From NCBI RefSeq assembly GCF_032163395.1, contig NZ_CP119968.1:1163501-1227500 (forward strand): 64,000 bases of DNA. The letters run 5' to 3'. The position numbers and the translations under genes were made by a program. This DNA is from Gloeocapsopsis dulcis. Its GTDB lineage: Bacteria; Cyanobacteriota; Cyanobacteriia; Cyanobacteriales; Chroococcidiopsidaceae. This document shows, piece after piece, positions 1 to 64,000 of the stretch (its first letter is position 1; every line of letters begins with the position of its first letter). The notes under the pieces are model-generated. The model had not been told where the DNA came from and searched no databases. It was given only the letters and a program-made list of their open reading frames with translations.

Positions 1-497
1 TTCTCAATGTACAGGTTCATCACTTTGTTAACAATCGCTGCAGCTTCTTCTGGATCTTCACTTTGATAAGAAATCTGCAACACATCTGTCAAGGGAACAT
101 TCCTAGCGTTAATTCTATTTGCCAGCACCTGTGGTTTAATGAGTGCACCACTATCATTCCTCAAATTAAGTGCTGTAATCGTTTTCTCAATAAAAGGCAC
201 AGAGCGAATGATTTCGATTTCTGTGTTGAGCGGATTGGCTTTTGCTGCTATTGCTTCTAGCTCACCAACGTTGATATCTTTTAAACCAGAGATTGCCGTT
301 GTTCTATCTGCTCTTTTGAATAAGAGCTTTCCTTGCGCTTCGTATACAGGTCTTTGCATTGAAGCAAGTACGGTTGCTACGGCTACAACGACGCCAAATA
401 CACCTGCCGCAGGTAACCAGCGCCGTTTTAAAATCAACCAAACTCTTTTCAGGTCTATGTCGATAGTTTCGTTAGATTCCATAACCGACTCATCCAT
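1..497 (-). CDS. GumC/Wzz-family polysaccharide co-polymerase, N-terminal part (runs off left edge)
   Basis: Partial gene; about 165 codons are visible and the 3' end lies outside the window. The protein starts MDESVMESNETIDIDLKRVW, followed by a basic stretch, one membrane segment (about residues 30-48) and then the periplasmic Wzz-like domain with the pattern VYEAQGKLLFK and a region about conserved endpoints and IINRN-like loops. This is the arrangement of chain-length regulators and BY-kinase partners in exopolysaccharide export across the inner membrane. A second in-frame ATG at codon 6 is an equally good start. An upstream in-frame stop lies near 534, so the gene cannot begin much earlier. 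The plus-strand reading frames here are shadows. Confidence 0.8.
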   Translation of the reverse strand, partial: MDESVMESNETIDIDLKRVWLILKRRWLPAAGVFGVVVAVATVLASMQRPVYEAQGKLLFKRADRTTAISGLKDINVGELEAIAAKANPLNTEIEIIRSVPFIEKTITALNLRNDSGALIKPQVLANRINARNVPLTDVLQISYQSEDPEEAAAIVNKVMNLYIE

Positions 498-672
498 ATG
501 TAAAGGGCGGACAGGTGTGTTTCGCCAATCAGCCTATCGTAGCTTTTTAAAAATGTCCACGCTGTACTGTTATTAGCTATACACTACTAGTAAAAATTCC
601 CTGTAAATCTGTATAGGTAATTATACCAGTTTGCTGAATTGAGAAAGGGAAGACATTAAAAGATCATTATAG

Positions 673-1959
673 TTAATTCATTGCGTTTGTTTTTCTTGTA
701 CCCAATACAAATTTACTCAAAAAAAAGTAAACGATGGCAGCAGCGACGATGCCATTAATTGGCTTAATCCCAGGTGCAGCCCAGGCGATCGCTGAAGCGA
801 TAAGATAAGCAATAATTCCTGCCCAGTTAAATGGTGGTTGACTTTGTTCTAATGTAGGAAATTGTCCTCGGCGGAGCAACCAATAATCTGACATGACAAC
901 ACCTCCGATTGGGGGAATAAATGTGCCAAGCAAAATTAAGTAAGGAACTAACAAATTATAAATTCCACCCCAAGCCAGTACTAAAGCCACAGTCGCACCA
1001 CCCAGAACAAAGGCAGTACGCTTATTTGTGCGAAACATATGCGCGCCTGCTACTGAAAAAGCGTAGATAGTGTTGTCTTGTGTTGTCCACATATTCAAGA
1101 ACAACAGTACTAATCCCCAAAACAGCAATCCTTGCTGAGCCATGACTTGTACAATATCTTCATTACCATAAACTAAGGCACAGAACGCACCACTAAAAAT
1201 CAGTAAGCCATTGGCAAGGAAAAAAGCAGCTAGAGTACTCCAAAATGCTGTGCGCCCATTCTTAGCAAAACGACTCCAATTTGTGGCTTGAGTTCCACCA
1301 GAAACAAAAGTACCGACAATAATCGTGATCGCTTCACCAAGTCCGAGTTGCTGTTCGGGAACAATTGCTTGTAAACCAGTTAAGCCACCAACATCTCTGG
1401 CGGCGATCGCCAAACTCCAAAACATTAGAAGCAGCATTGCCGGAACCGCAATCCGACTGAGCCAGTCCATTGCCTGATAACCAATGTAAGCAGTTGAGCA
1501 GAAAAAATATGTAAAAAAGAGGATAATCAACCAATTAAAAGAGCTTGGAACTCCAGCTAATTGATTGAGTAAGTCTGCCATTAATGCTGAACCCCAAGCA
1601 TACCAACCAATTTGCGTAAAGCCTAAAATAAAATCAACCCAACGCGAACCAACGCTACCGAAACTAAAGCGTGCCATCAGCACCGTACTTAAACCACTAC
1701 GCGCCGCGATGTAGCTGAGTAATCCCGCATAAAGACCTAAGAGCAGATTACCTGCCACAATCAAACTGACTAATTCAGGAAAGCGGAATGCTGGACCAAC
1801 TCTACCGCCAGCGAACAAAGTACCAGAGTATAACGTAAAACCAATGAGCAAAGGAGCCAACGACCAAAGTGATTTACGAGCATCTAGGGGGACAGTACTA
1901 AGAGGATAATCTTCATTAACTTGCGATCGCGCCGCTAATTGTTCCGATGTGCTACTCAT
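673..1959 (-). CDS. codB: CodB-like cytosine/nucleobase permease (NCS1 family)
   Basis: 428-residue integral membrane protein with about 12 hydrophobic segments. Collinear with E. coli CodB: similar patches include ARFSFGSVGS after the third helix, GTFVSGGTQATNWSRF in the middle, LNMWTTQDNTIYA, and IPPIGGVVMSDY near the C-terminus. NCS1 carriers import cytosine, uracil, allantoin or related compounds with a cation. It is last in a minus-strand run behind the AllA-like gene and upp, so a pyrimidine substrate fits the neighbourhood. The exact substrate cannot be read from sequence. Start ATG 1959 leaves an N-terminal cytosolic tail of about 30 residues, normal for the family. Confidence 0.85.
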   Translation of the reverse strand: MSSTSEQLAARSQVNEDYPLSTVPLDARKSLWSLAPLLIGFTLYSGTLFAGGRVGPAFRFPELVSLIVAGNLLLGLYAGLLSYIAARSGLSTVLMARFSFGSVGSRWVDFILGFTQIGWYAWGSALMADLLNQLAGVPSSFNWLIILFFTYFFCSTAYIGYQAMDWLSRIAVPAMLLLMFWSLAIAARDVGGLTGLQAIVPEQQLGLGEAITIIVGTFVSGGTQATNWSRFAKNGRTAFWSTLAAFFLANGLLIFSGAFCALVYGNEDIVQVMAQQGLLFWGLVLLFLNMWTTQDNTIYAFSVAGAHMFRTNKRTAFVLGGATVALVLAWGGIYNLLVPYLILLGTFIPPIGGVVMSDYWLLRRGQFPTLEQSQPPFNWAGIIAYLIASAIAWAAPGIKPINGIVAAAIVYFFLSKFVLGTRKTNAMN

Positions 1960-2066
1960 AAAAAATCATAAATTATTATTGCAGCTATCTTGACTCTGAG
2001 TGGCATCTAAGAACCGTATTCTAGTTAACTAGATGTAAAGTAACTACTCACCACTGCCATTAGCCA

Positions 2067-2558
2067 CTAAACAATTTCCCATTCCAGATTCGCGTGCTGC
2101 AAGAAATTATAGGTATCGTGGTCGTTGATGTTGGTATCACTGAGTTCTAGATTATAGAAATCGATAAACTCATGGTCAAAGTAAGGTCCAGCGTGCCAAG
2201 TCCCGACTTCTAACTTAATAAAGCGATCGCCTGGAATGCGAAAAGCTGCAATTTGATCGAGTTCTGGCTGCGTAGCAGAAGTTGGGGGTGCAACAGCTAG
2301 TAACCATTCCTTTCCTGCAAGTGAACCCAAACATTGAGTACATTTGAGGTGACGGGTAATTGTGTAAAACTTACGCCCGCGTTGATGCAAGCGCATAATG
2401 TAAAAGCGAGGAATGCCATTATGCAATACTAACTGCGCATCAGTGCAGTCATAAGCCTTACCATCGGTACTTGCAGAAATAACTTGACCATAAGGCTGAA
2501 AGTTTGTCGGTGTAATTAACTGCGCGGTTAATTGCTTGAGCAAGTTAGCTGGAGCCAT
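2067..2558 (-). CDS. Ureidoglycolate lyase-like protein (AllA family)
   Basis: 163 residues, the usual length of the AllA/DAL3 cupin-like family that releases urea from ureidoglycolate. Visible family features are the opening ITPTNFQPYGQVI, the central hydrophobic strand WLLAVAPP, and the late segment FRIPGDRFIKLEVGTWHAGP with the conserved Trp-His, followed by FIDFYNLEL. No other allantoin-degradation gene is present. The neighbours upp (37 bp upstream) and a CodB-like carrier, with URC1/URC4 homologues beyond, suggest that it cleaves a ureido intermediate of uracil breakdown rather than true ureidoglycolate. The family call is firm; the substrate is inference. Confidence 0.8.
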   Translation of the reverse strand: MAPANLLKQLTAQLITPTNFQPYGQVISASTDGKAYDCTDAQLVLHNGIPRFYIMRLHQRGRKFYTITRHLKCTQCLGSLAGKEWLLAVAPPTSATQPELDQIAAFRIPGDRFIKLEVGTWHAGPYFDHEFIDFYNLELSDTNINDHDTYNFLQHANLEWEIV

Positions 2559-2594
2559 AAATTAAACTCCTTTATCGATCACTCTCATCATGAC

Positions 2595-3230
2595 TTAATG
2601 CGTACCAAATAGGCGATCGCCTGCATCACCTAATCCTGGCACAATGTATCCATGCTCGTCTAATTTTTCGTCAATCGCAGCTGTATATATTGGGACATCA
2701 GGGTGTTGCTCGTGAAAATGCTCAATTCCTTCGGGCGCAGCAAGCAAACAAACAAACTTCAAAGAAGCAGGGTTTGTTGACTTCAAGCGTGTCACCGCTG
2801 CTGCTGCAGAGTTTCCTGTTGCCAGCATCGGATCGACAACTAACATATCACGCTGCTCGACATCGTGAGGTACTTTGAAATAGTATTCAATTGCAATCAG
2901 TGTTTTGGGGTCACGGTACAAACCAATATGCCCTACCCTAGCTGAAGGCATTAACTCTAACATTCCATCTAAAATTCCCTGTCCTGCTCTTAAGATCGAG
3001 ACAATCACCAGCTTTTTGTCTGGTGCTAATAGGGGAGCTTCCATTGTCGCTAAAGGCGTTTTAATCGTTTCACTTTTTAATGGTAAGTCTCGTGTAACTT
3101 CATAGGCTAACAACAAACTAATTTCCTTTAAAAGCGTGCGAAATTTGGCTGTACTAGTTTCTGCTTTGCGCATTAGTGTCAGCTTGTGTTGAATTAAGGG
3201 ATGGTTAATGATAGTTACTTCAGCTTTCAT
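2595..3230 (-). CDS. upp: Uracil phosphoribosyltransferase
   Basis: 211 residues, full length for bacterial Upp, which makes UMP from uracil and PRPP. The PRPP-binding loop [15 protein letters not shown] lies at about residues 131-145 and the uracil-binding C-terminal motif [17 protein letters not shown] closes the protein. SILRAGQG in the middle is also typical. It heads the minus-strand run upp - AllA-like - codB with short spacers, so these are probably co-transcribed. In the URC route of uracil catabolism this enzyme performs the first committed step, which agrees with URC1 and URC4 homologues 1.1 to 3.6 kb upstream on the same strand. Confidence 0.95.
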
Positions 3231-3415
3231 AGTTCAAGAATTAATTGATGAGAGAATATTTAAACATACTTTACATTTACGCATGAAAATTCTTTGTAGA
3301 CAGTATATTTGATTGACATTTTTATAAGATTTTTTTTGTTTGTAAAGTGTTTTTTCGATTACTAATATCATTTTTTTGGCCTGATATAGTAATTAAAATA
3401 ATGAACAATTAAGTA

Positions 3416-4204
3416 ATGACTACCTTTAAAAAACCTGAGATACACAGTAAGTTTATCCTGGTAACAACGCAAAGGAGTGGCTCAACTTGGGTAATAGATA
3501 TGCTCAACAGTCACCCAGAAATAGCTGCGTATGGTGAGCTGTTTTTAAATAATGGAAAAGGTACACCAGCATGGTGTGGCGAGAAAGATATTGTTTTTTG
3601 GAATACTTACTTTGAAAATATCAAATTTCCTGGTAAAAAAATAATTAAGCCTTTATTTATTTTCAACTACTTAAATCAAGTATATTCTCAAAAATATTTT
3701 ATAAAGTCTGTTGGGTTTAAACTGATGTATCAGCAGATGAGTAAATATCGTTATGGGTTGCTGGCATACATCTTATTTAACAAAGTGTCTATCATTCATC
3801 TCATCAGAGCAAACCATTTAGATGTAATCTTATCTCAAAGTGCAGCCTGCGTGAGAGGTGTATATCATTCACGCGATAGAGAAAACATAGAAGATGTCAA
3901 AATTAATTTGGATACATTGGAGTTAGTTGATAGACTAAAACAACAGGAAAAGCAAATTTGTAAAGCTAAAAATTGGTACTCTAACCTGGGTTTACCATAT
4001 ATGGAAGTAACATATGAAGATTTAGCTACTAATAAAAGTACTTTTAATAAAATACTAGATTTTATAGGAATTGAGCATCAGGCAATGAAGCTATCTTCTT
4101 CTTTAAAAAAGATAAATCCTAAATCTCATGCTGAACTTATCGCGAATTATGAAAGTGTCAAAGCTACTTTACAAGCAACTCACTTTTATCAGTTTCTCAG
4201 GTAA
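3416..4204 (+). CDS. Sulfotransferase family protein
   Basis: 262 residues. The N-terminal PAPS 5'-phosphosulfate loop reads LVTTQRSGSTWVIDMLNSHP (about residues 16-35) and the 3'-phosphate region is HLIRANHLDVILSQ near residue 127, as in Stf0/heparan-type sulfotransferases. The enzyme would move sulfate from PAPS to a glycan, lipid or small acceptor in the cytosol; the acceptor is unknown. The gene is conspicuously AT-rich (runs of A and T, Lys/Asn-rich protein) and stands on the opposite strand inside an otherwise minus-strand pyrimidine block. Both points suggest later insertion, possibly by transfer. Confidence 0.8.
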   Translation: MTTFKKPEIHSKFILVTTQRSGSTWVIDMLNSHPEIAAYGELFLNNGKGTPAWCGEKDIVFWNTYFENIKFPGKKIIKPLFIFNYLNQVYSQKYFIKSVGFKLMYQQMSKYRYGLLAYILFNKVSIIHLIRANHLDVILSQSAACVRGVYHSRDRENIEDVKINLDTLELVDRLKQQEKQICKAKNWYSNLGLPYMEVTYEDLATNKSTFNKILDFIGIEHQAMKLSSSLKKINPKSHAELIANYESVKATLQATHFYQFLR

Positions 4205-4211
4205 GATAGTT

Positions 4212-4250
4212 TAAAAAAAATCCTTTGAGGGTAGGTATAATGCCGACCCT
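4212..4250 (-). terminator. Probable terminator of the URC1-URC4 transcript
   Basis: Read on the minus strand, a hairpin (AGGGT..GG / CC..ACCCT, 4228-4250, one internal mismatch) is followed by a run of eight T (4213-4220 on the plus strand is all A). It sits about 60 bp after the DUF1688 stop, as expected for an intrinsic terminator. Confidence 0.55.
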
Positions 4251-4310
4251 AAATTGAAGATTGAAAAATCTTAAACGTTGTCTTTAAAAGAAAGTAATAA
4301 ATACCTCAAT

Positions 4311-5546
4311 TCAAAAGACAGTGCCATCACTTTCAATTTGAATAGGAGGAACACCACTTCTTAAATAGGCAGCAATTTTTCGTCCTGCACTCCAAGTCCC
4401 ACCTTGGAGAACTTTGACAAGTGGTAATTCTTTGTCATTCATACCCAATTTTGAGCGGATGGTAGCAGCAATATAGTCTAATGAAATCACTGTTAAAGCG
4501 CGCCACTCAACAATGATTTCTGAATCTACTGAGTGTGGCTGTTGCAAGACGTTTGAGTGTTTAGGCTGCAACAGTCCGAGATCGAGGCATAAACCACCAT
4601 TGCGATACTCTGGTAATCCAGTTAAGGCATCGAGACCAGTAATTTCTAAGCCTAATTCTTGTAGTGGTTCTAGTAAAGAATAAGTCAGCCACTGCGAAAG
4701 TTTGTGGAATGGTACTAATCCTGAACTCAAATTCTGAGTGTCAGCGATCGCAGAGTGACGCCAGACATCACCGAGATTGATGCCAGAAATTTGTAGCCTT
4801 CCTGTCCAAATATCACCCAATCCTGCCAACACTGCCCTAAAAACTGCTTCAGCCGTTAGTTGTCCATTGGTTGCTTTTGCTAACAAGTAGTTGACTAACC
4901 CTCCAGGACGAGGATTATCATTGCCAAACAGTTGCGGACGATCAACCATTGCTTGTCCTAAGCGACGCAACAGCTGCACTCTACCAGGTAAACCTACTAG
5001 CGGATTTTTGTCGCTGATCTGAAAACCAGCAGCGAGAACATCTGCTGTTATTTTTTGCAACCCCAGCGCATCTGCTTGCAACTTGTCAGAATGGCTTGAA
5101 AAAGTTCCCTGACAAAACATCTGAAAACTGGCGACAGCTAGTCCTTCTGAGCGGCTGAATACTAAATCAGTACCAGGTTCATGATACTGCCAAACTGCTC
5201 CTGCGCCAGCATCGAGCAAGACGCTGACAACAGCTAAATCGAATTTTGCCTGTGCTTTGGCAAGGGGTGTCAATTCCAATAACTGTTGATCTAGCTGTGC
5301 TAAATGAGTCCCAACTTGAAAATGACGCCAGCGGCTATGAAAGGGAATTTGTAAATCTGGATAGTCTTCACGAATAACCTGAATAACATAATCTGCTACT
5401 CGTTCTAACTGCGTTAAATCGCAGCGAAAATGCTCTAGGCGATCCTCACACCCTAAATCAAATAGAATACTACAGCGATCGCGAATTGCTTTAGGCGAAC
5501 GTAAGTAGGCGATTTCCTCAAATTCCTTCTTCCCCAGCATCCCCAA
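4311..5546 (-). CDS. DUF1688 protein, URC4-like (uracil catabolism)
   Basis: 411-residue DUF1688 protein, the bacterial counterpart of yeast URC4. URC4 is required in the URC pathway that breaks uracil down to urea and a three-carbon acid; its reaction is not settled. Recognisable stretches are AYLRSPKAIRDRC near the N-terminus, FDLAVVSVLLDAGAGAVWQY in the first third, LLRRLGQAMV in the middle and the conserved GGTWSAGRKIAAYLR near the C-terminus. It follows the URC1-like gene by 23 bp on the same strand, so the two are co-transcribed. The URC1-URC4 pairing is the main support for a role in pyrimidine use. Confidence 0.85.
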   Translation of the reverse strand: MGMLGKKEFEEIAYLRSPKAIRDRCSILFDLGCEDRLEHFRCDLTQLERVADYVIQVIREDYPDLQIPFHSRWRHFQVGTHLAQLDQQLLELTPLAKAQAKFDLAVVSVLLDAGAGAVWQYHEPGTDLVFSRSEGLAVASFQMFCQGTFSSHSDKLQADALGLQKITADVLAAGFQISDKNPLVGLPGRVQLLRRLGQAMVDRPQLFGNDNPRPGGLVNYLLAKATNGQLTAEAVFRAVLAGLGDIWTGRLQISGINLGDVWRHSAIADTQNLSSGLVPFHKLSQWLTYSLLEPLQELGLEITGLDALTGLPEYRNGGLCLDLGLLQPKHSNVLQQPHSVDSEIIVEWRALTVISLDYIAATIRSKLGMNDKELPLVKVLQGGTWSAGRKIAAYLRSGVPPIQIESDGTVF

Positions 5547-5569
5547 CTTCCCCTACTACCATTACGAGA

Positions 5570-6826
5570 TTAATCCAGCCCTCGCCCTTTAATCTCAGCT
5601 AAAGTTGTGGTATCAGCCACTTCTCCATCGGTATAGTATCCGGCTGCTTTTTTCGCCTCAATTTCTACTCTTGCATCTTGAGGAATCAACTCCTCTGGAA
5701 TTGGTACGCGCTCAACGATCTCAATTCCAGACTGCGTAACCGCATCGTATTTCAAATTACTCATCGATACCATGCGATCAATGCGCGTAACTCCTAACCA
5801 ATGCAAGACATCAGGCATCAGTTCTTGAAAGCGCATATCTTGCACACCAGCAACGCATTCGGTTCGTGCAAAATAAGCATCAGCGCGATCGCCTCCTGAT
5901 TGACGTTTACGAGCGTTATAAACTAAAAACTTTGTTACTTCTCCTAAAGCGCGTCCTTCTTTGCGGCAATAGATGATGACACCAGCACCCCCTTCTTGGG
6001 CAGTCTGCACGCACACTTCGATACCATGAACTAAATAAGGACGACACGTACAAATATCAGAGCCAAAAACATCAGAACCGTTACATTCATCATGAACTCT
6101 CACGGCTAGAGGTTTATCAGGATCGGCGATCGCTGCAACATCTCCAATGATATATACAGTAATACCGCCAATAGGTGGTAAAAATACTTCTAAATCAGAC
6201 CGCGTGACTAACTCTGGGAACATACCACCAGTTTGCTCAAACAAGGCACGACGTAAATCGGCTTCAGTTATCCCAAAGCGCTGCGCAATTCCTGGTAAAT
6301 ACCAGACAGGATCAATTGCAGCTTTTGTGACCACTAAATCACCGCGTGGTTTAAGAATTTCACCATCGATGCGCAATCGTCCGGCTGTTACGGCGACTTG
6401 TAACTCCGGCATATTGATATGAGCTTTAGTAATTGCGATCGTTGGTCGGATATCATAACCTTGCTCGTAGTAGGACGTAAACACTTCTCCTACCATTGCC
6501 CCAAAGGGATCGAGTGAGACAATTTTTTCTGGATCTGCCCAACTCGGATGTGGTCCAATTTGCTCGACAGGAGATGTGTTTGTCAGATCTGCACGATAAT
6601 CCGATTGCAGTACTCCTCTTGCGACTGCCAAAGCACGATAAACTGCATAACTACCTGAATGAGTACCAATAACATTGCGATGTGCTGGATTTGTCAATGT
6701 CGCGATAATTGGACCCCGATGAGCGGGATCTGCGCTTCCCCAAGAAATTGGAATCGGTTTAGGACCAAAATTGCTGGGGTGTGACGTGAGCACAATATGC
6801 CGTGGAACGTGCTTTTTGTTTGGCAT
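5570..6826 (-). CDS. GTP cyclohydrolase II homologue, URC1-type
   Basis: 418 residues. The C-terminal half is a GTP cyclohydrolase II (RibA) domain with the zinc cysteines C248, C259 and C261 (C-x10-C-x-C) and the segment RKEGRALGEV, where classical RibA has QEGRGIG. The first 200 residues are a URC1-type extension and not the DHBP synthase (RibB) domain found in riboflavin enzymes. TNNPRK of riboflavin enzymes is replaced by SMSNLKYDA. These changes, and the adjoining DUF1688 gene, point to the URC1 branch, which works on a uracil-derived nucleotide rather than in riboflavin synthesis. Start ATG 6826 is favoured. Confidence 0.88.
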   Translation of the reverse strand: MPNKKHVPRHIVLTSHPSNFGPKPIPISWGSADPAHRGPIIATLTNPAHRNVIGTHSGSYAVYRALAVARGVLQSDYRADLTNTSPVEQIGPHPSWADPEKIVSLDPFGAMVGEVFTSYYEQGYDIRPTIAITKAHINMPELQVAVTAGRLRIDGEILKPRGDLVVTKAAIDPVWYLPGIAQRFGITEADLRRALFEQTGGMFPELVTRSDLEVFLPPIGGITVYIIGDVAAIADPDKPLAVRVHDECNGSDVFGSDICTCRPYLVHGIEVCVQTAQEGGAGVIIYCRKEGRALGEVTKFLVYNARKRQSGGDRADAYFARTECVAGVQDMRFQELMPDVLHWLGVTRIDRMVSMSNLKYDAVTQSGIEIVERVPIPEELIPQDARVEIEAKKAAGYYTDGEVADTTTLAEIKGRGLD

Positions 6827-7152
6827 AGTATGAAGATAGGTTTTAAATTAAGAAGCTTGGCGACTAAAGTCACGATTAAATTAAAGCCATTGGGTTTAGC
6901 TAATTGCCAATTGCTTTCATAAGTTTTATCTGTATAGCTGCGGTTGAGAACCGCTAAGTTTTTCTCTGTCAAACTGACATTAGTTTAAGTTCATCATCAT
7001 AAGACTTTTGTCAAGGAGTTGCCAAGCAGGTCTTAAGCAAAAGCGATCGCATTTTAACTTGATGCAGTCAAGCAGCGATCGCTCAATTCGGATTTAAAAG
7101 GAGTTTAAAACCACTTACGAGGTTCAAGATCTTTACATCCCTGACCCCTTCT
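6827..7152. other. Spacer between the URC1-like gene and apcF
   Basis: 326 bp carrying the promoter region of the minus-strand URC block and the 3' flank of apcF. Two HIP1 or HIP1-like octamers occur near 7043 and 7074. No convincing gene or hairpin terminator was seen. Confidence 0.4.
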
Positions 7153-7662
7153 TTAAATATCTTGTTCGCCCAACTCGCTGGTCATATAGTCAAACGGCTC
7201 ATCTATGAAATTCGTGTCACTAACTCCTGCGGCTGCGACTTGCTCTTTAACAATGTTCTTCATGATTTGAATACCTTGAATCGTTGGACCGATTGGCACT
7301 CCTAGAGAATTGTAAGTTTCTCGCAAGCCTTGCAACACCCGTTCATCCAAGACATCCATACTACCAGCCACTAACGCATAGGTAGCATAGCGTAGGTAAT
7401 AGTCCATATCGCGCAAGCAAGCGGCATATCGCCGTGTTGTATAGGCATTACCACCAGGGCGAATCAGTTCTGGTAGTTCGTCAAACAACTGAGAACCTGA
7501 ACGCTTGACAATTGTAGCTGCATTGCCATTAATTGCAGCAGCAGCTTGGATTCGTGCTGTACCTGTTTCAAAATAGGATTTTAGCCGTTCCATCGCATCT
7601 CGGTCAAAGTACCGACCTGCTACATCATAAGTTCCAATTAAATTTGTTACCGCGTCCCGCAT
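7153..7662 (-). CDS. apcF: Allophycocyanin beta-18 subunit, phycobilisome core
   Basis: 169-residue phycobiliprotein. It has the globin-like fold signatures of allophycocyanin beta chains: the chromophore cysteine and the beta-84 type segment YAACLRDMDYYLRYATYALVAG, the preceding Asn of NAYTTRRY that is methylated in beta subunits, and GSMDVLDERVLQGLRETYNSLGVP. The divergent residues and the C-terminal FIDEPFDYMTSEL match ApcF (beta-18) rather than ApcB. It forms part of the terminal emitter trimer in the phycobilisome core and binds one phycocyanobilin. It stands alone, divergent from glnA, as apcF commonly does. Confidence 0.9.
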   Translation of the reverse strand: MRDAVTNLIGTYDVAGRYFDRDAMERLKSYFETGTARIQAAAAINGNAATIVKRSGSQLFDELPELIRPGGNAYTTRRYAACLRDMDYYLRYATYALVAGSMDVLDERVLQGLRETYNSLGVPIGPTIQGIQIMKNIVKEQVAAAGVSDTNFIDEPFDYMTSELGEQDI

Positions 7663-8095
7663 GAAATTGATCTCCGAATTCCTATTTGTGGTTTGATATT
7701 CTTGATTTGATTTTTTGTACCTAGTATTTATGATTATGGTGCCTGAACTATGAAATAGCCCTCAGGCAACTTACTCGCTACTTATGGATTTTATGCCAAT
7801 TTGACTACTGATTTGAGATTTTAACTCTGAGATTTTATGAATGATGTTGTTTCGTACTGCATCTTTACGATCGTCTTACTCGGTGATTTTTAACTCCACA
7901 AGCCGTATTGTTAAGCAAAAGGAGTCATTTTCACAATCTTTCGCAAAGAATCCTAATAGAATCAACAAAAACAGATTTTTGTATAATAGACTACAAAACT
8001 GCCCCCAATTCTATCCTTAGGATGATCCAAAAGTGGCACAGTTTAGTCTGAACATAACGCTAGCGGCAGCAGGATAAAAAAGTTAAGGAGTTACC
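7663..8095. promoter_or_regulatory. Divergent promoter region apcF / glnA
   Basis: 433 bp between two divergent, highly expressed genes. It includes the NtcA site and -10 element listed separately for glnA. No RNA gene was recognised. The last 12 bases before glnA contain the ribosome-binding sequence aaggag. Confidence 0.6.
7981..8023 (+). promoter_or_regulatory. NtcA-activated promoter of glnA
   Basis: GTATAATAGACTAC at 7981-7994 is a perfect GTA-N8-TAC NtcA box. TAGGAT at 8018-8023 fits the TAN3T -10 element with a 23-base gap, the standard class II NtcA layout. It lies 102 bp before the glnA start. NtcA activation of glnA under nitrogen limitation is well established in cyanobacteria. 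Confidence 0.9.
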
Positions 8096-9520
8096 ATGTC
8101 TGAAGAGAAAACCCCGCAAGATGTCTTGAAGATGATTCAAGACGAAAACATTGAACTGATCGATTTAAAATTTGTCGATCCCCTAGGTACGTGGCAGCAT
8201 CTTACCGTACATAAATCGCTGATTGAAGAAGAAAGCTTTAGTGAAGGGGTGGCGTTTGATGGCTCCAGTATTCGTGGCTGGAAGTCAATTCATGAATCAG
8301 ACATGGCGATGCGACCAGATCCCAATACTGCCTGGATTGACCCCTTTATGGCAGACAAAACACTATCGCTGATTTGTACGATTTTAGAGCCACGTACAGG
8401 AGAACTTTACGATCGCTGTCCGCGCGCGATCGCCCAAAAAGCGTTAGATTTCCTCCAAGCTGCAAATCTTGGTGATACAGCATTCTTTGGTCCCGAAGCA
8501 GAATTTTTCATTTTTGATGATGTCCGCTTCGACCAAACTGAAAACAAGAGCTACTACTATGTAGATTCTGCTGAAGGTCGTTGGAATTCGGGTCGCGAGG
8601 AAGCAGGTGGTAACTTAGGCTATAAACCTCGCTACAAAGAAGGGTACTTCCCTGTTTCGCCCACTGACTCGTTGCAAGACATGCGCAGTGAAATGCTGCT
8701 AACAATGGCAAAGTGCGGTGTCGTGATTGAAAAGCATCACCACGAAGTTGCTACAGGCGGTCAGTGCGAGTTAGGCTTTAGGTTTGCCCCGTTAATTAAA
8801 GCGGCTGATGACTTAATGACGTACAAGTATGTCATCAAAAACGTCGCCAAGAAATATGGTAAAACTGTCACCTTCATGCCCAAGCCAATCTTTAACGATA
8901 ACGGTTCGGGGATGCACACCCACCAATCAATTTGGAAAGAAGGTCAACCATTATTTGCAGGCGATCGCTATGCCGGCTTAAGTCAAATGGCACTGCATTA
9001 CATCGGTGGAATCTTAAAACACGCCCCTGCATTGTTAGCTTTTACCAATCCCAGCACGAACTCTTATAAGCGTCTAGTTCCTGGTTTTGAAGCACCTGTA
9101 AACTTGGCATACTCCCAAGGCAACCGTTCAGCTTCGGTGCGAATTCCCATTGCTTCTAACCCCAAGGCAAAGCGTTTAGAGTTCCGTTGTCCTGATGCTA
9201 CCGCCAACCCTTATCTTGCGTTTGCGGCAATGCTATGCGCTGGTATCGACGGTATCAAGAATGAAATTGATCCTGGCGATCCTTTAGATGTAGATATTTA
9301 CGAACTTAGCCCTGAAGAGTTGGCAAAAGTTCCCTCGACACCAGGTTCTTTACTTGAGGCTTTACAAGCACTCGAAGACGATCATAGCTTCCTCACATCT
9401 ACTGGTGTGTTTACTGAAGACTTCATCACTAACTGGATTACGTACAAGATTGACAAAGAAATCAACCCAATGCGGCTACGTCCTCATCCCTATGAGTTTG
9501 CCCTCTACTACGACGTCTAG
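8096..9520 (+). CDS. glnA: Glutamine synthetase type I
   Basis: 474 residues, the GSI length. It condenses ammonium and glutamate to glutamine with ATP and is the entry point of ammonium in cyanobacteria. Visible signatures are FDGSSIRGW near residue 55, the metal/ATP site EAEFFIFDD, the [10 protein letters not shown] and [12 protein letters not shown] active-site blocks, [15 protein letters not shown], and the C-terminal [31 protein letters not shown] near the end resembles the adenylylation-loop region. It is monocistronic, with an NtcA promoter before it and a terminator after it. No gif inhibitor gene is visible in the window. Confidence 0.97.
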
Positions 9521-9544
9521 TCTCTATTGCTGAAATTACATCTT

Positions 9545-9571
9545 GCCACCTAAGATTAGGTGGCTTTTTTA
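9545..9571 (+). terminator. Intrinsic terminator of glnA
   Basis: GCCACCT / AGGTGGC stem (extendable to 9 bp) with a short loop, followed by TTTTTT, starting 25 bp after the glnA stop codon. Confidence 0.85.
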
Positions 9572-9712
9572 TTGCTCATAAAGTGTTGGGCAAGAAAAAT
9601 TACCTCTCAGTTATCAGGAACATACATATCTAAGGGAATATGAGACGATGAGTAAATTCGTTACAATTATTCACAGTAGATCGCTTTCATCAAGATAATT
9701 CACGCCATTCTC

Positions 9713-10768
9713 ATGCCTGATACTTTAACCAAGCTGACTTATCAGACTTTTCAGCAGGGCAAAAACTACTTTGGTCTAGCGCACAAAATATTAAGCACTC
9801 GGTTGATGAACCTGGTTTCTCCAACTGAAATTCAATCTAGACCCATACCGCCTGACGTCTTATTTAAAATTCAGCAAAGACTAAATCAGCTACTCGAAAC
9901 CGACTGGCAAGATGCTGAACGGGGCATATATCCTGAAAGTTTATTATTTGATAACCCTTGGGAGGAGTTTTTTCTATACTACCCAGCCGTTTGGTTTGAT
10001 TTACCCCAAATTTGGGAACGGGCAAAGCAAAAGCAGTACCAAGATTTTTCACCTGATATCAACGTAGAAGGTTATCCCAACTACTATGTCCGTAACTTCC
10101 ATCATCAAACAGGTGGTTATTTGAGCGATGCATCGGCAAAGCTTTATGACTTGCAGGTAGAAATTTTATTTGGTGGTACTGCTGATCCTATGCGACGACG
10201 AATTCTCGCGCCACTCAAGCAAGGGTTGCAAGAATTTGTGAATTTACCACCGCATCAATTACGAATCCTAGATGTCGCTTGTGGAACGGGACGTACCTTG
10301 AAATTGATTCGTGCGGCTTTACCTGAAGCATCTTTATTTGGAACTGACTTATCACCGGCATACTTACGCAAAGCAAATCACCTCCTATCGCAAAATCCTG
10401 GCGAGTTGCCACAGTTGCTGCAAGCTAATGCGGAAGAATTGCCTTATCTAGATAATTACTTCCATGCAACAACTTGCGTGTTTCTATTCCACGAACTACC
10501 AGGTCCAGTACGGCAAAAAGTCATTGATCAATGCTTCCGCGTGACTCAGCCTGGAGGTGTATTTGTCATCTGTGATTCGATTCAGGTCAGTGACTCGCCT
10601 GATATGGTTCCTGTTATGGAAAGCTTTCATGAAACTTTCCACGAACCATTTTACAAACACTATATGACCGATGACTTGGTTGAGCGTCTAACGCAAGCGG
10701 GCTTTGAGAATGTTACGACTCAAGCGTATTTCATGAGTAAAGTGTTTGTTGCCCATAAGCCAGCTTGA
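9713..10768 (+). CDS. Class I SAM-dependent methyltransferase
   Basis: 351 residues: an alpha-helical N-terminal region (1-160) followed by a Rossmann methyltransferase domain. Motif I is ILDVACGTGRTLKLI at about residues 186-200, then a motif II acidic residue in FGTDLSP, LLQANAEELPYLDNYF, and the post-I strand FLFHELPGPVRQ. The fusion of an N-terminal helical part to a UbiE-like domain is frequent in cyanobacteria. The substrate is unknown; lipids, quinones or chlorophyll derivatives are possible. Single gene between the glnA terminator and the YbjN-like gene. Start ATG 9713. Confidence 0.78.
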   Translation: MPDTLTKLTYQTFQQGKNYFGLAHKILSTRLMNLVSPTEIQSRPIPPDVLFKIQQRLNQLLETDWQDAERGIYPESLLFDNPWEEFFLYYPAVWFDLPQIWERAKQKQYQDFSPDINVEGYPNYYVRNFHHQTGGYLSDASAKLYDLQVEILFGGTADPMRRRILAPLKQGLQEFVNLPPHQLRILDVACGTGRTLKLIRAALPEASLFGTDLSPAYLRKANHLLSQNPGELPQLLQANAEELPYLDNYFHATTCVFLFHELPGPVRQKVIDQCFRVTQPGGVFVICDSIQVSDSPDMVPVMESFHETFHEPFYKHYMTDDLVERLTQAGFENVTTQAYFMSKVFVAHKPA

Positions 10769-11034
10769 AGAGAGCTTATAATGTTTTAGCAAAGAACTAT
10801 CTCGATTAACTCTTTCTGTTGAACAGAAATACAGGCGATCGCAAGTAATAATGAGTATTTACAGGCGATCGCCTTCCTTGTTCGCAAAAATAATTGACTG
10901 ATTTACCCAGTAGCATACCTACAGACGATACATTGGGTCTATACCACTTGGGATTTTGGATTGTGAATTCGGAAAGCAACCGTTAACCCAAAAGGTAAAG
11001 TTACACTTGATTATCAGTGCAAATCTAAATTTCT

Positions 11035-11535
11035 ATGACGAGCTTTCAAGCCGATCCGGAAACAGTTGCTACCCAATCTCTGTCCACGAATGAAACGATC
11101 GATGAGTTGCTTGATCAAGCAACCAGCGATAACCCTGTGGCAGTTATTCAAACAGTCATCTCCAGTCTGGAGGAGGATGACAGTGCGATGGTCAGTCACA
11201 CTCAGGAAGGTCATTTGTGGAAGTTTAAATACGGTAGCGTTGAAGTCTTTGTGCAGCTTACTGGGTTAAGCGACGAAGATACCTTAACAGTTTGGTCTGC
11301 GGTGCTCAAACTTCCAGCACAAAATGAAGCACAGTTAATGCGTAGACTTATGGAAATGAACTGGTCAGGAACTTTTGAAGCTTGCTTTGGTATTGTTGAT
11401 GAGCAGATCGTTGTTTTAGCTTCGCGCACCCTAGCAGGAGTTTCCCCAGGTGAAATCTCGCGATTAATTACCATAGTCGCAACAATCGCCGATGACAATG
11501 ATGAAGCTTTACAATCTGAATTTGGTACAGCTTGA
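11035..11535 (+). CDS. YbjN-domain protein (CesT/Tir-chaperone fold)
   Basis: 166 residues. After a low-complexity N-terminus (1-35) comes a YbjN-type domain: the beta-strand pattern GHLWKFKYGSVEVFVQL, then LPAQNEAQLMRRLMEMNWSGTFEACFGI and VLASRTLAGVSPGEISRLITIVATIAD. The fold is shared with type III secretion chaperones, but no secretion genes are nearby. YbjN-like proteins are thought to bind or stabilise partners; no enzymatic role is known. It lies 30 bp before the lipoate ligase-like gene and is probably co-transcribed with it. Confidence 0.75.
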   Translation: MTSFQADPETVATQSLSTNETIDELLDQATSDNPVAVIQTVISSLEEDDSAMVSHTQEGHLWKFKYGSVEVFVQLTGLSDEDTLTVWSAVLKLPAQNEAQLMRRLMEMNWSGTFEACFGIVDEQIVVLASRTLAGVSPGEISRLITIVATIADDNDEALQSEFGTA

Positions 11536-11565
11536 TATTTGACCTCATATCTCCCTAAACCCTCA

Positions 11566-12315
11566 ATGAAATGGCGGCTAATTCCGCTTTTCGCTGCACC
11601 AGGGCGGGTGCAAATGGCGATTGACCGTTGGTTACTCGAACAACATTCTTCTGGTTCGCATCCGTCCACTCTGCGATTTTATACATGGTCGCCAGCAGCA
11701 ATTTCATTAGGCTATCACCAGCATAAATACCCAGAAGCTTGGCAGCATCTCACTTGGCAAGGTCAACTTGTTGATTTAGTTCGTCGTCCGACTGGAGGAC
11801 GGGCAGTTTTGCACCAAGGAGAATTAACCTATGCAGTAGTGACATCAGGACTGAACGGTAGTCGCACTCAGGTGTATCAAAAACTATGTGATTTTCTAAT
11901 TCAAGGGTGGCGATCGCTGGGCATAGAATTACACTATGGAACTGCAGGACGCGGCTATATCGATCATCCCAACTGTTTTGGTACGGCGACTAGTGCGGAT
12001 TTAGTTTTAGCCAATGGAACGAAGTTGATTGGTAGCGCACAACTTTTCTCCCAGGGGGCTGTTTTACAACACGGTTCAATCCGCTTGGAACCTGACACAG
12101 AACTGTTTGCTGAAGTATTTGGTACTAAAGCAGAACCAATTGCTTTACCGATGGCAATACGAGGAGAATGCTTGACCGTCATGGTAGCTGAAGCTTTGAT
12201 GAAGGCAGCTACAAGTTGCTTTGATATGCAGTTTGAAGTACAACCACTTTCACCGCTTGAATGGGCAGCAATTGAAAGTATGCAGATTAAGTATGGATCT
12301 GGGAAAAAAAAATGA
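11566..12315 (+). CDS. Lipoate-protein ligase A / octanoyltransferase family protein
   Basis: 249 residues from ATG 11566 (an upstream TTG at 11539 is less likely). The biotin/lipoate A/B ligase fold shows RFYTWSPAAISLGYHQ near the N-terminus, the lipoyl-AMP site RRPTGGRAVLHQGELTYAVV, and a conserved lysine in LANGTKLIGSAQLFS. It would attach lipoate or octanoate to E2 subunits such as the dihydrolipoyl acyltransferase encoded at 38.3 kb. Compared with E. coli LplA the C-terminal accessory domain is absent, as in LipM/LipL-type enzymes. Ligase versus octanoyltransferase cannot be decided from sequence alone. Confidence 0.8.
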   Translation: MKWRLIPLFAAPGRVQMAIDRWLLEQHSSGSHPSTLRFYTWSPAAISLGYHQHKYPEAWQHLTWQGQLVDLVRRPTGGRAVLHQGELTYAVVTSGLNGSRTQVYQKLCDFLIQGWRSLGIELHYGTAGRGYIDHPNCFGTATSADLVLANGTKLIGSAQLFSQGAVLQHGSIRLEPDTELFAEVFGTKAEPIALPMAIRGECLTVMVAEALMKAATSCFDMQFEVQPLSPLEWAAIESMQIKYGSGKKK

Positions 12316-12391
12316 TAAAAGCGATCGCGCCAACATTCAAATTATGAATAAGTGCGTTAAACATAGAGTTGGTGTTTAGCTACAAAAATTT

Positions 12392-12526
12392 ATGAATTGT
12401 TCAAATTGTCAACATCGCGCCTCTATTGCTTGTCCTTTGCAGCAAAGAGTGTTATTCGTCCCTGAAACACAAGATGCAATCTCTAAAGGCTTTTGCACGC
12501 ATTGGACACAGAAAACTCATACTTAA
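12392..12526 (+). CDS. Possible small cysteine-rich protein (44 aa)
   Basis: Short reading frame beginning MNCSNCQHRASIACPLQQR and ending KGFCTHWTQKTHT. Four Cys (C3, C6, C14, C35) and three His could bind a metal. No strong ribosome-binding site and no recognised family. It sits in the 250-bp spacer between the lipoate ligase-like gene and the broken phosphatase gene. Supported only by composition. Confidence 0.35.
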   Translation: MNCSNCQHRASIACPLQQRVLFVPETQDAISKGFCTHWTQKTHT

Positions 12527-12572
12527 AACTTTTCAGTCTAAAAGCGCGTGATGATTTTCAGAAGTGGCACAA

Positions 12573-12893
12573 ATGAGTAAAGATTCAAGTTTTGATTTGC
12601 TGGAGGTACAAACGGCATTAACCCAAGCAACAGCTAAGACAGAAAACCAAAAATCACCTAAGCCATCAATTATTCGAGGTCCCTATCTACAGCAGGGCAC
12701 AAATTCTAGTATCATCATCCGTTGGGCTACGAATACTCCAGTCTCAGGAAGTGTCTTGTATGGTACTGAACCACACAAACTATCGTTTCATGCTATAGAA
12801 GCTGCGATAACCTGCGATCATACAGTAAAACTCCAAGAGCTTGAGTCGGATACAAAATACGGTAGTGCTCAAGATGTAATGATGGAGAAGTAG
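12573..12893 (+). pseudogene. Purple acid phosphatase-like gene, N-terminal remnant cut by an IS
   Basis: The first ~95 codons encode the fibronectin-like N-terminal domain of purple acid phosphatases/PhoD-like metallophosphoesterases: IIRGPYLQQGTNSSIIIRW, then TPVSGSVLYGT and the closing KLQELESDTKY, which normally runs on as Y-Y-S-V. At that point (12861) the terminal repeat of an IS1-type element begins and the frame ends in IS sequence. The catalytic metallophosphatase domain is absent and was not found beyond the other IS end, so the gene is inactive and its 3' part has been lost. Start ATG 12573 or GTG 12564. Confidence 0.8.
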
Positions 12894-13632
12894 AACTCTT
12901 GCTGATTTTTTTCTCTCATGCCTGCCTGCCCCATTTGTGCATCTTCTCAAACAGTCAAAAATGGTCGAATTCACAACGGTAAACAACGGTTCAAATGTCA
13001 TGAATGCGGTCGGCAATTCGTAGAACATCCCCAAAAGAAGGTGATAGACCAAAACACACGGGAGTGGATTGACCGATTGCTGTTGGAGCGGATTTCCCTT
13101 GCTGGAATTGCTCGTGTAGCGCAGGTGTCTGAGCAATGGCTGCAAAGCTACGTTAATCAGAAATATGCTCAGGTGCCTCGGCAAGTGCAGGTGACACCCA
13201 AAAAAGGGGTGCTAACGATTCAGTGTGATGAGTTGTGGTCATTTGTAGACCACAAAGGCAACAAACAATGGGTTTGGTTAGCTCTGGATGCAGACACGCG
13301 TGAAATTGTTGGCGTTTACATTGGTACACGAGACGAAACGGCAGCTCGTCAATTGTGAAATTCTTTGCCCCCAGTCTACCGTCAATGTGCAGTTGCTTAC
13401 ACCGATTTTTGGGCAGCCTACGCAGCAGTTTTACCGAATAAGCGGCATCGTGCAGTCGGCAAAGAGACGGGCAAGACCAGTTATGTTGAGCGCTTCAACA
13501 ACACGCTCAGGCAACGGGTGTCTCGATTGGTGCGAAAAACCTTGTCCTTTTCTAGGTCATTGGAGAATCATATTGGGGCTATTTGGTATTTTGTGCATTA
13601 CTACAATGCATCATTACTTGTTTAGCACTACC
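12861..13632 (+). mobile_element. IS1-family insertion sequence, 772 bp
   Basis: The element is bounded by 24-bp imperfect inverted repeats, 12861-12884 (starting GGTAGTGCT) and 13609-13632 (ending AGCACTACC), matching at 21 of 24 positions. It carries one transposase gene with an internal stop. Size, ends and transposase are those of cyanobacterial IS1-type elements. The 9 bp outside each end do not match (ACAAAATAC on the left, GTCCACGAA on the right), so no target duplication remains. Confidence 0.88.
12918..13625 (+). pseudogene. IS1-family transposase with in-frame TGA
   Basis: One continuous frame of 236 codons interrupted by a TGA at 13356-13358. The N-terminal half has the zinc-ribbon CPICASSQTVKNGR..CHECGRQF and a helix-turn-helix; the DDE catalytic residues lie in QCDELWSF, AYTDFWAAY and YVERFNNTLRQR, the last two after the stop. 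Both halves are in the same phase, so this is a nonsense mutation, not the programmed frameshift of classical IS1. The homologous position is expected to be Trp (TGG). A truncated 146-residue product would lack most of the catalytic core. Confidence 0.85.
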
Positions 13633-14174
13633 GTCCACGAAGGTAGACTTTGCTTATCTAGCAGTGAATTCATTCGCGATCGCATTCGTGCTTGAATCCT
13701 ATTGAGCTAGTAGACTTTGATCGACTACTCTAACCAAGATTATAAGAAAACTTGATAATTTACTGTTTAGTACTTAACCAATTTCTCTGCAGATGTTATT
13801 AGTTAAACTCATATAAGTAATATCGCTTATTTAACTACTATAAATGCATAAAATGCTACTTTAGCAGAGCATATTGCATTTGCGCTATTAGCAAGTTATC
13901 CTTACATCTTAATAAAGAGTATATAAGAAATTTAATGAATAATACAGAATTGTTGAGGCAGAAATTTGAAACTAGACTAGTGTGGATAATAATTTACAAT
14001 TTGAGGAACTTTTGAGTACTTATGCAGTTATCTTAGTGCCATTTGAAGTAAAGCTAAGGTTCTCAAAGAAATTATCGTTTCCAGGAACTAAAAACTTTTT
14101 GGCTCCATCGTAATTGCATGGAATTTTATACCAAAAATTCTCTTAAAAAAGTGGTGTTCAGAGGAAAAACAGAT
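13633..14174. other. AT-rich spacer after the IS
   Basis: About 540 bp. The first 63 bases keep an open frame (VHEGRLCLSSSEFIRDRIRA, stop at 13695) that could be the tail of an older gene cut by the IS, but it does not resemble the phosphatase. The rest is AT-rich with no convincing gene; it includes the promoter of the protease gene. Confidence 0.35.
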
Positions 14175-15299
14175 ATGAAATTTCAAGCTTACATTAAACC
14201 ACACGTAGTGTCAATTGTAACACTTATAAGCATGTTACCCACTGCAGTTGTGGCTGCTCCTGGTTTTGTTTCTAAAGTCAACGATACTGTTATTACCAAC
14301 AGCAATAACACCTACTGGACTCCACAGCGACTGCAGAACGCTAAACCATTAAATCTACCTAAACCTACCAATCAGCTAACAACACAGACAGCTCCATTAG
14401 CAGGAACTCCGGTGAGTGTGAGCGGTCAAGCACCAACGGTTAATATCCCGCCTGACTTACAAAATAAGCTATTTCAACCACGTCAGATTAATTCTGTAGC
14501 TGATGAGCTAGTACAACCTAATAATGTTGGTTCAGTAGGTGCCCATTTTACAAGTTCTCGACTTGTTCCCTTGTCAGCAGACGTTGTATATCCCTACAGA
14601 GCGGTTGGAAAACTCTTTTTTACAATACCTGGTCAAGGGGATTTTGTTTGCTCTGGTGCAGTTATTAAGCCCAGAATTGTTTTAACCGCGGGTCACTGTG
14701 TTCACAGTGGTAGTGGTGGTCAAAAAGGTTTCTTTACTAATTTCCTATTCCTTCCTGCTTATCGAGATGGTGCTGCGCCTTATAAGTCCTGGAGTTGGAG
14801 TTATGTAATGACTCCAGATGCTTGGGCTAAAGGTAATGGGGTTGTTCCTAACGCGGCTGATTACGCGATGATTGAAATCAATGATTTACCCTTCAAAGGA
14901 GTTAACCGCAAAATCGGTCAAGTAACTGGCTCCCTTGGTTTTAAAACTTTTAGTCTTTTTCCTAACCACGCAACTCTACTTGGTTATCCAGGTAACTTGG
15001 ATAATGGCAATAAAATGCATCAGGTTACTGCTCAAAGTTTCCGTACCCAAACTCCCAATTCGGTAGAATACGGTTCTGATATGCGAGGAGGTTCAAGTGG
15101 TGGACCTTGGATACAGAATTTTGGAGTAGCATCTGTGGGGCAAAGTGGCGGACAGAATCCTGGTTTAAATCAAATTATTGGAATTACTTCTTACGGATCT
15201 GTATCAACTGATCCGCTATATCAAGGCAGTTCTGTTCCTGATTCTCGCTTCGTTAATATGTTGAACACAATCTGCAACAGAAAACCTGGAAACTGTTAG
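14175..15299 (+). CDS. Secreted trypsin-like serine protease
   Basis: 374 residues from ATG 14175, preferred over 14118 because a GAGGAAA ribosome-binding site precedes it and the signal peptide then begins correctly (basic MKFQAYIK, hydrophobic core, cleavage after VVAA). The S1 peptidase triad is visible: His in TAGHCVHSG, Asp in AADYAMIEIND, Ser in MRGGSSGGPWI. A proline-rich pro-region of about 120 residues precedes the catalytic domain (FVCSGAVIKPRIVLTAGHC). Similar to glutamyl endopeptidase/V8-like proteases. Probably exported to periplasm or medium. The small secreted protein 150 bp downstream may be its partner. Confidence 0.85.
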   Translation: MKFQAYIKPHVVSIVTLISMLPTAVVAAPGFVSKVNDTVITNSNNTYWTPQRLQNAKPLNLPKPTNQLTTQTAPLAGTPVSVSGQAPTVNIPPDLQNKLFQPRQINSVADELVQPNNVGSVGAHFTSSRLVPLSADVVYPYRAVGKLFFTIPGQGDFVCSGAVIKPRIVLTAGHCVHSGSGGQKGFFTNFLFLPAYRDGAAPYKSWSWSYVMTPDAWAKGNGVVPNAADYAMIEINDLPFKGVNRKIGQVTGSLGFKTFSLFPNHATLLGYPGNLDNGNKMHQVTAQSFRTQTPNSVEYGSDMRGGSSGGPWIQNFGVASVGQSGGQNPGLNQIIGITSYGSVSTDPLYQGSSVPDSRFVNMLNTICNRKPGNC

Positions 15300-15444
15300 T
15301 GGTATGGGCAACCCTACATTTATATTAATATAAATGTACTTAACAATACTGTACTTTTACTGCTTGACGATTAACTAATACTCGCAAATAATTGTTGCTT
15401 GTTAAAACTATCTTTAATAAGCCTAATTTACTCAGGGAAAATGT

Positions 15445-15933
15445 GTGTTTAAAGTAATAGGAACTGTTACAGCTTTTATACTATTTCCTCAAGCAATCTT
15501 AGCTCAAGATACTTTATGCTATATGGAATGGCATGGAGAAATTATTGATTTATCTAGTAGTATTTGTAATAACACTAGAATAAAAAAAGTTTTTTTACCT
15601 AATCAGGATGAATCAAAACGTCAGATAATTTCGTTAGAAAACATTCAATTTTTTGATGTCATAATTACACCCACTGCTGATGAAAACGTTGTAGAAATCA
15701 AAGGAAATCTTACTAATGAGTCTAACTTAGTTGGAGTGTTACCAATAATTAAATTGGATGTGGTCGATCAGCGTAATAATCAAGTTGTTGCTAGTACATC
15801 TTTGTCTGTAGAAGCAGGTGATGGGATAAATCCAGGAGAACAAATGTCATTTACACAGATGCTGAACACAAGTACCTTTAACTATCGCGCATCCTTATCT
15901 AATCTCAAAGTAAAAGTTATTGGTTCTAATTAA
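15445..15933 (+). CDS. Small secreted protein of unknown function
   Basis: 162 residues from GTG 15445, with AGGGA upstream; the ATG four bases earlier is in another frame and hits a stop at once. A signal peptide (MFKVIGTVTAFILFPQAILA) precedes the mature part beginning QDTLCYMEWHGEIIDLSSSIC, with Cys residues that could pair. The second half, ENVVEIKGNLTNESNL to SFTQMLNTSTFNYRASLSNLKVKVIG, looks like an FxLYD-type beta-sandwich seen in extracytoplasmic proteins. Same strand as the protease, so a linked role outside the cytoplasm is plausible but unproven. Confidence 0.65.
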   Translation: MFKVIGTVTAFILFPQAILAQDTLCYMEWHGEIIDLSSSICNNTRIKKVFLPNQDESKRQIISLENIQFFDVIITPTADENVVEIKGNLTNESNLVGVLPIIKLDVVDQRNNQVVASTSLSVEAGDGINPGEQMSFTQMLNTSTFNYRASLSNLKVKVIGSN

Positions 15934-15959
15934 GTGAACTGCAAGACAGCAACTTTCGT

Positions 15960-16217
15960 TTACCACTTCAGATAAGCAGCCTCAATACCTTGCTCTCGTC
16001 TAATTTTTCCATCCTGCTCAAACCAGGCAACAATTTGCTGCGGTGTTAAATCTTCTATTGCGACATCATATTCTTGCGCAATATGCTTTAAGAGTTTCCA
16101 AGAAGAGATCGTTAGCCGAGTCAAAAATTTCTCAGGAGACGACAGCAGCGCTGCATCTACTTTGGCTGATTCTTCTAAAGTAAGAAATTGAGTCGAAGGT
16201 TGCTGTTGGGCGTTCAT
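15960..16217 (-). CDS. Conserved small protein downstream of sufR
   Basis: 85-residue soluble, mostly helical protein: LTLEESAKVDAALLSSPEKFLTRLTISSWKLL, then DLTPQQIVAWFEQDGKIRREQG. No cysteines, membrane segment or known domain. It follows sufR by 26 bp on the same strand and is likely co-transcribed, which would place it under SufR autoregulation. I do not recognise a function. Confidence 0.65.
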   Translation of the reverse strand: MNAQQQPSTQFLTLEESAKVDAALLSSPEKFLTRLTISSWKLLKHIAQEYDVAIEDLTPQQIVAWFEQDGKIRREQGIEAAYLKW

Positions 16218-16243
16218 GAAAGAGTTGGAGATTAGTAAGTTTT

Positions 16244-16912
16244 TTATCTTGCTTGGACTAAATATCCACAGCGATGTTCGCCATCGATAATCCAGTGCGT
16301 ACGCTCTACTATACAGTCAGGTAAAACTGCGGCAAACATGTCTAATTCATGAGTGCAAACGCTGGGAAAAGACTCAGCAACGTTAGAAATTGCACAGTTG
16401 TGTTCTGTGAGGATAAAGCGATCGCCTACACTCTTAAATTCATCTACGGGATACCACTCTGCCATAAATCCTTCTGCTTTTCTCAACTCGACTAACTTAG
16501 CTACGCGTTCTTTGAGGGAACCGTTGCCAACGCGATCGCGATATTCAATTGCCTTACGCTCCCACTGTTTGCGTAAAATGGAACTCATCTGATCGCGCCC
16601 GACAGTCTCCGCCAAAGTATCTAATAAAGAAACTGCGAAGTCGCCATAACTATCTGAATCACTTGAACTGCGTCGCAAGCGATCGCGTCCTTGGGAACTG
16701 AGTTGATACATATGCTGCGGGCGTCCCATCCCCGCTTGCACTACTACATAGTGTATTAGCTCTTCTGCTTCGAGATCTTTGAGATGACGGCGAATTGCTT
16801 GTGGACTGACTTCTAGCTGCGTAGCAAGTTCCTGGGCTGTTGCCTGTCCCTGTTTAAGTAAATAATGCAGGATATCCTGCTTGGTGGAGGACTGCTGCTG
16901 CGTAATCGCCAT
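16244..16912 (-). CDS. sufR: SufR, [4Fe-4S] transcriptional repressor of the suf operon
   Basis: 222 residues. The N-terminal winged helix (about 10-75) includes QGQATAQELATQLEVSPQAIRRHLKDLEAEELI. The C-terminal domain holds four cysteines C173, C186, C200 and C215 in the exact C-x12-C-x13-C-x14-C spacing of cyanobacterial SufR, which holds the cluster sensed by the repressor. It is divergent from sufBCDS with two operator repeats between them. Known role: with a cluster bound, it represses suf genes and itself; loss of the cluster under iron or oxidative stress gives derepression. Confidence 0.96.
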   Translation of the reverse strand: MAITQQQSSTKQDILHYLLKQGQATAQELATQLEVSPQAIRRHLKDLEAEELIHYVVVQAGMGRPQHMYQLSSQGRDRLRRSSSDSDSYGDFAVSLLDTLAETVGRDQMSSILRKQWERKAIEYRDRVGNGSLKERVAKLVELRKAEGFMAEWYPVDEFKSVGDRFILTEHNCAISNVAESFPSVCTHELDMFAAVLPDCIVERTHWIIDGEHRCGYLVQAR

Positions 16913-16949
16913 CTTTTTACCAAAATTTTTAGGTGAAAAATTTACTTTG

Positions 16950-17010
16950 ACAACATACCTGTTGTTAATGTAGCGTAAAATGGAGATATGTTAAACAACA
17001 TCACCATTGT
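16950..17010. promoter_or_regulatory. Two SufR operator palindromes
   Basis: Site 1: CAACATACCTGTTG at 16951-16964, a perfect CAAC-N6-GTTG. Site 2: ACAAC-N6-ATTGT at 16995-17010, one mismatch in the right arm. Spacing between centres is about 45 bp. This matches the published two-site arrangement at the Synechocystis sufR-sufB control region, with one strong and one weaker site. Confidence 0.9.
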
Positions 17011-17122
17011 TTTAGTTGACTAAATTGTAACAGCAGTTGCATTAAAAACGTCAAAAAGCGAATTACTACCCGTCTTCGAGCTTTAAAAAGACCTATTACA
17101 GAACATTAAGAGAACACTACCC

Positions 17123-18559
17123 ATGAGTGCCACTGTCAAAACCCTAGTTAATCAGCCCTACAAATACGGATTTATCACTGATATTGAGGCAGATACAATT
17201 CCGCGTGGACTGAGCGAAGATGTGATTCGGCTAATCTCTGCTAAGAAAGAAGAGCCAGAATTCATGCTAGAGTTTCGCCTCAGAGCTTTCCGTCAGTGGC
17301 AAAAAATGACTGAACCTACGTGGTCTCACGTCAAGTATCCTCAGATTAATTACCAAGATATCATTTACTACTCTGCCCCGAAGAAAAAGCCCCAGCTCAA
17401 CAGTATTGAGGAAGTCGATCCTGCACTGCTAGAAACCTTTGAAAAACTAGGAATTCCTCTCTCAGAGCAAAAGCGACTTTCCAACGTAGCAGTGGATGCT
17501 ATTTTTGATAGCGTTTCTGTAGCCACAACCTTCAAGGAAAAGCTTGCTAAAGAAGGTGTGATTTTCTGTTCCATTTCCGAAGCCTTACGAGAATATCCAG
17601 AGATAGTACAAAAGTACCTAGGTAGCGTTGTTCCCGTTGCAGATAACTACTTTGCCGCCTTAAATAGTGCTGTATTCAGTGACGGTTCCTTTGTCTACAT
17701 TCCCAAAAACACCAAATGTCCAATGGAATTGTCTACCTACTTCCGGATCAACAGCGGCGATACTGGGCAGTTTGAACGGACGCTGATCGTTGCTGAGGAA
17801 GGTAGCTACGTTTCCTACTTAGAAGGCTGTACAGCACCCATGTACGATACCAATCAGCTTCATGCGGCTGTGGTAGAGTTAGTTGCGCTAGATAACGCAG
17901 AAATTAAATACTCCACAGTACAAAACTGGTACGCTGGAGATGAAAACGGCAAAGGTGGAATCTACAACTTTGTAACCAAGCGCGGTTTGTGTCAAGGTGT
18001 AAATTCTAAGATTTCTTGGACACAAGTAGAAACAGGTTCAGCAATTACTTGGAAGTATCCCAGCTGCGTACTTGTAGGGGATAACTCAGTCGGCGAGTTT
18101 TACTCAGTCGCCTTAACCAATAACATGCAGCAAGCCGATACCGGAACCAAGATGGTACACGTCGGTAAAAATACCCGTAGTACGATTATTTCCAAAGGAA
18201 TTTCTGCTGGGCGTTCCTCGAATAGCTACCGTGGTTTAGTCAAAGTCAACCCTAATGCCAAAGGTGCAAGAAATTATTCACAGTGCGATTCGATGCTGAT
18301 TGGGGATAATGCTCATGCCAATACTTTCCCCTATATTCAAGTACAGAACAACACTGCCAAAGTAGAACATGAAGCGTCTACTTCTAAAATTGGTGAAGAA
18401 CAGCTATTTTACTTCGCGCAGCGTGGTATATCTGCAGAAGATGCTGTTTCTATGATGATTAGTGGTTTCTGTAAGGATGTATTCAATCAGTTGCCAATGG
18501 AGTTTGCAGTAGAAGCAGATCGACTACTGAGCTTGAAACTAGAAGGCAGTGTAGGCTAA
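17123..18559 (+). CDS. sufB: Fe-S cluster scaffold SufB
   Basis: 478 residues, full length. Core of the SufBCD scaffold on which clusters are assembled. Recognisable stretches are [36 protein letters not shown]-type text at [54 protein letters not shown], and the C-terminal region with [18 protein letters not shown] and the conserved SufB cysteine in [15 protein letters not shown]. First gene of the plus-strand operon; transcription should start near the SufR operators 110-170 bp upstream. A copy of the dispersed palindromic repeat lies between it and sufC. Confidence 0.97.
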
Positions 18560-18561
18560 CC

Positions 18562-18584
18562 GTGGGATAGGCATCCTGCCTGTC
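18562..18584. repeat. Dispersed palindromic repeat, copy A
   Basis: GTGGGATAGGCATCCTGCC followed by TGTC in the sufB-sufC spacer. Related to copies near 32426, 39929, 52615 and 58894. The arms GGCAGG / CCTGCC-like allow hairpin formation. Confidence 0.6.
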
Positions 18585-18615
18585 CTTCTATCAGTAAAGT
18601 GTAAAGAAAAGAAAT

Positions 18616-19407
18616 ATGATTGTAGAAAACAGTAAAATTGTTCTGTCAGTAAGGGATTTGACAGCCGAAGTAGAAGGAACGCCGATTCTTAAAGGTGTCA
18701 ATTTAGAAATCAAAGCCGGTGAAATCCATGCAATTATGGGACCTAATGGTTCTGGCAAAAGCACATTCTCAAAAGTTTTAGCGGGACACCCAGCCTACAA
18801 AGTCACTGCAGGCGAGGTGATTTTCCAGGGTAACAACTTGCTAGAAATGGAACCAGAGGAACGCGCCCTAAGTGGTGTTTTTATGGCGTTTCAGTATCCC
18901 CTAGAAATTCCTGGTGTTAGCAACTTAGACTTTTTACGGGTAGCTTACAACTCGCGACGCAAAGCCCAGGGTTTAGAAGAATTAGATGCCTTTGATTTTG
19001 ATGAAGTCGTCCAAGAAAAACTGGAAATCGTCAAGATGAATCCTACTTTTCTTAACCGCAGCGTCAATGAAGGTTTCTCAGGTGGTGAAAAGAAGCGGAA
19101 TGAAATTTTGCAAATGGCGCTACTCGAACCAAAGCTAGCAATTCTGGATGAGACAGATTCAGGATTGGATATTGACGCGCTCAAAATTGTCGCTAGTGGA
19201 GTCAATCAATTAGCAACTCCAGACAATGCCATTCTTTTAATTACCCACTATCAGCGCCTACTCAATTACATTGAGCCAGACTTTATTCACGTTATGGCAG
19301 ATGGTCGTGTGATCACTAGCGGTGGTAAGGAATTGGCGCTAGAGTTAGAGTCGCGTGGTTATGACTGGTTACTAGAAGAGAATGTATCTGAGGTAGGAGC
19401 AAGATGA
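18616..19407 (+). CDS. sufC: SufC ATPase of the Fe-S assembly complex
   Basis: 263-residue ABC-type ATPase. Walker [13 protein letters not shown] (about 43-54), Q-loop [12 protein letters not shown], the SufC-specific signature [14 protein letters not shown], Walker [15 protein letters not shown] and the H-switch [10 protein letters not shown]. It powers conformational change in SufBCD and is not part of a transporter. Its stop overlaps the sufD start by four bases (ATGA at 19404), indicating translational coupling. Confidence 0.97.
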
Positions 19408-20786
19408 GTATTCAAGTAACTCCTAACCTAAACCAAGTCAGCGTTGTATCTTCAGTTGATACTGGGTTCTTAGCTGAGTTGTTAAGCCTGTGCCAAACAC
19501 AATCAAGTGTCGTCCAAGAACCAGAATTAATATCTTTATTACAAGCAATCCGCGATCGCGCTGCTGCAATCGTACAGCAATCTAAATTTCCCACAACCCG
19601 CGACGAAGAATGGCGATTTACCGATCTCTCTGCTTTAAAGTCAGTTAATTTTCAAGTTGCGCCGTCATCAACACCCAACTTAACAGCGCTTGAATCTCTC
19701 TTGCTACCAGAAGCAGATTGCAGTCGGTTAGTATTTGTCAACGGCGTTTACGCACCTGACTTATCAGCGGTTGCCCTACCCGATAATGTTATCGTCAGTA
19801 ACCTTGATGGGCTACCACCAACGTATCGTTCTCGGATAGAAAACTACTTAGCGCAAGTTCCAGGTACCCAAGAAGTCTTTACTGCGCTGAATACAGCAGC
19901 GATTGCAGATGTTGCGGTTGTCTGGATACCCAAGAACATTGTTGTCGAAAAACCGATTCATCTGCTATTTATTTCAACTGCAAGTAATACCCCCATTATT
20001 TCGCAACCGCGTTGTCTTGTCGTGGCAGAATCGAATAGTAGCGTCACGCTGATAGAAGATTATTTCAATCAAATGACAAACCTAGAAGCAGAAGAAAGCG
20101 AAGCCGAAGTCGGCGAACCAGTTTACTTTACCAATGCAGTAACAGAAATTTGGCTGGCAGAAAATGCGCAAGTCAACCATACAAGAATCGAACGCGATAG
20201 CCCAGAAGCCTTTCACATTGGTAAAAGTGCGATCGCCCAAGCGAGAGATAGCCGCTACACCTGCAATGCAATTACTTTAGGTGCAAAGCTGTCACGTCAC
20301 AATCTAGAAATCTTCCAGACTGGCGAACAAACCCAAACAATCCTCAACGGTTTAACTAAAATTGCCGGAAATCAACTAGCTGACACACACAGCACCCTCG
20401 CACTCAACCATCCCTACGGTACAAGTCACCAACAACATAAATGCATTGTAGGCGATCGCGCTCACGCTGTCTTCAACGGCAAAATCTTCGTACCCAAACC
20501 CGCCCAACAAACCGACGCTGCCCAACTCAACCGCAATTTATTACTCTCACCCAAAGCCAGAGTAGACACCAAACCCCAACTAGAAATCACTGCCGATAAC
20601 GTCAAATGCGCCCACGGCGCGACTGTCAGCCAACTCGACGACGAAGAAGTCTTCTACCTCCAAAGCCGAGGACTCAACGCCACCGACGCCCGCAACCTCC
20701 TCGTCAACGCCTTCGCCGCCGAAATCATCAACCAAATCCCCATCCCCTCCCTCAAACAAACCCTAACCAAAACCATCAATCTCTAA
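19404..20786 (+). CDS. sufD: SufD, Fe-S assembly scaffold subunit
   Basis: 460 residues. N-terminal helical part with [16 protein letters not shown], then the SufBD beta-helix core ([75 protein letters not shown]). Partner of SufB; the late histidine in CAHGATV is conserved. Overlaps sufC by 4 bp. From about 20440 the plus strand becomes strongly C-rich (codons ending in C, many CCC, AAC and CTC), unlike the first 1 kb, and this continues into sufS. Confidence 0.95.
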
Positions 20787-20846
20787 TTAAAAAACCTTCG
20801 TGTCCTTTGTGCCTTTGTGGTTCAATCACCTCCCCTTCCTCCCACC

Positions 20847-22106
20847 ATGACACTCACCCGAGAAAAAACCCTAGCCGATCGCATCCGTAACGACTTCCCC
20901 ATTCTTCATCAAGAAGTCAACGGCAAACCCTTAGTCTACCTAGACAACGCCGCAACATCTCAAAAACCCTTACTCGTCCTCAACACCCTCCGCGACTACT
21001 ACGAACAGTACAACTCCAACGTGCATCGTGGCGTTCATACCCTCAGCGCCAAAGCTACCGATGCTTACGAAGCCGCGAGAGATAAAGTCGCAGCATTCAT
21101 CAACGCCGCCTCACGCCAAGAAATTGTCTTCACCCGCAACGCCTCCGAAGCAATTAACTTAGTCGCCTACAGTTGGGGAAGCAGCTTACAGACAGGAGAT
21201 GAAATTATTCTTTCTGTCATGGAACACCACAGCAACTTAATTCCTTGGCAACTGTTAGCACAACGCACTGGCGCAGTTCTTAAGTTTGTTGAATTAACAC
21301 CAGAACAAGAATTCAATTTAGAACACTTCAAGTCGCTAATTTCTGATAAGACAAAACTTGTCGCCACAGTTCATGTTTCTAATACTTTAGGTTGTATTAG
21401 TCCAGTTAAAGAAATAACAGCGATCGCCCACCAACACGGAGCAAAAGTATTAATTGATGCTTGCCAAAGTGTCCCACATATGCCAATAAATGTGCAGCAA
21501 ATTGACTGCGATTGGTTAGTGGCTTCTGGACATAAAATGTGTGCTTCTACTGGTATTGGTTTTCTTTACGGCAAGTTAGATTTACTCCGCTCAATGCCTC
21601 CCTTTTTAGGTGGTGGTGAGATGATTGCGGATGTGTTTTTAGACCATGCGACCTACGCAGATTTACCGCATAAATTTGAAGCCGGAACTCCTGCAATTGC
21701 AGAAGCGATCGCCCTTGGTGCAGCCGTAGATTACCTCAGTGCGATCGGGATGGATAATATCTATGCCTACGAAGCAGAATTAACAGCTTACTTGTGGGAA
21801 CAACTTGGACAAATCCCTGGAATTAAGACTTATGGTCCTCAACCTAAAGTAGCAGGTTTAGGGAGAGCTGCACTTGCAGCATTTACTGCTGGCGATGTTC
21901 ATCCTCACGATCTATCAACAATTTTAGATCAAGCAGGTGTTGCTATCCGTGCCGGACATCATTGCACTCAACCGTTACACCGTCACCTTCATATTCAATC
22001 CACAGCACGAGCTAGCTTATCTTTTTATAATACTCGGCAAGAGATTGATGTCTTTATCGCTGGTTTGAAAGAAGCTGTAGAATTCTTTGGCAGCCTTTTC
22101 AGTTAA
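20847..22106 (+). CDS. sufS: SufS cysteine desulfurase
   Basis: 419 residues from ATG 20847 (upstream GTG 20817 lies in a dispersed repeat and is unlikely). PLP enzyme that takes sulfur from cysteine for cluster assembly. Features: [11 protein letters not shown] near the N-terminus, [24 protein letters not shown], the PLP lysine in [18 protein letters not shown], and the group II desulfurase cysteine in [11 protein letters not shown]. Last gene of sufBCDS and followed by a strong terminator. Its first 280 bp share the C-rich codon usage of the sufD end. Confidence 0.96.
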
Positions 22107-22112
22107 GCCGTT

Positions 22113-22139
22113 CGGGTAAGTCATACTTACCCGATTTTT
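22113..22139 (+). terminator. Intrinsic terminator of sufBCDS
   Basis: Perfect 9-bp stem CGGGTAAGT-CAT-ACTTACCCG followed by ATTTTT, beginning 7 bp after the sufS stop. Confidence 0.92.
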
Positions 22140-22146
22140 AGCTATT

Positions 22147-22458
22147 CTAGTTTTGAATTTGTCTAGTAACTTCTTTAAGTTCTGGAACAATGTATATAGC
22201 CAGTGACAAAAAGATAGTAGATAAAGAAGAAAATATATCTGTAAATTGAGTATCTGGGAGAATTTTATGAAACAAATCTGCTGGTAATATAATGTAGTCT
22301 AGAAATAAGTAAATACAAATTCTCATCCAGCTAGAAAGCCCTAATTGTCTAAGCAAGACAAAAGGCGATCGCACTTTCTGAACCAAGTGTTTATTTGGTA
22401 AAAAAGATTTAATTTGATTAATAAATTGCTCTAAGCAATTGAAATATAATTTTAGCAT
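22147..22458 (-). CDS. Small membrane protein, unknown (possibly DUF1232-like)
   Basis: 103 residues, with two hydrophobic stretches in the second half (WMRICIYLFLDYIILPADL and IFSSLSTIFLSLAIYIV). The pattern YIILPADLFHKILPDTQFTDIFSS vaguely recalls DUF1232 (Y-x-x-P-x-D-L-x-P). AT-rich. It converges on the suf terminator, whose hairpin could serve both sides. No assigned function. Weak ribosome-binding site, so the call is tentative. Confidence 0.5.
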   Translation of the reverse strand: MLKLYFNCLEQFINQIKSFLPNKHLVQKVRSPFVLLRQLGLSSWMRICIYLFLDYIILPADLFHKILPDTQFTDIFSSLSTIFLSLAIYIVPELKEVTRQIQN

Positions 22459-22684
22459 TTATTAAAAATAGCAGTAATTCTATATAGCTGAATATATGCT
22501 TTATATATTATTTCATGCATATAAACAAAGAAATCGAGAAAACACTGATATTAGCCTAATTTGTTAGATAAGTAGTTTTACAGAATTAGAGGCATACTTT
22601 CTTGTTCCTTATTCTTATAAGTAAATTGAAGTAACACTAAAAAGTGTAGCTACGGTTGCAACGACTCAGTTTTGTGTCAAGCAG

Positions 22685-23578
22685 CTAATTTACATGAGAG
22701 TCAGTATTATCTTCAGCGGAATAATGGTCATTAAATTTTTCTTGATTGTAATAGTAAAGTGTCCGAATTGGATAGGGAATATTAATTTCAGCGCGATCGC
22801 ACGCTCGTTTTAGTGCGACAATAACGCGGGTTCTCGTTTGACGTACCTGAATTTTTTGTGGCGCACTCCAGTAACGCACCACCAACTCAATCGCACTATC
22901 ACCAAAAGCAACGGCATCGACTTCAGGTGATGGACTTGGTAAAACACCTTTAACTTGCTTGACAGTCTCTAGCAATAAATCAATTGCACTTGCTAGGTTA
23001 GTATTATAATCTACGCCCAACTCCAAATCAGTCCGGCGGTGTGGCATTGCAGTTAGTACTTGCACAGAACTTGTAAACACAATTGCATTAGGAATTAAGA
23101 CACGTTCTCCTTGATATGTTCTAATTTGAGTGGAGCGAATTGTAATATCTTCTACTGTTCCTTCTGAACCATTAACAATAATCTGATCGCCTAAACGAAA
23201 AGGTTCATTTAAAAGTAGCAATACCCCTGCAAGAAAATTTTTGAAGATGTCTTGAAACGCAAAACCAAACGCTACTGAACTCAAGCCGAGTAAACCGATA
23301 ATATCTCCCAAACGCAAGTCTGGAAACGCCAGTACACAAGCAAAGAGAATACCAGCTACCCAAGTTGCAACATGACTAATCTGCACGAGAAGCGATCGCA
23401 GCGATTGACTCTTCACCACTCGCTTTGTCGCTACATAAGTCATTCTACGAGTAACATTAGCCGCATAACGTGTTAAAAAAAGAACAATAATTGCTGCTGC
23501 AAATGCTGGAAGTGCTTCAATAGCATTACCTAACAATTGTAATAAACTTGTTTGTACTTCTTGGATCAGAACATTCAT
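22685..23578 (-). CDS. MscS-type mechanosensitive channel / small-conductance channel protein
   Basis: 297 residues: three hydrophobic segments in the first 130 residues, the pore-lining helix region SVAFGFAFQDIFKNFLAGVLLLL (TM3), then the MscS beta domain FRLGDQIIVNGSEGTVEDITIRSTQIRTYQGERVLIPNAIVF and a mixed C-terminal domain. Such channels release osmolytes on hypo-osmotic shock from the cytoplasmic membrane. Length is that of basic MscS proteins with no extra sensor domain. Single minus-strand gene. Confidence 0.88.
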   Translation of the reverse strand: MNVLIQEVQTSLLQLLGNAIEALPAFAAAIIVLFLTRYAANVTRRMTYVATKRVVKSQSLRSLLVQISHVATWVAGILFACVLAFPDLRLGDIIGLLGLSSVAFGFAFQDIFKNFLAGVLLLLNEPFRLGDQIIVNGSEGTVEDITIRSTQIRTYQGERVLIPNAIVFTSSVQVLTAMPHRRTDLELGVDYNTNLASAIDLLLETVKQVKGVLPSPSPEVDAVAFGDSAIELVVRYWSAPQKIQVRQTRTRVIVALKRACDRAEINIPYPIRTLYYYNQEKFNDHYSAEDNTDSHVN

Positions 23579-23806
23579 AAACTAAATTTTAGCTGACATT
23601 TCTTACTATTGAGTACTGAATTCCTCAAGCATTTTACTGCTTTGCGGAATTATAAATAATGAATTGAATTAACTCAGTTTCAATCACAACTCAAAACCTA
23701 GTTTAAAGCCGAGGGCATGTACAAAGTATGTACCGATAACTCTAGAGTAGGCACAAGTACAAAAGTGTTCTTGCTACCCTAGGAAAGTAGGCACATAAGC
23801 TAAAGA

Positions 23807-25228
23807 ATGTACGCGACAAAACAATCAAAACAATCTTGGGCAAAAGCGATCGCCCAACCCGCTAAAGAATTTTCTCATACTAACTTACCCATCCTCGCAG
23901 GCAAAATTCCCCCTAATCTACGCGGTACACTGTATCGCAACGGTCCAGCACGATTAGAGCGTGGTGCGATGCGGGTGGGACACTGGTTTGATGGTGATGG
24001 TGCAATTTTAGCAGTAAATTTTGCTGATACCGCAGCGACAGCTTTATATCGTTATGTCCAAACACAAGGTTATCAAGAGGAAGCCGCAGCTGGGCAATTG
24101 CTTTATGGTAATTATGGTATGACAGCGCCAGGACCATTTTGGAATCAGTGGTTCAAACCCATCAAGAACGTTGCAAACACCTCAGTCTTGGCACTTCCTG
24201 ATAAACTTTTAGCTCTGTGGGAAGGTGGCAATCCTTATGCCCTTGATCTACAAACACTACAAACGCGGGGATGCGACGATTTAGGAGGACTACAAGACAA
24301 TCTACCTTATTCTGCTCACCCCAAAATTGACGCTCAAACCAAAGAAATTTTCAACTTTGGAATTACCCCTGGCTTGAATGCGACACTCAATCTTTATAAA
24401 AGTGATGCGACTGGCAAAATCTTGAAAAAAACAGAATTTGCCCTCAAAGGTGTTCCACTAGTACATGACTTCGTTTTAGCAGGGGATTATCTGGTATTTT
24501 TTATACCTCCTGTACGGCTCAATCCTTTACCAATTCTTGTCGGTTTAAATAATTATAGTGATTCACTAGAATGGCAACCGCAACTTGGTACAGAGTTTTT
24601 AGTCTTCGATCGAGATTTAGCGCTAGTTTGTCGCGGTGAAACTGAAGCTTGGTATCAATGGCATTTTGCAAATGGTTATGTAGACGATCGCGGTAATATT
24701 ATCGTCGATGTCATCCGCTATGAAGATTTTCAGACAAATCAATATCTCAAAGAAGTCGCTACAGGTGAAACGCACACTGCTGCTAAAAGCGCACTTTGGC
24801 AAATATGTCTCGATCCGCGATTGGGCAAAGTGACAGCAATAGAAAACATACTAGATCGTCATTGTGAATTTCCTGTCATTCCTCCATACTTGATGGGAAA
24901 ACAAGCACAACAGATCTATCTTTCTGTACATCGTCCAGGAGTTGATCCTCGCCAAGAAATGTTTGGGGCGATCGCGCGCTTTGATTGTCAGACTCAAACA
25001 TTAGCGATCGCTGACTGTGGTGAAAACCGCTACCCCACTGAACCAATTTATGTTCCCAACCCTGAAAATCCAGATCGAGGTTGGATCGTCACGGTTGTTT
25101 ATGATGGCAACACTGATAGCAGTGAAGTGTGGATATTTAGCGATCGCCTCACAGAATCACCAATTTGTCGCTTAGGATTACCAAGCGTAGTTCCAATGGG
25201 ATTTCACGGTACATGGAAACCAGATTAA
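23807..25228 (+). CDS. Carotenoid cleavage oxygenase (apocarotenoid oxygenase type)
   Basis: 473 residues, a seven-bladed propeller of the RPE65/CCD family. Four iron-ligand histidines can be placed in SAHPKID, LVHDFVL, WYQWHFANGY and the C-terminal GFHGTW. The N-terminal block LRGTLYRNGPARLERG and HWFDGDGAI are family hallmarks. Closest in general form to cyanobacterial apocarotenoid-15,15'-oxygenase (Diox1), which cleaves apocarotenoids to retinal. Substrate not determinable. Monocistronic; the VOC gene beyond is convergent. Confidence 0.88.
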   Translation: MYATKQSKQSWAKAIAQPAKEFSHTNLPILAGKIPPNLRGTLYRNGPARLERGAMRVGHWFDGDGAILAVNFADTAATALYRYVQTQGYQEEAAAGQLLYGNYGMTAPGPFWNQWFKPIKNVANTSVLALPDKLLALWEGGNPYALDLQTLQTRGCDDLGGLQDNLPYSAHPKIDAQTKEIFNFGITPGLNATLNLYKSDATGKILKKTEFALKGVPLVHDFVLAGDYLVFFIPPVRLNPLPILVGLNNYSDSLEWQPQLGTEFLVFDRDLALVCRGETEAWYQWHFANGYVDDRGNIIVDVIRYEDFQTNQYLKEVATGETHTAAKSALWQICLDPRLGKVTAIENILDRHCEFPVIPPYLMGKQAQQIYLSVHRPGVDPRQEMFGAIARFDCQTQTLAIADCGENRYPTEPIYVPNPENPDRGWIVTVVYDGNTDSSEVWIFSDRLTESPICRLGLPSVVPMGFHGTWKPD

Positions 25229-25267
25229 GAGAACGACCTGGAATTGGTGAGTTGAGCTATGCTTTGG

Positions 25268-25744
25268 CTATGACACAGTTGCGGCTGGAACTGCACTATC
25301 AAGAAATGCTCTCCAGTTCTGCGGCTGCATAAAAGTTAAGTATTCTAATGCTAAGTCTGGCGGGAGAAATTCTAACATTAATTTATTCTCTACCCAGAAT
25401 TCGATAACATGAAAAGGACCGCGATTGCTCTGTCTGACTAACCAACCTTCTCGGGCACCAATATCTTCAACTTCTTCACGGCTAACTGGAACAGAAATCG
25501 CTGCATGAACTGCACTAAAAGGGCTAGATGAACTATTGTGTGAAAATGCTGCTTCTTCAACCCCAGGAATCAATTCAGTTCCCTTAGGATAAAGTTCAAT
25601 GGCTGTACCGTACTCATCATCAGCTAGTACAATATAACTCCCTGGATGTGGTGGAAAAGGAAGTGATTGTCCATGACAAACCTGGGCTAAAATTTCAGCA
25701 ACATGAAGCGGGTTATCAACTGCTATTGAAATATGATGAAGCAT
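25268..25744 (-). CDS. VOC/glyoxalase-fold protein
   Basis: 158 residues. One VOC repeat is visible at the N-terminus (LHHISIAVDNPLHVAEILAQV, first His a likely metal ligand), then YIVLADDEYGTAIELYPKG with an acidic ligand, HAAISVPVSREEVEDIGAREGW, and PFHVIEFWVENKLMLEFLPPDL. Metal-dependent lyase/isomerase/dioxygenase fold; the reaction is unknown. Convergent with the carotenoid oxygenase gene. Confidence 0.72.
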   Translation of the reverse strand: MLHHISIAVDNPLHVAEILAQVCHGQSLPFPPHPGSYIVLADDEYGTAIELYPKGTELIPGVEEAAFSHNSSSSPFSAVHAAISVPVSREEVEDIGAREGWLVRQSNRGPFHVIEFWVENKLMLEFLPPDLALEYLTFMQPQNWRAFLDSAVPAATVS

Positions 25745-25811
25745 AAAATTTCAAATCCTAACTATAAACGTTGCAATTTTTAACTAATTGCCCTTTGAAA
25801 GACAACAGCGA

Positions 25812-26098
25812 TCGCTTGTACTTCCTGCTATAACTTCCTAGCTAGTCACATTCAGAACTCGTCACTGGTATTGTTTTTTCTACAAACCACAGCATGAAAT
25901 TTCCGGAAGCCTGCTCAGACCTTTATTTTTCTTAATGAAGTTTGGTAGCTCAACTAAGCTAACTGCCATGAGATTAAGAGTTTCAAAGAAAACTGAAATT
26001 TAGGGAGTCATCAGGTTTAAAGTTTGTGTTTGTAAGCGAATAAAAAGGACCTCATTTTAAAAAAGATTTAGGAATATGGCTTATTACTGGTTTAAAGC
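25812..26098 (+). repeat. Direct repeat, upstream copy (hemJ 5' region duplicate)
   Basis: 287 bp identical at 286 positions to 26822-27108; the only difference is G at 25945 against A at 26955. It contains the hemJ leader and the first 23 bases of hemJ (ATG at 26076). After 26098 the sequence changes abruptly, leaving a 17-codon stub frame 26076-26129. Together the copies bracket a toxin-antitoxin pair. Confidence 0.97.
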
Positions 26099-26239
26099 TG
26101 GGGGTGATGCGTCTGTGAGAGGGGGATGAGAACTTGTAGAAAAGGATAGGCGATCGCTACAGTAAAGTTGAAAGTTGAAACGGTGACTATATTCTGAAGA
26201 GCGGCGTTACAATAAAACCTGAGCAGGAGGTTACTCAGT
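26099..26239. other. Unique segment before the antitoxin gene
   Basis: 141 bp between the truncated hemJ start and the antitoxin. Contains a HIP1-like site near 26150 and, just before the antitoxin ATG, the ribosome-binding sequence GCAGGAGG. It probably carries the TA promoter. Confidence 0.5.
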
Positions 26240-26464
26240 ATGCAAACAATTTATCGTCTGAAAGCTAGCGAACTCGATCATTACTTCTTGGAAGGACTAA
26301 AAGCTACATTTCAGGATAAAGAAATAGAAATTATTGTGTACGAAGTTAATGAGACAGACTACCTGTTAAAATCTGATGCTAACAAAATAAGACTATTAAA
26401 AGCCATAGAAAATGTCAATAATAGAACGAATTTGGTTGAAGTTAGCCTAGACAACCTTGAATGA
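26240..26464 (+). CDS. Antitoxin of a YoeB-type module
   Basis: 74 residues, MQTIYRLKASELDHYFLEGLKATFQDKEIEIIVYEVNETDYLLK..., acidic C-terminal tail expected to bind the toxin. The layout (short N-terminal beta part, long acidic helix, ending VEVSLDNLE) is that of cyanobacterial antitoxins paired with YoeB/Txe toxins; it is not classical YefM. A good GGAGG site lies 7 bases before the ATG. Overlaps the toxin start by four bases. Confidence 0.82.
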   Translation: MQTIYRLKASELDHYFLEGLKATFQDKEIEIIVYEVNETDYLLKSDANKIRLLKAIENVNNRTNLVEVSLDNLE

Positions 26465-26724
26465 GTAGAAAAATTGTATTTGAAGCATCAGCGTTTGAAG
26501 ACTTCACTGAGTGGGCTAAATTAGACAAAAAGATTCATAGAAAGATAGTAGAGCTTATCAAAGATATAGATCGCTCTCCATTTTTAGGTTTGGGTAAGCC
26601 AGAACTGCTGAAGTATGAACTAAGTGGTTTTTGGTCAAGGCGCATCAATGACGAACATCGTTTAGTTTACAAAGTGACTGATACTAAAGTGTTGATAATT
26701 TCTTGCAAGTACCATTACGTCTGA
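26461..26724 (+). CDS. YoeB/Txe-family mRNA interferase toxin
   Basis: 87 residues, a complete YoeB-fold toxin. Family features: KIVFEASAFEDFTEWAKLDKKIHRKI at the N-terminus, then GLGKPELLKYELSGFWSRRINDEHRLVYKV, with the Glu and Arg of the ribosome-dependent RNase site, and the C-terminal ISCKYHY with the catalytic His and terminal Tyr. Cuts mRNA at the ribosomal A site when its antitoxin is degraded. All key residues are present, so it is probably active. ATGA overlap with the antitoxin. Confidence 0.9.
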   Translation: MSRKIVFEASAFEDFTEWAKLDKKIHRKIVELIKDIDRSPFLGLGKPELLKYELSGFWSRRINDEHRLVYKVTDTKVLIISCKYHYV

Positions 26725-26821
26725 CAGAGATCGCTTGTTCAGGAAATGAAGAGAAAGGGCGATCGCAGGTAATATTTAAGGTGAAGATGCGATCGCCACA
26801 CAGGAAAGGTGAGATGTGCGC

Positions 26822-27108
26822 TCGCTTGTACTTCCTGCTATAACTTCCTAGCTAGTCACATTCAGAACTCGTCACTGGTATTGTTTTTTCTACAAACCAC
26901 AGCATGAAATTTCCGGAAGCCTGCTCAGACCTTTATTTTTCTTAATGAAGTTTGATAGCTCAACTAAGCTAACTGCCATGAGATTAAGAGTTTCAAAGAA
27001 AACTGAAATTTAGGGAGTCATCAGGTTTAAAGTTTGTGTTTGTAAGCGAATAAAAAGGACCTCATTTTAAAAAAGATTTAGGAATATGGCTTATTACTGG
27101 TTTAAAGC
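26822..27108 (+). repeat. Direct repeat, downstream copy (hemJ leader and start)
   Basis: Second copy of the 287-bp repeat at an offset of 1010 bp. Here the repeat runs into the full hemJ gene, so this copy supplies the working hemJ 5' region. Confidence 0.97.
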
Positions 27109-27652
27109 ATTTCATCTTGTCGGTATTGTTGTTTGGTTTGCTGGATTGTTCTACCTAGTACGCTTGTTTATCTATCACGTTGAGGCGAATGAGCAACCCG
27201 AACCCGCCCAAACAATTCTCAAAAATCAATATCAGTTGATGGAACGCCGACTGTACAACATCATTACAACACCAGGAATGCTGGTAACAGTCGCAATGGC
27301 AATTGGCTTAATCAGCACTGAACCTGAAGTCCTTAAACAAGGTTGGTTACATATTAAATTGCTGTTTGTTGTCCTATTGATTGGCTATCATCACTATTGC
27401 AGTCGATTAATGAAGCAATTAGCCAAAAATGAGTGTCGCTGGAGTAGCCAACAGTTACGGGCTTTGAATGAAGCACCTACCGTATTTTTAGTCGCAATTG
27501 TGCTGCTAGCTGTATTTAAAAACAATTTACCCACAGATATTACAGCGTGGGGCATTTTAGCAATGATTGTTGCGATGGCAGCCACGATTCAACTTTACGC
27601 CCGAAAGCGCAGACTTGATAAAGAAAAAGTTATAGCACAAGCGCAAGAGTAA
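27086..27652 (+). CDS. hemJ: Protoporphyrinogen IX oxidase HemJ
   Basis: 188 residues with four membrane segments. The first helix contains the conserved FKAFHLVGIVVWFAGLFYLVRLFIYHVEA (His10 is the expected haem ligand; Arg and Trp nearby are conserved). HemJ oxidises protoporphyrinogen IX to protoporphyrin IX at the branch to haem and chlorophyll and is the normal enzyme in cyanobacteria. The start region was duplicated by the event that brought in the YoeB module, but this copy is intact. The Rieske oxygenase gene starts 75 bp downstream. Confidence 0.92.
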   Translation: MAYYWFKAFHLVGIVVWFAGLFYLVRLFIYHVEANEQPEPAQTILKNQYQLMERRLYNIITTPGMLVTVAMAIGLISTEPEVLKQGWLHIKLLFVVLLIGYHHYCSRLMKQLAKNECRWSSQQLRALNEAPTVFLVAIVLLAVFKNNLPTDITAWGILAMIVAMAATIQLYARKRRLDKEKVIAQAQE

Positions 27653-27727
27653 ATAATTCAAAACTGATTGACTTTCACTCGGCGAGAGGCTAAATATTGT
27701 CACATACATAGCCAACGGCACTCGTCT

Positions 27728-28837
27728 ATGGAACTGGCGACAACACTGACAAGCCAAACTGTGCAAAATGCTGTCCGTGAGGTAGGAATTAACCCGAATC
27801 ACTGGTACGCGGTAGGTTGGGCAGATCAACTCAAACCTGGGGAAATTATGCCTGTTGTCATCTGGCAGCAGGCGATCGCAGTTTACCGCGATATCAACGG
27901 TCAACTTCACGCACTAGAAGATTTTTGCCCGCACAAAGGTGTTGCTTTGCATAAAGGTAAAGTCCACGGCTGTAACCTTGCTTGTGCTTACCACGGTTGG
28001 GAATTTAATAGTGAAGGAAGTTGCGTCAAAATTCCCTACTTGCCAGAAAAACAGAAGTTACCTCGGGCAAATGTTCGCAGTTATCCCATTCAAGAACAAT
28101 ACAATTTAATTTGGATTTTCCCTGGGGAACCAAAGCTGGCTGCAACTTGTCAAATACCTCATATTCCGGAGTTTTTTGAAAATGAGTGGGTAGTAGTCCC
28201 AATTTCTGCTCATTTTCAAGCACATTTTTCTATCTGCAACGAAAACACGATGGATGTGTTTCATGGATTTCTGCATCAAGGATTACAAGGTTGGTTTGAT
28301 CCAGTTTTGCTCAGCCTCAAGGAAACCGAAGCTTCAGTTCGCGCCGAGTACAACGTTTCCTATAAAGGACACATGGCAAAGTTCCTTGGTTTAAGCGATC
28401 GCGCCGATACCGTTACTACATTACCCATTACAGTAGAGTATCGCTATCCGCATTATGCTAGTTCACTCCAAGGAGTCTCTTCTTTATACTTGATGCGCTT
28501 ACCTATAGGCTCTAACGAAAGTCGTTCGTTTGCCTTGTTCTTTTTCAAAGTTCGTTTACCGCAATGGATACTGCAACCAATTAAACCAATACTAATACCT
28601 CTACTTCAACGCTTTGTATTGTCTAAGTTTCTTGCCCAAGATATTGAAATGATTGAAAGCGAACAGCGTAACTATCTGGCGAATCCTCAACGCAGATATG
28701 TAGAAATTAATCCAGCAATTATTGCTATCCAACGACTAATTATCCGGCAACATGAACAATTTATGCAAAAATCTATACAACCGTCCTTGCAACATCAGGA
28801 GAGAGAATCAGTTACCAATTTTGCTAGCGGCTCTTAA
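27728..28837 (+). CDS. Rieske non-haem iron oxygenase
   Basis: 369 residues from ATG 27728. The Rieske [2Fe-2S] ligands are C67-P-H69 (EDFCPHKG) and C86-A-Y-H89 (CAYHGW). The mononuclear iron site is in CNENTMDVFHGFLH with its two His. The C-terminal part has a hydrophobic segment (PQWILQPIKPILIPLL) that may touch the membrane, as in PaO/CAO or sterol-type oxygenases. The substrate is unknown. It lies between hemJ and three genes resembling a ceramide pathway, 143 bp before the first of them. Oxidation of a lipid or of a tetrapyrrole are both possible; neighbours do not decide. Confidence 0.82.
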   Translation: MELATTLTSQTVQNAVREVGINPNHWYAVGWADQLKPGEIMPVVIWQQAIAVYRDINGQLHALEDFCPHKGVALHKGKVHGCNLACAYHGWEFNSEGSCVKIPYLPEKQKLPRANVRSYPIQEQYNLIWIFPGEPKLAATCQIPHIPEFFENEWVVVPISAHFQAHFSICNENTMDVFHGFLHQGLQGWFDPVLLSLKETEASVRAEYNVSYKGHMAKFLGLSDRADTVTTLPITVEYRYPHYASSLQGVSSLYLMRLPIGSNESRSFALFFFKVRLPQWILQPIKPILIPLLQRFVLSKFLAQDIEMIESEQRNYLANPQRRYVEINPAIIAIQRLIIRQHEQFMQKSIQPSLQHQERESVTNFASGS

Positions 28838-28980
28838 CAATTTATTCATAAAAACTATTACTTTTTGTTCTATGCTACGGTTTTTTAAACCTGGATAGCG
28901 TTAACTACCTAACCAAAGGCAACATTTTCTTAAGTCAAACAGGATAAGCTATCTGGGATAAAGGTGAGGGGAGTAGATTA

Positions 28981-30261
28981 GTGCAAGTTATTAAAGAATA
29001 CGTTCAACGGTGGTACGAAAGCGGACTCGATCCTGATGAGTACATTTGTCATCGTAAGCAAGGTAATCTTGTAGAAATTTCTGATGCAGACACAGGTGAG
29101 AAAAAAACTGTTCTAACCTTCTGCACAAATGACGTCTTAGGACTCGTACAATGCGAGGCAGTTAAACAAGCTGCGATTGATGCAATACTCCAGCATGGCA
29201 CATCAAATAGTTCCACATCAGTTTTAAGCGGGCGGATTACCTTACATCAACAGTTAGAAGACGAAATATCTGCATTCAAGCATTTACCACATACACAGTT
29301 ATTTCTTAATGCGTGGATGGCAATGCAAGCAATGATGGATGCGTTTTGTCACCTCGCAATTCCAGTACCAGGATTTCAAAACACCCGTGAAACACTCATT
29401 CTCACCGATGTGCTGAATCATGGCTGTATTGTTTCGGCAGTCGTCAATGCGGGGACTCGTTCAGGAAAAGTGTTTAGTCACAGCCCGCAAGTGCGCGTCA
29501 AAGCTTATCGTCATTGTGATGTCGAAGACTTGCGGCGTAAGTTACAGCGCTATGCTCGACCTGGCGATCGCATTTTAGTTGTTTCTGATGCAGTATTCTC
29601 GATGGATGGCGACATCGCCCCACTACCCGATATGCTGAATGTGTTGCACCACTACGAAGGTAGTGTTCTACTGATGGATGAAGCCCATGCTAGCGGGGCA
29701 TTAGGAGCTACAGGACGCGGGATTTACGAGCATTTTGGTATTTTACCCGCACAGGCAATTGAACGCGGTGTAGTACCGATAATCATGACAACTTTCTCCA
29801 AATTTGCTGCCTCAGCAGGAGCCGCAATTAGCACTCATGTTGCTGAGTTAAAACCACTCCTGAATGTATCGCCCACATCAATTGGGACAATTTCCCTCTC
29901 ACCACCTTTAACAGCTGCAGCGTTAGAAAGTATCCGCCAAGTACGCCAGCGTCCTGAGTTGGTACAGAAACTTCAAGAAAATACGCAATATCTGCGATCG
30001 CGTCTCGCGGAACACGATTTTGTGGCGATCGGTGAAACCAATGTTATTCCCGTTATCTTACCATCTGAGACTAATCCGAAAATCTTTGCGCGGCAATTGA
30101 TGCATAACTATGGGCTATGGGTGTCTCCCATTTGGTTTATTGCTAAACCTCGCTTGCGAATCACTGTCAATGCATTGCATTCGCGTGAAGAAATGGATCG
30201 CTTAGTTGCAGGTATGGTAGCTACCAGAGATCTATTCTACAAACCAACACTCAGTGCCTAA
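28981..30261 (+). CDS. Alpha-oxoamine synthase, serine palmitoyltransferase-like
   Basis: 426 residues from GTG 28981. PLP-dependent fold-type I enzyme of the KBL/AONS/ALAS/SPT group: FCTNDVLGL at the start, GTSNSSTSVLSG, His147 in NHGC stacking on PLP, D233 and H236 in DEAHASGALGATGRG, and the PLP lysine K274 in TTFSKFAASAG. These enzymes join an amino acid to an acyl-CoA or acyl-ACP. Biotin genes or threonine catabolism are not nearby; the next two genes are a GNAT-type acyltransferase and an NAD-dependent epimerase, the trio used for bacterial ceramide. SPT function is therefore the preferred reading, by inference. Confidence 0.8.
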   Translation: MQVIKEYVQRWYESGLDPDEYICHRKQGNLVEISDADTGEKKTVLTFCTNDVLGLVQCEAVKQAAIDAILQHGTSNSSTSVLSGRITLHQQLEDEISAFKHLPHTQLFLNAWMAMQAMMDAFCHLAIPVPGFQNTRETLILTDVLNHGCIVSAVVNAGTRSGKVFSHSPQVRVKAYRHCDVEDLRRKLQRYARPGDRILVVSDAVFSMDGDIAPLPDMLNVLHHYEGSVLLMDEAHASGALGATGRGIYEHFGILPAQAIERGVVPIIMTTFSKFAASAGAAISTHVAELKPLLNVSPTSIGTISLSPPLTAAALESIRQVRQRPELVQKLQENTQYLRSRLAEHDFVAIGETNVIPVILPSETNPKIFARQLMHNYGLWVSPIWFIAKPRLRITVNALHSREEMDRLVAGMVATRDLFYKPTLSA

Positions 30262-30297
30262 TCTTGGCTGTTAGCTAAATTGCTTGGTGAAATCAAA

Positions 30298-31446
30298 GTG
30301 CTTACAAAATCAATAAATTTTCAAGTTCGTGCTGTAACAACTCCAGAAGAAAGAGAAATCTTCCTAGATATACCAGCAAAGATATATACTAGCGATTCGT
30401 ATTGGGTACCACCAATTCGCAGCAGTATTGCTAAGGAATTTACTTCCGATTATCCTTTCTCTCAGTATGGAAAACTGCAACAATTTGTTGCCCTATCCCA
30501 AGACACAGACAACTCTCAACCTTTAGGTAGAATTGTCGCTGCCATAAATCAGCGCTTGATTGAACGCGAGGGCGAAAAGATTGGGTTATTTGGCTATTTT
30601 GAATGCGTTCCAGATTTTGAAGTTGCTCAAGCACTACTAACAACAGCAAGTGAGTGGTTGCGCGAACAAGGAATGACACGTGTTAGAGGTCCCATCGATT
30701 TATCGACGCATAACCGCTGCTTCTTTTTAGTCGATGGATTCGACTCGCCACCGCTATTAATGATGCCATATAATCCGCCGTACTATCCAAAGTTTATTGA
30801 ACGTGCTGGATGGCACAAAGCGAAAGATGCTTATGCTTATGATTTTCCCTTAGATAAACCTTTGCCCAAAGAGTTTGAAAAAGCGCATCGCGTTGCTTGT
30901 AAATCAGGTGTTAATTTCCGTCCAATTAGCACTAAGGGAGAAGGTTTTGAGAAAGATGCGATCGCCATCTACCACCTGTTCAATCGTGCGTTTGCCCACA
31001 GTTGGAGTTCTACACCCCGCAGCGAAGCTGAATTTCTCGAAGAAGCCAAAGAGTTACAAAGCATTGTAGACCCTGATGTGTTCCCCATTGCGGAATACAA
31101 CGGCGAAATGATCGGCTTTTTCATGGGTTTACCCGATTACAATATTCCTTTGAAGCAAGTCAACGGTAAATTAAACTGGTTGGGAATTCTCAAGTTTCTC
31201 TGGTATCGTCGTCAAATCGATCAAGGACGAGTGATTACAATTTGTTCACTGCCTGAGTATCGCCTGAAAATGGTACCTTTAGCTTTAATCTATCTGGGAA
31301 TGCAAGGCGGAATTCAAAAAGGGAAACCTTATAAACGTGCGGAACTGTCTTGGGTGTACGAAGATAACTACCCTTCGCGTAAACTGATTGAAGCCGCAGG
31401 TGGCAAAATATATAAAACGTATCGTATTTACGAAAAAGCCCTATGA
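30298..31446 (+). CDS. GNAT-superfamily acyltransferase, candidate bacterial ceramide synthase (bCerS-like)
   Basis: 382 residues from GTG 30298 (TTG 30280 is an alternative). Long, two-part GNAT-fold protein of the YghO-like type: VTTPEEREIFLDIPAKIYTSDSYWVPP, then the hallmark GPIDLSTHNRCFFLVDGFDSPPLLMMPYNPPYYPKFIERAGWHKAKDAYAY, and a C-terminal GNAT half ending in AELSWVYEDNYPSRKLIEAAGG. Proteins of this type act as ceramide synthase in Caulobacter, transferring an acyl chain to a sphingoid base. Its stop overlaps the next gene by four bases. Family assignment good; function by context. Confidence 0.7.
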   Translation: MLTKSINFQVRAVTTPEEREIFLDIPAKIYTSDSYWVPPIRSSIAKEFTSDYPFSQYGKLQQFVALSQDTDNSQPLGRIVAAINQRLIEREGEKIGLFGYFECVPDFEVAQALLTTASEWLREQGMTRVRGPIDLSTHNRCFFLVDGFDSPPLLMMPYNPPYYPKFIERAGWHKAKDAYAYDFPLDKPLPKEFEKAHRVACKSGVNFRPISTKGEGFEKDAIAIYHLFNRAFAHSWSSTPRSEAEFLEEAKELQSIVDPDVFPIAEYNGEMIGFFMGLPDYNIPLKQVNGKLNWLGILKFLWYRRQIDQGRVITICSLPEYRLKMVPLALIYLGMQGGIQKGKPYKRAELSWVYEDNYPSRKLIEAAGGKIYKTYRIYEKAL

Positions 31447-32414
31447 AGGCACTTGTCACGGGAGCCAATGGCTTTACTGGCTCCCACTTGGTTCAAGCTT
31501 TAGAACAACGCGGCGCACAAGTCGTGGGCTTGGTACGCAAGTCGAGTAACTTGTCACGTCTAGCCAATTCTAAGTTGCAACTAGTCTACGGCGACATCAC
31601 AGATCGCAAGGCTTTGCAAACTGCAATGCAAGGTGTCAATACAGTATTTCATACCGCCGCCTATGTTGAGCTAGGGTTAGTCGATGCAGACAAAATGCAG
31701 CGTGTTAATGTTGAAGGAACCCGCGCAGTGATGGAAGTTGCTCAAGCATCAGGGGTATCAAAAATCATTTATTGCAGCACTATTGGCATTTTTGGCGATA
31801 CCAAAGGTGAAGCGATCGATGAGACATTTCAACGCCGACAAACCGATTTTTCCTCAGCTTACGATCGCACAAAATACGAAGCACAGCAAATTGTTGATGA
31901 ATTTGCGTCTCTTGGGCTTCCGGTTGTTAGCGTTTTACCATCAGGAATCTTTGGTGCGGACGATCCGCATTTTGGTCCCGTGTTGCAGCAATTTTTCAAA
32001 GGTCGATTAAAGTTATGGGCAGGAGGCGATCGCATTACAGGAATTGTTCATGTTGATGATTTAGTTGATGCAATGCTGTTAGCCGTCGAGAAAAGCCCTT
32101 CAGGAGAACATTATATTATTTCGGCTGGGGAACTTTCTACGCGGGAAATGTTTGAATTCTTGAGTCAACAAACAGGAATATCTGTCCCTCAAGAAGCGCC
32201 AAAATCTGTTGTTAAGCTAGCCGGAAATCTTCTCGATCCCATCGGGCGTGTATTACAATGGCAACCTCCCTTAAGTCGCGAACGCGTTCACTATATTTAT
32301 GATCGCTGCGTACGCGTTGATGCAACCAAAGCCTGTCAACAATTAGGTTGGCAACCGCGATCAGTTGAACAGACTTTATCAGAAATCGTCAAAACACTCC
32401 AACAATTACATTAA
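31443..32414 (+). CDS. NAD(P)-dependent epimerase/dehydratase-family reductase (CerR-like)
   Basis: 323-residue extended SDR. Nucleotide-binding GANGFTGSHLV at residues 7-17, catalytic YDRTK (Tyr-x-x-x-Lys) after CSTIGIFGD, and the C-terminal substrate part. Such proteins include hopanoid, sterol-like and 3-oxo-lipid reductases; in the Caulobacter ceramide pathway CerR belongs to this family and reduces the keto group of the ceramide precursor. ATGA overlap with the acyltransferase gene means tight coupling. Sequence alone would also allow a dihydroflavonol-reductase-like activity. Confidence 0.78.
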   Translation: MKALVTGANGFTGSHLVQALEQRGAQVVGLVRKSSNLSRLANSKLQLVYGDITDRKALQTAMQGVNTVFHTAAYVELGLVDADKMQRVNVEGTRAVMEVAQASGVSKIIYCSTIGIFGDTKGEAIDETFQRRQTDFSSAYDRTKYEAQQIVDEFASLGLPVVSVLPSGIFGADDPHFGPVLQQFFKGRLKLWAGGDRITGIVHVDDLVDAMLLAVEKSPSGEHYIISAGELSTREMFEFLSQQTGISVPQEAPKSVVKLAGNLLDPIGRVLQWQPPLSRERVHYIYDRCVRVDATKACQQLGWQPRSVEQTLSEIVKTLQQLH

Positions 32415-32425
32415 AATACTTAGCA

Positions 32426-32449
32426 GGGCAGGCAAGATGCCTACCCCAC
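32426..32449. repeat. Dispersed palindromic repeat, copy B
   Basis: GGGCAGGCAAGATGCCTACC followed by CCAC, in the convergent spacer after the epimerase gene. Closest copy is C at 39929 (22 of 24 positions). Confidence 0.65.
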
Positions 32450-32458
32450 AGCTAACAT

Positions 32459-32743
32459 TTAAGGTTCCACTTTGACACCGCGCCAAAAGGCAATATAGCC
32501 TTCAATGTTCTTTGCTTTCTCCTTAGCATCAGGATAATACCACGCAGCATCTTTATTGACTTGTCCATCAACTTCAACGCTGTAGTAACTTGCTAAACCT
32601 TTCCAAGGACAACTTGTGTGAGTGGCAGAGTCTTTAAAATACTCTTTGTTGATGCTGTCAGGCGGAAAATAGTGATTGCTTTCAACAACTTCAGTGCGAT
32701 CGCTTTCGGCTAAAACAGTTCCATTCCAAATTGCTTTCGGCAT
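32459..32743 (-). CDS. DUF427 protein
   Basis: 94 residues, full length for DUF427. Hallmarks: MPKAIWNGTVLAESD, VVESNHYFPPDSINKEYF, THTSCPWKGLASYYSV and AAWYYPDAKEKAKNIEGYIAFWRGVKVE. Small cytosolic beta-rich protein common in cyanobacteria, actinobacteria and fungi; no reaction is established. Convergent with the epimerase gene. Confidence 0.88.
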   Translation of the reverse strand: MPKAIWNGTVLAESDRTEVVESNHYFPPDSINKEYFKDSATHTSCPWKGLASYYSVEVDGQVNKDAAWYYPDAKEKAKNIEGYIAFWRGVKVEP

Positions 32744-32821
32744 ATGATTCTTTGATTAAGAGATGGATCTAACCCTTATTATGCAGCGAAAATATAAATA
32801 GCAGCCTTGACTACATTCACT

Positions 32822-34954
32822 ATGCCTCAATTGTCATCTTTAGAAAGTGCTTTAAAACATTATTTCGGCTACGACAGCTTCCGCCCAGGTCAACAATATA
32901 TCGTAGAACAAGCGCTGCAAAATCGAGATTTACTTGTGGTTATGCCTACTGGCGGAGGAAAATCGCTGTGTTTTCAACTGCCAGCACTTTTAAAAAAAGG
33001 TTTAACTGTCGTGGTGTCTCCCTTAATTGCCTTGATGCAAGATCAAGTACAAGCACTGCAAGATAACGGAATTGGTGCAACGTTTATTAATAGTAGCTTG
33101 AGTGGATATCAAGTGCGATCGCGCGAACAAGCAATTCTCAATAGTAAAGTCAAACTTCTCTATATCGCACCCGAACGCTTACTCAGTGAAAAATTTCTCC
33201 CACTCCTCGATTTAGTTCATCATCAAATTGGAATTGCTGCATTTGCAATTGATGAAGCACATTGTGTTTCTGAGTGGGGACACGACTTTCGCCCAGAATA
33301 TCGACAACTCAAACAACTGCGTCACCGCTTTTCTGGTGTACCTACTATAGCACTTACAGCAACAGCAACAGATCGCGTACGCCAAGATATCATTCAACAG
33401 TTGGGCTTAATTCAAGCCAGTATTCATATTGCCAGCTTCAACCGTCAAAATCTTTTCTACGAAGTTCAGCCAAAACAAAAACAAAGCTATCAGCAATTAC
33501 TCCAACTGATTCGTCAACAATCCGGTTCAGGAATTATTTACTGTTTGAGTCGTCGCCGAGTTGATGAAATTGCTTTCAAACTCAAAAATGATGGCATTGC
33601 CGCATTACCCTATCATGCAGGTTTGAGCGATCGCGATCGCTTTGATAATCAAACAAGCTTTATTCGCGATGATGTGCAAGTCATGGTTGCCACGATCGCC
33701 TTTGGCATGGGAATTAATAAACCTGATGTGCGCTTTGTGATTCACTACGACTTACCACGCAATTTAGAAAGCTACTATCAAGAATCAGGGCGTGCGGGGC
33801 GTGATGGAGAACCTGCAAGGTGTACGCTGTTTCTTAACTACGGTGATATCAAGACAATTGAATATCTGATTTCGCAAAAACCCAATCCCCAAGAACAGCG
33901 AATTGCCAAACAACAATTGCGTCAAGTTATTGATTATGCCGAAGGAACAGATTGCCGTCGCACAATTCAACTAGCCTACTTTGGAGAAAGATTTATAGGA
34001 GAGTGTGACAACTGCGATAACTGCTGTTACCCCAAACCAACGCAAGATTGGACGATTGAAGCGATGAAGTTTCTTTCTTGTGTTGCTCGTTGCCAAGAAA
34101 GATTTGGTATGAGTTACATTATCGATGTCTTACGCGGAGCAAAAAATCAAAAGATTCTCCAAAACGGACATCACAATCTTTCTACCTACGGTATTGGCAA
34201 AGATCGCAGTGTTGATGACTGGCGCATACTGGGGCGATCGCTTTTACATCAAGGTTTACTCGCACAAACTACCGATGGCTACTCTGTTTTAAAGCTGAAT
34301 ACTTTCAGTTGGGAAGTTATGCGACGACAGCGTTCTGTATTTGTGGCAATGACTGCTACACCTCAACCTACTACCGAACCTCAAGATACTCCCGCAGCTG
34401 CAGCAATAGAATTGTTTCAACGGTTACGCAACTTACGTAAACAGTTAGCTGACGAACAATCCGTTCCCCCTTATGTCGTTTTCGCTGATTCTACACTCAA
34501 GTTGATGGCAACGCAGCAGCCTAAAAACTTAACTGAATTTGCTCAGCTTTCTGGTGTGGGTAGTCACAAACTTGCTCGTTATGGTGCTGAGTTTTTAGCT
34601 GAAATTCAAGCTTACTGTCAAGAATCGCAACAACAAAATGAACTATCTCCTACATTACCCACAGATACTGAACGACTCACTTTGCAGCTACATCAACAGG
34701 GGTTAAGCATTGAAGAGATTGCCCAACAACGCAACTTACGTCGTACTACAATTGTGCGCCATCTTGCTGATTTGTTGGAAAAGAACCAACTTTTAGACTT
34801 AAATCGTTTAGTTCCCTTACCCCATCAAGAGAAAATTCGGCAAGCTTTGCAGATTCTTGGAGACAAACCTCTCAGTCAAATTCGTGACTACTTAGGGGGA
34901 GAGTATCTTTATGATGAGATTCGCCTTGTACGCGGTGTTTGGCGCAGAGAATAA
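32822..34954 (+). CDS. recQ: ATP-dependent DNA helicase RecQ
   Basis: 710 residues from ATG 32822 (TTG at 32807 is less likely). Superfamily 2 helicase: motif 0/I FRPGQQYIVEQAL and MPTGGGKSLCFQLPA, DEAH box IDEAHCVSEWGHDFRPEY, TATATDRVRQDI, motif VI YYQESGRAGRDGEP. Then the RQC region with zinc cysteines DCRR...CDNCDNCC, winged helix, and an HRDC domain (PYVVFADSTLKLMA...). A further C-terminal helix-turn-helix-like segment (LSIEEIAQQRNLRRTTIVRHLADLLEKN) is common in RecQ1-type proteins. Acts in replication-fork repair and recombination. Confidence 0.95.
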   Translation: MPQLSSLESALKHYFGYDSFRPGQQYIVEQALQNRDLLVVMPTGGGKSLCFQLPALLKKGLTVVVSPLIALMQDQVQALQDNGIGATFINSSLSGYQVRSREQAILNSKVKLLYIAPERLLSEKFLPLLDLVHHQIGIAAFAIDEAHCVSEWGHDFRPEYRQLKQLRHRFSGVPTIALTATATDRVRQDIIQQLGLIQASIHIASFNRQNLFYEVQPKQKQSYQQLLQLIRQQSGSGIIYCLSRRRVDEIAFKLKNDGIAALPYHAGLSDRDRFDNQTSFIRDDVQVMVATIAFGMGINKPDVRFVIHYDLPRNLESYYQESGRAGRDGEPARCTLFLNYGDIKTIEYLISQKPNPQEQRIAKQQLRQVIDYAEGTDCRRTIQLAYFGERFIGECDNCDNCCYPKPTQDWTIEAMKFLSCVARCQERFGMSYIIDVLRGAKNQKILQNGHHNLSTYGIGKDRSVDDWRILGRSLLHQGLLAQTTDGYSVLKLNTFSWEVMRRQRSVFVAMTATPQPTTEPQDTPAAAAIELFQRLRNLRKQLADEQSVPPYVVFADSTLKLMATQQPKNLTEFAQLSGVGSHKLARYGAEFLAEIQAYCQESQQQNELSPTLPTDTERLTLQLHQQGLSIEEIAQQRNLRRTTIVRHLADLLEKNQLLDLNRLVPLPHQEKIRQALQILGDKPLSQIRDYLGGEYLYDEIRLVRGVWRRE

Positions 34955-34967
34955 TCTGAAATCCAGC

Positions 34968-35141
34968 TTAAGAAAAACTATGTATTTTTACTGTTACTGT
35001 TTGTGCAGTACAAATTTCTGCTGAAGGTGTTTTGCGATCGCGCTTAGCTTTGGAAGCCAGTGCTGCTGAAATCAACTTAGGTAAGGCAATACATACTGCA
35101 GTATTAAATACTGTGAGTAATGCACAATCGATAAAATTCAT
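34968..35141 (-). CDS. Small hydrophobic protein (57 aa)
   Basis: MNFIDCALLTVFNTAVCIALPKLISAALASK..., one N-terminal membrane helix followed by a basic segment KAKRDRKTPS. A ribosome-binding sequence (CAAGG) lies just upstream on the minus strand. Converges with recQ, ending 14 bp after its stop. A conserved small cyanobacterial membrane protein is my impression, not a verified match. Confidence 0.5.
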   Translation of the reverse strand: MNFIDCALLTVFNTAVCIALPKLISAALASKAKRDRKTPSAEICTAQTVTVKIHSFS

Positions 35142-35646
35142 ACCTTGATACCTCGTTGCAAATGTAATGACTAAGCGTTGCGCACTAACGATTTATTTCT
35201 TATTTCTTTAGTTTGAAGCAAAAAGCGCAAAACAGACGACATCTCTGCTTTTGAATTTCTTTTGGTTGATATAAGCTAACCTGAATTTAAGTTTTGTAAA
35301 TAGTTAGATATTTGTGGCAAAGTTAGTTTTGCGACTACACAGTGAATTTTAAATCAAAAGCCCAATAAAAGCTTTACATTTATTTGTATGTAGCAATAAA
35401 AAGTATAGAAAGCAATAGTAACTGTATCATCTAATTTATAGCCAACCTAAATTATTCTTGAAATAGCTCTTTTGCTCTTTTCTCTCTGCACCTTTGTGGT
35501 TCATTTTATTCAGCTTGTGAAAGGCGGATCGCCTATGAGAACAACTTTGTTTAAAACTAAGCATCTTATAATCTCTTTACAATTTATGTGATTTATGTTA
35601 ATTGCAAGGTAACTTGTAAAAGTAGTGGATTGTAGCGATTGAGAAT
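35142..35646. other. AT-rich spacer before the acyl-ACP synthetase gene
   Basis: 505 bp. No gene supported. CACCTTTGTGGTTCA at 35490-35504 nearly repeats a motif upstream of sufS (20811-20824). The rest is AT-rich and includes the promoter of the next gene. Confidence 0.4.
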
Positions 35647-37617
35647 ATGTTAATGAACCCCCCTGCATTGAATATGTCTTACAATTTCACTGAACAAGAA
35701 CGCTATTGCTTGAAGCGTTTAGTAGATTACTCCTCAGTACAATCTTTGCCAGAAATTTGGCAGCTAGCACATCAGCGATTTGGCAACACAATTGCACTGC
35801 AAGATCCCCACGCTGTACCAGAAACGGTTATCACATATACGCAGTTGTATCAGCAAATCCAACAGTTTGCAGCAGCTTTACAAACTTTCCAGGTTATAGA
35901 AGTACAAAATAGCGTACCTTCTCGCATTGCTCTGATCGCCGACAATAGCCCACGTTGGTTCATTGCCGATCAAGGAATTATTACATCAGGAGCAGCAAAC
36001 GTTGTCCGGAGTTCTCAAGCAGAGCGGCAGGAATTACTATTTATTTTAGAAAATAGTGGCAGTATAGCCTTAGTTGTCGAAAATCAGCAGACGCTACAAA
36101 AACTCCGTGCTGACTTAGATTCTCTCTCAATTTCATTTGTCATTTTACTCTCGGATGAAACCCCAGAAGCCGATGCATCGTTAAGAGTATTAAACTTTCC
36201 GCAATTTATGGCGTTGGGTGAAAATCAACCATTACAGCCAGTGCAACAAAATCGAGAAACATTAGCCACACTGATGTACACTTCTGGCACGACGGGTAAA
36301 CCCAAGGGCGTCATGCTCACACATGGTAACTTATTACACCAAGTTGAAACACTAGGGGCTATCGTGCAGCCACAAGTCGGCGATCGCGTCCTTAGCATCT
36401 TACCAACCTGGCACGTTTATGAGCGCACTGGTGAATATTTCTTACTTTCTCAAGGTTGCACCCAATTTTACACAAACATCCGCCAAGTTAAGAAAGACAT
36501 TAGAGAATTCAAGCCAAATTACATGATTGGTGTACCCCGACTGTGGGAATCGATTTATGAAGGAGTCAAAAAACAGTTCCGCGAACAACCACTCAACAAA
36601 CAGCGGTTAATTGATTTTTTTCTCACCAACAGTCAGCGATTTGTGGAAGCCCGCAGAATTGTCCATGGGTTAAGCTTAAATTCCTTAAATCCTAGTGTAT
36701 CAGAACGTCTCAGTGCTTCTGTGCAAGCAACTACTTTGTCTCCAATCCACGCTTTAGGCGAAAAAATTGTGTATCAAAAAGTTCGCGAAGCAACTGGCGG
36801 ACAACTTAAGCAAGTGATTAGCGGTGGTGGTTCTTTAGCAAGGCACCTCGAAACCTTCTTTGAGATTATTGGTGTGGAAGTGCTAGTGGGGTATGGGCTC
36901 ACCGAAACTGCGCCTGTTACGAATGCGCGTCGCCAATGGCGGAATTTGCGAGGATCGTCAGGACAACCATTACCAGGGACGCAAGTGCGAATTGTCGATC
37001 CGGAAACTCGTCAACCTCTAGCCCAAGGAGAACGAGGCTTAGTGATGGTACGGGGATCTCAAATTATGCAAGGTTATTATCAAAATCCCGAAGCCACAGC
37101 TAAAGCAATTGATTCCGAAGGTTGGTTTGATACAGGCGATCTGGGATGGGTGACGCCAGATGATGATTTGGTGATTACAGGTAGAGCAAAAGATACGATT
37201 GTCTTGAGTAATGGCGAAAACATTGAACCACAACCGATTGAAGATGCGTGTTTGCGATCGCCCTATATCGATCAAATTATGCTTGTTGGACAAGATCAAA
37301 AATCTCTCGGTGCTTTAATCGTTCCTAATCTTGAAGCTTTACAGCAATGGGCTACCAGTCAGAATATCGAGCAAGTGCAAGATAACGCCACAGACATTGA
37401 CTTGAATAGTAAAACGATTCAGAGCTTATTCCGCCAAGAACTGAATCGGGAAGTAAAAAATCGCCCAGGTTATCGCCCAGATGACCGAATTGGTCCATTT
37501 GATTTGATTTTGGAACCATTTTCGATGGAAAATGGCATGATGACTCAAACTTTAAAAATTAAACGTCCGGTTGTGACGGAACATTATCGCGATATCATTA
37601 ACAAGATGTTTGCCTGA
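35647..37617 (+). CDS. aas: Long-chain acyl-ACP synthetase / acyl-CoA ligase
   Basis: 656 residues of the ANL superfamily. P-loop YTSGTTGKPKGVMLTHGN at about residue 212, VGYGLTETAPVTNARR, GWFDTGDLGW, and the hinge GRAKDTIVLSNGENIEPQPIED. Length and the lack of a transmembrane part fit the cyanobacterial Aas enzyme that recycles free fatty acids onto ACP. It could supply the acyl chain for the nearby alpha-oxoamine synthase and GNAT genes, although it is 3 kb away and not in the same operon. First Met may be ATG 35653 or 35677. Confidence 0.88.
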   Translation: MLMNPPALNMSYNFTEQERYCLKRLVDYSSVQSLPEIWQLAHQRFGNTIALQDPHAVPETVITYTQLYQQIQQFAAALQTFQVIEVQNSVPSRIALIADNSPRWFIADQGIITSGAANVVRSSQAERQELLFILENSGSIALVVENQQTLQKLRADLDSLSISFVILLSDETPEADASLRVLNFPQFMALGENQPLQPVQQNRETLATLMYTSGTTGKPKGVMLTHGNLLHQVETLGAIVQPQVGDRVLSILPTWHVYERTGEYFLLSQGCTQFYTNIRQVKKDIREFKPNYMIGVPRLWESIYEGVKKQFREQPLNKQRLIDFFLTNSQRFVEARRIVHGLSLNSLNPSVSERLSASVQATTLSPIHALGEKIVYQKVREATGGQLKQVISGGGSLARHLETFFEIIGVEVLVGYGLTETAPVTNARRQWRNLRGSSGQPLPGTQVRIVDPETRQPLAQGERGLVMVRGSQIMQGYYQNPEATAKAIDSEGWFDTGDLGWVTPDDDLVITGRAKDTIVLSNGENIEPQPIEDACLRSPYIDQIMLVGQDQKSLGALIVPNLEALQQWATSQNIEQVQDNATDIDLNSKTIQSLFRQELNREVKNRPGYRPDDRIGPFDLILEPFSMENGMMTQTLKIKRPVVTEHYRDIINKMFA

Positions 37618-37653
37618 TTTTACTTTAAATATATTAATTGCGATCGCCAAATT

Positions 37654-38103
37654 ATGGATGCATCCAAACCACAATTACTCCTAAAACGCGCCGTTAACGT
37701 TAAAGCTGTTGTGACTCCCCGCTGGAAAGAAGAAGTACAGCAACAACTGCAAGCCCAAATCAATACTGTAGACACTCAATTGCAACAGTTGGAAATGCAG
37801 GGGCAGCGGGCGATCGCTGAAATTCAAAAGCAGAGTTTACAGCCTCCTGGACCCCAAACGTTGCAACAAATTGAAAATATTCAATTGCAAGTGAATCAGC
37901 AAAAGAGCGAACTTCTCGAACAGAAAAATCAAAGTTTGCAAAATCTGCAACAAGTGCAATTACTCGAACTTGAGCAGGAAGTTAACCAATTCCAGATTGA
38001 AGGCATTTTTAGCACCACAATCGGTGACAACCTAATTAGCAAATTACAAGTAGAAATCTTACTGCGTGATGGAGTTGTCGAAGAAATTCGCGGTGATATT
38101 TAA
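37654..38103 (+). CDS. YlqD-like coiled-coil protein
   Basis: 149 residues. N-terminal LLLKRAVNVKAVVTPRWKEEVQQQLQAQ, then a long Gln/Leu-rich coiled coil (40-115) and the C-terminal small beta part GDNLISKLQVEILLRDGVVEEIRG. This is the architecture of the YlqD family, of unknown function and common in cyanobacteria and Firmicutes. It follows aas by 36 bp and is likely co-transcribed. Confidence 0.78.
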   Translation: MDASKPQLLLKRAVNVKAVVTPRWKEEVQQQLQAQINTVDTQLQQLEMQGQRAIAEIQKQSLQPPGPQTLQQIENIQLQVNQQKSELLEQKNQSLQNLQQVQLLELEQEVNQFQIEGIFSTTIGDNLISKLQVEILLRDGVVEEIRGDI

Positions 38104-38174
38104 TGAGGGAGTAGGAGTGAGGGGCGAGGAGCGAGGGAAAAACCTAGAATCATTGTCTTGTAAAGTTTGCTTAA

Positions 38175-38189
38175 CGGAGGAAACCTCCG
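38175..38189. repeat. Short perfect hairpin
   Basis: CGGAGG-AAA-CCTCCG, followed by CACGCAACTTTCCGCT. It belongs to a repeat-rich spacer (38104-38332) before the E2 gene. Confidence 0.55.
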
Positions 38190-38210
38190 CACGCAACTTT
38201 CCGCTGCTTT

Positions 38211-38240
38211 AACTAACTTTTAACCCTGAACCGAAGGTCT
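38211..38240 (+). repeat. 30-bp dispersed repeat, copy 1
   Basis: Begins AACTAACTTTTAACCCTGAA and ends GGTCT. An inverted copy with one mismatch lies at 46164-46193. Confidence 0.8.
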
Positions 38241-38261
38241 GCGTAGCCTCCTCTGACCTCT

Positions 38262-38279
38262 ACTATACTGCGGTATAGT
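38262..38279. promoter_or_regulatory. Perfect palindrome upstream of the E2 gene
   Basis: ACTATAC-TGCG-GTATAGT, 7-bp arms, centred 62 bp before the E2 start codon. Could be an operator or a short hairpin; no named consensus is recognised. Confidence 0.45.
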
Positions 38280-38332
38280 GTCAACTGATTTAAACTATTC
38301 TTTACTTCTTGCTCTTCTCAGGATTTCGCTTC

Positions 38333-39649
38333 ATGATTCACGAAATATTTATGCCCGCGCTTAGCTCGACAATGACTGAAGGGAAAATAGTCTCTTGGGT
38401 CAAATCGCCTGGTGACAAAGTGGAAAAAGGCGAAACAGTCGTGATTGTCGAATCTGACAAAGCTGATATGGATGTCGAGTCCTTTTATGAAGGTTATGTC
38501 GCGACGATTTTAGTTGAAACAGGGGATACTGCTCCTGTGGGGTCGGCGATCGCGCTTTTAGCTGAAACCGAAGCCGAAATTGAAACTGCTAAACAACAAA
38601 CTCAATCTGGGGGTACGACGCCAACTGAAGCCGAGGCTACAACCTCACCAGGACAAATCGCGGATGTTGCAACGACTGTTGCCACTGCTGATGACAATAA
38701 TGCTACCGTAGCTTCCCAAAACGGTGCTGCGTATCGTGCTGGACGAGTGATGGTTTCTCCACGGGCACGGAAACTCGCCAAGGAACTCAAAGTCGATGTG
38801 AGTCATCTGCAAGGTAGTGGTCCTCATGGTCGAATTGTGGCACAAGATATCGAGGCAGCAGCAGGTACACAACCGACACCACCTCAAACCAAGGCTCCTG
38901 TAGCACCAACACCAGCAGTTAAAAGCGCTCCTGCACCTACCCCCGCACCCGTACCAGCCCCAGTAGCTACCACAGCGCCTGGTCAAGTCGTACCTTTAAA
39001 TACGCTGCAAAATGCTGTAGTGCGGAACATGGTAGCAAGTTTACAAGTACCTACATTCCACGTAGGCTACACGATTACTACCAATGAGCTAGATAAGCTG
39101 TACAAACAGATTAAGTCTAAGGGTGTAACGATGACCGCACTCTTAGCAAAAGCTGTTGCAGTAACATTGCAAAAACACCCTTTGGTAAATGCAAGCTATT
39201 CGGAGCAGGGTATTCAATATCGTAGTGCAATTAATGTTGCTGTTGCTGTGGCAATGGATGATGGAGGGCTAATCACGCCAGTATTGCAAAATGCCGATCA
39301 AATTGATATTTATTCCCTATCACGTCATTGGAAATCACTAGTTGACCGCGCTCGTCTAAAACAATTACAACCTGAAGAATACAATAGTGGTAGTTTCACG
39401 CTGTCTAATTTAGGAATGTTTGGTGTGGATCGCTTTGATGCAATTTTGCCACCTGGTCAAGGTGCAATTCTCGCGATAGGTGCTGCACGACCGCAAGTTG
39501 TTGCAGTAGATGGCATGTTTGGTGTTCGGCAACAAATGCAAGTAAATATTACCTGTGACCACCGCATTATATATGGTGCGCATGCAGCTGCCTTTTTACA
39601 AGATTTAGCTAAATTGATTGAGACAAATCCACAATCTCTCACCATGTAA
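38333..39649 (+). CDS. pdhC: Dihydrolipoyl acetyltransferase (E2), pyruvate dehydrogenase
   Basis: 438 residues from ATG 38333. Lipoyl domain at the N-terminus with the modified lysine K43 in VESDKADMDVES, a subunit-binding domain SPRARKLAKELKVDVSHLQGSGPHGRI, linkers rich in Ala/Pro, and the catalytic acyltransferase domain ending CDHRIIYGAHAAAFL. The usual HRxxDG has Tyr in place of Asp, as in cyanobacterial and plastid E2. Transfers acetyl groups to CoA. The octamer HIP1 and a palindrome precede it. No E1/E3 gene is adjacent, which is normal in cyanobacteria. A terminator-like hairpin follows. Confidence 0.93.
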   Translation: MIHEIFMPALSSTMTEGKIVSWVKSPGDKVEKGETVVIVESDKADMDVESFYEGYVATILVETGDTAPVGSAIALLAETEAEIETAKQQTQSGGTTPTEAEATTSPGQIADVATTVATADDNNATVASQNGAAYRAGRVMVSPRARKLAKELKVDVSHLQGSGPHGRIVAQDIEAAAGTQPTPPQTKAPVAPTPAVKSAPAPTPAPVPAPVATTAPGQVVPLNTLQNAVVRNMVASLQVPTFHVGYTITTNELDKLYKQIKSKGVTMTALLAKAVAVTLQKHPLVNASYSEQGIQYRSAINVAVAVAMDDGGLITPVLQNADQIDIYSLSRHWKSLVDRARLKQLQPEEYNSGSFTLSNLGMFGVDRFDAILPPGQGAILAIGAARPQVVAVDGMFGVRQQMQVNITCDHRIIYGAHAAAFLQDLAKLIETNPQSLTM

Positions 39650-39668
39650 ACTTTATCTAATTGTTACT

Positions 39669-39707
39669 AAAAGATTTGGGGTTGCTATGACTCCAAATCT
39701 TTTATTT
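39669..39707 (+). terminator. Intrinsic terminator after pdhC
   Basis: 11-bp arms AAAAGATTTGG / CCAAATCTTTT around a 13-base loop, continuing into T-rich sequence, 20 bp after the E2 stop. The A-rich left arm would let it work on both strands. Confidence 0.75.
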
Positions 39708-40037
39708 TGGGGAGTTTTTTCAGACAACGCTGTATTCTTGTCACAATAATGTCATCTTTCAAAATTTCTTAAAGAGAAACTCCCTGTAAATTCACCGAGA
39801 ATATCTATTAGCTATTTAAAGCTGGTTATAGGCTATCAGTGAAATTTCGCTTGGACTCTTAGGTAAACAACGTTAGATTTATTGTAGATTTTCGATTGAT
39901 TGAGGAAAGTTAGAATGCTGTAAAGCATAGGCAGGCAAGATGCCTACCCCACATTTCATCTCATTTGGTGAACCTACTTAACTCTTTTAAACTTAGTTTG
40001 AACTTTTTATAAAACATCCGTATTCCTACATATAAAA
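39708..40037. other. Spacer between pdhC and the GspE/PilB-like gene
   Basis: 330 bp with no gene supported. Holds copy C of the dispersed palindromic repeat (39929-39952) and the promoter of the ATPase gene. Confidence 0.4.
39929..39952. repeat. Dispersed palindromic repeat, copy C
   Basis: AGGCAGGCAAGATGCCTACC followed by CCAC, almost identical to copy B at 32426. Confidence 0.7.
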
Positions 40038-41726
40038 ATGCAAACTTTACCTAGTATTACTTCAACTTGGCAAAGATTAAAGAATCAAGAAATTACTTGT
40101 GAAGAAGCACTGAAAGTTTTGGTAGATGAACAAGGAAACATCAACTATGAACTGCTAGATAAAGATGTTAGCTATAGATTCTTACGACACTTTCCTGATA
40201 AAACTTCTTTACCTCCAACCATTCCGTTATTACTGTGGCGGGGGTGTTATTACCTAGGTAGTCCTGTCAGTATTACTCCTGAAGCGATCGCGCTAATCAC
40301 AAAACGTACAGGCAGCGAAATTAAAATTATTCCGATTTCTGATCAAAGCTATCGTACCTGGTTCCATACCCAAAATCTGAATAATAACCGCCTTAATGCC
40401 TCACCACTAGTTAATCCTCTTACTGGCGAGCAAGAACAGGAAAATATTTCAGAGACAACGCAGATTAATCTATCGCGGGCAGCTGACCAAATCGAACGGC
40501 TCAAAACATTACTTTCGGGTGCGTTACGCAACCGTGCGAGTGACATCCATCTCGAACCCACTGCAGAAGGATTGCGCGTGCGCTACCGAATTGATGGCGT
40601 ACTGCGTAATATTACAACTCTGCCACCCGAACAGAGTCGTCGGGTGATTGTCGCCTTGAAAGTGATGTCTAACATGGATATTTCTGAAAGTCGCCGCCCT
40701 CAAGATGGACGGATCGAAGAGAAATATTCAACAGCAAATGCTGCTGATATGGGTATGGATATGCGTGTAAGTACGCTTCCTTGTGTCAACGGCGAAAAGG
40801 CTGTAATTCGTTTACTACCGCGTGAAAACCCATTTTCTGACATTGATAACTTAGGCTTTTCCCCAGAAAGCTTATCGCTCTACAAAAACTGGTTACAACA
40901 GCCCCAGGGAATGATTATTCTCACAGGTCCCACAGGTTCGGGTAAAACCAGTACGCTGTATACAAGTCTTCAAAGTGTCGCTCAAGAAAACGTCAATGTG
41001 GTGACGGTGGAAGATCCGGTAGAGTACATTTTACCTCGGATTACGCAAACTCAAGTTAATGAAGCCGCAGGAATGACATTTGCTGCTGGTTTACGGGCAA
41101 TTTTGCGGCAAGACCCAGACATTATCATGGTAGGAGAAATCCGCGACCATGAAACTGCAGAAACCGCAGTCCGTGCAGCGCTTACAGGACACTTGGTATT
41201 TACCACACTGCACACAAATGATGCGATCGGCGTAATTCCTCGTTTAAAAGATATTGGACCCGATCCCGCGCTGCTTAGTGATGCCTTATTGGGAATTGTG
41301 GCACAGCGCTTAGTCCGGCGAGTGTGTCCGCATTGTGGTGAACCTTACACCCCAACTGAAGCTGATTTACATGTTTTGGGTATTGACTGGCAGCAAGCGA
41401 ATGCTTCGCAATGGCGCAAAGGTAAAGGATGTAGTGCCTGTTTTAATTCAGGATACTTAGGACGCGAAGCGATTGTCGAGTTATTGGATATCGATGATGT
41501 TGTGCGAGAAATTATTTACGAAGGTACGATTACTCAGCTACGCCACTATCTTCAGGAAACGAACTTTGCTTCTTTCCGTACGGCTGCGATCGCCAAAGTC
41601 ACCAGTGGTTTGACTACCATAGAGGAAGTGTTACGAGTTATCCCGCGCACTGCTTTGTCCTCCAAGTCCTCAGATAAAGACTGGACAAAGGTTAAACGCT
41701 TAAGTGCCGTAGAGACGCGACACTAA
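40038..41726 (+). CDS. GspE/PilB-family secretion/pilus assembly ATPase
   Basis: 562 residues. N-terminal MshEN-like part, linker, then the ATPase domain: ASDIHLEPTAEGLRVRYRIDGVL, Walker A GPTGSGKTSTLYTS, Asp box EDPVEYILPRITQTQVN, Walker B PDIIMVGEIRDHETAETA, His box ALTGHLVFTTLHTND, and the tetracysteine C-P-H-C / C-S-A-C near the C-terminus. Drives type IV pilus extension or type II secretion. It is shorter than typical PilB (about 670), and no pilT or pilC lies beside it, so it may be a second paralogue. TSLPPTIPLLLWRGCYYLG in the N-terminal part is typical of cyanobacteria. Confidence 0.9.
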   Translation: MQTLPSITSTWQRLKNQEITCEEALKVLVDEQGNINYELLDKDVSYRFLRHFPDKTSLPPTIPLLLWRGCYYLGSPVSITPEAIALITKRTGSEIKIIPISDQSYRTWFHTQNLNNNRLNASPLVNPLTGEQEQENISETTQINLSRAADQIERLKTLLSGALRNRASDIHLEPTAEGLRVRYRIDGVLRNITTLPPEQSRRVIVALKVMSNMDISESRRPQDGRIEEKYSTANAADMGMDMRVSTLPCVNGEKAVIRLLPRENPFSDIDNLGFSPESLSLYKNWLQQPQGMIILTGPTGSGKTSTLYTSLQSVAQENVNVVTVEDPVEYILPRITQTQVNEAAGMTFAAGLRAILRQDPDIIMVGEIRDHETAETAVRAALTGHLVFTTLHTNDAIGVIPRLKDIGPDPALLSDALLGIVAQRLVRRVCPHCGEPYTPTEADLHVLGIDWQQANASQWRKGKGCSACFNSGYLGREAIVELLDIDDVVREIIYEGTITQLRHYLQETNFASFRTAAIAKVTSGLTTIEEVLRVIPRTALSSKSSDKDWTKVKRLSAVETRH

Positions 41727-41802
41727 ATTTGATAAAACCTTGTGTGTTGTTTAACTCTGTGCAACTTTATCAATGATGAACTTTGAATTTTAAAGTAGAG
41801 TT

Positions 41803-41836
41803 AACTCAAAACTCAAAACTCAAAATTCAAAACTCT
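41803..41836 (+). repeat. Heptanucleotide tandem repeat
   Basis: About five units of ACTCAAA with one variant (ATTCAAA) directly before the quinone reductase start. Short tandem heptamers like this are common in filamentous and coccoid cyanobacteria. Confidence 0.75.
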
Positions 41837-41840
41837 AAAG

Positions 41841-42845
41841 ATGAAAGCTGTCTTAATGACTGCACCTGGTAGCCCAGAGGTTCTGCAATTACAGGAAGTC
41901 CCAACTCTTAGCATTGAAAACGACACAGAAATTCTCGTACGCCTCCAAGCAGCAGGTGTTAACCCCATCGATACAAAATTACGGCGGCGTGGTACGTTTT
42001 ATCCTGACCAAATGCCAGCAATTTTAGGCTGTGATGGTGCTGGAGTCGTTGAAGCGGTTGGTTCTCATGTCCAACGGTTTCGTGTGGGTGATGAAGTTTA
42101 TTTTTGTCAAGGTGGGCTTGGTGGCAAGCAGGGTAACTACGCGCAGTGGGTAGTAGTCGATGAACGATTTGTTGCCTTTAAACCAACTTCCCTGTCTTTT
42201 GTCGCTGCTGCTGCGGCACCTTTAGTTTTAATTACTGCTTGGGAAGCTTTGTTTGAGCGGGGACGGCTTCAGCCAGGGCAAAAAGTCCTAATTCACGCTG
42301 GGGCTGGTGGTGTTGGTCATGTGGCGATTCAATTAGCTAAATTGCACGGTGCGACCGTTTGCACAACTGTAAGTTCGCATGAAAAAGCAGCATTTGTGCA
42401 TCAGCTAGGTGCTGATCAGACAATCCTTTATAAGGAAAAAGATTTTGTCCAGGCTGCGCTTGATTGGACAGGTGGAGAAGGCGTAGATTTAGCTTTTGAT
42501 ACAGTTGGTGGCGAGACTTTTGCAAAGACCTTTGCAGCAGTACGCGTGTATGGAGATATCGTGACAATCTTGGAGCCAGATTCGAGTACTAATTGGAAAG
42601 TTGCTAGAAATCGCAATCTCCGAGTCAGCTATGAATTAATGCTCACTCCTATGCTTCAGGGACTTGTTAGCGCGCAGCAACATCAAGCCGATATTCTAGA
42701 TCAGTGTCGCCAATGGTTTGATGAAGGAAAGCTCAAAATTCACCTTAATAAAATTTTCCCCCTAGAGCAAGCAGCGACAGCACATCAAGTTCTCGAAGCT
42801 GGATCGACGATGGGTAAAATTGTCTTGGTTACTGGCAGTGAGTGA
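41841..42845 (+). CDS. Zinc-independent quinone oxidoreductase-like MDR protein
   Basis: 334 residues, medium-chain dehydrogenase/reductase. N-terminal GroES-like domain (AAGVNPIDTKLRRRGTFYPDQMPAILGCDGAGVVEAVG), then the Rossmann domain with VLIHAGAGGVGHVAIQLAKLHGA at about 150-173 and the NADPH-type AxxGxxG pattern. The catalytic-zinc cysteines of alcohol dehydrogenases are missing, so a quinone or enone reductase is likely. Its last codons form the left arm of a 12-bp inverted repeat whose right arm abuts hicA. Confidence 0.85.
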   Translation: MKAVLMTAPGSPEVLQLQEVPTLSIENDTEILVRLQAAGVNPIDTKLRRRGTFYPDQMPAILGCDGAGVVEAVGSHVQRFRVGDEVYFCQGGLGGKQGNYAQWVVVDERFVAFKPTSLSFVAAAAAPLVLITAWEALFERGRLQPGQKVLIHAGAGGVGHVAIQLAKLHGATVCTTVSSHEKAAFVHQLGADQTILYKEKDFVQAALDWTGGEGVDLAFDTVGGETFAKTFAAVRVYGDIVTILEPDSSTNWKVARNRNLRVSYELMLTPMLQGLVSAQQHQADILDQCRQWFDEGKLKIHLNKIFPLEQAATAHQVLEAGSTMGKIVLVTGSE

Positions 42846-42872
42846 GAAAATAGGGTGGAGAACCAAGACAAT
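42819..42872. repeat. 12-bp inverted repeat at the MDR/hicA junction
   Basis: ATTGTCTTGGTT (42819-42830) and its exact complement AACCAAGACAAT (42861-42872), loop 30 bases including the GGAG ribosome-binding site of hicA. The right arm ends four bases before the hicA ATG. It could shield the start or serve as an operator for HicB. Confidence 0.6.
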
Positions 42873-42876
42873 ATCC

Positions 42877-43098
42877 ATGCCCAGGAAAACTCGAGAGTTA
42901 AAAACTCAGATTGCACGCGAAGGATTTGTTTACTTAGCCAAGCGGGGCAAAGGCAGCCATGAACGTTGGCGACATCCTCTGCTCAGAAAAACTCTGACAA
43001 TCCCTGGCAAGGATGGAGATGATGTGCCACTTTACCTGGAGAAACAATTAGAAAAATTATTTGCTGAACTAGAGGAGTTGAGAGGCGAGGAGCAATGA
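42877..43098 (+). CDS. hicA: HicA-family mRNA interferase toxin
   Basis: 73 residues from ATG 42877. Double-stranded RNA-binding fold: MPRKTRELKTQIAREGFVYLAKRGKGSHERWRHP with the catalytic GSH histidine, then KTLTIPGKDGDDVPLYLEKQLEKLF. The family cleaves mRNA when free. A GGAG site is in the hairpin loop upstream. It overlaps hicB by four bases (ATGA), and toxin precedes antitoxin, the usual hicAB order. The upstream in-frame start (42820) inside the MDR gene is disfavoured. Confidence 0.85.
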   Translation: MPRKTRELKTQIAREGFVYLAKRGKGSHERWRHPLLRKTLTIPGKDGDDVPLYLEKQLEKLFAELEELRGEEQ

Positions 43099-43346
43099 AT
43101 CGATATAGTATGATTATTCAATGGTCTGATGAAGATCAACTTTTCCTGGTTACAATTCCAGAGTTTGCCGACCTGGTTGTGATGCCTTGCACACATGGAA
43201 AAACTCGTGAAAAAGCAGTTCGCAATGGTGAAGAAGTTATTGAAATGTACTTGGAAGCTTGGCAAGTAGAAGGTGAAGCAATCCCAGAACCCAGGACGCT
43301 TCAGGCGGACGTGCAGAGTAACTCGTCTATTGTTCGGTTTAGTTAG
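43095..43346 (+). CDS. hicB: HicB-family antitoxin
   Basis: 83 residues. RNase-H-like partial fold YSMIIQWSDEDQLFLVTIPEFADLVVMPCTHGKTREKAVRNGEEVIEMYLE, the normal HicB core. The C-terminal DNA-binding helix-turn-helix or ribbon-helix-helix found in longer HicB proteins is absent, so repression of the operon may depend on another factor. Pairs with HicA immediately upstream. Confidence 0.88.
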   Translation: MNRYSMIIQWSDEDQLFLVTIPEFADLVVMPCTHGKTREKAVRNGEEVIEMYLEAWQVEGEAIPEPRTLQADVQSNSSIVRFS

Positions 43347-43495
43347 TTGCCGCTCAATTTGGTCGTTATGCGGCTTCAATTGTCGGTTGATGCAGTTGAC
43401 AGGCTACCGGTAAATTTCCAGCATTAAGTGGTACAAAATTATTAGAGAGCGCGGTGCCAAGGTGGTAGCAATCGCGAAACAGGATAGAAAAGTCT

Positions 43496-43966
43496 GTGAA
43501 GATCCGTAACGTTTGCTCCAGCGATTACGAACCTATTATCTCCGTTCTCGATGAGTGGTGGGGCGGGCGGCGAATGACTGATATGCTTCCCAAACTCTTC
43601 TTTGTTCATTTTTGTGAGACGAGCTTTATTGCAGAGGTTAACAATAAACCTATTGGTTTTTTGATCGGTTTTTTATCTCAAACTCACTCTGAAGAAGCGT
43701 ATATTCACTTTGTCGGTATTCATCCAGAGTTTAGAAAGCAGGGCGTGGGAAGTGCTTTATATAGAACATTTTTTCAAACAGTGCGAAAATTTGGTCGCGT
43801 CCGAATTAGATGTGTTACTTCCTTAGCAAACAAAAGTTCAATTGCCTATCATCTCCATATGGGATTTAAAGCTAAACCGAGTGAGACTCACACAGATGGT
43901 GTGCCCTATCATCTGGACTATGATGGCGCAGGAGAGCATCGAGTGCTATTTGTTAAGCAACTATAA
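43496..43966 (+). CDS. GNAT N-acetyltransferase
   Basis: 156 residues from GTG 43496. GNAT core: FIAEVNNKPIGFLIGFLS, then the acetyl-CoA loop VGIHPEFRKQGVGSALYRTFF (R/Q-x-x-G-x-G/A) and the C-terminal strand AYHLHMGFKAKPSE. Substrate unknown. First of two adjacent GNAT genes in a cassette-like run of small plus-strand genes behind hicAB. Confidence 0.82.
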   Translation: MKIRNVCSSDYEPIISVLDEWWGGRRMTDMLPKLFFVHFCETSFIAEVNNKPIGFLIGFLSQTHSEEAYIHFVGIHPEFRKQGVGSALYRTFFQTVRKFGRVRIRCVTSLANKSSIAYHLHMGFKAKPSETHTDGVPYHLDYDGAGEHRVLFVKQL

Positions 43967-43989
43967 GCAATGACTGGACAAGATTTGTT

Positions 43990-44457
43990 ATGACAAGAAG
44001 GATTCTGACGATTCGTGAAGCAATCAAACATGATGAAGTCATAATTGCTGAACATTTATGTCAAATTACATATGAACTTGGGTTTCCACCTACCTCTATT
44101 CGGCAAGACTGGTTGGAGAAAACAATTCATTTTATTGATCGTGCTCGTCGTGAACTTCGCTACAAAGGTTTTGTTGCAGAACTGAATGATAGAATTATTG
44201 GCTCCGCAAGCTGTCAAATATTGGAACTTTATCCAATGGTCAGTGACCAATATCAGAAGGGATATATTTGGGGTGTTTATGTAGAACCATCCTATCGAAG
44301 ACAAGGAATCGCTACAAAATTAATGCAGAAAGCGATGATTTATTTAAAAGAGATTGGTTGCACAAAGGCAGTTCTTCATGCTTCTGAACAGGGTAAGTTA
44401 CTTTATTCCGGTCTTGGTTATACAGAGAGTAATGAAATGGTAGTAAGTTTGGCTTAG
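43990..44457 (+). CDS. GNAT N-acetyltransferase
   Basis: 155 residues. Distinct from the preceding GNAT. Core: VAELNDRIIGSASCQIL, the acetyl-CoA signature GVYVEPSYRRQGIATKLMQKAM, then KAVLHASEQGKLLYSGLGYTESNEMV. 23 bp downstream of the first GNAT, so co-transcribed. Resembles acetyltransferases often carried as gene cassettes; an attC-like sequence follows its stop codon. Confidence 0.85.
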   Translation: MTRRILTIREAIKHDEVIIAEHLCQITYELGFPPTSIRQDWLEKTIHFIDRARRELRYKGFVAELNDRIIGSASCQILELYPMVSDQYQKGYIWGVYVEPSYRRQGIATKLMQKAMIYLKEIGCTKAVLHASEQGKLLYSGLGYTESNEMVVSLA

Positions 44458-44482
44458 ACGCTGATTGGGGCTTCAAATACAG

Positions 44483-44580
44483 ACGCCACATAACAACCCA
44501 CATGCACTGGAACAGAACTAACCTGTTAGTGAGTTGCAAAGTTAATCTGTATCCGTTGATTGAGAACGTTGGGTTGTATT
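44483..44580 (+). other. attC-like recombination-site candidate
   Basis: Begins CATAACAACCCACATGCACTGG and ends AACGTTGGGTTGTAT-like text. ACAACCCA near the left and TGGGTTGT near the right are exact complements; GTTGGGT at 44568-44574 fits the GTTRRRY core. A central ACTAAC-CT-GTTAGT hairpin sits between. Left core (RYYYAAC) is imperfect and no integrase is in the window. Confidence 0.35.
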
Positions 44581-44649
44581 ACCTACGAAGTAATTGCTAG
44601 CTGTAAGTGCTTAACTCTAGATTAGATTCGTTACTTTTATAAATACAGT

Positions 44650-45066
44650 ATGCTACCCAAAGGTTCAATCCCAACCAAATCAATATCTTGGCTCTACCTT
44701 GTGAATGCAACCATCCTCATTACGCACCAGATTGACGCTGCATATTGGCACGAGTGGGATTTGTTCGGAATGCCAGGAGGAATTCAACTAAACTTGCTAC
44801 TCAACATTCCACTGGTTATGTTGATACTATTCGGTCAGCAATGTCTAACTCAAGGTCGCGCTGCTGGTTTTGTTTTCTCTTGGTTGCTTGTGGCTGGGGG
44901 AATAATCACTGTCAGTATTCACTCATATTTTCTTCTACAAGGTGACGATGCCTTCCGGCTACCCGTTTCACTCGGATTACTCGCCACTACATTTTTTCTT
45001 TCATTGGGGCAAGCGATCGCGCTATTCATATTACACAGCACCCTCAATCAAGATACTGCCCAATAA
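44650..45066 (+). CDS. DUF6713-type small membrane protein
   Basis: 138 residues with four hydrophobic segments. Early motif YLVNATILITHQIDAAYWHEWDLFGMPGGIQLNL, typical of DUF6713. No catalytic residues evident. AT-neutral, and on the same strand as the GNAT pair. Possible cassette cargo. Convergent with the methyltransferase gene. Confidence 0.65.
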   Translation: MLPKGSIPTKSISWLYLVNATILITHQIDAAYWHEWDLFGMPGGIQLNLLLNIPLVMLILFGQQCLTQGRAAGFVFSWLLVAGGIITVSIHSYFLLQGDDAFRLPVSLGLLATTFFLSLGQAIALFILHSTLNQDTAQ

Positions 45067-45099
45067 CGCTGTTGAAGGCTTCAGGGCGCATGATCGCCA

Positions 45100-45936
45100 T
45101 CAATCCAGGCGATCCAGGTTGGGGGGATGCTTTGGAACAAAAGATTCAGCAAGCAACCTCTGGTAAAGCAGAGCCAAATTAGCCACGCAGGCAGCGGCGC
45201 AAGCAACAGATCTGTATTCAGACTGTAATCGCGCTAATTGTTCCGGCGATAACTGCAACAGTGGATTACCTCTAGGATAGAAACCGCTTCCAGTCCATGA
45301 CATTGAGCGTTCGTTCACGCTAAGATACTCCCCAGATGGCTCAATTTTTACATTAATATCTTTAAAACCAGCCTGCTTCAGCAGATTATGGCACTTTTCT
45401 GGAGTACCAAGCGGTTCATTAATATGCGGCAGTTTTATGTCAAATAACCTAGCACAGACTCTTCGTTGAACAGTTGCCATATAAGCGGTTTCAGCAGCAC
45501 AAGAAAATGCAAGGAATCCACCTGACTTGAGCCAGCAATACCATTTTTGTAAAGCAGCAGGAATGTTAGTCAGATACATGATAGCTGAACAATAAAAAAT
45601 AACGTCGAAGCTCTCATCAGCACAGTCTAGATAATCTGCGTCTGTCTGAATAACTTCAATGTTTTTTAACCCTAATGCTTCAATCTTTTGTCTAGCTTGG
45701 TGGAGCATGCCAGGAGAAATATCAATTCCAACCACATAACCTTCTAAACCGACTTTTTGCGCTGCGGGAAGCGCAACTAGACCAGTTCCAGTTGCAACAT
45801 CAAGAATTCTCTGTCCTTCCTGAAGTGGAACAGATTTAAGTAGAAGTTTCGCTTCATGTGGATGGCGGGAACCTTCCAAGTCGTAGGCAGTTCTACGATT
45901 GAAAAATTCACTTACCTGCTGCTTGTAATTATCCAT
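45100..45936 (-). CDS. UbiE-like SAM methyltransferase, paralogue 1
   Basis: 278 residues. Motif I RILDVATGTGLVALPAAQKVG at about 42-62, motif II VVGIDISPGMLHQARQKI, IQTDADYLDCADESFDVIFYCSAIMYLTNIPAALQKWYCWLKSGGFLAFSC. The protein is collinear with the neighbour at 46259 (same motif I and the AETAYMATVQRR / AETAHTAAVMFR block), so the pair arose by tandem duplication. Substrate unknown; resembles ubiquinone/menaquinone and natural-product C-methyltransferases. Confidence 0.83.
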   Translation of the reverse strand: MDNYKQQVSEFFNRRTAYDLEGSRHPHEAKLLLKSVPLQEGQRILDVATGTGLVALPAAQKVGLEGYVVGIDISPGMLHQARQKIEALGLKNIEVIQTDADYLDCADESFDVIFYCSAIMYLTNIPAALQKWYCWLKSGGFLAFSCAAETAYMATVQRRVCARLFDIKLPHINEPLGTPEKCHNLLKQAGFKDINVKIEPSGEYLSVNERSMSWTGSGFYPRGNPLLQLSPEQLARLQSEYRSVACAAACVANLALLYQRLLAESFVPKHPPNLDRLD

Positions 45937-46258
45937 TACTCTTTAAATTCACAGCTTAAACGGTTACAGTATGTTAACTCCAACAGCAAAAATTCTTTTT
46001 GCAATCTTTAAACTAGATTTTCCTAATTATACGTCTAGCATCCTTCTTGTATGTTTACTATTGCAACACTGTACTGCTTACGCTCCTAATCGTGCCATTC
46101 TACCTTACATAAAAGTTTGTGACGACTTCATATGACTGACTTTCTGTCAATTCGTAAGTTCTAAGATCTTCGGTTCAGGGTTAAAAGTTAGTTGGAGCAA
46201 TAATTCTAGGTTTCTCTGTCATGTCCTAAGCATATTGACCATTGCTATAACAGGTTAT
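45937..46258. other. Spacer between the two methyltransferase genes
   Basis: 322 bp, AT-rich, no gene seen. Contains the inverted copy of the 30-bp dispersed repeat (46164-46193). The insertion of repeat material here suggests the tandem genes are no longer one transcript. Confidence 0.45.
46164..46193 (-). repeat. 30-bp dispersed repeat, copy 2 (inverted)
   Basis: Reverse complement of 38211-38240 with a single mismatch (C to T); reads AGATCTTCGGTTCAGGG then TTAAAAGTTAGTT. Confidence 0.8.
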
Positions 46259-47074
46259 TTACTTACTCCCTAATACAAAGAAAGTTGTGACATCGTTCCA
46301 AATACCTTTGTCTGTTGCAGTTGCTTCGACTGCTGCAATGTATTCAGCTTTGAGTTGTTCTAATCTCTCTGGAGGAAGTTCTTTTACTTGAGCGCCAAAA
46401 GCACTTCTGGCATTTCCGTTCCACGCTCCTTCAACATTACTCAGATAAGAACCAAACTGTTCGGTTATTACTTTAATATCTTGGAATCCTATGTCTTTAA
46501 GCAAATCTTGGCACTTTTGAGGAGTTCCTAATGGCTCGTTCGGATTGGGAATTAAAATTCCATAAGTCTGGGCTTTTTTTCTAAACATGACAGCTGCTGT
46601 ATGGGCAGTTTCAGCAAAGCAAGAAAAAGCAACTAATCCACCTGGTTTAAGAAAGCGATGCCACTGCTGTAGAGAGTTCTGGATGTCTGTCAAATACACG
46701 AGCGCACTAGAGCAAAAAATGATATCAAAGCTGCTGTCATTGAAATTGAGATGATCAGCGTCTGCTTCTATGAGTTCAACATTTTTGAGTTTAAGTGTCT
46801 CAATCTTCCTCTGTGCTTGCTCTAGCATACCTTTAGCGATATCTACGCCCACTACTCGACCTGAAGAACCAACAATTTGTGCCGCAGGAATTGCCACTAA
46901 TCCTGTACCAGTAGCGATATCAAGGATTTGCTGTCCTGGCTGAGGTTGCGCAATCTCAATCAGACGATTAGCTAAACTTAGGTGAAATTGATTTCCTTCA
47001 TCGTAGTTAGGTCTAGAATTGAAATCATCAATTACTAGCTGCTTGTACTTGTTGATATCTACATAGGCAGTCAT
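46259..47074 (-). CDS. UbiE-like SAM methyltransferase, paralogue 2
   Basis: 271 residues. QILDVATGTGLVAIPAAQIVG (motif I), VVGVDIAKGMLEQAQRKIETL, IEADADHLNFNDSSFDIIFCSSALVYLTDIQNSLQQWHRFLKPGGLVAFSC. Tandem paralogue of the gene at 45100; the last 100 residues diverge most, which suggests different acceptors. It lies 134 bp downstream of an AraC-type regulator on the same strand, which may control it. Confidence 0.83.
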   Translation of the reverse strand: MTAYVDINKYKQLVIDDFNSRPNYDEGNQFHLSLANRLIEIAQPQPGQQILDIATGTGLVAIPAAQIVGSSGRVVGVDIAKGMLEQAQRKIETLKLKNVELIEADADHLNFNDSSFDIIFCSSALVYLTDIQNSLQQWHRFLKPGGLVAFSCFAETAHTAAVMFRKKAQTYGILIPNPNEPLGTPQKCQDLLKDIGFQDIKVITEQFGSYLSNVEGAWNGNARSAFGAQVKELPPERLEQLKAEYIAAVEATATDKGIWNDVTTFFVLGSK

Positions 47075-47208
47075 GGGAGCAAGCCTCCTTCAGCTTACTT
47101 TTTACTAAACTGAGATTAAGGGGTGTTAAGCACTTTTGTCTTCTGAAAATTTGCTGCAGTAATGTTTTAAACTTGCTCTTATTTGGAATTTGAGTTAACA
47201 ATTAGCCG

Positions 47209-48108
47209 TTAACGTCGGCGTGTCTGTTTTCGATAAGCTTGTGGTGTTATCCCCACATATTTGTGAAAAAATGCTGTGAAGTTGCTTTGACTTGAACAGC
47301 CAACACAGTGGGCAATTTCTACAATTGGCAATTTGTTCTCAGTCAGCAGATTTTTAGCTTGCTTAATTCGGCATTGAATTACATACTGATGTGGAGATAG
47401 CCCAGTTGAAAGCTTAAACTGGCGCGCAAAGTAATAAGAACTCATTCCGACAACAGCCGCAATTTCTTTGATAGTGACTGTAGCTTCCAGATTATAGTTA
47501 ATGTAATCAATTACCTGCTGAAGTTTCTGTGCTTGAAGACCCTCAGAAGGTTCTCGAATCACTGTTTTCGATATAGAATAGCGTTTGAGAAAATGAACTA
47601 CTAGAGCTAAACCTAGCGATTCTCCGTAGAGAGAACCTGATTCGCACCCAGTTTCAAGTTCTGCTTTTAATGCTGAACCAATATGTAGGATCTGAGGATC
47701 GTGCACTCCCCGCTTTGGGGCAATTTCAATTAAACTTGTATCAATTGATTTATAGACAGCACGCTCAATTAGCGTTGGACTAATCGAGAGTAAAAGAAAA
47801 TTTACTGGCTTGTGCCAGCGAGCTTGAGTTGGAACCCCGCAAGGAGTAATACAAATATCTCCTCTCTTCATCTGTGTAGTTTGTTGATGTCCGCCAGCTA
47901 AACGCCAGTCGATCTCAAATGGCTGTCCGAGTATTATGGTAATACTGTGGTGCTGTAACTCTAGCTCAGGACACTCGGAAGCTGGTAAACAATGTTGTTC
48001 AACTTGAATGCCATCCCAACTCGATTTTGCACTGGACAACAGTGGTGAATGAGAGGATACAGGAACAATATCTCCGCTAGCTACGCTAACGGCTGAGATT
48101 CTCTTCAC
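47209..48108 (-). CDS. AraC-family transcriptional regulator
   Basis: 299 residues. Sensor-like N-terminal cupin region (1-180; VEQHCLPASECPELELQHHSI), then two helix-turn-helices of the AraC type at about 200-297: NLEATVTIKEIAAVVGMSSYYFARQFKLSTGLSPHQYVIQCRIKQAKNLL and IVEIAHCVGCSSQSNFTAFFHKYVGITPQAYRKQ. Likely activator of the methyltransferase pair on the same strand; the inducer is unknown. Confidence 0.88.
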   Translation of the reverse strand: MKRISAVSVASGDIVPVSSHSPLLSSAKSSWDGIQVEQHCLPASECPELELQHHSITIILGQPFEIDWRLAGGHQQTTQMKRGDICITPCGVPTQARWHKPVNFLLLSISPTLIERAVYKSIDTSLIEIAPKRGVHDPQILHIGSALKAELETGCESGSLYGESLGLALVVHFLKRYSISKTVIREPSEGLQAQKLQQVIDYINYNLEATVTIKEIAAVVGMSSYYFARQFKLSTGLSPHQYVIQCRIKQAKNLLTENKLPIVEIAHCVGCSSQSNFTAFFHKYVGITPQAYRKQTRRR

Positions 48109-48443
48109 AGATGCAAATATAAATAATCAAAATCATCCTGCAATTGACTAAGCCAGTCTCAATAATGCTTGCGGTAGCACCACAAGCGTTGAGCTAAAAG
48201 GAATTTAATGAGCCATTATTACGCAATAAGAGATAACTTGCATTGACGATGATGCATTATCCTATCCGCTAGCCACGACGCAAGGTGTGTAACATTGCTT
48301 GTCTCAAACCTTTATAGATAAGGCACTTTGAGAAATCAGAACAACTCCCAACTTAGTTCTTACTTACTTAGGTTGAACTATAACACCGCATTTCTCTAAT
48401 CTAAAAAACTCTCCTCTCATGGTTTGCTAGAGATAGCTTCAGC
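48109..48443. other. Spacer between araC-type gene and ilvH
   Basis: 335 bp between two minus-strand genes. AT-rich upstream region of the regulator; no gene, tRNA or hairpin terminator stood out. Confidence 0.4.
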
Positions 48444-48974
48444 CTAAACTTTTGCGGCTTCTAAAGATTTGAGTAATTCTGTATTTACACCAGATTCTCT
48501 CGTTAAAGCAATTTTGCCAGTCCGAGCAACTTCTCGTAAACCAAACTTTTGCAACACCTGGACGATCGCCACTATTTTACCAGGATCGCCGACGACTTCT
48601 AGCGTGAGTGAGTCTTCGGCAACATCGACAACCCGTGCGCGAAAAATCTGGGCTAACTCGACAATTTCTGAGCGTGTAGAACTCGTGGCGTTGACTTTTA
48701 GAAGCATCAGTTCTCGCTCGACACACGGAGTTTCGGTAATATCCTGTACTTTGAGGACGTTGACTAGCTTGTAGAGTTGTTTCGTAAGTTGCTCGATTAC
48801 CCTGTCATCACCTGGGACAACCATTGTAATTCGCGAAATGCCGTTTTGCTCGGCAGGACCAACTGCAAGGCTTTCGATATTAAAGCCACGGCGCGCAAAT
48901 AAACCAGCAATGCGGGTCAAAACTCCCGCTTCATCTTCTACTAAAACAGATAAAGTGTGTTTCATTTTTGCCAA
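48444..48974 (-). CDS. ilvH: Acetolactate synthase small (regulatory) subunit
   Basis: 176 residues; ATG 48965 ([11 protein letters not shown]) is an alternative start. N-terminal ACT domain with [35 protein letters not shown] (valine-binding), then the C-terminal domain [53 protein letters not shown]. Raises the activity of IlvB and confers feedback inhibition in branched-chain amino acid synthesis. Single gene; ilvB is elsewhere, as usual in cyanobacteria. Confidence 0.95.
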
Positions 48975-49230
48975 AAAGGCGATAACTTCTCAAAGGGCGA
49001 TCGCTTGTCGCTATTAGACTAATTATCTTAGACCATATATTTTATCGAATTTTGCACTTTTAAACGCAAGAAAACATATATATATGTCAGCTTTTATTTA
49101 CTAATTTTTCAACTGCGGCGAACCTATACGCATTAACAACACCAGAGATAGTGACACCTTAACTGAATCAATGGTACATACTATTTGATTAGCAAGCGCT
49201 GCTTGCATTTTACACAATTACGCCAAAGTT

Positions 49231-49992
49231 ATGAGCTATTTTCTATTTCATTTGCTATTTGTGGTTCCCCCGATTCTTTTTCTCGCATGGATACAGCCGC
49301 AACCACTTGCAGGTGTTGGTGGGCGTAGGGCGTGGTTAGGGCTACCTTTAATTGCAATTGTCGCCTTTATCTATACAACACCTTGGGACAACTATTTAGT
49401 TTGGCGGAAAGTGTGGGGATATGGCAGCGATCGCGTTTTAGGAACAATCGGCTATGTACCAATTGAGGAATATTTATTTTTCATCCTGCAATGTATTTTG
49501 ACAGGACTCTGGCTTTACTGGCTGCTAGCACGTTACAAAGAGCCAATTCAAGAAAATGCTTCCCTATCTTTGCGAGTACTGTTACTGGTAGTTGGAGTAT
49601 CATTAAGTATTGCTGGGTTTTTGATGCTGCGATCGCCCTCGACGGTATATTTAGGATTAATTCTTGCTTGGTCTGCGCCTGTATTAACACTGCAATGGGT
49701 AATAGGTGCAGCAAAACTTCAAGCAATGCACCGTATCTGGTTAATTGCTACTGTTGTCCCGACATTGTATTTATGGATAATTGACCGGATTGCAATTGGT
49801 AACGGTATTTGGCAAATTTCTGAGATGTATACCACTGGGATTAAACTGTTTGGATTACCAATTGAGGAGGCGACTTTCTTCCTTGTAACTAATTTGCTGG
49901 TGGTGCAGGGTTTACTATTGTTGCTGTTGTTAAAACTGCCAATAAGTCTTGCAATGATGGTATCTCCTGATTCTCATCAAGCACACACCTAA
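49231..49992 (+). CDS. Lycopene cyclase, CarR/CrtYcd fused heterodimer type
   Basis: 253 residues with about seven membrane helices. Two tandem cyclase half-domains are visible: TPWDNYLVWRKVWGYG at 50-65 with PIEEYLFFILQ at 77-87, then IIDRIAIGNGIW at 183-194 with LPIEEATFFLVTNLL at 209-223. The PWDN-PxEE(x)FF pattern is that of the CarR/CrtYc-CrtYd family of actinobacteria, archaea, Bacteroidetes and fungi, and differs from CrtL and CruA/CruP cyclases normally used in cyanobacteria. Expected to close the psi ends of lycopene into beta rings. No other carotenoid gene is adjacent. Confidence 0.85.
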   Translation: MSYFLFHLLFVVPPILFLAWIQPQPLAGVGGRRAWLGLPLIAIVAFIYTTPWDNYLVWRKVWGYGSDRVLGTIGYVPIEEYLFFILQCILTGLWLYWLLARYKEPIQENASLSLRVLLLVVGVSLSIAGFLMLRSPSTVYLGLILAWSAPVLTLQWVIGAAKLQAMHRIWLIATVVPTLYLWIIDRIAIGNGIWQISEMYTTGIKLFGLPIEEATFFLVTNLLVVQGLLLLLLLKLPISLAMMVSPDSHQAHT

Positions 49993-50414
49993 TAAGTTGC
50001 TTGCAGGCGTCTAAGTAAATGATCTCCAGCAGAAATTGGTGGATAAATTGCTGGATTTTCTATACTACAACTGGGAAGACAAGCAATCTCTGCATCATGG
50101 TTTGGATGACAGAAAAAGGCGATAGAATAGCGCGATCGCGTTATCCTTTCATCTGTTGGAATCATGACCCGATGTTTGGTAGAACAGAAAACATGATTTG
50201 TCCACCGCTGCATCAAATCTCCCGTATTGACGACAACTGTATTAGGAATCGCAGGCGCTAAAATCCATTCACTACTCCTGGTTTGTACTTCTAATCCTCC
50301 TACTTGATCTTGAAATAGAAGTGTAATACTGCCGTAGTCAGAATGCGCCCCAGCGCGAACTTGTCCTGGTTTTGGTGGTTGCTCTAATCGAGGATAATGC
50401 AGTAGTCGTAAACA
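49989..50414 (-). pseudogene. 2OG-Fe(II) oxygenase remnant, isopenicillin N synthase-like
   Basis: Minus-strand frame of about 140 codons without a credible start. It encodes the C-terminal half of an IPNS-type oxygenase: LLHYPRLEQPP, the iron ligands AHSDYGSITLLFQD (H-x-D) and TNHVFCSTKHRV (distal His), then the 2-oxoglutarate-binding RYSIAFFCHPNHDAEI. At about 50412 homology ends with an in-frame stop and the sequence becomes unrelated AT-rich DNA, so roughly 170 N-terminal residues are lost. Its 3' end overlaps the lycopene cyclase stop by four bases. Confidence 0.78.
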
Positions 50415-50488
50415 CTATAGATTATCTTTTTTATAGCTTAAGTGATCATATTGGATTTTTAGGATTTCAAGAAGATGATAAAAAAAGT

Positions 50489-50528
50489 AGCAAGAGTAGC
50501 TATTTAGTCTCTGCTAAGTTCTCTTGCT
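50489..50528. repeat. Bulged stem-loop in AT-rich spacer
   Basis: AGCAAGAGTAGC pairs with GCTA-AGTT-CTCTTGCT (bulge of four bases) around a 12-base loop. It lies in the unassigned 233 bp between the oxygenase remnant and the DUF3891 gene, at the breakpoint side of the deletion. Could be an element end or an sRNA hairpin. Confidence 0.4.
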
Positions 50529-50647
50529 ATCTATCATTCTGGTATAGAATTGCAGTTATAATGATACCAGGTACATGAATATATTAGTAAAGCATATGTC
50601 TAGTTTTCAATTTGCTCTACAAGGGTTGAACGAATTCAAATTTCTAT

Positions 50648-51391
50648 TTATGACTTGACAAATGTCCACTCTATTATCTTACGTGGCGCAAATTTTAAGG
50701 CTGCAACCAAGCTAGTATTGTCATCAAACTTGACCTGATCGAGATCGGAGGCTTCCACATTAACTGTAAAGCGCTTATCCTCAAAACACCACGGCATTAC
50801 CGTCACGAATCCATCATCCAACTGCATGATGTCGTAGCGTTGCCCATCGTGTGCCTTACTGATTTCTAGCGCCCGATTATCGGCGGGAAGTTCTCTTTGA
50901 CAAAGAATCAAAGACAAGCGATCGCACCACTGCATAAATGCGTACGCGTCATCCGTATCTTGTTTAGAGATACCTAATTCTTTACACCACTGCTGTTGAT
51001 ACTTTAACTGCTCATCTAGAAAGCTAGCAGCCTCGGCTGATTCCGAACGCTTACCTTCTTGCAAACGACTCATATGCATTGAATTAAGCAACGCAACCCA
51101 ACGCCCACGATACAATGCTCTTTCTAAATGCTTACGTAGCTCATCGTAGGATGTTTCCGGATCGAGCGTAAAATCCATTGGTGCGCCTGCTGGGGTGAGG
51201 TTCTTTTCCTCCCACTCTTTTTCTAAGTCATCGTGGTGAGAAATTGCTGCGATCGTTTCATATAACCTGATAGGAGCGTTTTTCTTTTGCCATTGTCCGC
51301 CAATTTGGGCTGCAAGCAACGCATGAGCGCGGTGATAGATAATTTCCCATCCATGTCGGGTAGGATTGACAATCATAAGTTTCCAATACAC
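50648..51391 (-). CDS. DUF3891 protein
   Basis: 247 residues; ATG 51376 (MIVNPT) is the more typical start. Family marks: MIVNPTRHGWEIIYHRAHALLAAQIGGQW, AISHHDDLEKEW (His-Asp cluster reminiscent of HD-type metal sites), MHMSRLQ and the Glu/Asp-rich DAYAFMQWCDRLSLILCQRELP. HD-like fold possible, function unknown. Divergent from the CobW-type gene. Confidence 0.8.
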   Translation of the reverse strand: MYWKLMIVNPTRHGWEIIYHRAHALLAAQIGGQWQKKNAPIRLYETIAAISHHDDLEKEWEEKNLTPAGAPMDFTLDPETSYDELRKHLERALYRGRWVALLNSMHMSRLQEGKRSESAEAASFLDEQLKYQQQWCKELGISKQDTDDAYAFMQWCDRLSLILCQRELPADNRALEISKAHDGQRYDIMQLDDGFVTVMPWCFEDKRFTVNVEASDLDQVKFDDNTSLVAALKFAPRKIIEWTFVKS

Positions 51392-51481
51392 ACAACAGTT
51401 CTCATTTCTAGCATCAAGTACCGCATTAAGGATACTAGCCCGCAGGCTATATTCTTCTCAAACAACTCTCACCAGTTAAAA

Positions 51482-51496
51482 TGATAATCATTATTA
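51482..51496 (+). promoter_or_regulatory. Zur/Fur-like box before the CobW-type gene
   Basis: TGATAATCATTATTA, a 7-1-7 palindrome with one mismatch, 25 bp before the start codon. It agrees with the cyanobacterial Zur consensus TGATAATNATTATCA and also overlaps the Fur core; the COG0523 downstream gene favours Zur. Confidence 0.75.
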
Positions 51497-51520
51497 AAAC
51501 TAGGTTAAAGGAGAGAACCT

Positions 51521-52546
51521 ATGGCAGGTTTAATGACCGAGACAGCCAAATCTGTGTTAAATCTTCCCAAGCGGGGAATGCCAGTGACTATTATTACTGG
51601 TTTTTTAGGAAGTGGTAAAACAACGTTACTTAATCAAATTCTAACAAACAAAAAGGACTTAAAAGTTGCTGTTTTAGTTAATGAGTTTGGTGACATCAAT
51701 ATTGATAGCCAACTGTTGGTTTCGCTTGATGAGGACATGGTGGAATTAAGTAATGGCTGTATTTGTTGCACAATTAACGATGGACTAGTTGATGCTGTTT
51801 ATCGAGTTTTAGAACGCGACAGCCGCATTGATTACTTAGTTATTGAAACCACAGGAATTGCTGATCCTTTACCAATTATCCTCACGTTTGTCGGCACAGA
51901 ACTACGCGAGTTAACAAATCTAGATTCGATCCTTACCTTAGTCGATGCTGAAGCATTTACTCCAGAACACTTTGATAGTGAAGCTGCACTCAAGCAAATT
52001 TATTATGGTGATATGATTTTGCTCAATAAAACTGACCTTGTATCTGCTAAAAAGCTAGAGGAAGTGGAAGCTTACATCCGAAATATTAAAGTAGGAGCAA
52101 GAATTATTCCAACTCAATATGGTCAAGTATCTTTACCACTAATTCTCGGCATAGGAATGACGCCCATTGACGCATATACTCAAGATACACATAGCGAGCA
52201 TCATCACCACAACCACAATCATCACCATCACCACGACCACGAACATCATTCGCATCATCTCGAAAATGATGGCTTTATTTCATTATCCTTCGAGAGCGAT
52301 CGCCCCTTTAATGTTCATAAGTTCGAGCAATTTCTCACCCAACAAATGCCTCAAAATATTTTCCGTGCTAAAGGTATCTTGTGGTTCAGTGACAGCGATT
52401 TACGGCACATTTTTCAACTGAGTGGTTCTCGCTACGACTTGAATGCAGAGCAATGGTTGAGTTCTCCAAAAAACCAATTAGTGTTTATTGGGCGTGATTT
52501 AGACACTACCCAGATTCAACAACAGCTCAATGAATGTTTAGTGTAA
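51521..52546 (+). CDS. COG0523/CobW-family GTPase metallochaperone with His-rich insert
   Basis: 341 residues. Walker A GFLGSGKTTLLNQI near residue 28, CxCC metal site in SNGCICCTINDGLVD, switch ETTGIADPLPII, and the NKTD specificity motif. A His-rich run of about 25 residues (positions 224-248; mainly HH pairs with Asn, Asp and Glu) sits between the GTPase and the C-terminal CobW domain. Metal (probably zinc) transfer protein made under metal shortage, as the Zur-like box suggests. Start ATG 51521 has an AAGGAG site; ATG 51533 also possible. Confidence 0.9.
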   Translation: MAGLMTETAKSVLNLPKRGMPVTIITGFLGSGKTTLLNQILTNKKDLKVAVLVNEFGDINIDSQLLVSLDEDMVELSNGCICCTINDGLVDAVYRVLERDSRIDYLVIETTGIADPLPIILTFVGTELRELTNLDSILTLVDAEAFTPEHFDSEAALKQIYYGDMILLNKTDLVSAKKLEEVEAYIRNIKVGARIIPTQYGQVSLPLILGIGMTPIDAYTQDTHSEHHHHNHNHHHHHDHEHHSHHLENDGFISLSFESDRPFNVHKFEQFLTQQMPQNIFRAKGILWFSDSDLRHIFQLSGSRYDLNAEQWLSSPKNQLVFIGRDLDTTQIQQQLNECLV

Positions 52547-52614
52547 CTCTCTTAGGTCAAGAAAAAAACTCCTCAACGATGAATATAAGTAGGCTAACGA
52601 AATGATATAGAATG

Positions 52615-52641
52615 CGGGGTAGGCAATTTGCCTGCCTCATG
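52615..52641. repeat. Dispersed palindromic repeat, copy D (inverted form)
   Basis: GCGGGGTAGGCAATTTGCCT followed by GCCTCAT. The opposite orientation of copies B and C, with TTTG in place of TCTTG. Located between the CobW-type gene and the first GNAT. Confidence 0.6.
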
Positions 52642-52736
52642 TCACCTTAAAATGTATTTTTTTTTAGATAAATTAAAAAAATACTGCGAATTCTATATAA
52701 TAAAAGCATTATTTTTTTTAAATTAATAGATAAATT

Positions 52737-53243
52737 ATGCTCAAAATTATTCAAGTACAAACTGAAGAGCATAAAAAACATATTTACAAACTACTTGAAG
52801 AAAATCTCAATGAAACTTACCTACTTGTTAAACATGAATTTAATCTCACCTTTGATGTAGATGTTTTGTTGAAGCAAGATCTCATAAAAATGTCTCAGTT
52901 TGCTTTACCCTTAGGACGATTATTGCTAGCAGAATATAATGATAATGTCGCTGGTTGCCTTGGTTTGCGGAAAATTGGTGAGGAGGTAGGCGAAATCAAA
53001 AGAATGTACGTTCGTCCAGAGTATCGCGGAAAAAGAGTTGGTAGGGCTTTAGTACAAGCTATTATTAGTGAAGCGCAACAGATAGGTTACTCAAAGTTGT
53101 GTTTGGATTGCGCACCTTTTGCTAAAGCAGCGCAAGCACTTTATTACTCAGTTGGTTTTCAGAGTATTCAGCCATATCCTGAAAGTGAAATTCCCGAAGA
53201 ATACCACTCAAACTGGACATTTATGGAGTTAATTATCAAGTGA
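52737..53243 (+). CDS. GNAT N-acetyltransferase
   Basis: 168 residues. GNAT fold with LLAEYNDNVAGCLGLRKI, the acetyl-CoA loop MYVRPEYRGKRVGRALVQAII, and LCLDCAPFAKAAQALYYSVGFQSI. Substrate unknown. Overlaps the next GNAT by four bases (GTGA), so the two are coupled. AT-rich leader. Confidence 0.85.
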   Translation: MLKIIQVQTEEHKKHIYKLLEENLNETYLLVKHEFNLTFDVDVLLKQDLIKMSQFALPLGRLLLAEYNDNVAGCLGLRKIGEEVGEIKRMYVRPEYRGKRVGRALVQAIISEAQQIGYSKLCLDCAPFAKAAQALYYSVGFQSIQPYPESEIPEEYHSNWTFMELIIK

Positions 53244-53743
53244 TTCGCTGTGAAAATTTACTAGACGCTTCAGCAATTTATAATATTCACACTCAAGCTT
53301 TTGAACGTGAGAATGAGGCACAGTTAGTTAAAAGTATTCGTCATTCAGAGCGTTATATTCCTCAGTTATCACTTGTTGCAGAAGTTGATAATACTGTAGT
53401 TGGTCACATTTTATTTAGCTATATTGACCTTGTAGGAGAAGAAACTTTACGGATATTGGGTTTAGCACCTTTAGCAGTTGTTCCTCAATTTCAAGGAGAA
53501 GGAATTGGTAGCGCACTTATCCGAATAGGTTTAGAAACTGCGGATACTATGGGAGAATCGTTAGTTATTGTTTTAGGACATCCTCAGTTTTACTCGCGCT
53601 TTGGTTTTCAACCATCTGTTAATTATGACATTGAGTCACCTTTTCCAGTACCAGAAGATGTTTTTATGGTAAAACCACTAGCAAATTATCAAGAGAAGTA
53701 TCAAGGAAAAGTTGTTTATCCACCTGCTTTTCAAGAAGTATAA
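53240..53743 (+). CDS. YhbS-like GNAT N-acetyltransferase
   Basis: 167 residues from GTG 53240. LSLVAEVDNTVVGHILFSYI, APLAVVPQFQGEGIGSALIRIGLETADTMG and LGHPQFYSRFGFQPSVNYDIESPFPVPEDVFMV are typical of COG3153 (YhbS). Translationally coupled to the GNAT before it. The 3' end overlaps the AtzE-like gene by 13 bases on the opposite strand. Confidence 0.85.
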   Translation: MIRCENLLDASAIYNIHTQAFERENEAQLVKSIRHSERYIPQLSLVAEVDNTVVGHILFSYIDLVGEETLRILGLAPLAVVPQFQGEGIGSALIRIGLETADTMGESLVIVLGHPQFYSRFGFQPSVNYDIESPFPVPEDVFMVKPLANYQEKYQGKVVYPPAFQEV

Positions 53744-55101
53744 GTGGAAATGTTGCCTTTCGCCTCTAAAGTAGCTGCAACCTGTAAAATTAGTGCTTCA
53801 TTATAAGGTGCAGCTATTAGTTGTACACCTAAAGGTAAGGAACCTGAACGGTGAATTGGAACAGATAAAACAGGTAAACCAATAAAAGATAGTGGTTGAG
53901 TAAAGAGTCCTAAATGCGGACGGATGAGAATTTCTTCTCCATCTAATATCATTGTTTTTTGCCCGATTAAAGGTGCAAAACATGGTGTTGTCGGTGCAAG
54001 AATAATATCTACACGTTGGAAAATTTCACGGACGCGATCGCGAAACCAACGACGAAACCTTTGTGCTTGAATGTACCAATGACTTGGAATCAACGCCCCA
54101 GCCAAAAAGCGATCGCGTGTTGCGAAATCAAAATCTTGTGATCGCGTCCGCAACTTCTCCATATGTAAATTTGCACCTTCACACGACGTAATGAGAAATG
54201 CTGCGGCACGGGCGCGCTGTGCTTCAGGGATAGTAATATACTCGGTAATATCTAAAGCTTGTGCAACTTGTTCTACTGCTTCTATTGCTTCAGGTTCAGC
54301 GCCTTTAGTAAAGTAATCACCTGCGATCGCAATTCGTAAATTCTCAATACCGCGATTGAGTTGTGGTAGACATAGTTCAGGCGATCGCTGGGTACATACA
54401 GGATCGCGATCGTCGTATCCTTGCAAAACATCAAACACCGTTGCAATATCGCGCACCGAACGTGCAAACGGTCCAACATGATCTAAACTGCTAGAAAATA
54501 AAGTAACTCCTGCCCGCGATAACCTACCATAGGTTGGTTTTAAGCCAAATACGCCACAAAACGCCGCAGGTACGCGAATTGAACCATTGGTATCTGTACC
54601 AAGCGTGAGGGGTACTAAATCTGCCGCTACCGCTGCTGCAGAACCACCAGAAGAACCACCTGCTACCCGATTAACATCGTGGGGATTATGCGTTGCCCCA
54701 TAATGCGCATTTTCTGTGACAAAGCCGTAGGCGTACTCATCCATATTTAAAGTACCTACTAGGACTGCACCTGCTTGTTTTAATTTAGCTACAGCAGTAG
54801 CATCTTGAGAGGCTGGTGGGTTTTCAGCATTAATTTTTGCGCCTGCAAGTGTAGTAATTCCAGCAACGTCGTATAAATTTTTGACAGCAAAGGGCACTCC
54901 AGCAAGCGAACCAGGGTTATTTCCTAATGCGATCGCACGATCAATTTGTTGCGCATCCTGCAATGCCGAGTCATCGGTAATAGCAGTAAAACAGTTCAGT
55001 TCTTTGCGTTGTGTAATACATTTGAGTGCGGTTTGGGCAACTTCGACTGCACTTAGTCTACTTTCGCGGACGGCAGCAGCGATCGAGACAGCATCATTCA
55101 T
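53731..55101 (-). CDS. AtzE-family amidase (carboxybiuret-type hydrolase large subunit)
   Basis: 456 residues of the amidase-signature family. Catalytic triad: K74 in FAVKNLYD, S150 in AGGSSGGSAAA, nucleophile S174 in TDTNGSIRVP. The protein is AtzE-like, and the next upstream gene encodes the AtzG-type small subunit overlapping by four bases. AtzEG is known to deaminate 1-carboxybiuret, but many homologues act on other ureido-amides, and here no AtzD or AtzH gene is present. Role in small nitrogenous compound use is likely. Confidence 0.85.
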   Translation of the reverse strand: MNDAVSIAAAVRESRLSAVEVAQTALKCITQRKELNCFTAITDDSALQDAQQIDRAIALGNNPGSLAGVPFAVKNLYDVAGITTLAGAKINAENPPASQDATAVAKLKQAGAVLVGTLNMDEYAYGFVTENAHYGATHNPHDVNRVAGGSSGGSAAAVAADLVPLTLGTDTNGSIRVPAAFCGVFGLKPTYGRLSRAGVTLFSSSLDHVGPFARSVRDIATVFDVLQGYDDRDPVCTQRSPELCLPQLNRGIENLRIAIAGDYFTKGAEPEAIEAVEQVAQALDITEYITIPEAQRARAAAFLITSCEGANLHMEKLRTRSQDFDFATRDRFLAGALIPSHWYIQAQRFRRWFRDRVREIFQRVDIILAPTTPCFAPLIGQKTMILDGEEILIRPHLGLFTQPLSFIGLPVLSVPIHRSGSLPLGVQLIAAPYNEALILQVAATLEAKGNISTYTS

Positions 55102-55289
55102 GGTTCAAAGGTTGGTGAAGCTTCAATTTCTAGTAGGGGAAATTCGTTAACGAGTTGTGCGATCGCTTGTATTCTCTCAAAGTTGGCAATGACACCTTCT
55201 CGGTATTCAGAATTGATTTCTAAGTCGAGGATTAAAGCTGTGAAATCAACGTACTCTGCAACATCAATTTTTTTTTCCATACTACACAA
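55098..55289 (-). CDS. AtzG-like small subunit (DUF4089)
   Basis: 63 residues (ATG 55280 gives MEKKIDVAEYV and is the likelier start). Reads VDFTALILDLEINSEYREGVIANFERIQAIAQLVNEFPL, the DUF4089/AtzG helix pair that packs on AtzE and shapes its active site. Adjacent and overlapping (ATGA) upstream of the amidase, as in known atzEG operons. Confidence 0.82.
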   Translation of the reverse strand: MCSMEKKIDVAEYVDFTALILDLEINSEYREGVIANFERIQAIAQLVNEFPLLEIEASPTFEP

Positions 55290-55436
55290 TCCTAATTAGC
55301 TGATGGTGACTGCGGGAAAAACAGTATCGTTTCCAGTTAAATTTGACTTTTGATCATAAGCGAATTTAATCGCAAGTATCGGATAGAGGGTCACTCAAAT
55401 AAAAGCTTATGCTGCGATCACACGGACAAGCAATGA

Positions 55437-56348
55437 ATGACTACAGTGATCAAACCAAATATGAGTGCGAGAGAATGGTTGCTCCTTGTCGTACTTTCTA
55501 TTTTATGGGGTAGTTCCTTTTTTTTCATCAAAATAATCCTTCAAGAGTTGCAACCACTGTCAAGAGTTTTCATTCGTGTTGGCTTAGCGGCGATCGCATT
55601 AACGACTTTTGTTTACATGAGGGGACAACGAATGCCAGCCTCACCGCGAATTTGGAGAGCATTTTTAGTGATGGGTGCGCTGAATAACCTCATTCCCTTT
55701 ACTCTCATTGTTTGGGGACAGACACATATCAACAGCAGTTTAGCAGCTATTCTCAATGCTACAACTCCAGTATTTACAGTAGTGCTAGCGCACTTTATCC
55801 ACGATCAACGCTTGACATTAAATCGCCTGGTAGGGGTTCTCCTTGGGCTATGTGGCGCGATCGTATTAATTGGTTCAGAAGTGTTGTATGAGTTAAACCT
55901 ACAGAGTTTAGGGCAATTTGCCATCCTCGGTGCTGCCATTTCCTATAGCTTTGCTGGGATCTATGGACGACGATTTAGAAAATTATCGCCTGTAGTCACT
56001 GCCACAGGAATGCTTATTAGCACAACGATAATGATGTTACCACTGACACTTCTCTGGGATTGGTCTTTTAAACTTAGTATTATTACTTGGAGTGCTTTAT
56101 TAGGACTAGCGATACTGAGTACAGCGATCGCCTATTTGATTTATTTTCATCTCTTAGCTGCCGTAGGCGCAACGAATCTTTTGCTAGTCACCTTTTTGAT
56201 TCCAATCAGTGCGCTGCTACTAGGTGTATTTATCTTAAATGAACAGCTGACGTGGAATGCGATCGCAGGTATGGCATTAATCTTTGTTGGGCTGGTAGCT
56301 ATTGATGGCAGACTTGTATCAAAAATTAAACAGTGTAAAAAACAGTAA
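55437..56348 (+). CDS. EamA/DMT-family transporter
   Basis: 303 residues with ten membrane helices in two EamA repeats. SILWGSSFFFIKI, LNATTPVFTVVLAHFIHDQRLTLNRLVGVLLGLCGAIVLIG, and in the second half LLVTFLIPISALLLGVFILNEQLTWNAIAGMALIFVGL. Drug/metabolite exporter type; cargo unknown. The GNAT gene follows three bases after its stop. Confidence 0.87.
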   Translation: MTTVIKPNMSAREWLLLVVLSILWGSSFFFIKIILQELQPLSRVFIRVGLAAIALTTFVYMRGQRMPASPRIWRAFLVMGALNNLIPFTLIVWGQTHINSSLAAILNATTPVFTVVLAHFIHDQRLTLNRLVGVLLGLCGAIVLIGSEVLYELNLQSLGQFAILGAAISYSFAGIYGRRFRKLSPVVTATGMLISTTIMMLPLTLLWDWSFKLSIITWSALLGLAILSTAIAYLIYFHLLAAVGATNLLLVTFLIPISALLLGVFILNEQLTWNAIAGMALIFVGLVAIDGRLVSKIKQCKKQ

Positions 56349-56351
56349 ATC

Positions 56352-56840
56352 GTGAATCAGTTCAACGTCATTCAAGCTAATTCTACTCATATCGAACTTA
56401 TTGCCCCTTTGTTAGATAGCTATCGCCAGTTTTATGGGCAAACAGCCGACTTGATCCAAGTACAGAATTTTTTGTACGAACGATTAGTTAAAGAAGAGTC
56501 TGTCGTTTTCATCGCCGTTACTCAGCACAACACTTTTGATTGTCTAGGTTTTACTCAACTGTATCCTTCATTTTCATCTGTCGCGCTGCAACGTACTTGG
56601 ATACTCAACGATCTCTTTGTACTGCCAAAATTTAGAAATCAGGGCGTGGCTATGGCATTGTTGAATGCTGCACAAGACTTTGCTATACACACCAAGGCAA
56701 AACGGCTAACCCTGGCAACTGCCATTGATAACTATGCTGCACAAAAATTGTATGAAAAAGCAGGATACACAAAAGATGAAATATTTTATCACTATCAGTT
56801 AGATGTCTCAATTCCAAGTAGTAATGAGTTTCATTCATAG
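56352..56840 (+). CDS. GNAT N-acetyltransferase
   Basis: 162 residues from GTG 56352. LVKEESVVFIAVTQHNTFDCLGFTQLYPSFSS, acetyl-CoA loop LFVLPKFRNQGVAMALLNAAQDFA, LTLATAIDNYAAQKLYEKAGYTKDE. Immediately follows the DMT transporter gene and precedes ada by six bases, so these three form a tight cluster; acetylation plus export of an amine is a possible theme. Confidence 0.87.
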   Translation: MNQFNVIQANSTHIELIAPLLDSYRQFYGQTADLIQVQNFLYERLVKEESVVFIAVTQHNTFDCLGFTQLYPSFSSVALQRTWILNDLFVLPKFRNQGVAMALLNAAQDFAIHTKAKRLTLATAIDNYAAQKLYEKAGYTKDEIFYHYQLDVSIPSSNEFHS

Positions 56841-56846
56841 CAAATC

Positions 56847-57899
56847 ATGATGAAATCAGCACAGTTAGATTTTGCAGAAGAAATCTGGCAAGCCGTTGTC
56901 AGTCGGGATTCAAAGTTCGATGGCAAGATTTTCTACGGCGTACACTCGACAAAGATTTATTGTCGTCCTAGCTGCCCTAGTCGCAAACCAAACCGCAGCC
57001 AAGTAACAATTTTTCAATCTGCCCAAGCCGCCGAATTACAAGGGTTTCGTCCTTGTAAGCGATGTCAACCACACGCGATCGCTCCTACCATCAATAAGAT
57101 CCTCACAGCCTGTCGTTATATTGAAGCACAAAGCGATCGCGTGCCCACATTAACAGAACTGAGTACTCAAGTAGCCATGAGTCCTACTCACTTTCAGAGA
57201 GTATTTAAGCAAATTGTTGGTGTTACTCCCTTTGAATACGGAAATGCTCAAAGAAGAGAACGATTGAAACAACATCTCCATCAAGGTGTAAAAATTACTG
57301 ATGCGCTTTATGAAGTGGGCTATGGTTCCAGTAGTCGCCTTTATGAGCAAGCCCCAGAACAACTCGGAATGACTCCTGCTAGATACAAGCAACATGGGAG
57401 AGGGGAAGAAATTCGCTATACAAGTGCAAACTCACCTCTAGGTTATCTGACAATTGCTGCTACTAAGCGGGGGATATGTAGCGTAAAACTTGGAGATGAT
57501 CTGGCAAAATTAGAGAACGAACTTCACAATGAATTTTGCCACGCATCACTGCATCGCGCAGATGAAGAACTGCAAGAGTGGACTCAGGCTTTAATAAACT
57601 ATCTCAGTGGTAAATTATCTTTATCAGAACTTCCCTACGATGTCAAAGCTACTGCATTTCAAATTCAAGTTTGGGAAGCACTCAAGCAAATTCCCTTCGG
57701 TACAACGGTGAGTTACAGTGACGTTGCTTGCTCAATTGGGCACCCAACCGCTATTCGTGCTGTAGCACGTGCTTGTGCAACAAACCCTATTGCTTTAATT
57801 ATTCCGTGTCATCGCGTGTTACCCAAAGCTGGTGGATTAGGAGGATATCGCTGGGGGGTATCTCGTAAACAAGCACTTTTGGAAATGGAACAACTTTGA
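56847..57899 (+). CDS. ada: Ada-type methylated-DNA repair protein and regulator
   Basis: 350 residues. N-terminal AdaA zinc domain with C39, C43, C70 and C73 (CRPSC, CKRC) that accepts methylphosphotriester methyl groups; an AraC-type helix-turn-helix (about 82-185); and a C-terminal O6-methylguanine methyltransferase with the PCHR motif, active cysteine C321. Domain order and length match E. coli Ada. Repairs alkylated DNA and activates adaptive-response genes. Confidence 0.94.
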   Translation: MMKSAQLDFAEEIWQAVVSRDSKFDGKIFYGVHSTKIYCRPSCPSRKPNRSQVTIFQSAQAAELQGFRPCKRCQPHAIAPTINKILTACRYIEAQSDRVPTLTELSTQVAMSPTHFQRVFKQIVGVTPFEYGNAQRRERLKQHLHQGVKITDALYEVGYGSSSRLYEQAPEQLGMTPARYKQHGRGEEIRYTSANSPLGYLTIAATKRGICSVKLGDDLAKLENELHNEFCHASLHRADEELQEWTQALINYLSGKLSLSELPYDVKATAFQIQVWEALKQIPFGTTVSYSDVACSIGHPTAIRAVARACATNPIALIIPCHRVLPKAGGLGGYRWGVSRKQALLEMEQL

Positions 57900-57993
57900 A
57901 AAATAACCGTATTTTTGCGGTAATCGTTGTTGCTGAAGTTGGGAAAGCTAAATAACAAGGTAACTCCTTGTCAACCTTATTTAAAATAATGCA

Positions 57994-58878
57994 ATGGTTT
58001 CAGCCGTAATTCATGCCCCTAGTTTTGACTTTGATGATGACAAATTTAAAGCACCTGCTTCTGAGGTACTGCCTTGGTGTCAAATGATTAACCCACAATG
58101 GGGTGAAAATGGACTAAAGCCCTATGGCTTGGCAATCACTCAGGAAAACGCAAATCTTGTGGGTTTTACACCCGATGAAAATTGGCAGCAGGTAGAATAT
58201 ACTTTTGGTTCGGGCGAAATAGTCCAGTTGTTTATTACGACTACTCCCCAACTATTGGTGCTGCATCGAGGACCTGTTTGTATCAAAGACCGTACTACAA
58301 ATACCACTTTAGGTCGTTTAGTGGATCATTACGATGCCTTTACGAGTGAAAAACTAAAATATAAAACATTTACACGCTATCTTGTTTTCTTGGTAGGGAA
58401 AAATCAAAAACTTCTGCATCATTCCCCATTGCGCTTGACGTTGAGTGGTGCGGCTGGAGCAAGTTTTAGTACAGCTTTTCGTACCTCAAAAAATGGTCAA
58501 GTGACGAGTGGATTTACTTTAGAACTAGAGAAAGCTTATGCTGCTTTCCGCCAGCAGCCATTAACAGCTAAGAGTGGACTGTTTCACGCCCACGGCGTTT
58601 TTTGTCCAACGATTACCTCTGAGGAAAGAGGAGTGGCATCTAACAAAGCTTTGGTGGCTGTTACGGTAGACTACAAGCATCCTACAGCAGAGAACTTAGT
58701 AGACTACTTGATTCCAATAAATTCAGAGGCATCTACTGTCATCTGTCACACGTTTGAAACTTATAAAGATTTTGCTAAAGAGCAACCAAAACTAGAAGTT
58801 GCTGCTATACCTGAAATTGAGGAAGCAAACGAGCCTGAACGCTTTGATGAATATGATTTTGATGCTGCACCTTACTAA
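57994..58878 (+). CDS. DUF5895 cyanobacterial protein
   Basis: 294 residues. PWCQMINPQWGENGLKPYGLAITQENANLVGF near the N-terminus, a central RYLVFLVGKNQKLLHHSPLRLTLSGAAGASFSTAF, and an acidic C-terminal tail (EEANEPERFDEYDFDAAPY). This DUF is cyanobacterial and often plasmid- or mobile-element-associated; no function known. Good AGGTAA-type leader. Followed by a palindromic repeat. Confidence 0.75.
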   Translation: MVSAVIHAPSFDFDDDKFKAPASEVLPWCQMINPQWGENGLKPYGLAITQENANLVGFTPDENWQQVEYTFGSGEIVQLFITTTPQLLVLHRGPVCIKDRTTNTTLGRLVDHYDAFTSEKLKYKTFTRYLVFLVGKNQKLLHHSPLRLTLSGAAGASFSTAFRTSKNGQVTSGFTLELEKAYAAFRQQPLTAKSGLFHAHGVFCPTITSEERGVASNKALVAVTVDYKHPTAENLVDYLIPINSEASTVICHTFETYKDFAKEQPKLEVAAIPEIEEANEPERFDEYDFDAAPY

Positions 58879-58893
58879 AAGGTTAGTGTAAAA

Positions 58894-58925
58894 GGCAAGG
58901 GGATAGGCAAGATGCCCGCCCCCAC
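58894..58925. repeat. Dispersed palindromic repeat, copy E
   Basis: GGCAAGGGGATAGGCAAGAT followed by GCCCGCCCCCAC, between the DUF5895 gene and mltA (convergent). Most diverged of the five copies. Confidence 0.55.
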
Positions 58926-58937
58926 TTTCACTTGAGT

Positions 58938-60131
58938 TTACTTCAGTAATAAATAATACAGATGCCCACGATTGCCAGTAATTCCAGCGCGATCGCCTGC
59001 AAGTTTACCAGTTCCCATGAAATAATCCACTCTTCCTGGTCCTTTAATTGCACCACCTGTATCTTGATCTAAGACATAGCGGCTAACAAGGCGATAATCC
59101 ATGCTACCTGTAAAATCGTTAGAAAACGGTAGTTGAGTATGAATCAGTGCTAATGCACCAGGAGGCATGAGTGATTTATCGGTTGCGATCGAGCGATCTG
59201 CGGTGACGGGTAATCCTAAAGAACCGACTGCTGGCGCACCTCCAGTTTCTCGAAAGAAAACAAAACCACGATTACGTGGTAAATAGTTATTGAGTTCTGT
59301 CGGGTATTGTGTAAAGTAGTCGATCATAATGGGTAGTGTTAAACCCGCTAAAGGTAATTTGCCGTCTTTGGCTAATTCTTTACCAATACTGGTGTAAGGG
59401 TAGTCTGTCTTCCCTGCAAAACCAATAGAAATCGTGTTTCCATCAGCTAATTGCAGTCGTGCTGAGCCTTGAATTTGTGCTAAGAATGCTTCTAAGCGAT
59501 CGCGCAGCCAAACAATTTCTAAGCCTTTAAGTTTACTTTTGTCTCCTAACAAACCATCTTTGCCTTCGAGTTCTTGGCGAGTTGGATGAGGTTTGCGCCA
59601 AGATTTAAAATTCGCTGGTAGCCGATACAACGGATAGCGAAATTCTGGGGTGGGAACGCGGCTAGCTTGGTAGATTGGTTCATAGTAGGCAGTGTAAAGA
59701 ACATCGCCTTTGCCGTCTCGCCCAGTAGACTGATAAAACACAAACTCGCGAGATACTGCAGCTTGCAGTTCTTCAGGTGAATTCGCTCTCACAACTAATT
59801 GACGAAAACGCTCTAGGCTACGTTGAACGCGATCGCGTGTAATGCCAGTTCCCCGATATCGTCGATAGGCGGCTGTTGCTGCTGGTGTTTTAATATAACG
59901 CAAACTATGATCAATTGATGTTAGCAGTGCGTGTTTATCTCCAGCTTGACCGCTTTGACCCCAAATTTGCTCATCAAATCCTAATTGCTCAGCTTGGCAA
60001 CAATCAGCACTTTGCTTCTGAAGATGTGTATCATAAACTGGTCGTAATGGTATACGAGCAACAGCTGGTACTGTCGTCAGGATGGCGACTGCTAAACTTA
60101 GGGTCATCAAAACAGTTTTGTTTCTCACCAT
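58938..60131 (-). CDS. mltA: Lytic murein transglycosylase MltA
   Basis: 397 residues. A signal peptide (VLMTLSLAVAILTTVPAVA) without a lipobox, then the MltA barrel domain: EFVFYQSTGRDGKGDVLYTAYYEPIYQAS, a central LQLADGNTISIGFAGKTDYPYTSIGKELAKDG, NRGFVFFRETGGAPAVGSLG, and the 3D domain with catalytic Asp in LDQDTGGAIKGPGRVDYFMG. Cleaves peptidoglycan to 1,6-anhydromuropeptides in the periplasm. Confidence 0.92.
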   Translation of the reverse strand: MVRNKTVLMTLSLAVAILTTVPAVARIPLRPVYDTHLQKQSADCCQAEQLGFDEQIWGQSGQAGDKHALLTSIDHSLRYIKTPAATAAYRRYRGTGITRDRVQRSLERFRQLVVRANSPEELQAAVSREFVFYQSTGRDGKGDVLYTAYYEPIYQASRVPTPEFRYPLYRLPANFKSWRKPHPTRQELEGKDGLLGDKSKLKGLEIVWLRDRLEAFLAQIQGSARLQLADGNTISIGFAGKTDYPYTSIGKELAKDGKLPLAGLTLPIMIDYFTQYPTELNNYLPRNRGFVFFRETGGAPAVGSLGLPVTADRSIATDKSLMPPGALALIHTQLPFSNDFTGSMDYRLVSRYVLDQDTGGAIKGPGRVDYFMGTGKLAGDRAGITGNRGHLYYLLLK

Positions 60132-60142
60132 TCACTCCATCA

Positions 60143-60403
60143 CTAAAATCTTTCCACACTAGAGCTAAAAACTGGCTCCACTCGAATCGCTGAAATCCTA
60201 GATGGACGGATAACTAGGTACTCTCCCTGAATGTTTTTGATGGGTACGCTAATAAAGTCATTTGAAGCGGCTTTAGGCATCAATTCGCTGCTATACCACT
60301 TCTGAAACTCTTGGATTGTGGGAAACCGCACTTCTTCCCTGTGTCCGCCCTCAATGAGGAGATGTACTATGTATTCGTTAGGGGTTCTAGGCATACAGAT
60401 CAA
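60143..60403 (-). CDS. Small conserved hypothetical protein
   Basis: 86 residues; ATG 60394 gives MPRTPNEYIVHLLIEGG, the likely start. Alpha/beta pattern EEVRFPTIQEFQKWYSSELM and FISVPIKNIQGEYLVIRPSRISAIRVEPVF; compact, soluble. Lies between mltA and the TIR-like gene on the same strand. No family recognised. Confidence 0.6.
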   Translation of the reverse strand: MICMPRTPNEYIVHLLIEGGHREEVRFPTIQEFQKWYSSELMPKAASNDFISVPIKNIQGEYLVIRPSRISAIRVEPVFSSSVERF

Positions 60404-60466
60404 TTCATTTACAAATCCATCGCACTCATTTGTAACTGACTCAACTCGAAATTGAGAAGAGGCTAG

Positions 60467-61237
60467 CTAGGAAAACAAGTTGAATCGCTGGAGTTGAGTT
60501 TCAATGACTTGAGGCAGTATTTTATCAAGTTCTTTGGTATTTTTGAATTGCAAAAGTTGATAATTTGGCAAATCGAAAGAAGATTGTCCTGATAAATCTG
60601 GGCGTTGCATCTGGGCAAGAATAATTTGCTCAGTCCGCTTACTTTGAATAGCATAGCCAATTTCAACACAAACATTAGGGCTAGAAATCAGCTGAGCCTT
60701 GTCCTTGCTTTCAACACTTGTAATGGGTGTACTATCAGCAATAAATAATAAGCTTTTACGAATTTTTCGCATTGCTGTAGTATTTAAGCGTACAGAACTA
60801 TCACTGTGGCGTTGTGATTCAATTAAAGATAACTCAATGCGCGATCGCTTATTCAACGTTGCGATCGCATGATGTAATGCTTCTCTTAAAGTTTCACTAG
60901 AAGCTATATACTCTGTTTGGTAACAAAAGAAAATTGTTGGCTCCAACGAAGCGATGACTGTCTGCTTGGTAAAATATATTTCATGGCTACTTAAATCAAT
61001 ATTCGCGATTGTATAGCCACCACTACCTTCAATGTAGAATTCGACGTTCTCTCCCTGCAAGTATCGCTGAAACCATGCTGTTTGTTTGACTTGTTCGCGA
61101 TCATCTAAAAAGTCTGCTCTCAGCGCGGATTTTAGTAAGCTATTTTTACTGAGGCGCAGATCGTGGGGTCGTTTTTCTAATTCTTCAAGTGGCTCATACT
61201 CTTGAATATACCAAGCTTTTAGAGCAATAATCGCCAT
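60467..61237 (-). CDS. Cyanobacterial protein with TIR/deoxyribosyltransferase-like C-terminus
   Basis: 256 residues. N-terminal domain (1-110) unique: ALKAWYIQEYEPLEELEKRPHDLRLSKNSLLKSALRADFLDD and YIEGSGGYTIANIDLSSHEIYFTK. C-terminal half has the Rossmann-like pattern LLFIADSTPI, then SSPNVCVEIGYAIQSKRTEQIILAQM, in which the ADxTP and NVxxExGYA segments are found in nucleoside 2-deoxyribosyltransferase-like and TIR-like NAD-cleaving proteins; the Glu of VEIGYA would be catalytic. Could be a defence or signalling effector or an unrelated housekeeping protein; I have no direct functional evidence. Confidence 0.6.
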   Translation of the reverse strand: MAIIALKAWYIQEYEPLEELEKRPHDLRLSKNSLLKSALRADFLDDREQVKQTAWFQRYLQGENVEFYIEGSGGYTIANIDLSSHEIYFTKQTVIASLEPTIFFCYQTEYIASSETLREALHHAIATLNKRSRIELSLIESQRHSDSSVRLNTTAMRKIRKSLLFIADSTPITSVESKDKAQLISSPNVCVEIGYAIQSKRTEQIILAQMQRPDLSGQSSFDLPNYQLLQFKNTKELDKILPQVIETQLQRFNLFS

Positions 61238-61888
61238 ATGTTGCGCTGTTTATACTGTGGTATTGATTTGTTAACTTTACAAATTCTACTCTAAAACAAA
61301 ACAACACCCAAACTTCTACTAACTAAGACACTTCCTCTTCTTACTCTATCTTCCCAGGGTTATATCTAGCACTCAATCTAAACATGAAAAAACTCTAGAT
61401 ATATTGCCCCCATTTACCAACTTGAGGAAATATTAGTATTCGACTTGGGTGTTGTTTTTGGTTTGACGAGACAGATGAAAGTTTAACAGCGCTTTTACCT
61501 CTTAAACTAACTTGTTTTTCCTATGCTGTCGTATCTGCCAGGGAAGCTTTTCAGCTTCAATTACTACGTTAATTCCTTATCTTCTAATGTGCAAGAGGTT
61601 GCAATTAAACTTTACTTGATATCAAGTTGTAGTGTACCAAGTTAGTAGTTTTGTAAAGGAGTTTCATTAGACCAGCAACAGTGAAAATAAGCATAACTTT
61701 AAGATTATTAACTGGTCATTTTCAACTCAGAACTCTAGTGGCAATATATAACCGAGGTCGTACTCTCAAAATAGGTTCTTAATTTTGGAGAATGCTCGGG
61801 TTGAGGGGTAAGCTTTGAGCGACTAAAGCATATAACAGTAAAAAGAGATTTTTCATCCAAAGCTTCATTACACTTAACACTTACGAGT
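61238..61888. other. Long spacer with inverted repeat
   Basis: 651 bp, no gene supported. Inverted repeat AAAACAACACCCAA (61298-61311) and TTGGGTGTTGTTTT (61445-61458), 14 of 14 complementary with 133 bp between, resembling a small MITE-like element. The rest includes the promoter of the ABC-2 permease gene. Confidence 0.5.
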
Positions 61889-62668
61889 ATGAGTTTCGGT
61901 CGTATCTTGGTGATAGCAACAAATGTATTTCGCGAAGTGGTACGCGATCGCATTTTGTATATCATTGGTTTGTATGCCTTAATTTTGGCAGTGGCAATTT
62001 GGTTCTTACCACAGCTTGCTGCGACAACAGAAGATAAGATTTTCTTGGATCTTGGCTTAGCAGCAATGAGTTTACTTGGCTTGATCGTTGCGATTTTTGT
62101 TGGCACTGGGCTAATCAATAAAGAAATTGAAAAACGAACTGTATTAGTTTTAATCTCCAAACCAATTAGCCGAGGGGAATTTATTGCAGGTAAGCACTTG
62201 GGATTATCAGCAGTTCTGGGTGTCTTAATTGCGGCGATGACAGCCCTTTATCTCGGATTTTTGCAACTGGGGAATATTCCGTACCCGTTGGGAAGTATTA
62301 TTCTTGCCGTGCTGTTTTTATTCTTGCAATTGTCGCTAATTACAGCAGTAGCGATCGCGTTTGGAGTATTTACAAGTTCTGTACTCGCAACCCTGTTAAG
62401 CTTTGGCATTTATTTGATGGGTAATTTTACCCAAGATTTAGTCACTTTAGGTCGTCTGAGCGAAAGTGCTAATATTCAACGCATGACTCAAGGTTTATAT
62501 CTGTTCTTGCCTAACTTATCGCGCCTAGATTTGAAAAACCTAGCCGTTTATGGGGCTGATGTCTTACCGCATCCACTCACACTCATTGCAAATGCAGTTT
62601 ATGGCTTGTTGTATACAGGGTTGTTGTTAGCGATCGCGATTCTTATTTTCTCTCGCCGTCAGTTTTAA
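61889..62668 (+). CDS. ABC-2 type transporter permease
   Basis: 259 residues with six membrane helices. N-terminal RILVIATNVFREVVRDRILYIIGLYAL, cytoplasmic loop NKEIEKRTVLVLISKPISRGEFIAGKHLGL typical of NosY/CcmB-like ABC-2 permeases, end LAIAILIFSRRQF. No ATPase gene is adjacent. The last 52 bases recur at 63381-63432 downstream of the toxin-antitoxin pair. Confidence 0.85.
   Translation: MSFGRILVIATNVFREVVRDRILYIIGLYALILAVAIWFLPQLAATTEDKIFLDLGLAAMSLLGLIVAIFVGTGLINKEIEKRTVLVLISKPISRGEFIAGKHLGLSAVLGVLIAAMTALYLGFLQLGNIPYPLGSIILAVLFLFLQLSLITAVAIAFGVFTSSVLATLLSFGIYLMGNFTQDLVTLGRLSESANIQRMTQGLYLFLPNLSRLDLKNLAVYGADVLPHPLTLIANAVYGLLYTGLLLAIAILIFSRRQF
62617..62668 (+). repeat. 52-bp direct repeat, left copy (permease 3' end)
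   Basis: Contains the last 17 codons and stop of the permease gene. Identical to 63381-63432 at 48 of 52 positions; all four differences are transitions, three of them silent in frame. Confidence 0.92.
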
Positions 62669-62728
62669 AAAAGCAAGAGGTGCAGGATTAGGATCAAATA
62701 GGTTTGTTCTATTGCTTGATATGTTGCC

Positions 62729-62953
62729 ATGACATCCACAGTGCGTGTCGTTCATAGTGACCCCGATATACTGGGAGGAACCCCTGTTTTCGTTGGTACT
62801 CGTGTACCAATCAAGACTTTACTTGATTATCTGGAAGCGGGTGATTCTCTAAATGTGTTTCTAGACCATTTTCCTAGCGTTAGCCGCGAACAGGCGATCG
62901 CTGCCTTAGAATTAGCAAAAGAAATGTTGATTGCTTGTGCGAATCCTGCTTGA
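62729..62953 (+). CDS. DUF433 antitoxin
   Basis: 74 residues. DPDILGGTPVFVGTRVPIKTLLDYLEAGDSLNVFLDHFPSVSREQAIAALELAKE is the standard DUF433 winged-helix DNA-binding domain. Part of a two-gene DUF433-DUF5615 module; its 3' end overlaps the toxin start. Should autoregulate the operon. Confidence 0.92.
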   Translation: MTSTVRVVHSDPDILGGTPVFVGTRVPIKTLLDYLEAGDSLNVFLDHFPSVSREQAIAALELAKEMLIACANPA

Positions 62954-63263
62954 TGAGTGTGTTCCAAGACCTATAAAACGCGAACTTCGCGATTATGATA
63001 TACGAACAGTTGTAGAAATAGGATGGTCCGGCAAAAAGAACGGTGAGCTATTGCAACTCATGGTTCAAGAAGGTTTTACAATTTTACTGACTACAGACCA
63101 AAACTTGAGATATCAGCAAAATTTACTACAAGCCGGAGTTGCAGTTGTTGTTCTTATAGCGCCTAGCAATCGCCTTCCTGATTTGGTTCCACTGATCCCA
63201 GATGTTTGCAACGTACTAAATACACTTACTCTGGGTGAAGTTGTTGAAGTTGGAGGCTCTTGA
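62937..63263 (+). CDS. DUF5615 PIN-like toxin
   Basis: 108 residues from GTG 62937 (TTG 62931 alternative). PIN-fold pattern ILLDECVPRPIKRELRDYDIRTVVEIGW (Asp/Glu ligands), NGELLQLMVQEGFTILLTTDQNLRYQQN (Asp ligand), VLIAPSNRLPDLVPLIPDV. Predicted RNase; overlaps the antitoxin by 17 bases. Common in cyanobacterial genomes beside DUF433. Confidence 0.88.
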   Translation: MRILLDECVPRPIKRELRDYDIRTVVEIGWSGKKNGELLQLMVQEGFTILLTTDQNLRYQQNLLQAGVAVVVLIAPSNRLPDLVPLIPDVCNVLNTLTLGEVVEVGGS

Positions 63264-63276
63264 TTACGTAATCACG

Positions 63277-63350
63277 GCATAACAACCGTGTTTCATGTGA
63301 AGGAATAGATAGAAATTCAAGTTAGTGTCCTAGACGTGTTGTTGTCACTT
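63277..63350 (+). other. Weak attC-like or hairpin sequence after the TA pair
   Basis: CACGG-CATAACAA-CCGTG hairpin, followed 45 bases later by CGTGTTGTTGTC; CATAACAAC and GTTGTT partly complement. Similar opening to the candidate at 44483. Weak. Confidence 0.2.
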
Positions 63351-63380
63351 GGGGAAAATGTGATTAAGCATGCCACGACT

Positions 63381-63432
63381 AGGGTTGTTATTAGCGATCG
63401 CGATTCTTATTTTCTCTCGCTGTCAATTCTAA
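63381..63432 (+). repeat. 52-bp direct repeat, right copy
   Basis: Duplicate of the permease 3' end (offset 764 bp), reading LGLLLAIAILIFSRCQF and stop. One residue differs (Arg to Cys). It marks the right limit of the segment carrying the TA pair. Confidence 0.92.
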
Positions 63433-63499
63433 GTCGTTCTGAAGGATCTCTGTTTCTCTCGTTATCATCTTCAAGAGACTGACAGAAATTTAGATCGCC

Positions 63500-64000
63500 A
63501 TGTACAGACCAACAGCTTTTCAAGAAGACAATGTAGATAAGCTAGTTTCTTTCATGAGAACCAATAGTTTCGCTACGTTGGTATCGATTGTGGATGGTAT
63601 CCCTTGCGCTTCACACATCCCTCTCGTCGTTACATTGCAGGAAGACGTTGTTAAATTAATTGGTCATCTTGCGAAACAAAATCCTCAGTGGCAAGCTTTT
63701 GATGCGGCTGAATCACTTGCTATCTTTACTGGAGCACACGCTTACATTTCTCCTAGCTTGTATGAAAAACATGAAAGTGTGCCGACTTGGAACTATATTG
63801 CTGTTCATGCGTATGGTATTCCCAAAATCATTACGTTCAATGACACACCAGAAACAATGGACAACATGATCGACGAGATGATAGACACCTATGAAGCTGA
63901 CTACAAATTGCACTGGCATGGTTTATCTGATGGATTTCGTGAAGGGATGATGAATGGCATTATAGGGTTTGAGATGACCGTGACGCGCTTGGAGGGTAAG
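63500..64000 (+). CDS. PaiB-like FMN-binding protein (runs off right edge)
   Basis: 167 codons visible, no stop before the window end. Begins MYRPTAFQEDNVDKLVSFMR and includes FATLVSIVDGIPCASHIPLVV, LIGHLAKQNPQW, AIFTGAHAYISPSLYEKHESVPTWNYIAVHAYG, the pattern of the PaiB/FMN-binding split-barrel family (COG2808). In Bacillus PaiB is a regulator; other members are flavin-binding proteins of unsettled role. ATG 63500 is chosen because the next in-frame Met lies past the conserved start. Confidence 0.88.
   Translation, partial: MYRPTAFQEDNVDKLVSFMRTNSFATLVSIVDGIPCASHIPLVVTLQEDVVKLIGHLAKQNPQWQAFDAAESLAIFTGAHAYISPSLYEKHESVPTWNYIAVHAYGIPKIITFNDTPETMDNMIDEMIDTYEADYKLHWHGLSDGFREGMMNGIIGFEMTVTRLEGK

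Follow-up and report, generated by a model that had tools for sequence, protein, structure and literature searches.

The question raised by this locus is whether a cyanobacterium carries genes for a ceramide-like lipid. To our knowledge, sphingolipids are almost undocumented in cyanobacteria, and their genes entirely so. Two cyanobacteria have yielded ceramides in chemical reports that give no gene, and a genetic and lipidomic study of Nostoc punctiforme found no sphingolipids (PMC8895605), so that the original prediction fairly called these lipids not generally known in the group. The only alpha-oxoamine synthase (AOS) reported from N. punctiforme is of the BioF type.

The window, that is, the whole stretch of 64,000 nucleotides analysed from Gloeocapsopsis dulcis, contains at 27728-32414 four forward-strand open reading frames, all lying where they had been predicted, with the Rieske gene (27728-28837) just upstream of the AOS gene (from 28981) and the expected 4-bp overlap between the last two genes:

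27728..28837, + strand: Rieske non-haem iron oxygenase, alpha-subunit type (ATG start, 369 aa; PF00355)
27926..27994, + strand: Rieske ligand residues C67, H69, C86 and H89 (C-P-H ... C-A-Y-H), from the translation
28981..30261, + strand: AOS, assigned to a separate subfamily (GTG start, 426 aa)
29677..29688, + strand: AOS residues D233 and H236 (DEAH), from alignment to Spt, BioF, KBL and ALAS rows
29800..29802, + strand: AOS K274, Schiff-base lysine, aligned with K265 of Sphingomonas Spt
30280..31446, + strand: tandem-GNAT acyltransferase, bCerS/YghO family (TTG start, uncertain; 388 aa)
31443..31446, + strand: ATGA, common to the GNAT stop and SDR start, read from the sequence
31443..32414, + strand: extended SDR (ATG start, 323 aa; PF01370/PF01073)
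31458..31481, + strand: SDR nucleotide-binding motif TGANGFTG, read from the translation
31860..31874, + strand: SDR catalytic Y140-D-R-T-K144, with Y140 and K144 conserved in all 8 aligned sequences

An alternative TTG start at 27668 would lengthen the Rieske protein to 389 aa; the query used for it in the Pfam, NCBIfam and genome searches started two codons before the ATG. Pfam scores are 83.9 bits for Rieske (PF00355), 110.8 for Aminotran_1_2, only 22.4 for Acetyltransf_1 and 140.1 for Epimerase. The four reading frames are not due to chance, since all have close relatives in other genomes, with identities of 58-94% for GNAT (49% for one fragment), 69-96% for AOS, 60-93% for SDR and 53-92% for Rieske. 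Inspection of the reading frames of the locus by eye showed no ACP. At 35647-37617, past recQ, lies a gene for a fatty-acyl ligase, which does not recur in the 80 AOS loci (of 150 relatives) described below. Promoter-like sites (6) are fewer than the shuffle mean of 8.8 and uninformative; terminator-like sites number 9 against a shuffle mean of 4.8.

We consider it probable that this set makes a ceramide-like lipid. From the observed gene set, homologies, co-occurrence and lipid-gene neighbourhood we infer every chemical step, the step order and a membrane role. The AOS, as the proposed first enzyme, would join serine, alanine or some other amino acid to a fatty-acyl thioester to give a long-chain 3-keto amine, which the bCerS-family tandem GNAT would N-acylate; the ketone would be reduced by the SDR. 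The product would then be oxidised by the Rieske enzyme and by a small fatty-acid hydroxylase coded elsewhere in the genome, while a GH3 ligase and an MFS transporter may serve acyl activation or transfer, and export.

The acyltransferase is 28-34% identical to six bCerS/YghO-type proteins (E 2e-49 to 3e-67) and 26% identical to one from Chloroflexota (E 3e-34), in each case over about 370 aa, and hhalign against four such proteins gave a probability of 100 and E 4.2e-65 over 369 columns. This full-length homology places it in the bCerS/YghO family, so that its kinship to bacterial ceramide synthase is genuine, and makes it a candidate N-acyltransferase. In the tree it is split at 100/100 from a cyanobacterial GNAT paralogue family; the clade leaving out the Chloroflexota row has a p-AU of 0.141. 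The two-part architecture first read from the sequence is confirmed by an AlphaFold model (mean pLDDT 80.6), for which tandem GNATs head the PDB matches at ranks 1-16 (TM 0.53-0.58 by query). Two of seven GNAT relatives, from Chloroflexota (L085) and Roseomonas (L087), have no AOS among their annotated neighbours; the GNAT family by itself is therefore no proof of ceramide.

The AOS possesses, as had been claimed for it, all the PLP residues (H147, D233, H236, T271, S273, K274 and R393) when aligned to the Sphingomonas Spt row, which matches crystal structure 2JG2 over residues 1-419; we take D233 and H236 to be PLP-ring contacts. Its proposed identity as Spt was not supported. It falls below all three curated Spt models (165.7/500, 162.4/640 and 112.4/670 bits), whereas each of the E. 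coli, Sphingomonas and Prevotella rows clears one of them, and compared with the Spt rows it lacks four residues from the loop ahead of the conserved arginine and carries inserts absent from Spt. In the tree 17 clade rows stand on a single branch (100/100, length 3.19; bootstrap not fully settled), with the Spt rows on the opposite side of this long branch and BioF and KBL also outside the clade. On these sequence comparisons it is a deep, separate, so far cyanobacterial AOS subfamily, neither BioF nor curated-model Spt. A structure model of it (pLDDT 60.4) was too poor for use.

This position leaves room for a sphingolipid analogue built on another amino acid, either of the capnine/sulfonolipid type (cysteate) or of the 1-deoxy type (alanine). 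The AOS groups with no tested activity, any such base could serve the GNAT and SDR, and the position of Spt G272 is occupied by A in the clade and in one of two reference BioF rows and by G in the Spt rows; G, however, is also found in the second BioF reference and in the BioF of the same genome. Against the solved cysteate enzyme the AOS scores 102 bits, between its scores against Sphingobacterium Spt (130) and Sphingomonas Spt (79), which decides nothing on the substrate. We regard such an analogue as possible but on the doubtful side; as it would be a sub-case of the ceramide-like reading, the odds of the two overlap.

The ceramide-like reading draws further on the distribution of these genes among 194 Cyanobacteriia genomes. 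GNAT is present in 71, and the trio of AOS, GNAT and SDR in 67. All genomes with AOS (69/69), SDR (69/69), Rieske (60/60) and MFS (46/46) lie inside the GNAT set, as do 66/68 with the fatty-acid hydroxylase, 50/51 with GH3 and 33/35 with the OlsC-like gene. AOS, SDR and Rieske are thus found solely within the GNAT set, often unlinked. In co-occurrence and in the gene-neighbourhood comparison first suggested as a check, the four genes behave as one set, which comes back as a unit in roughly a third of the genomes sampled. The exceptions are G080 and G086, which have GNAT, SDR and Rieske without AOS (the GNAT call in G086 being a 103-residue fragment located where a contig ends), and G084 and G142, which are without SDR. 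These counts exclude weak matches: GNAT went from 73 to 71 (G051 and G111, paralogues of 27-28% only), GH3 from 53 to 51 (G088 and G141, at 29-31%), Rieske from 100 to 60 (matches of <=41% only) and AOS from at least 182 to 69 (matches of <=39% only). None of 20,000 within-family shuffles matched the observed overlap, except that a single one did so for the OlsC-like gene. A low shuffle p (0.0035) was also obtained with one of two control genes, and independent gains or losses are few because just three families are mixed for presence.

Within 10 kb of AOS, in the 80 named loci kept of 150 relatives, Rieske occurs at 69, MFS at 52, GNAT at 45, SDR at 36, GH3 at 26, fatty-acid hydroxylase at 25, the OlsC-like gene at 17 and a desaturase at 7. 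In G. dulcis the GH3 ligase and MFS transporter genes are about 1 kb apart, and the search flagged a stop codon within the part of the MFS gene that it matched. The frequent MFS neighbour, together with the patchy spread over genomes and the fact that autoinducers are likewise made by AOS enzymes, would suit a secreted compound, an N-acyl amino-ketone serving as natural product or signal, instead of a membrane lipid. We hold this to be unlikely, as the AOS is paired with an acyltransferase from the ceramide-synthase family, the neighbours include the fatty-acid hydroxylase, the desaturase and the OlsC-like lipid hydroxylase, and Richelia intracellularis (L196), whose genome is reduced, has retained the genes.

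Reading the synthase as an ordinary BioF or KBL with unrelated neighbours is very improbable. Its best NCBIfam model is indeed bioF (TIGR00858), at 232.5 bits; however, this is below the cut-off of 426.45, the KBL models are not passed either (TIGR01822 161.9/493, PRK06939 185.7/460 bits), and a separate BioF elsewhere in the same genome scores 450.3. The cut-offs, this second gene and the tree, in which the grouping with KBL or BioF named beforehand as the counter-case did not appear, led us to reject such an identity, and the co-occurrence with GNAT, SDR and Rieske speaks against unrelated neighbours.

The SDR is extended, as described from the start, with T6, G7, G10, F11, T12 and G13 invariant in the alignment of 8 and a YxxxK that we take to be the catalytic motif. 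Its suggested identity as CerR was not upheld: identity to five CerR-type references is 24.6-30.6%, most over part of the length, and on the HpnA model it scores 207 bits, where the two references scanned reach 93 and 114. Kinship to CerR appears weak, partial and not specific, and the SDR is proposed as a candidate keto-reductase. The SDR tree (21 rows, two of them wrong reading frames) is crude, and no placement was drawn from it. HpnA, the hopanoid epimerase, was rejected as an identity, since its model, although the best, has a cut-off of 367.65 bits; no gene of the G. dulcis genome passes it. The Rieske enzyme, whose C-P-H ... C-A-Y-H is presumably the [2Fe-2S] ligand motif, is judged a probable oxygenase for tailoring the lipid. 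An alternative, in which Rieske and SDR form a C-4 demethylation pair for sterols or hopanoids like SdmA/SdmB and AOS and GNAT serve a different pathway, is suggested by scores of 241.1 bits for Rieske (SdmA being its nearest NCBIfam model) and 153.8 for SDR, and is highly unlikely, as both are far under the cut-offs of 600 (NF052579 / NF052578), the SDR scores higher on HpnA and both clades are confined to GNAT-bearing genomes.

The ceramide-like reading may be taken further, if with somewhat less than even confidence: a large minority of cyanobacteria could make an unrecognised class of ceramide-like lipids by a new AOS subfamily with its own amino acid, bCerS-family N-acylation, and oxidation by Rieske enzyme and fatty-acid hydroxylase, a pathway that Spt-based screens would have missed because its first enzyme is too divergent. 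In published Spt screens the AOS presumably falls below the threshold used. The set fits the negative result for N. punctiforme, because the sole AOS reported there is of the BioF type. It is a concrete candidate for the missing cyanobacterial ceramide genes and predicts which strains to extract. If the reading is true, lipids of the sphingolipid type occur across a good part of a photosynthetic phylum, with desert, mat-forming and symbiotic nitrogen-fixing genera among their makers, and the tally of sphingolipid-capable bacteria needs revising.

Among known systems, the Caulobacter/proteobacterial pathway (Spt, bCerS, CerR, AcpR, AasR), compared here through its E. coli, Pseudomonas and Sphingomonas counterparts, shares with the window an AOS, a tandem GNAT and an extended SDR. 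The claim that the same trio is present stands for the acyltransferase, with its full-length bCerS/YghO homology, and is unproven for the other two: the window AOS lies outside the Spt clade and the SDR is not specifically CerR-like. Proteobacterial clusters have an ACP, of which none was seen at the locus here, while the window set adds Rieske, fatty-acid hydroxylase, GH3 and MFS. YghO is the annotated, literature-linked GNAT relative, known from the E. coli ceramide locus (L081) and a Pseudomonas veronii plasmid counterpart (L086); yghO is listed beside CC_1154 as the acyltransferase gene of proteobacterial dihydroceramide synthesis in PMC9386255, which also states that E. coli BL21 has an spt of its own. 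By difference from the window, the E. coli locus carries an ACP and an acyl-AMP ligase beside its SDR, and its Spt passes NF047599 at 599.9 bits (cut-off 500). The annotated neighbours shown for a Bacteroides plasmid AOS (L080) include neither an acyltransferase nor an SDR, and this locus was set aside. Cyanobacterial BioF (Npun_R3567 type) belongs to the AOS superfamily as the window AOS does, yet is a separate gene and clade, the bioF cut-off having been applied to the copy in the window genome. The gene order AOS-GNAT-SDR is the same in Rubrobacter radiotolerans (L082) and on a Streptomyces plasmid (L084), whose GNATs are 34% identical to that of the window; their AOS proteins, also below the Spt cut-offs, group with Spt (99/91), unlike the cyanobacterial AOS.

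The four genes at 27728-32414 on the forward strand of the window encode a Rieske oxygenase, an alpha-oxoamine synthase (AOS), a GNAT acyltransferase and an SDR. They lie in the row originally claimed, with a 4-bp overlap between the GNAT and SDR genes, and domain searches identify Rieske, class I/II aminotransferase fold, GNAT and extended SDR domains, respectively. These genes form a real, conserved and so far unassigned lipid-type gene set and their product is likely ceramide-like; a lipid product is supported mainly by several co-occurring neighbours that belong to lipid-modifying families. The genome holding the window comprises 5,618,434 bases in 3 contigs. Between the SDR gene and recQ lies a 94-aa ORF (32459-32743, reverse strand), which we take to resemble a DUF427-type protein; G. 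crepidinum has this ORF too (L189, 13486-13770). A 158-aa gene at 25268-25744 on the reverse strand has no Pfam match and is found in 44 of 194 genomes, with several copies in some.

The acyltransferase is, as judged from its sequence, a relative of bacterial ceramide synthase (bCerS/YghO). In direct BLAST comparisons, E. coli YghO and its counterparts in Sphingomonas, Pseudomonas, Roseomonas, Rubrobacter and Streptomyces are 28-34% identical to it across some 370 residues, and a Chloroflexota counterpart is 26% identical. Comparison of profiles from 30 cyanobacterial and 4 proteobacterial rows yielded a probability of 100 (E 4.2e-65, 369 columns), and in the tree the cyanobacterial GNATs and YghO-type proteins split from a cyanobacterial GNAT paralogue family at 100/100. 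Full-length relatives, part of them annotated YghO, were found on plasmids by tblastn. Pfam detects the protein weakly, and a search of PDB sequences gave no match at E values up to 1; its predicted structure is a tandem GNAT. A passage of PMC9386255 lists yghO beside CC_1154 as an acyltransferase gene needed for dihydroceramide. Counting against the assignment, the annotated neighbours fetched for two relatives, those of Chloroflexota and Roseomonas, include no AOS. Cyanobacteria also have another GNAT family (L224-L228, ORFs of 296-350 aa), which is distant kin of the bCerS-type enzyme (26-31%). On the Roseomonas mucosa plasmid L087 (7189-9907), the bCerS/YghO relative is annotated as 'dATP pyrophosphohydrolase' and is located directly after a sterol-desaturase-family gene and before a nucleotidyltransferase gene.

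The synthase was said to possess all PLP residues, and H147, D233, H236, T271, S273, K274 and R393 are indeed kept in an alignment with serine palmitoyltransferase (Spt), BioF, KBL and ALAS rows. The protein scores under the cut-offs of the bioF, KBL, ALAS and three Spt models. In a 44-row tree, whose bootstrap is not fully settled, cyanobacterial AOS proteins form a single branch (100/100, length 3.19) apart from the Spt, KBL, BioF and ALAS rows; the grouping with KBL/BioF that had been named as evidence against a ceramide pathway was thus not found. Members of this clade lack four residues in the loop ahead of the conserved arginine and carry inserts of their own. As the residues are kept but the cut-offs, tree, loop and inserts differ, the protein should act as an AOS, while the name Spt is not earned; this first enzyme of the set constitutes a new AOS subfamily. 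Of the Caulobacter trio in the original prediction (Spt, bCerS and the reductase CerR), the acyltransferase is supported; the synthase as Spt and the SDR as CerR are not supported as stated. Biotin synthesis looks covered, since a second AOS of the same genome passes bioF at 450.3 bits. A conjugative plasmid of Bacteroides (L080, 4926-6158) also carries an AOS gene, next to one for a TetR-type regulator, and more Bacteroides plasmids bear a similar gene.

The SDR carries nucleotide-binding and YxxxK motifs and shares 24.6-30.6% identity with five references of the CerR type. Its scores are 207 bits against the HpnA model (cut-off 367.65) and 154 bits against SdmB (cut-off 600). The Rieske enzyme reaches 241 bits on SdmA, with a cut-off of 600, and neither enzyme is assigned to a named family.

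A scan of named genome contigs gave 150 AOS relatives, and the best 80 (at least 69% identical to the first query row) were used, 79 labelled cyanobacterial and one Tatlockia. Bearers among these best 80 include Leptolyngbya, Spirulina, Calothrix, Rivularia, Richelia, an uncultured Scytonema, Nostoc sp. WHI and Nostoc sp. FACHB-152. Neighbours were taken up to 10 kb from the AOS gene as contigs allowed, and ORFs of at least 90 aa were grouped by single linkage, each family being named from one member. Rieske lies in this neighbourhood in 69/80, GNAT in 45/80 and SDR in 36/80. Other families within this distance of the same 80 are MFS (52), GH3 (26), FA_hydroxylase (25), DevA-like ATPase (17), OlsC-like hydroxylase (17), DevC-like permease (15), Cupin_8 (14), B12 radical SAM (11) and fatty-acid desaturase (7). 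Nostoc sp. FACHB-152 has hydroxylase, GNAT, SDR, GH3, Cupin_8, Rieske and AOS genes in a single row. Richelia intracellularis (L196), a nitrogen-fixing symbiont, keeps the set, with AOS at 2995-4224, GNAT at 7357-8499, Rieske before and SDR after. Co-occurring families are found outside the window in the genome holding it:

C1:1808138-1812018, MFS transporter, with the GH3 ligase about 1 kb from it
C1:2522602-2523084, small PF04116 hydroxylase

The MFS match contains a stop mark, and no OlsC-like gene was detected at threshold in this genome. A GH3-like enzyme for ornithine lipid is described in part of PMC12493201; on the corresponding models the neighbouring GH3 scores weakly (63/620 bits) and the OlsC-like hydroxylase 262/450 bits.

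The 194 Cyanobacteriia genomes were drawn evenly across families, and the counts should not be read as proportions of cyanobacteria as a whole: GNAT is present in 71, AOS in 69, SDR in 69 and Rieske in 60. All AOS, SDR and Rieske genomes fall within the 71-genome GNAT set, and 67 hold AOS, GNAT and SDR together. Within the GNAT set, Rieske is absent from 11 genomes. AOS is absent from G080 and G086, which possess GNAT, SDR and Rieske, and SDR from G084 and G142, which belong to one genus and possess GNAT, AOS and Rieske; an assembly gap or a replaced enzyme may account for each pair. Stretches of up to 15 kb around GNAT in 40 of the 71 genomes, a few of them cut by contig ends, include SDR in 30 cases, AOS in 17 cases and Rieske in 10, and much of the co-occurrence is therefore between unlinked genes. 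FA hydroxylase occurs in 68 genomes (66 in the GNAT set), GH3 in 51 (50), MFS in 46 (46) and the OlsC-like gene in 35 (33). In 20,000 within-family shuffles, for which f22, f25 and f35 are the sole families mixed for presence, the observed overlap was never reached for AOS, SDR, Rieske, FA hydroxylase, GH3 or MFS, and in a single shuffle for the OlsC-like gene. Two window control genes gave p 0.0035 (51/120 inside the GNAT set) and p 0.098 (33/44 inside), so this test is not entirely neutral; outside the set, however, the controls turn up in 69 and 11 genomes respectively and the trio in none.

No earlier description of the set in cyanobacteria was found in the portions of the open-licence literature covered, nor did any sphingolipid or ceramide term occur in the main texts of two articles on Gloeocapsopsis. 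Sections of PMC8895605 report ceramides from Scytonema julianum and Moorea producens without a genetic basis, negative results for Nostoc punctiforme in lipids and in heterologous expression, and a position of its single AOS in the cyanobacterial BioF clade. PMC10331486 mentions that human ceramide kinase has several homologous enzymes in cyanobacteria. Spt screens, according to parts of PMC11334938 and PMC12619533, were run at E <= 1e-70, and would presumably not see the window AOS, because its matches to the three Spt references used reach 107-140 bits.

In Caulobacter, acylation comes first and reduction follows (extract of PMC11087976); by analogy, and as a model only, the same order may be taken over for the present set. 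Unlike the cyanobacterial AOS clade, the AOS proteins of Rubrobacter and Streptomyces that adjoin GNAT and SDR group with Spt (99/91).
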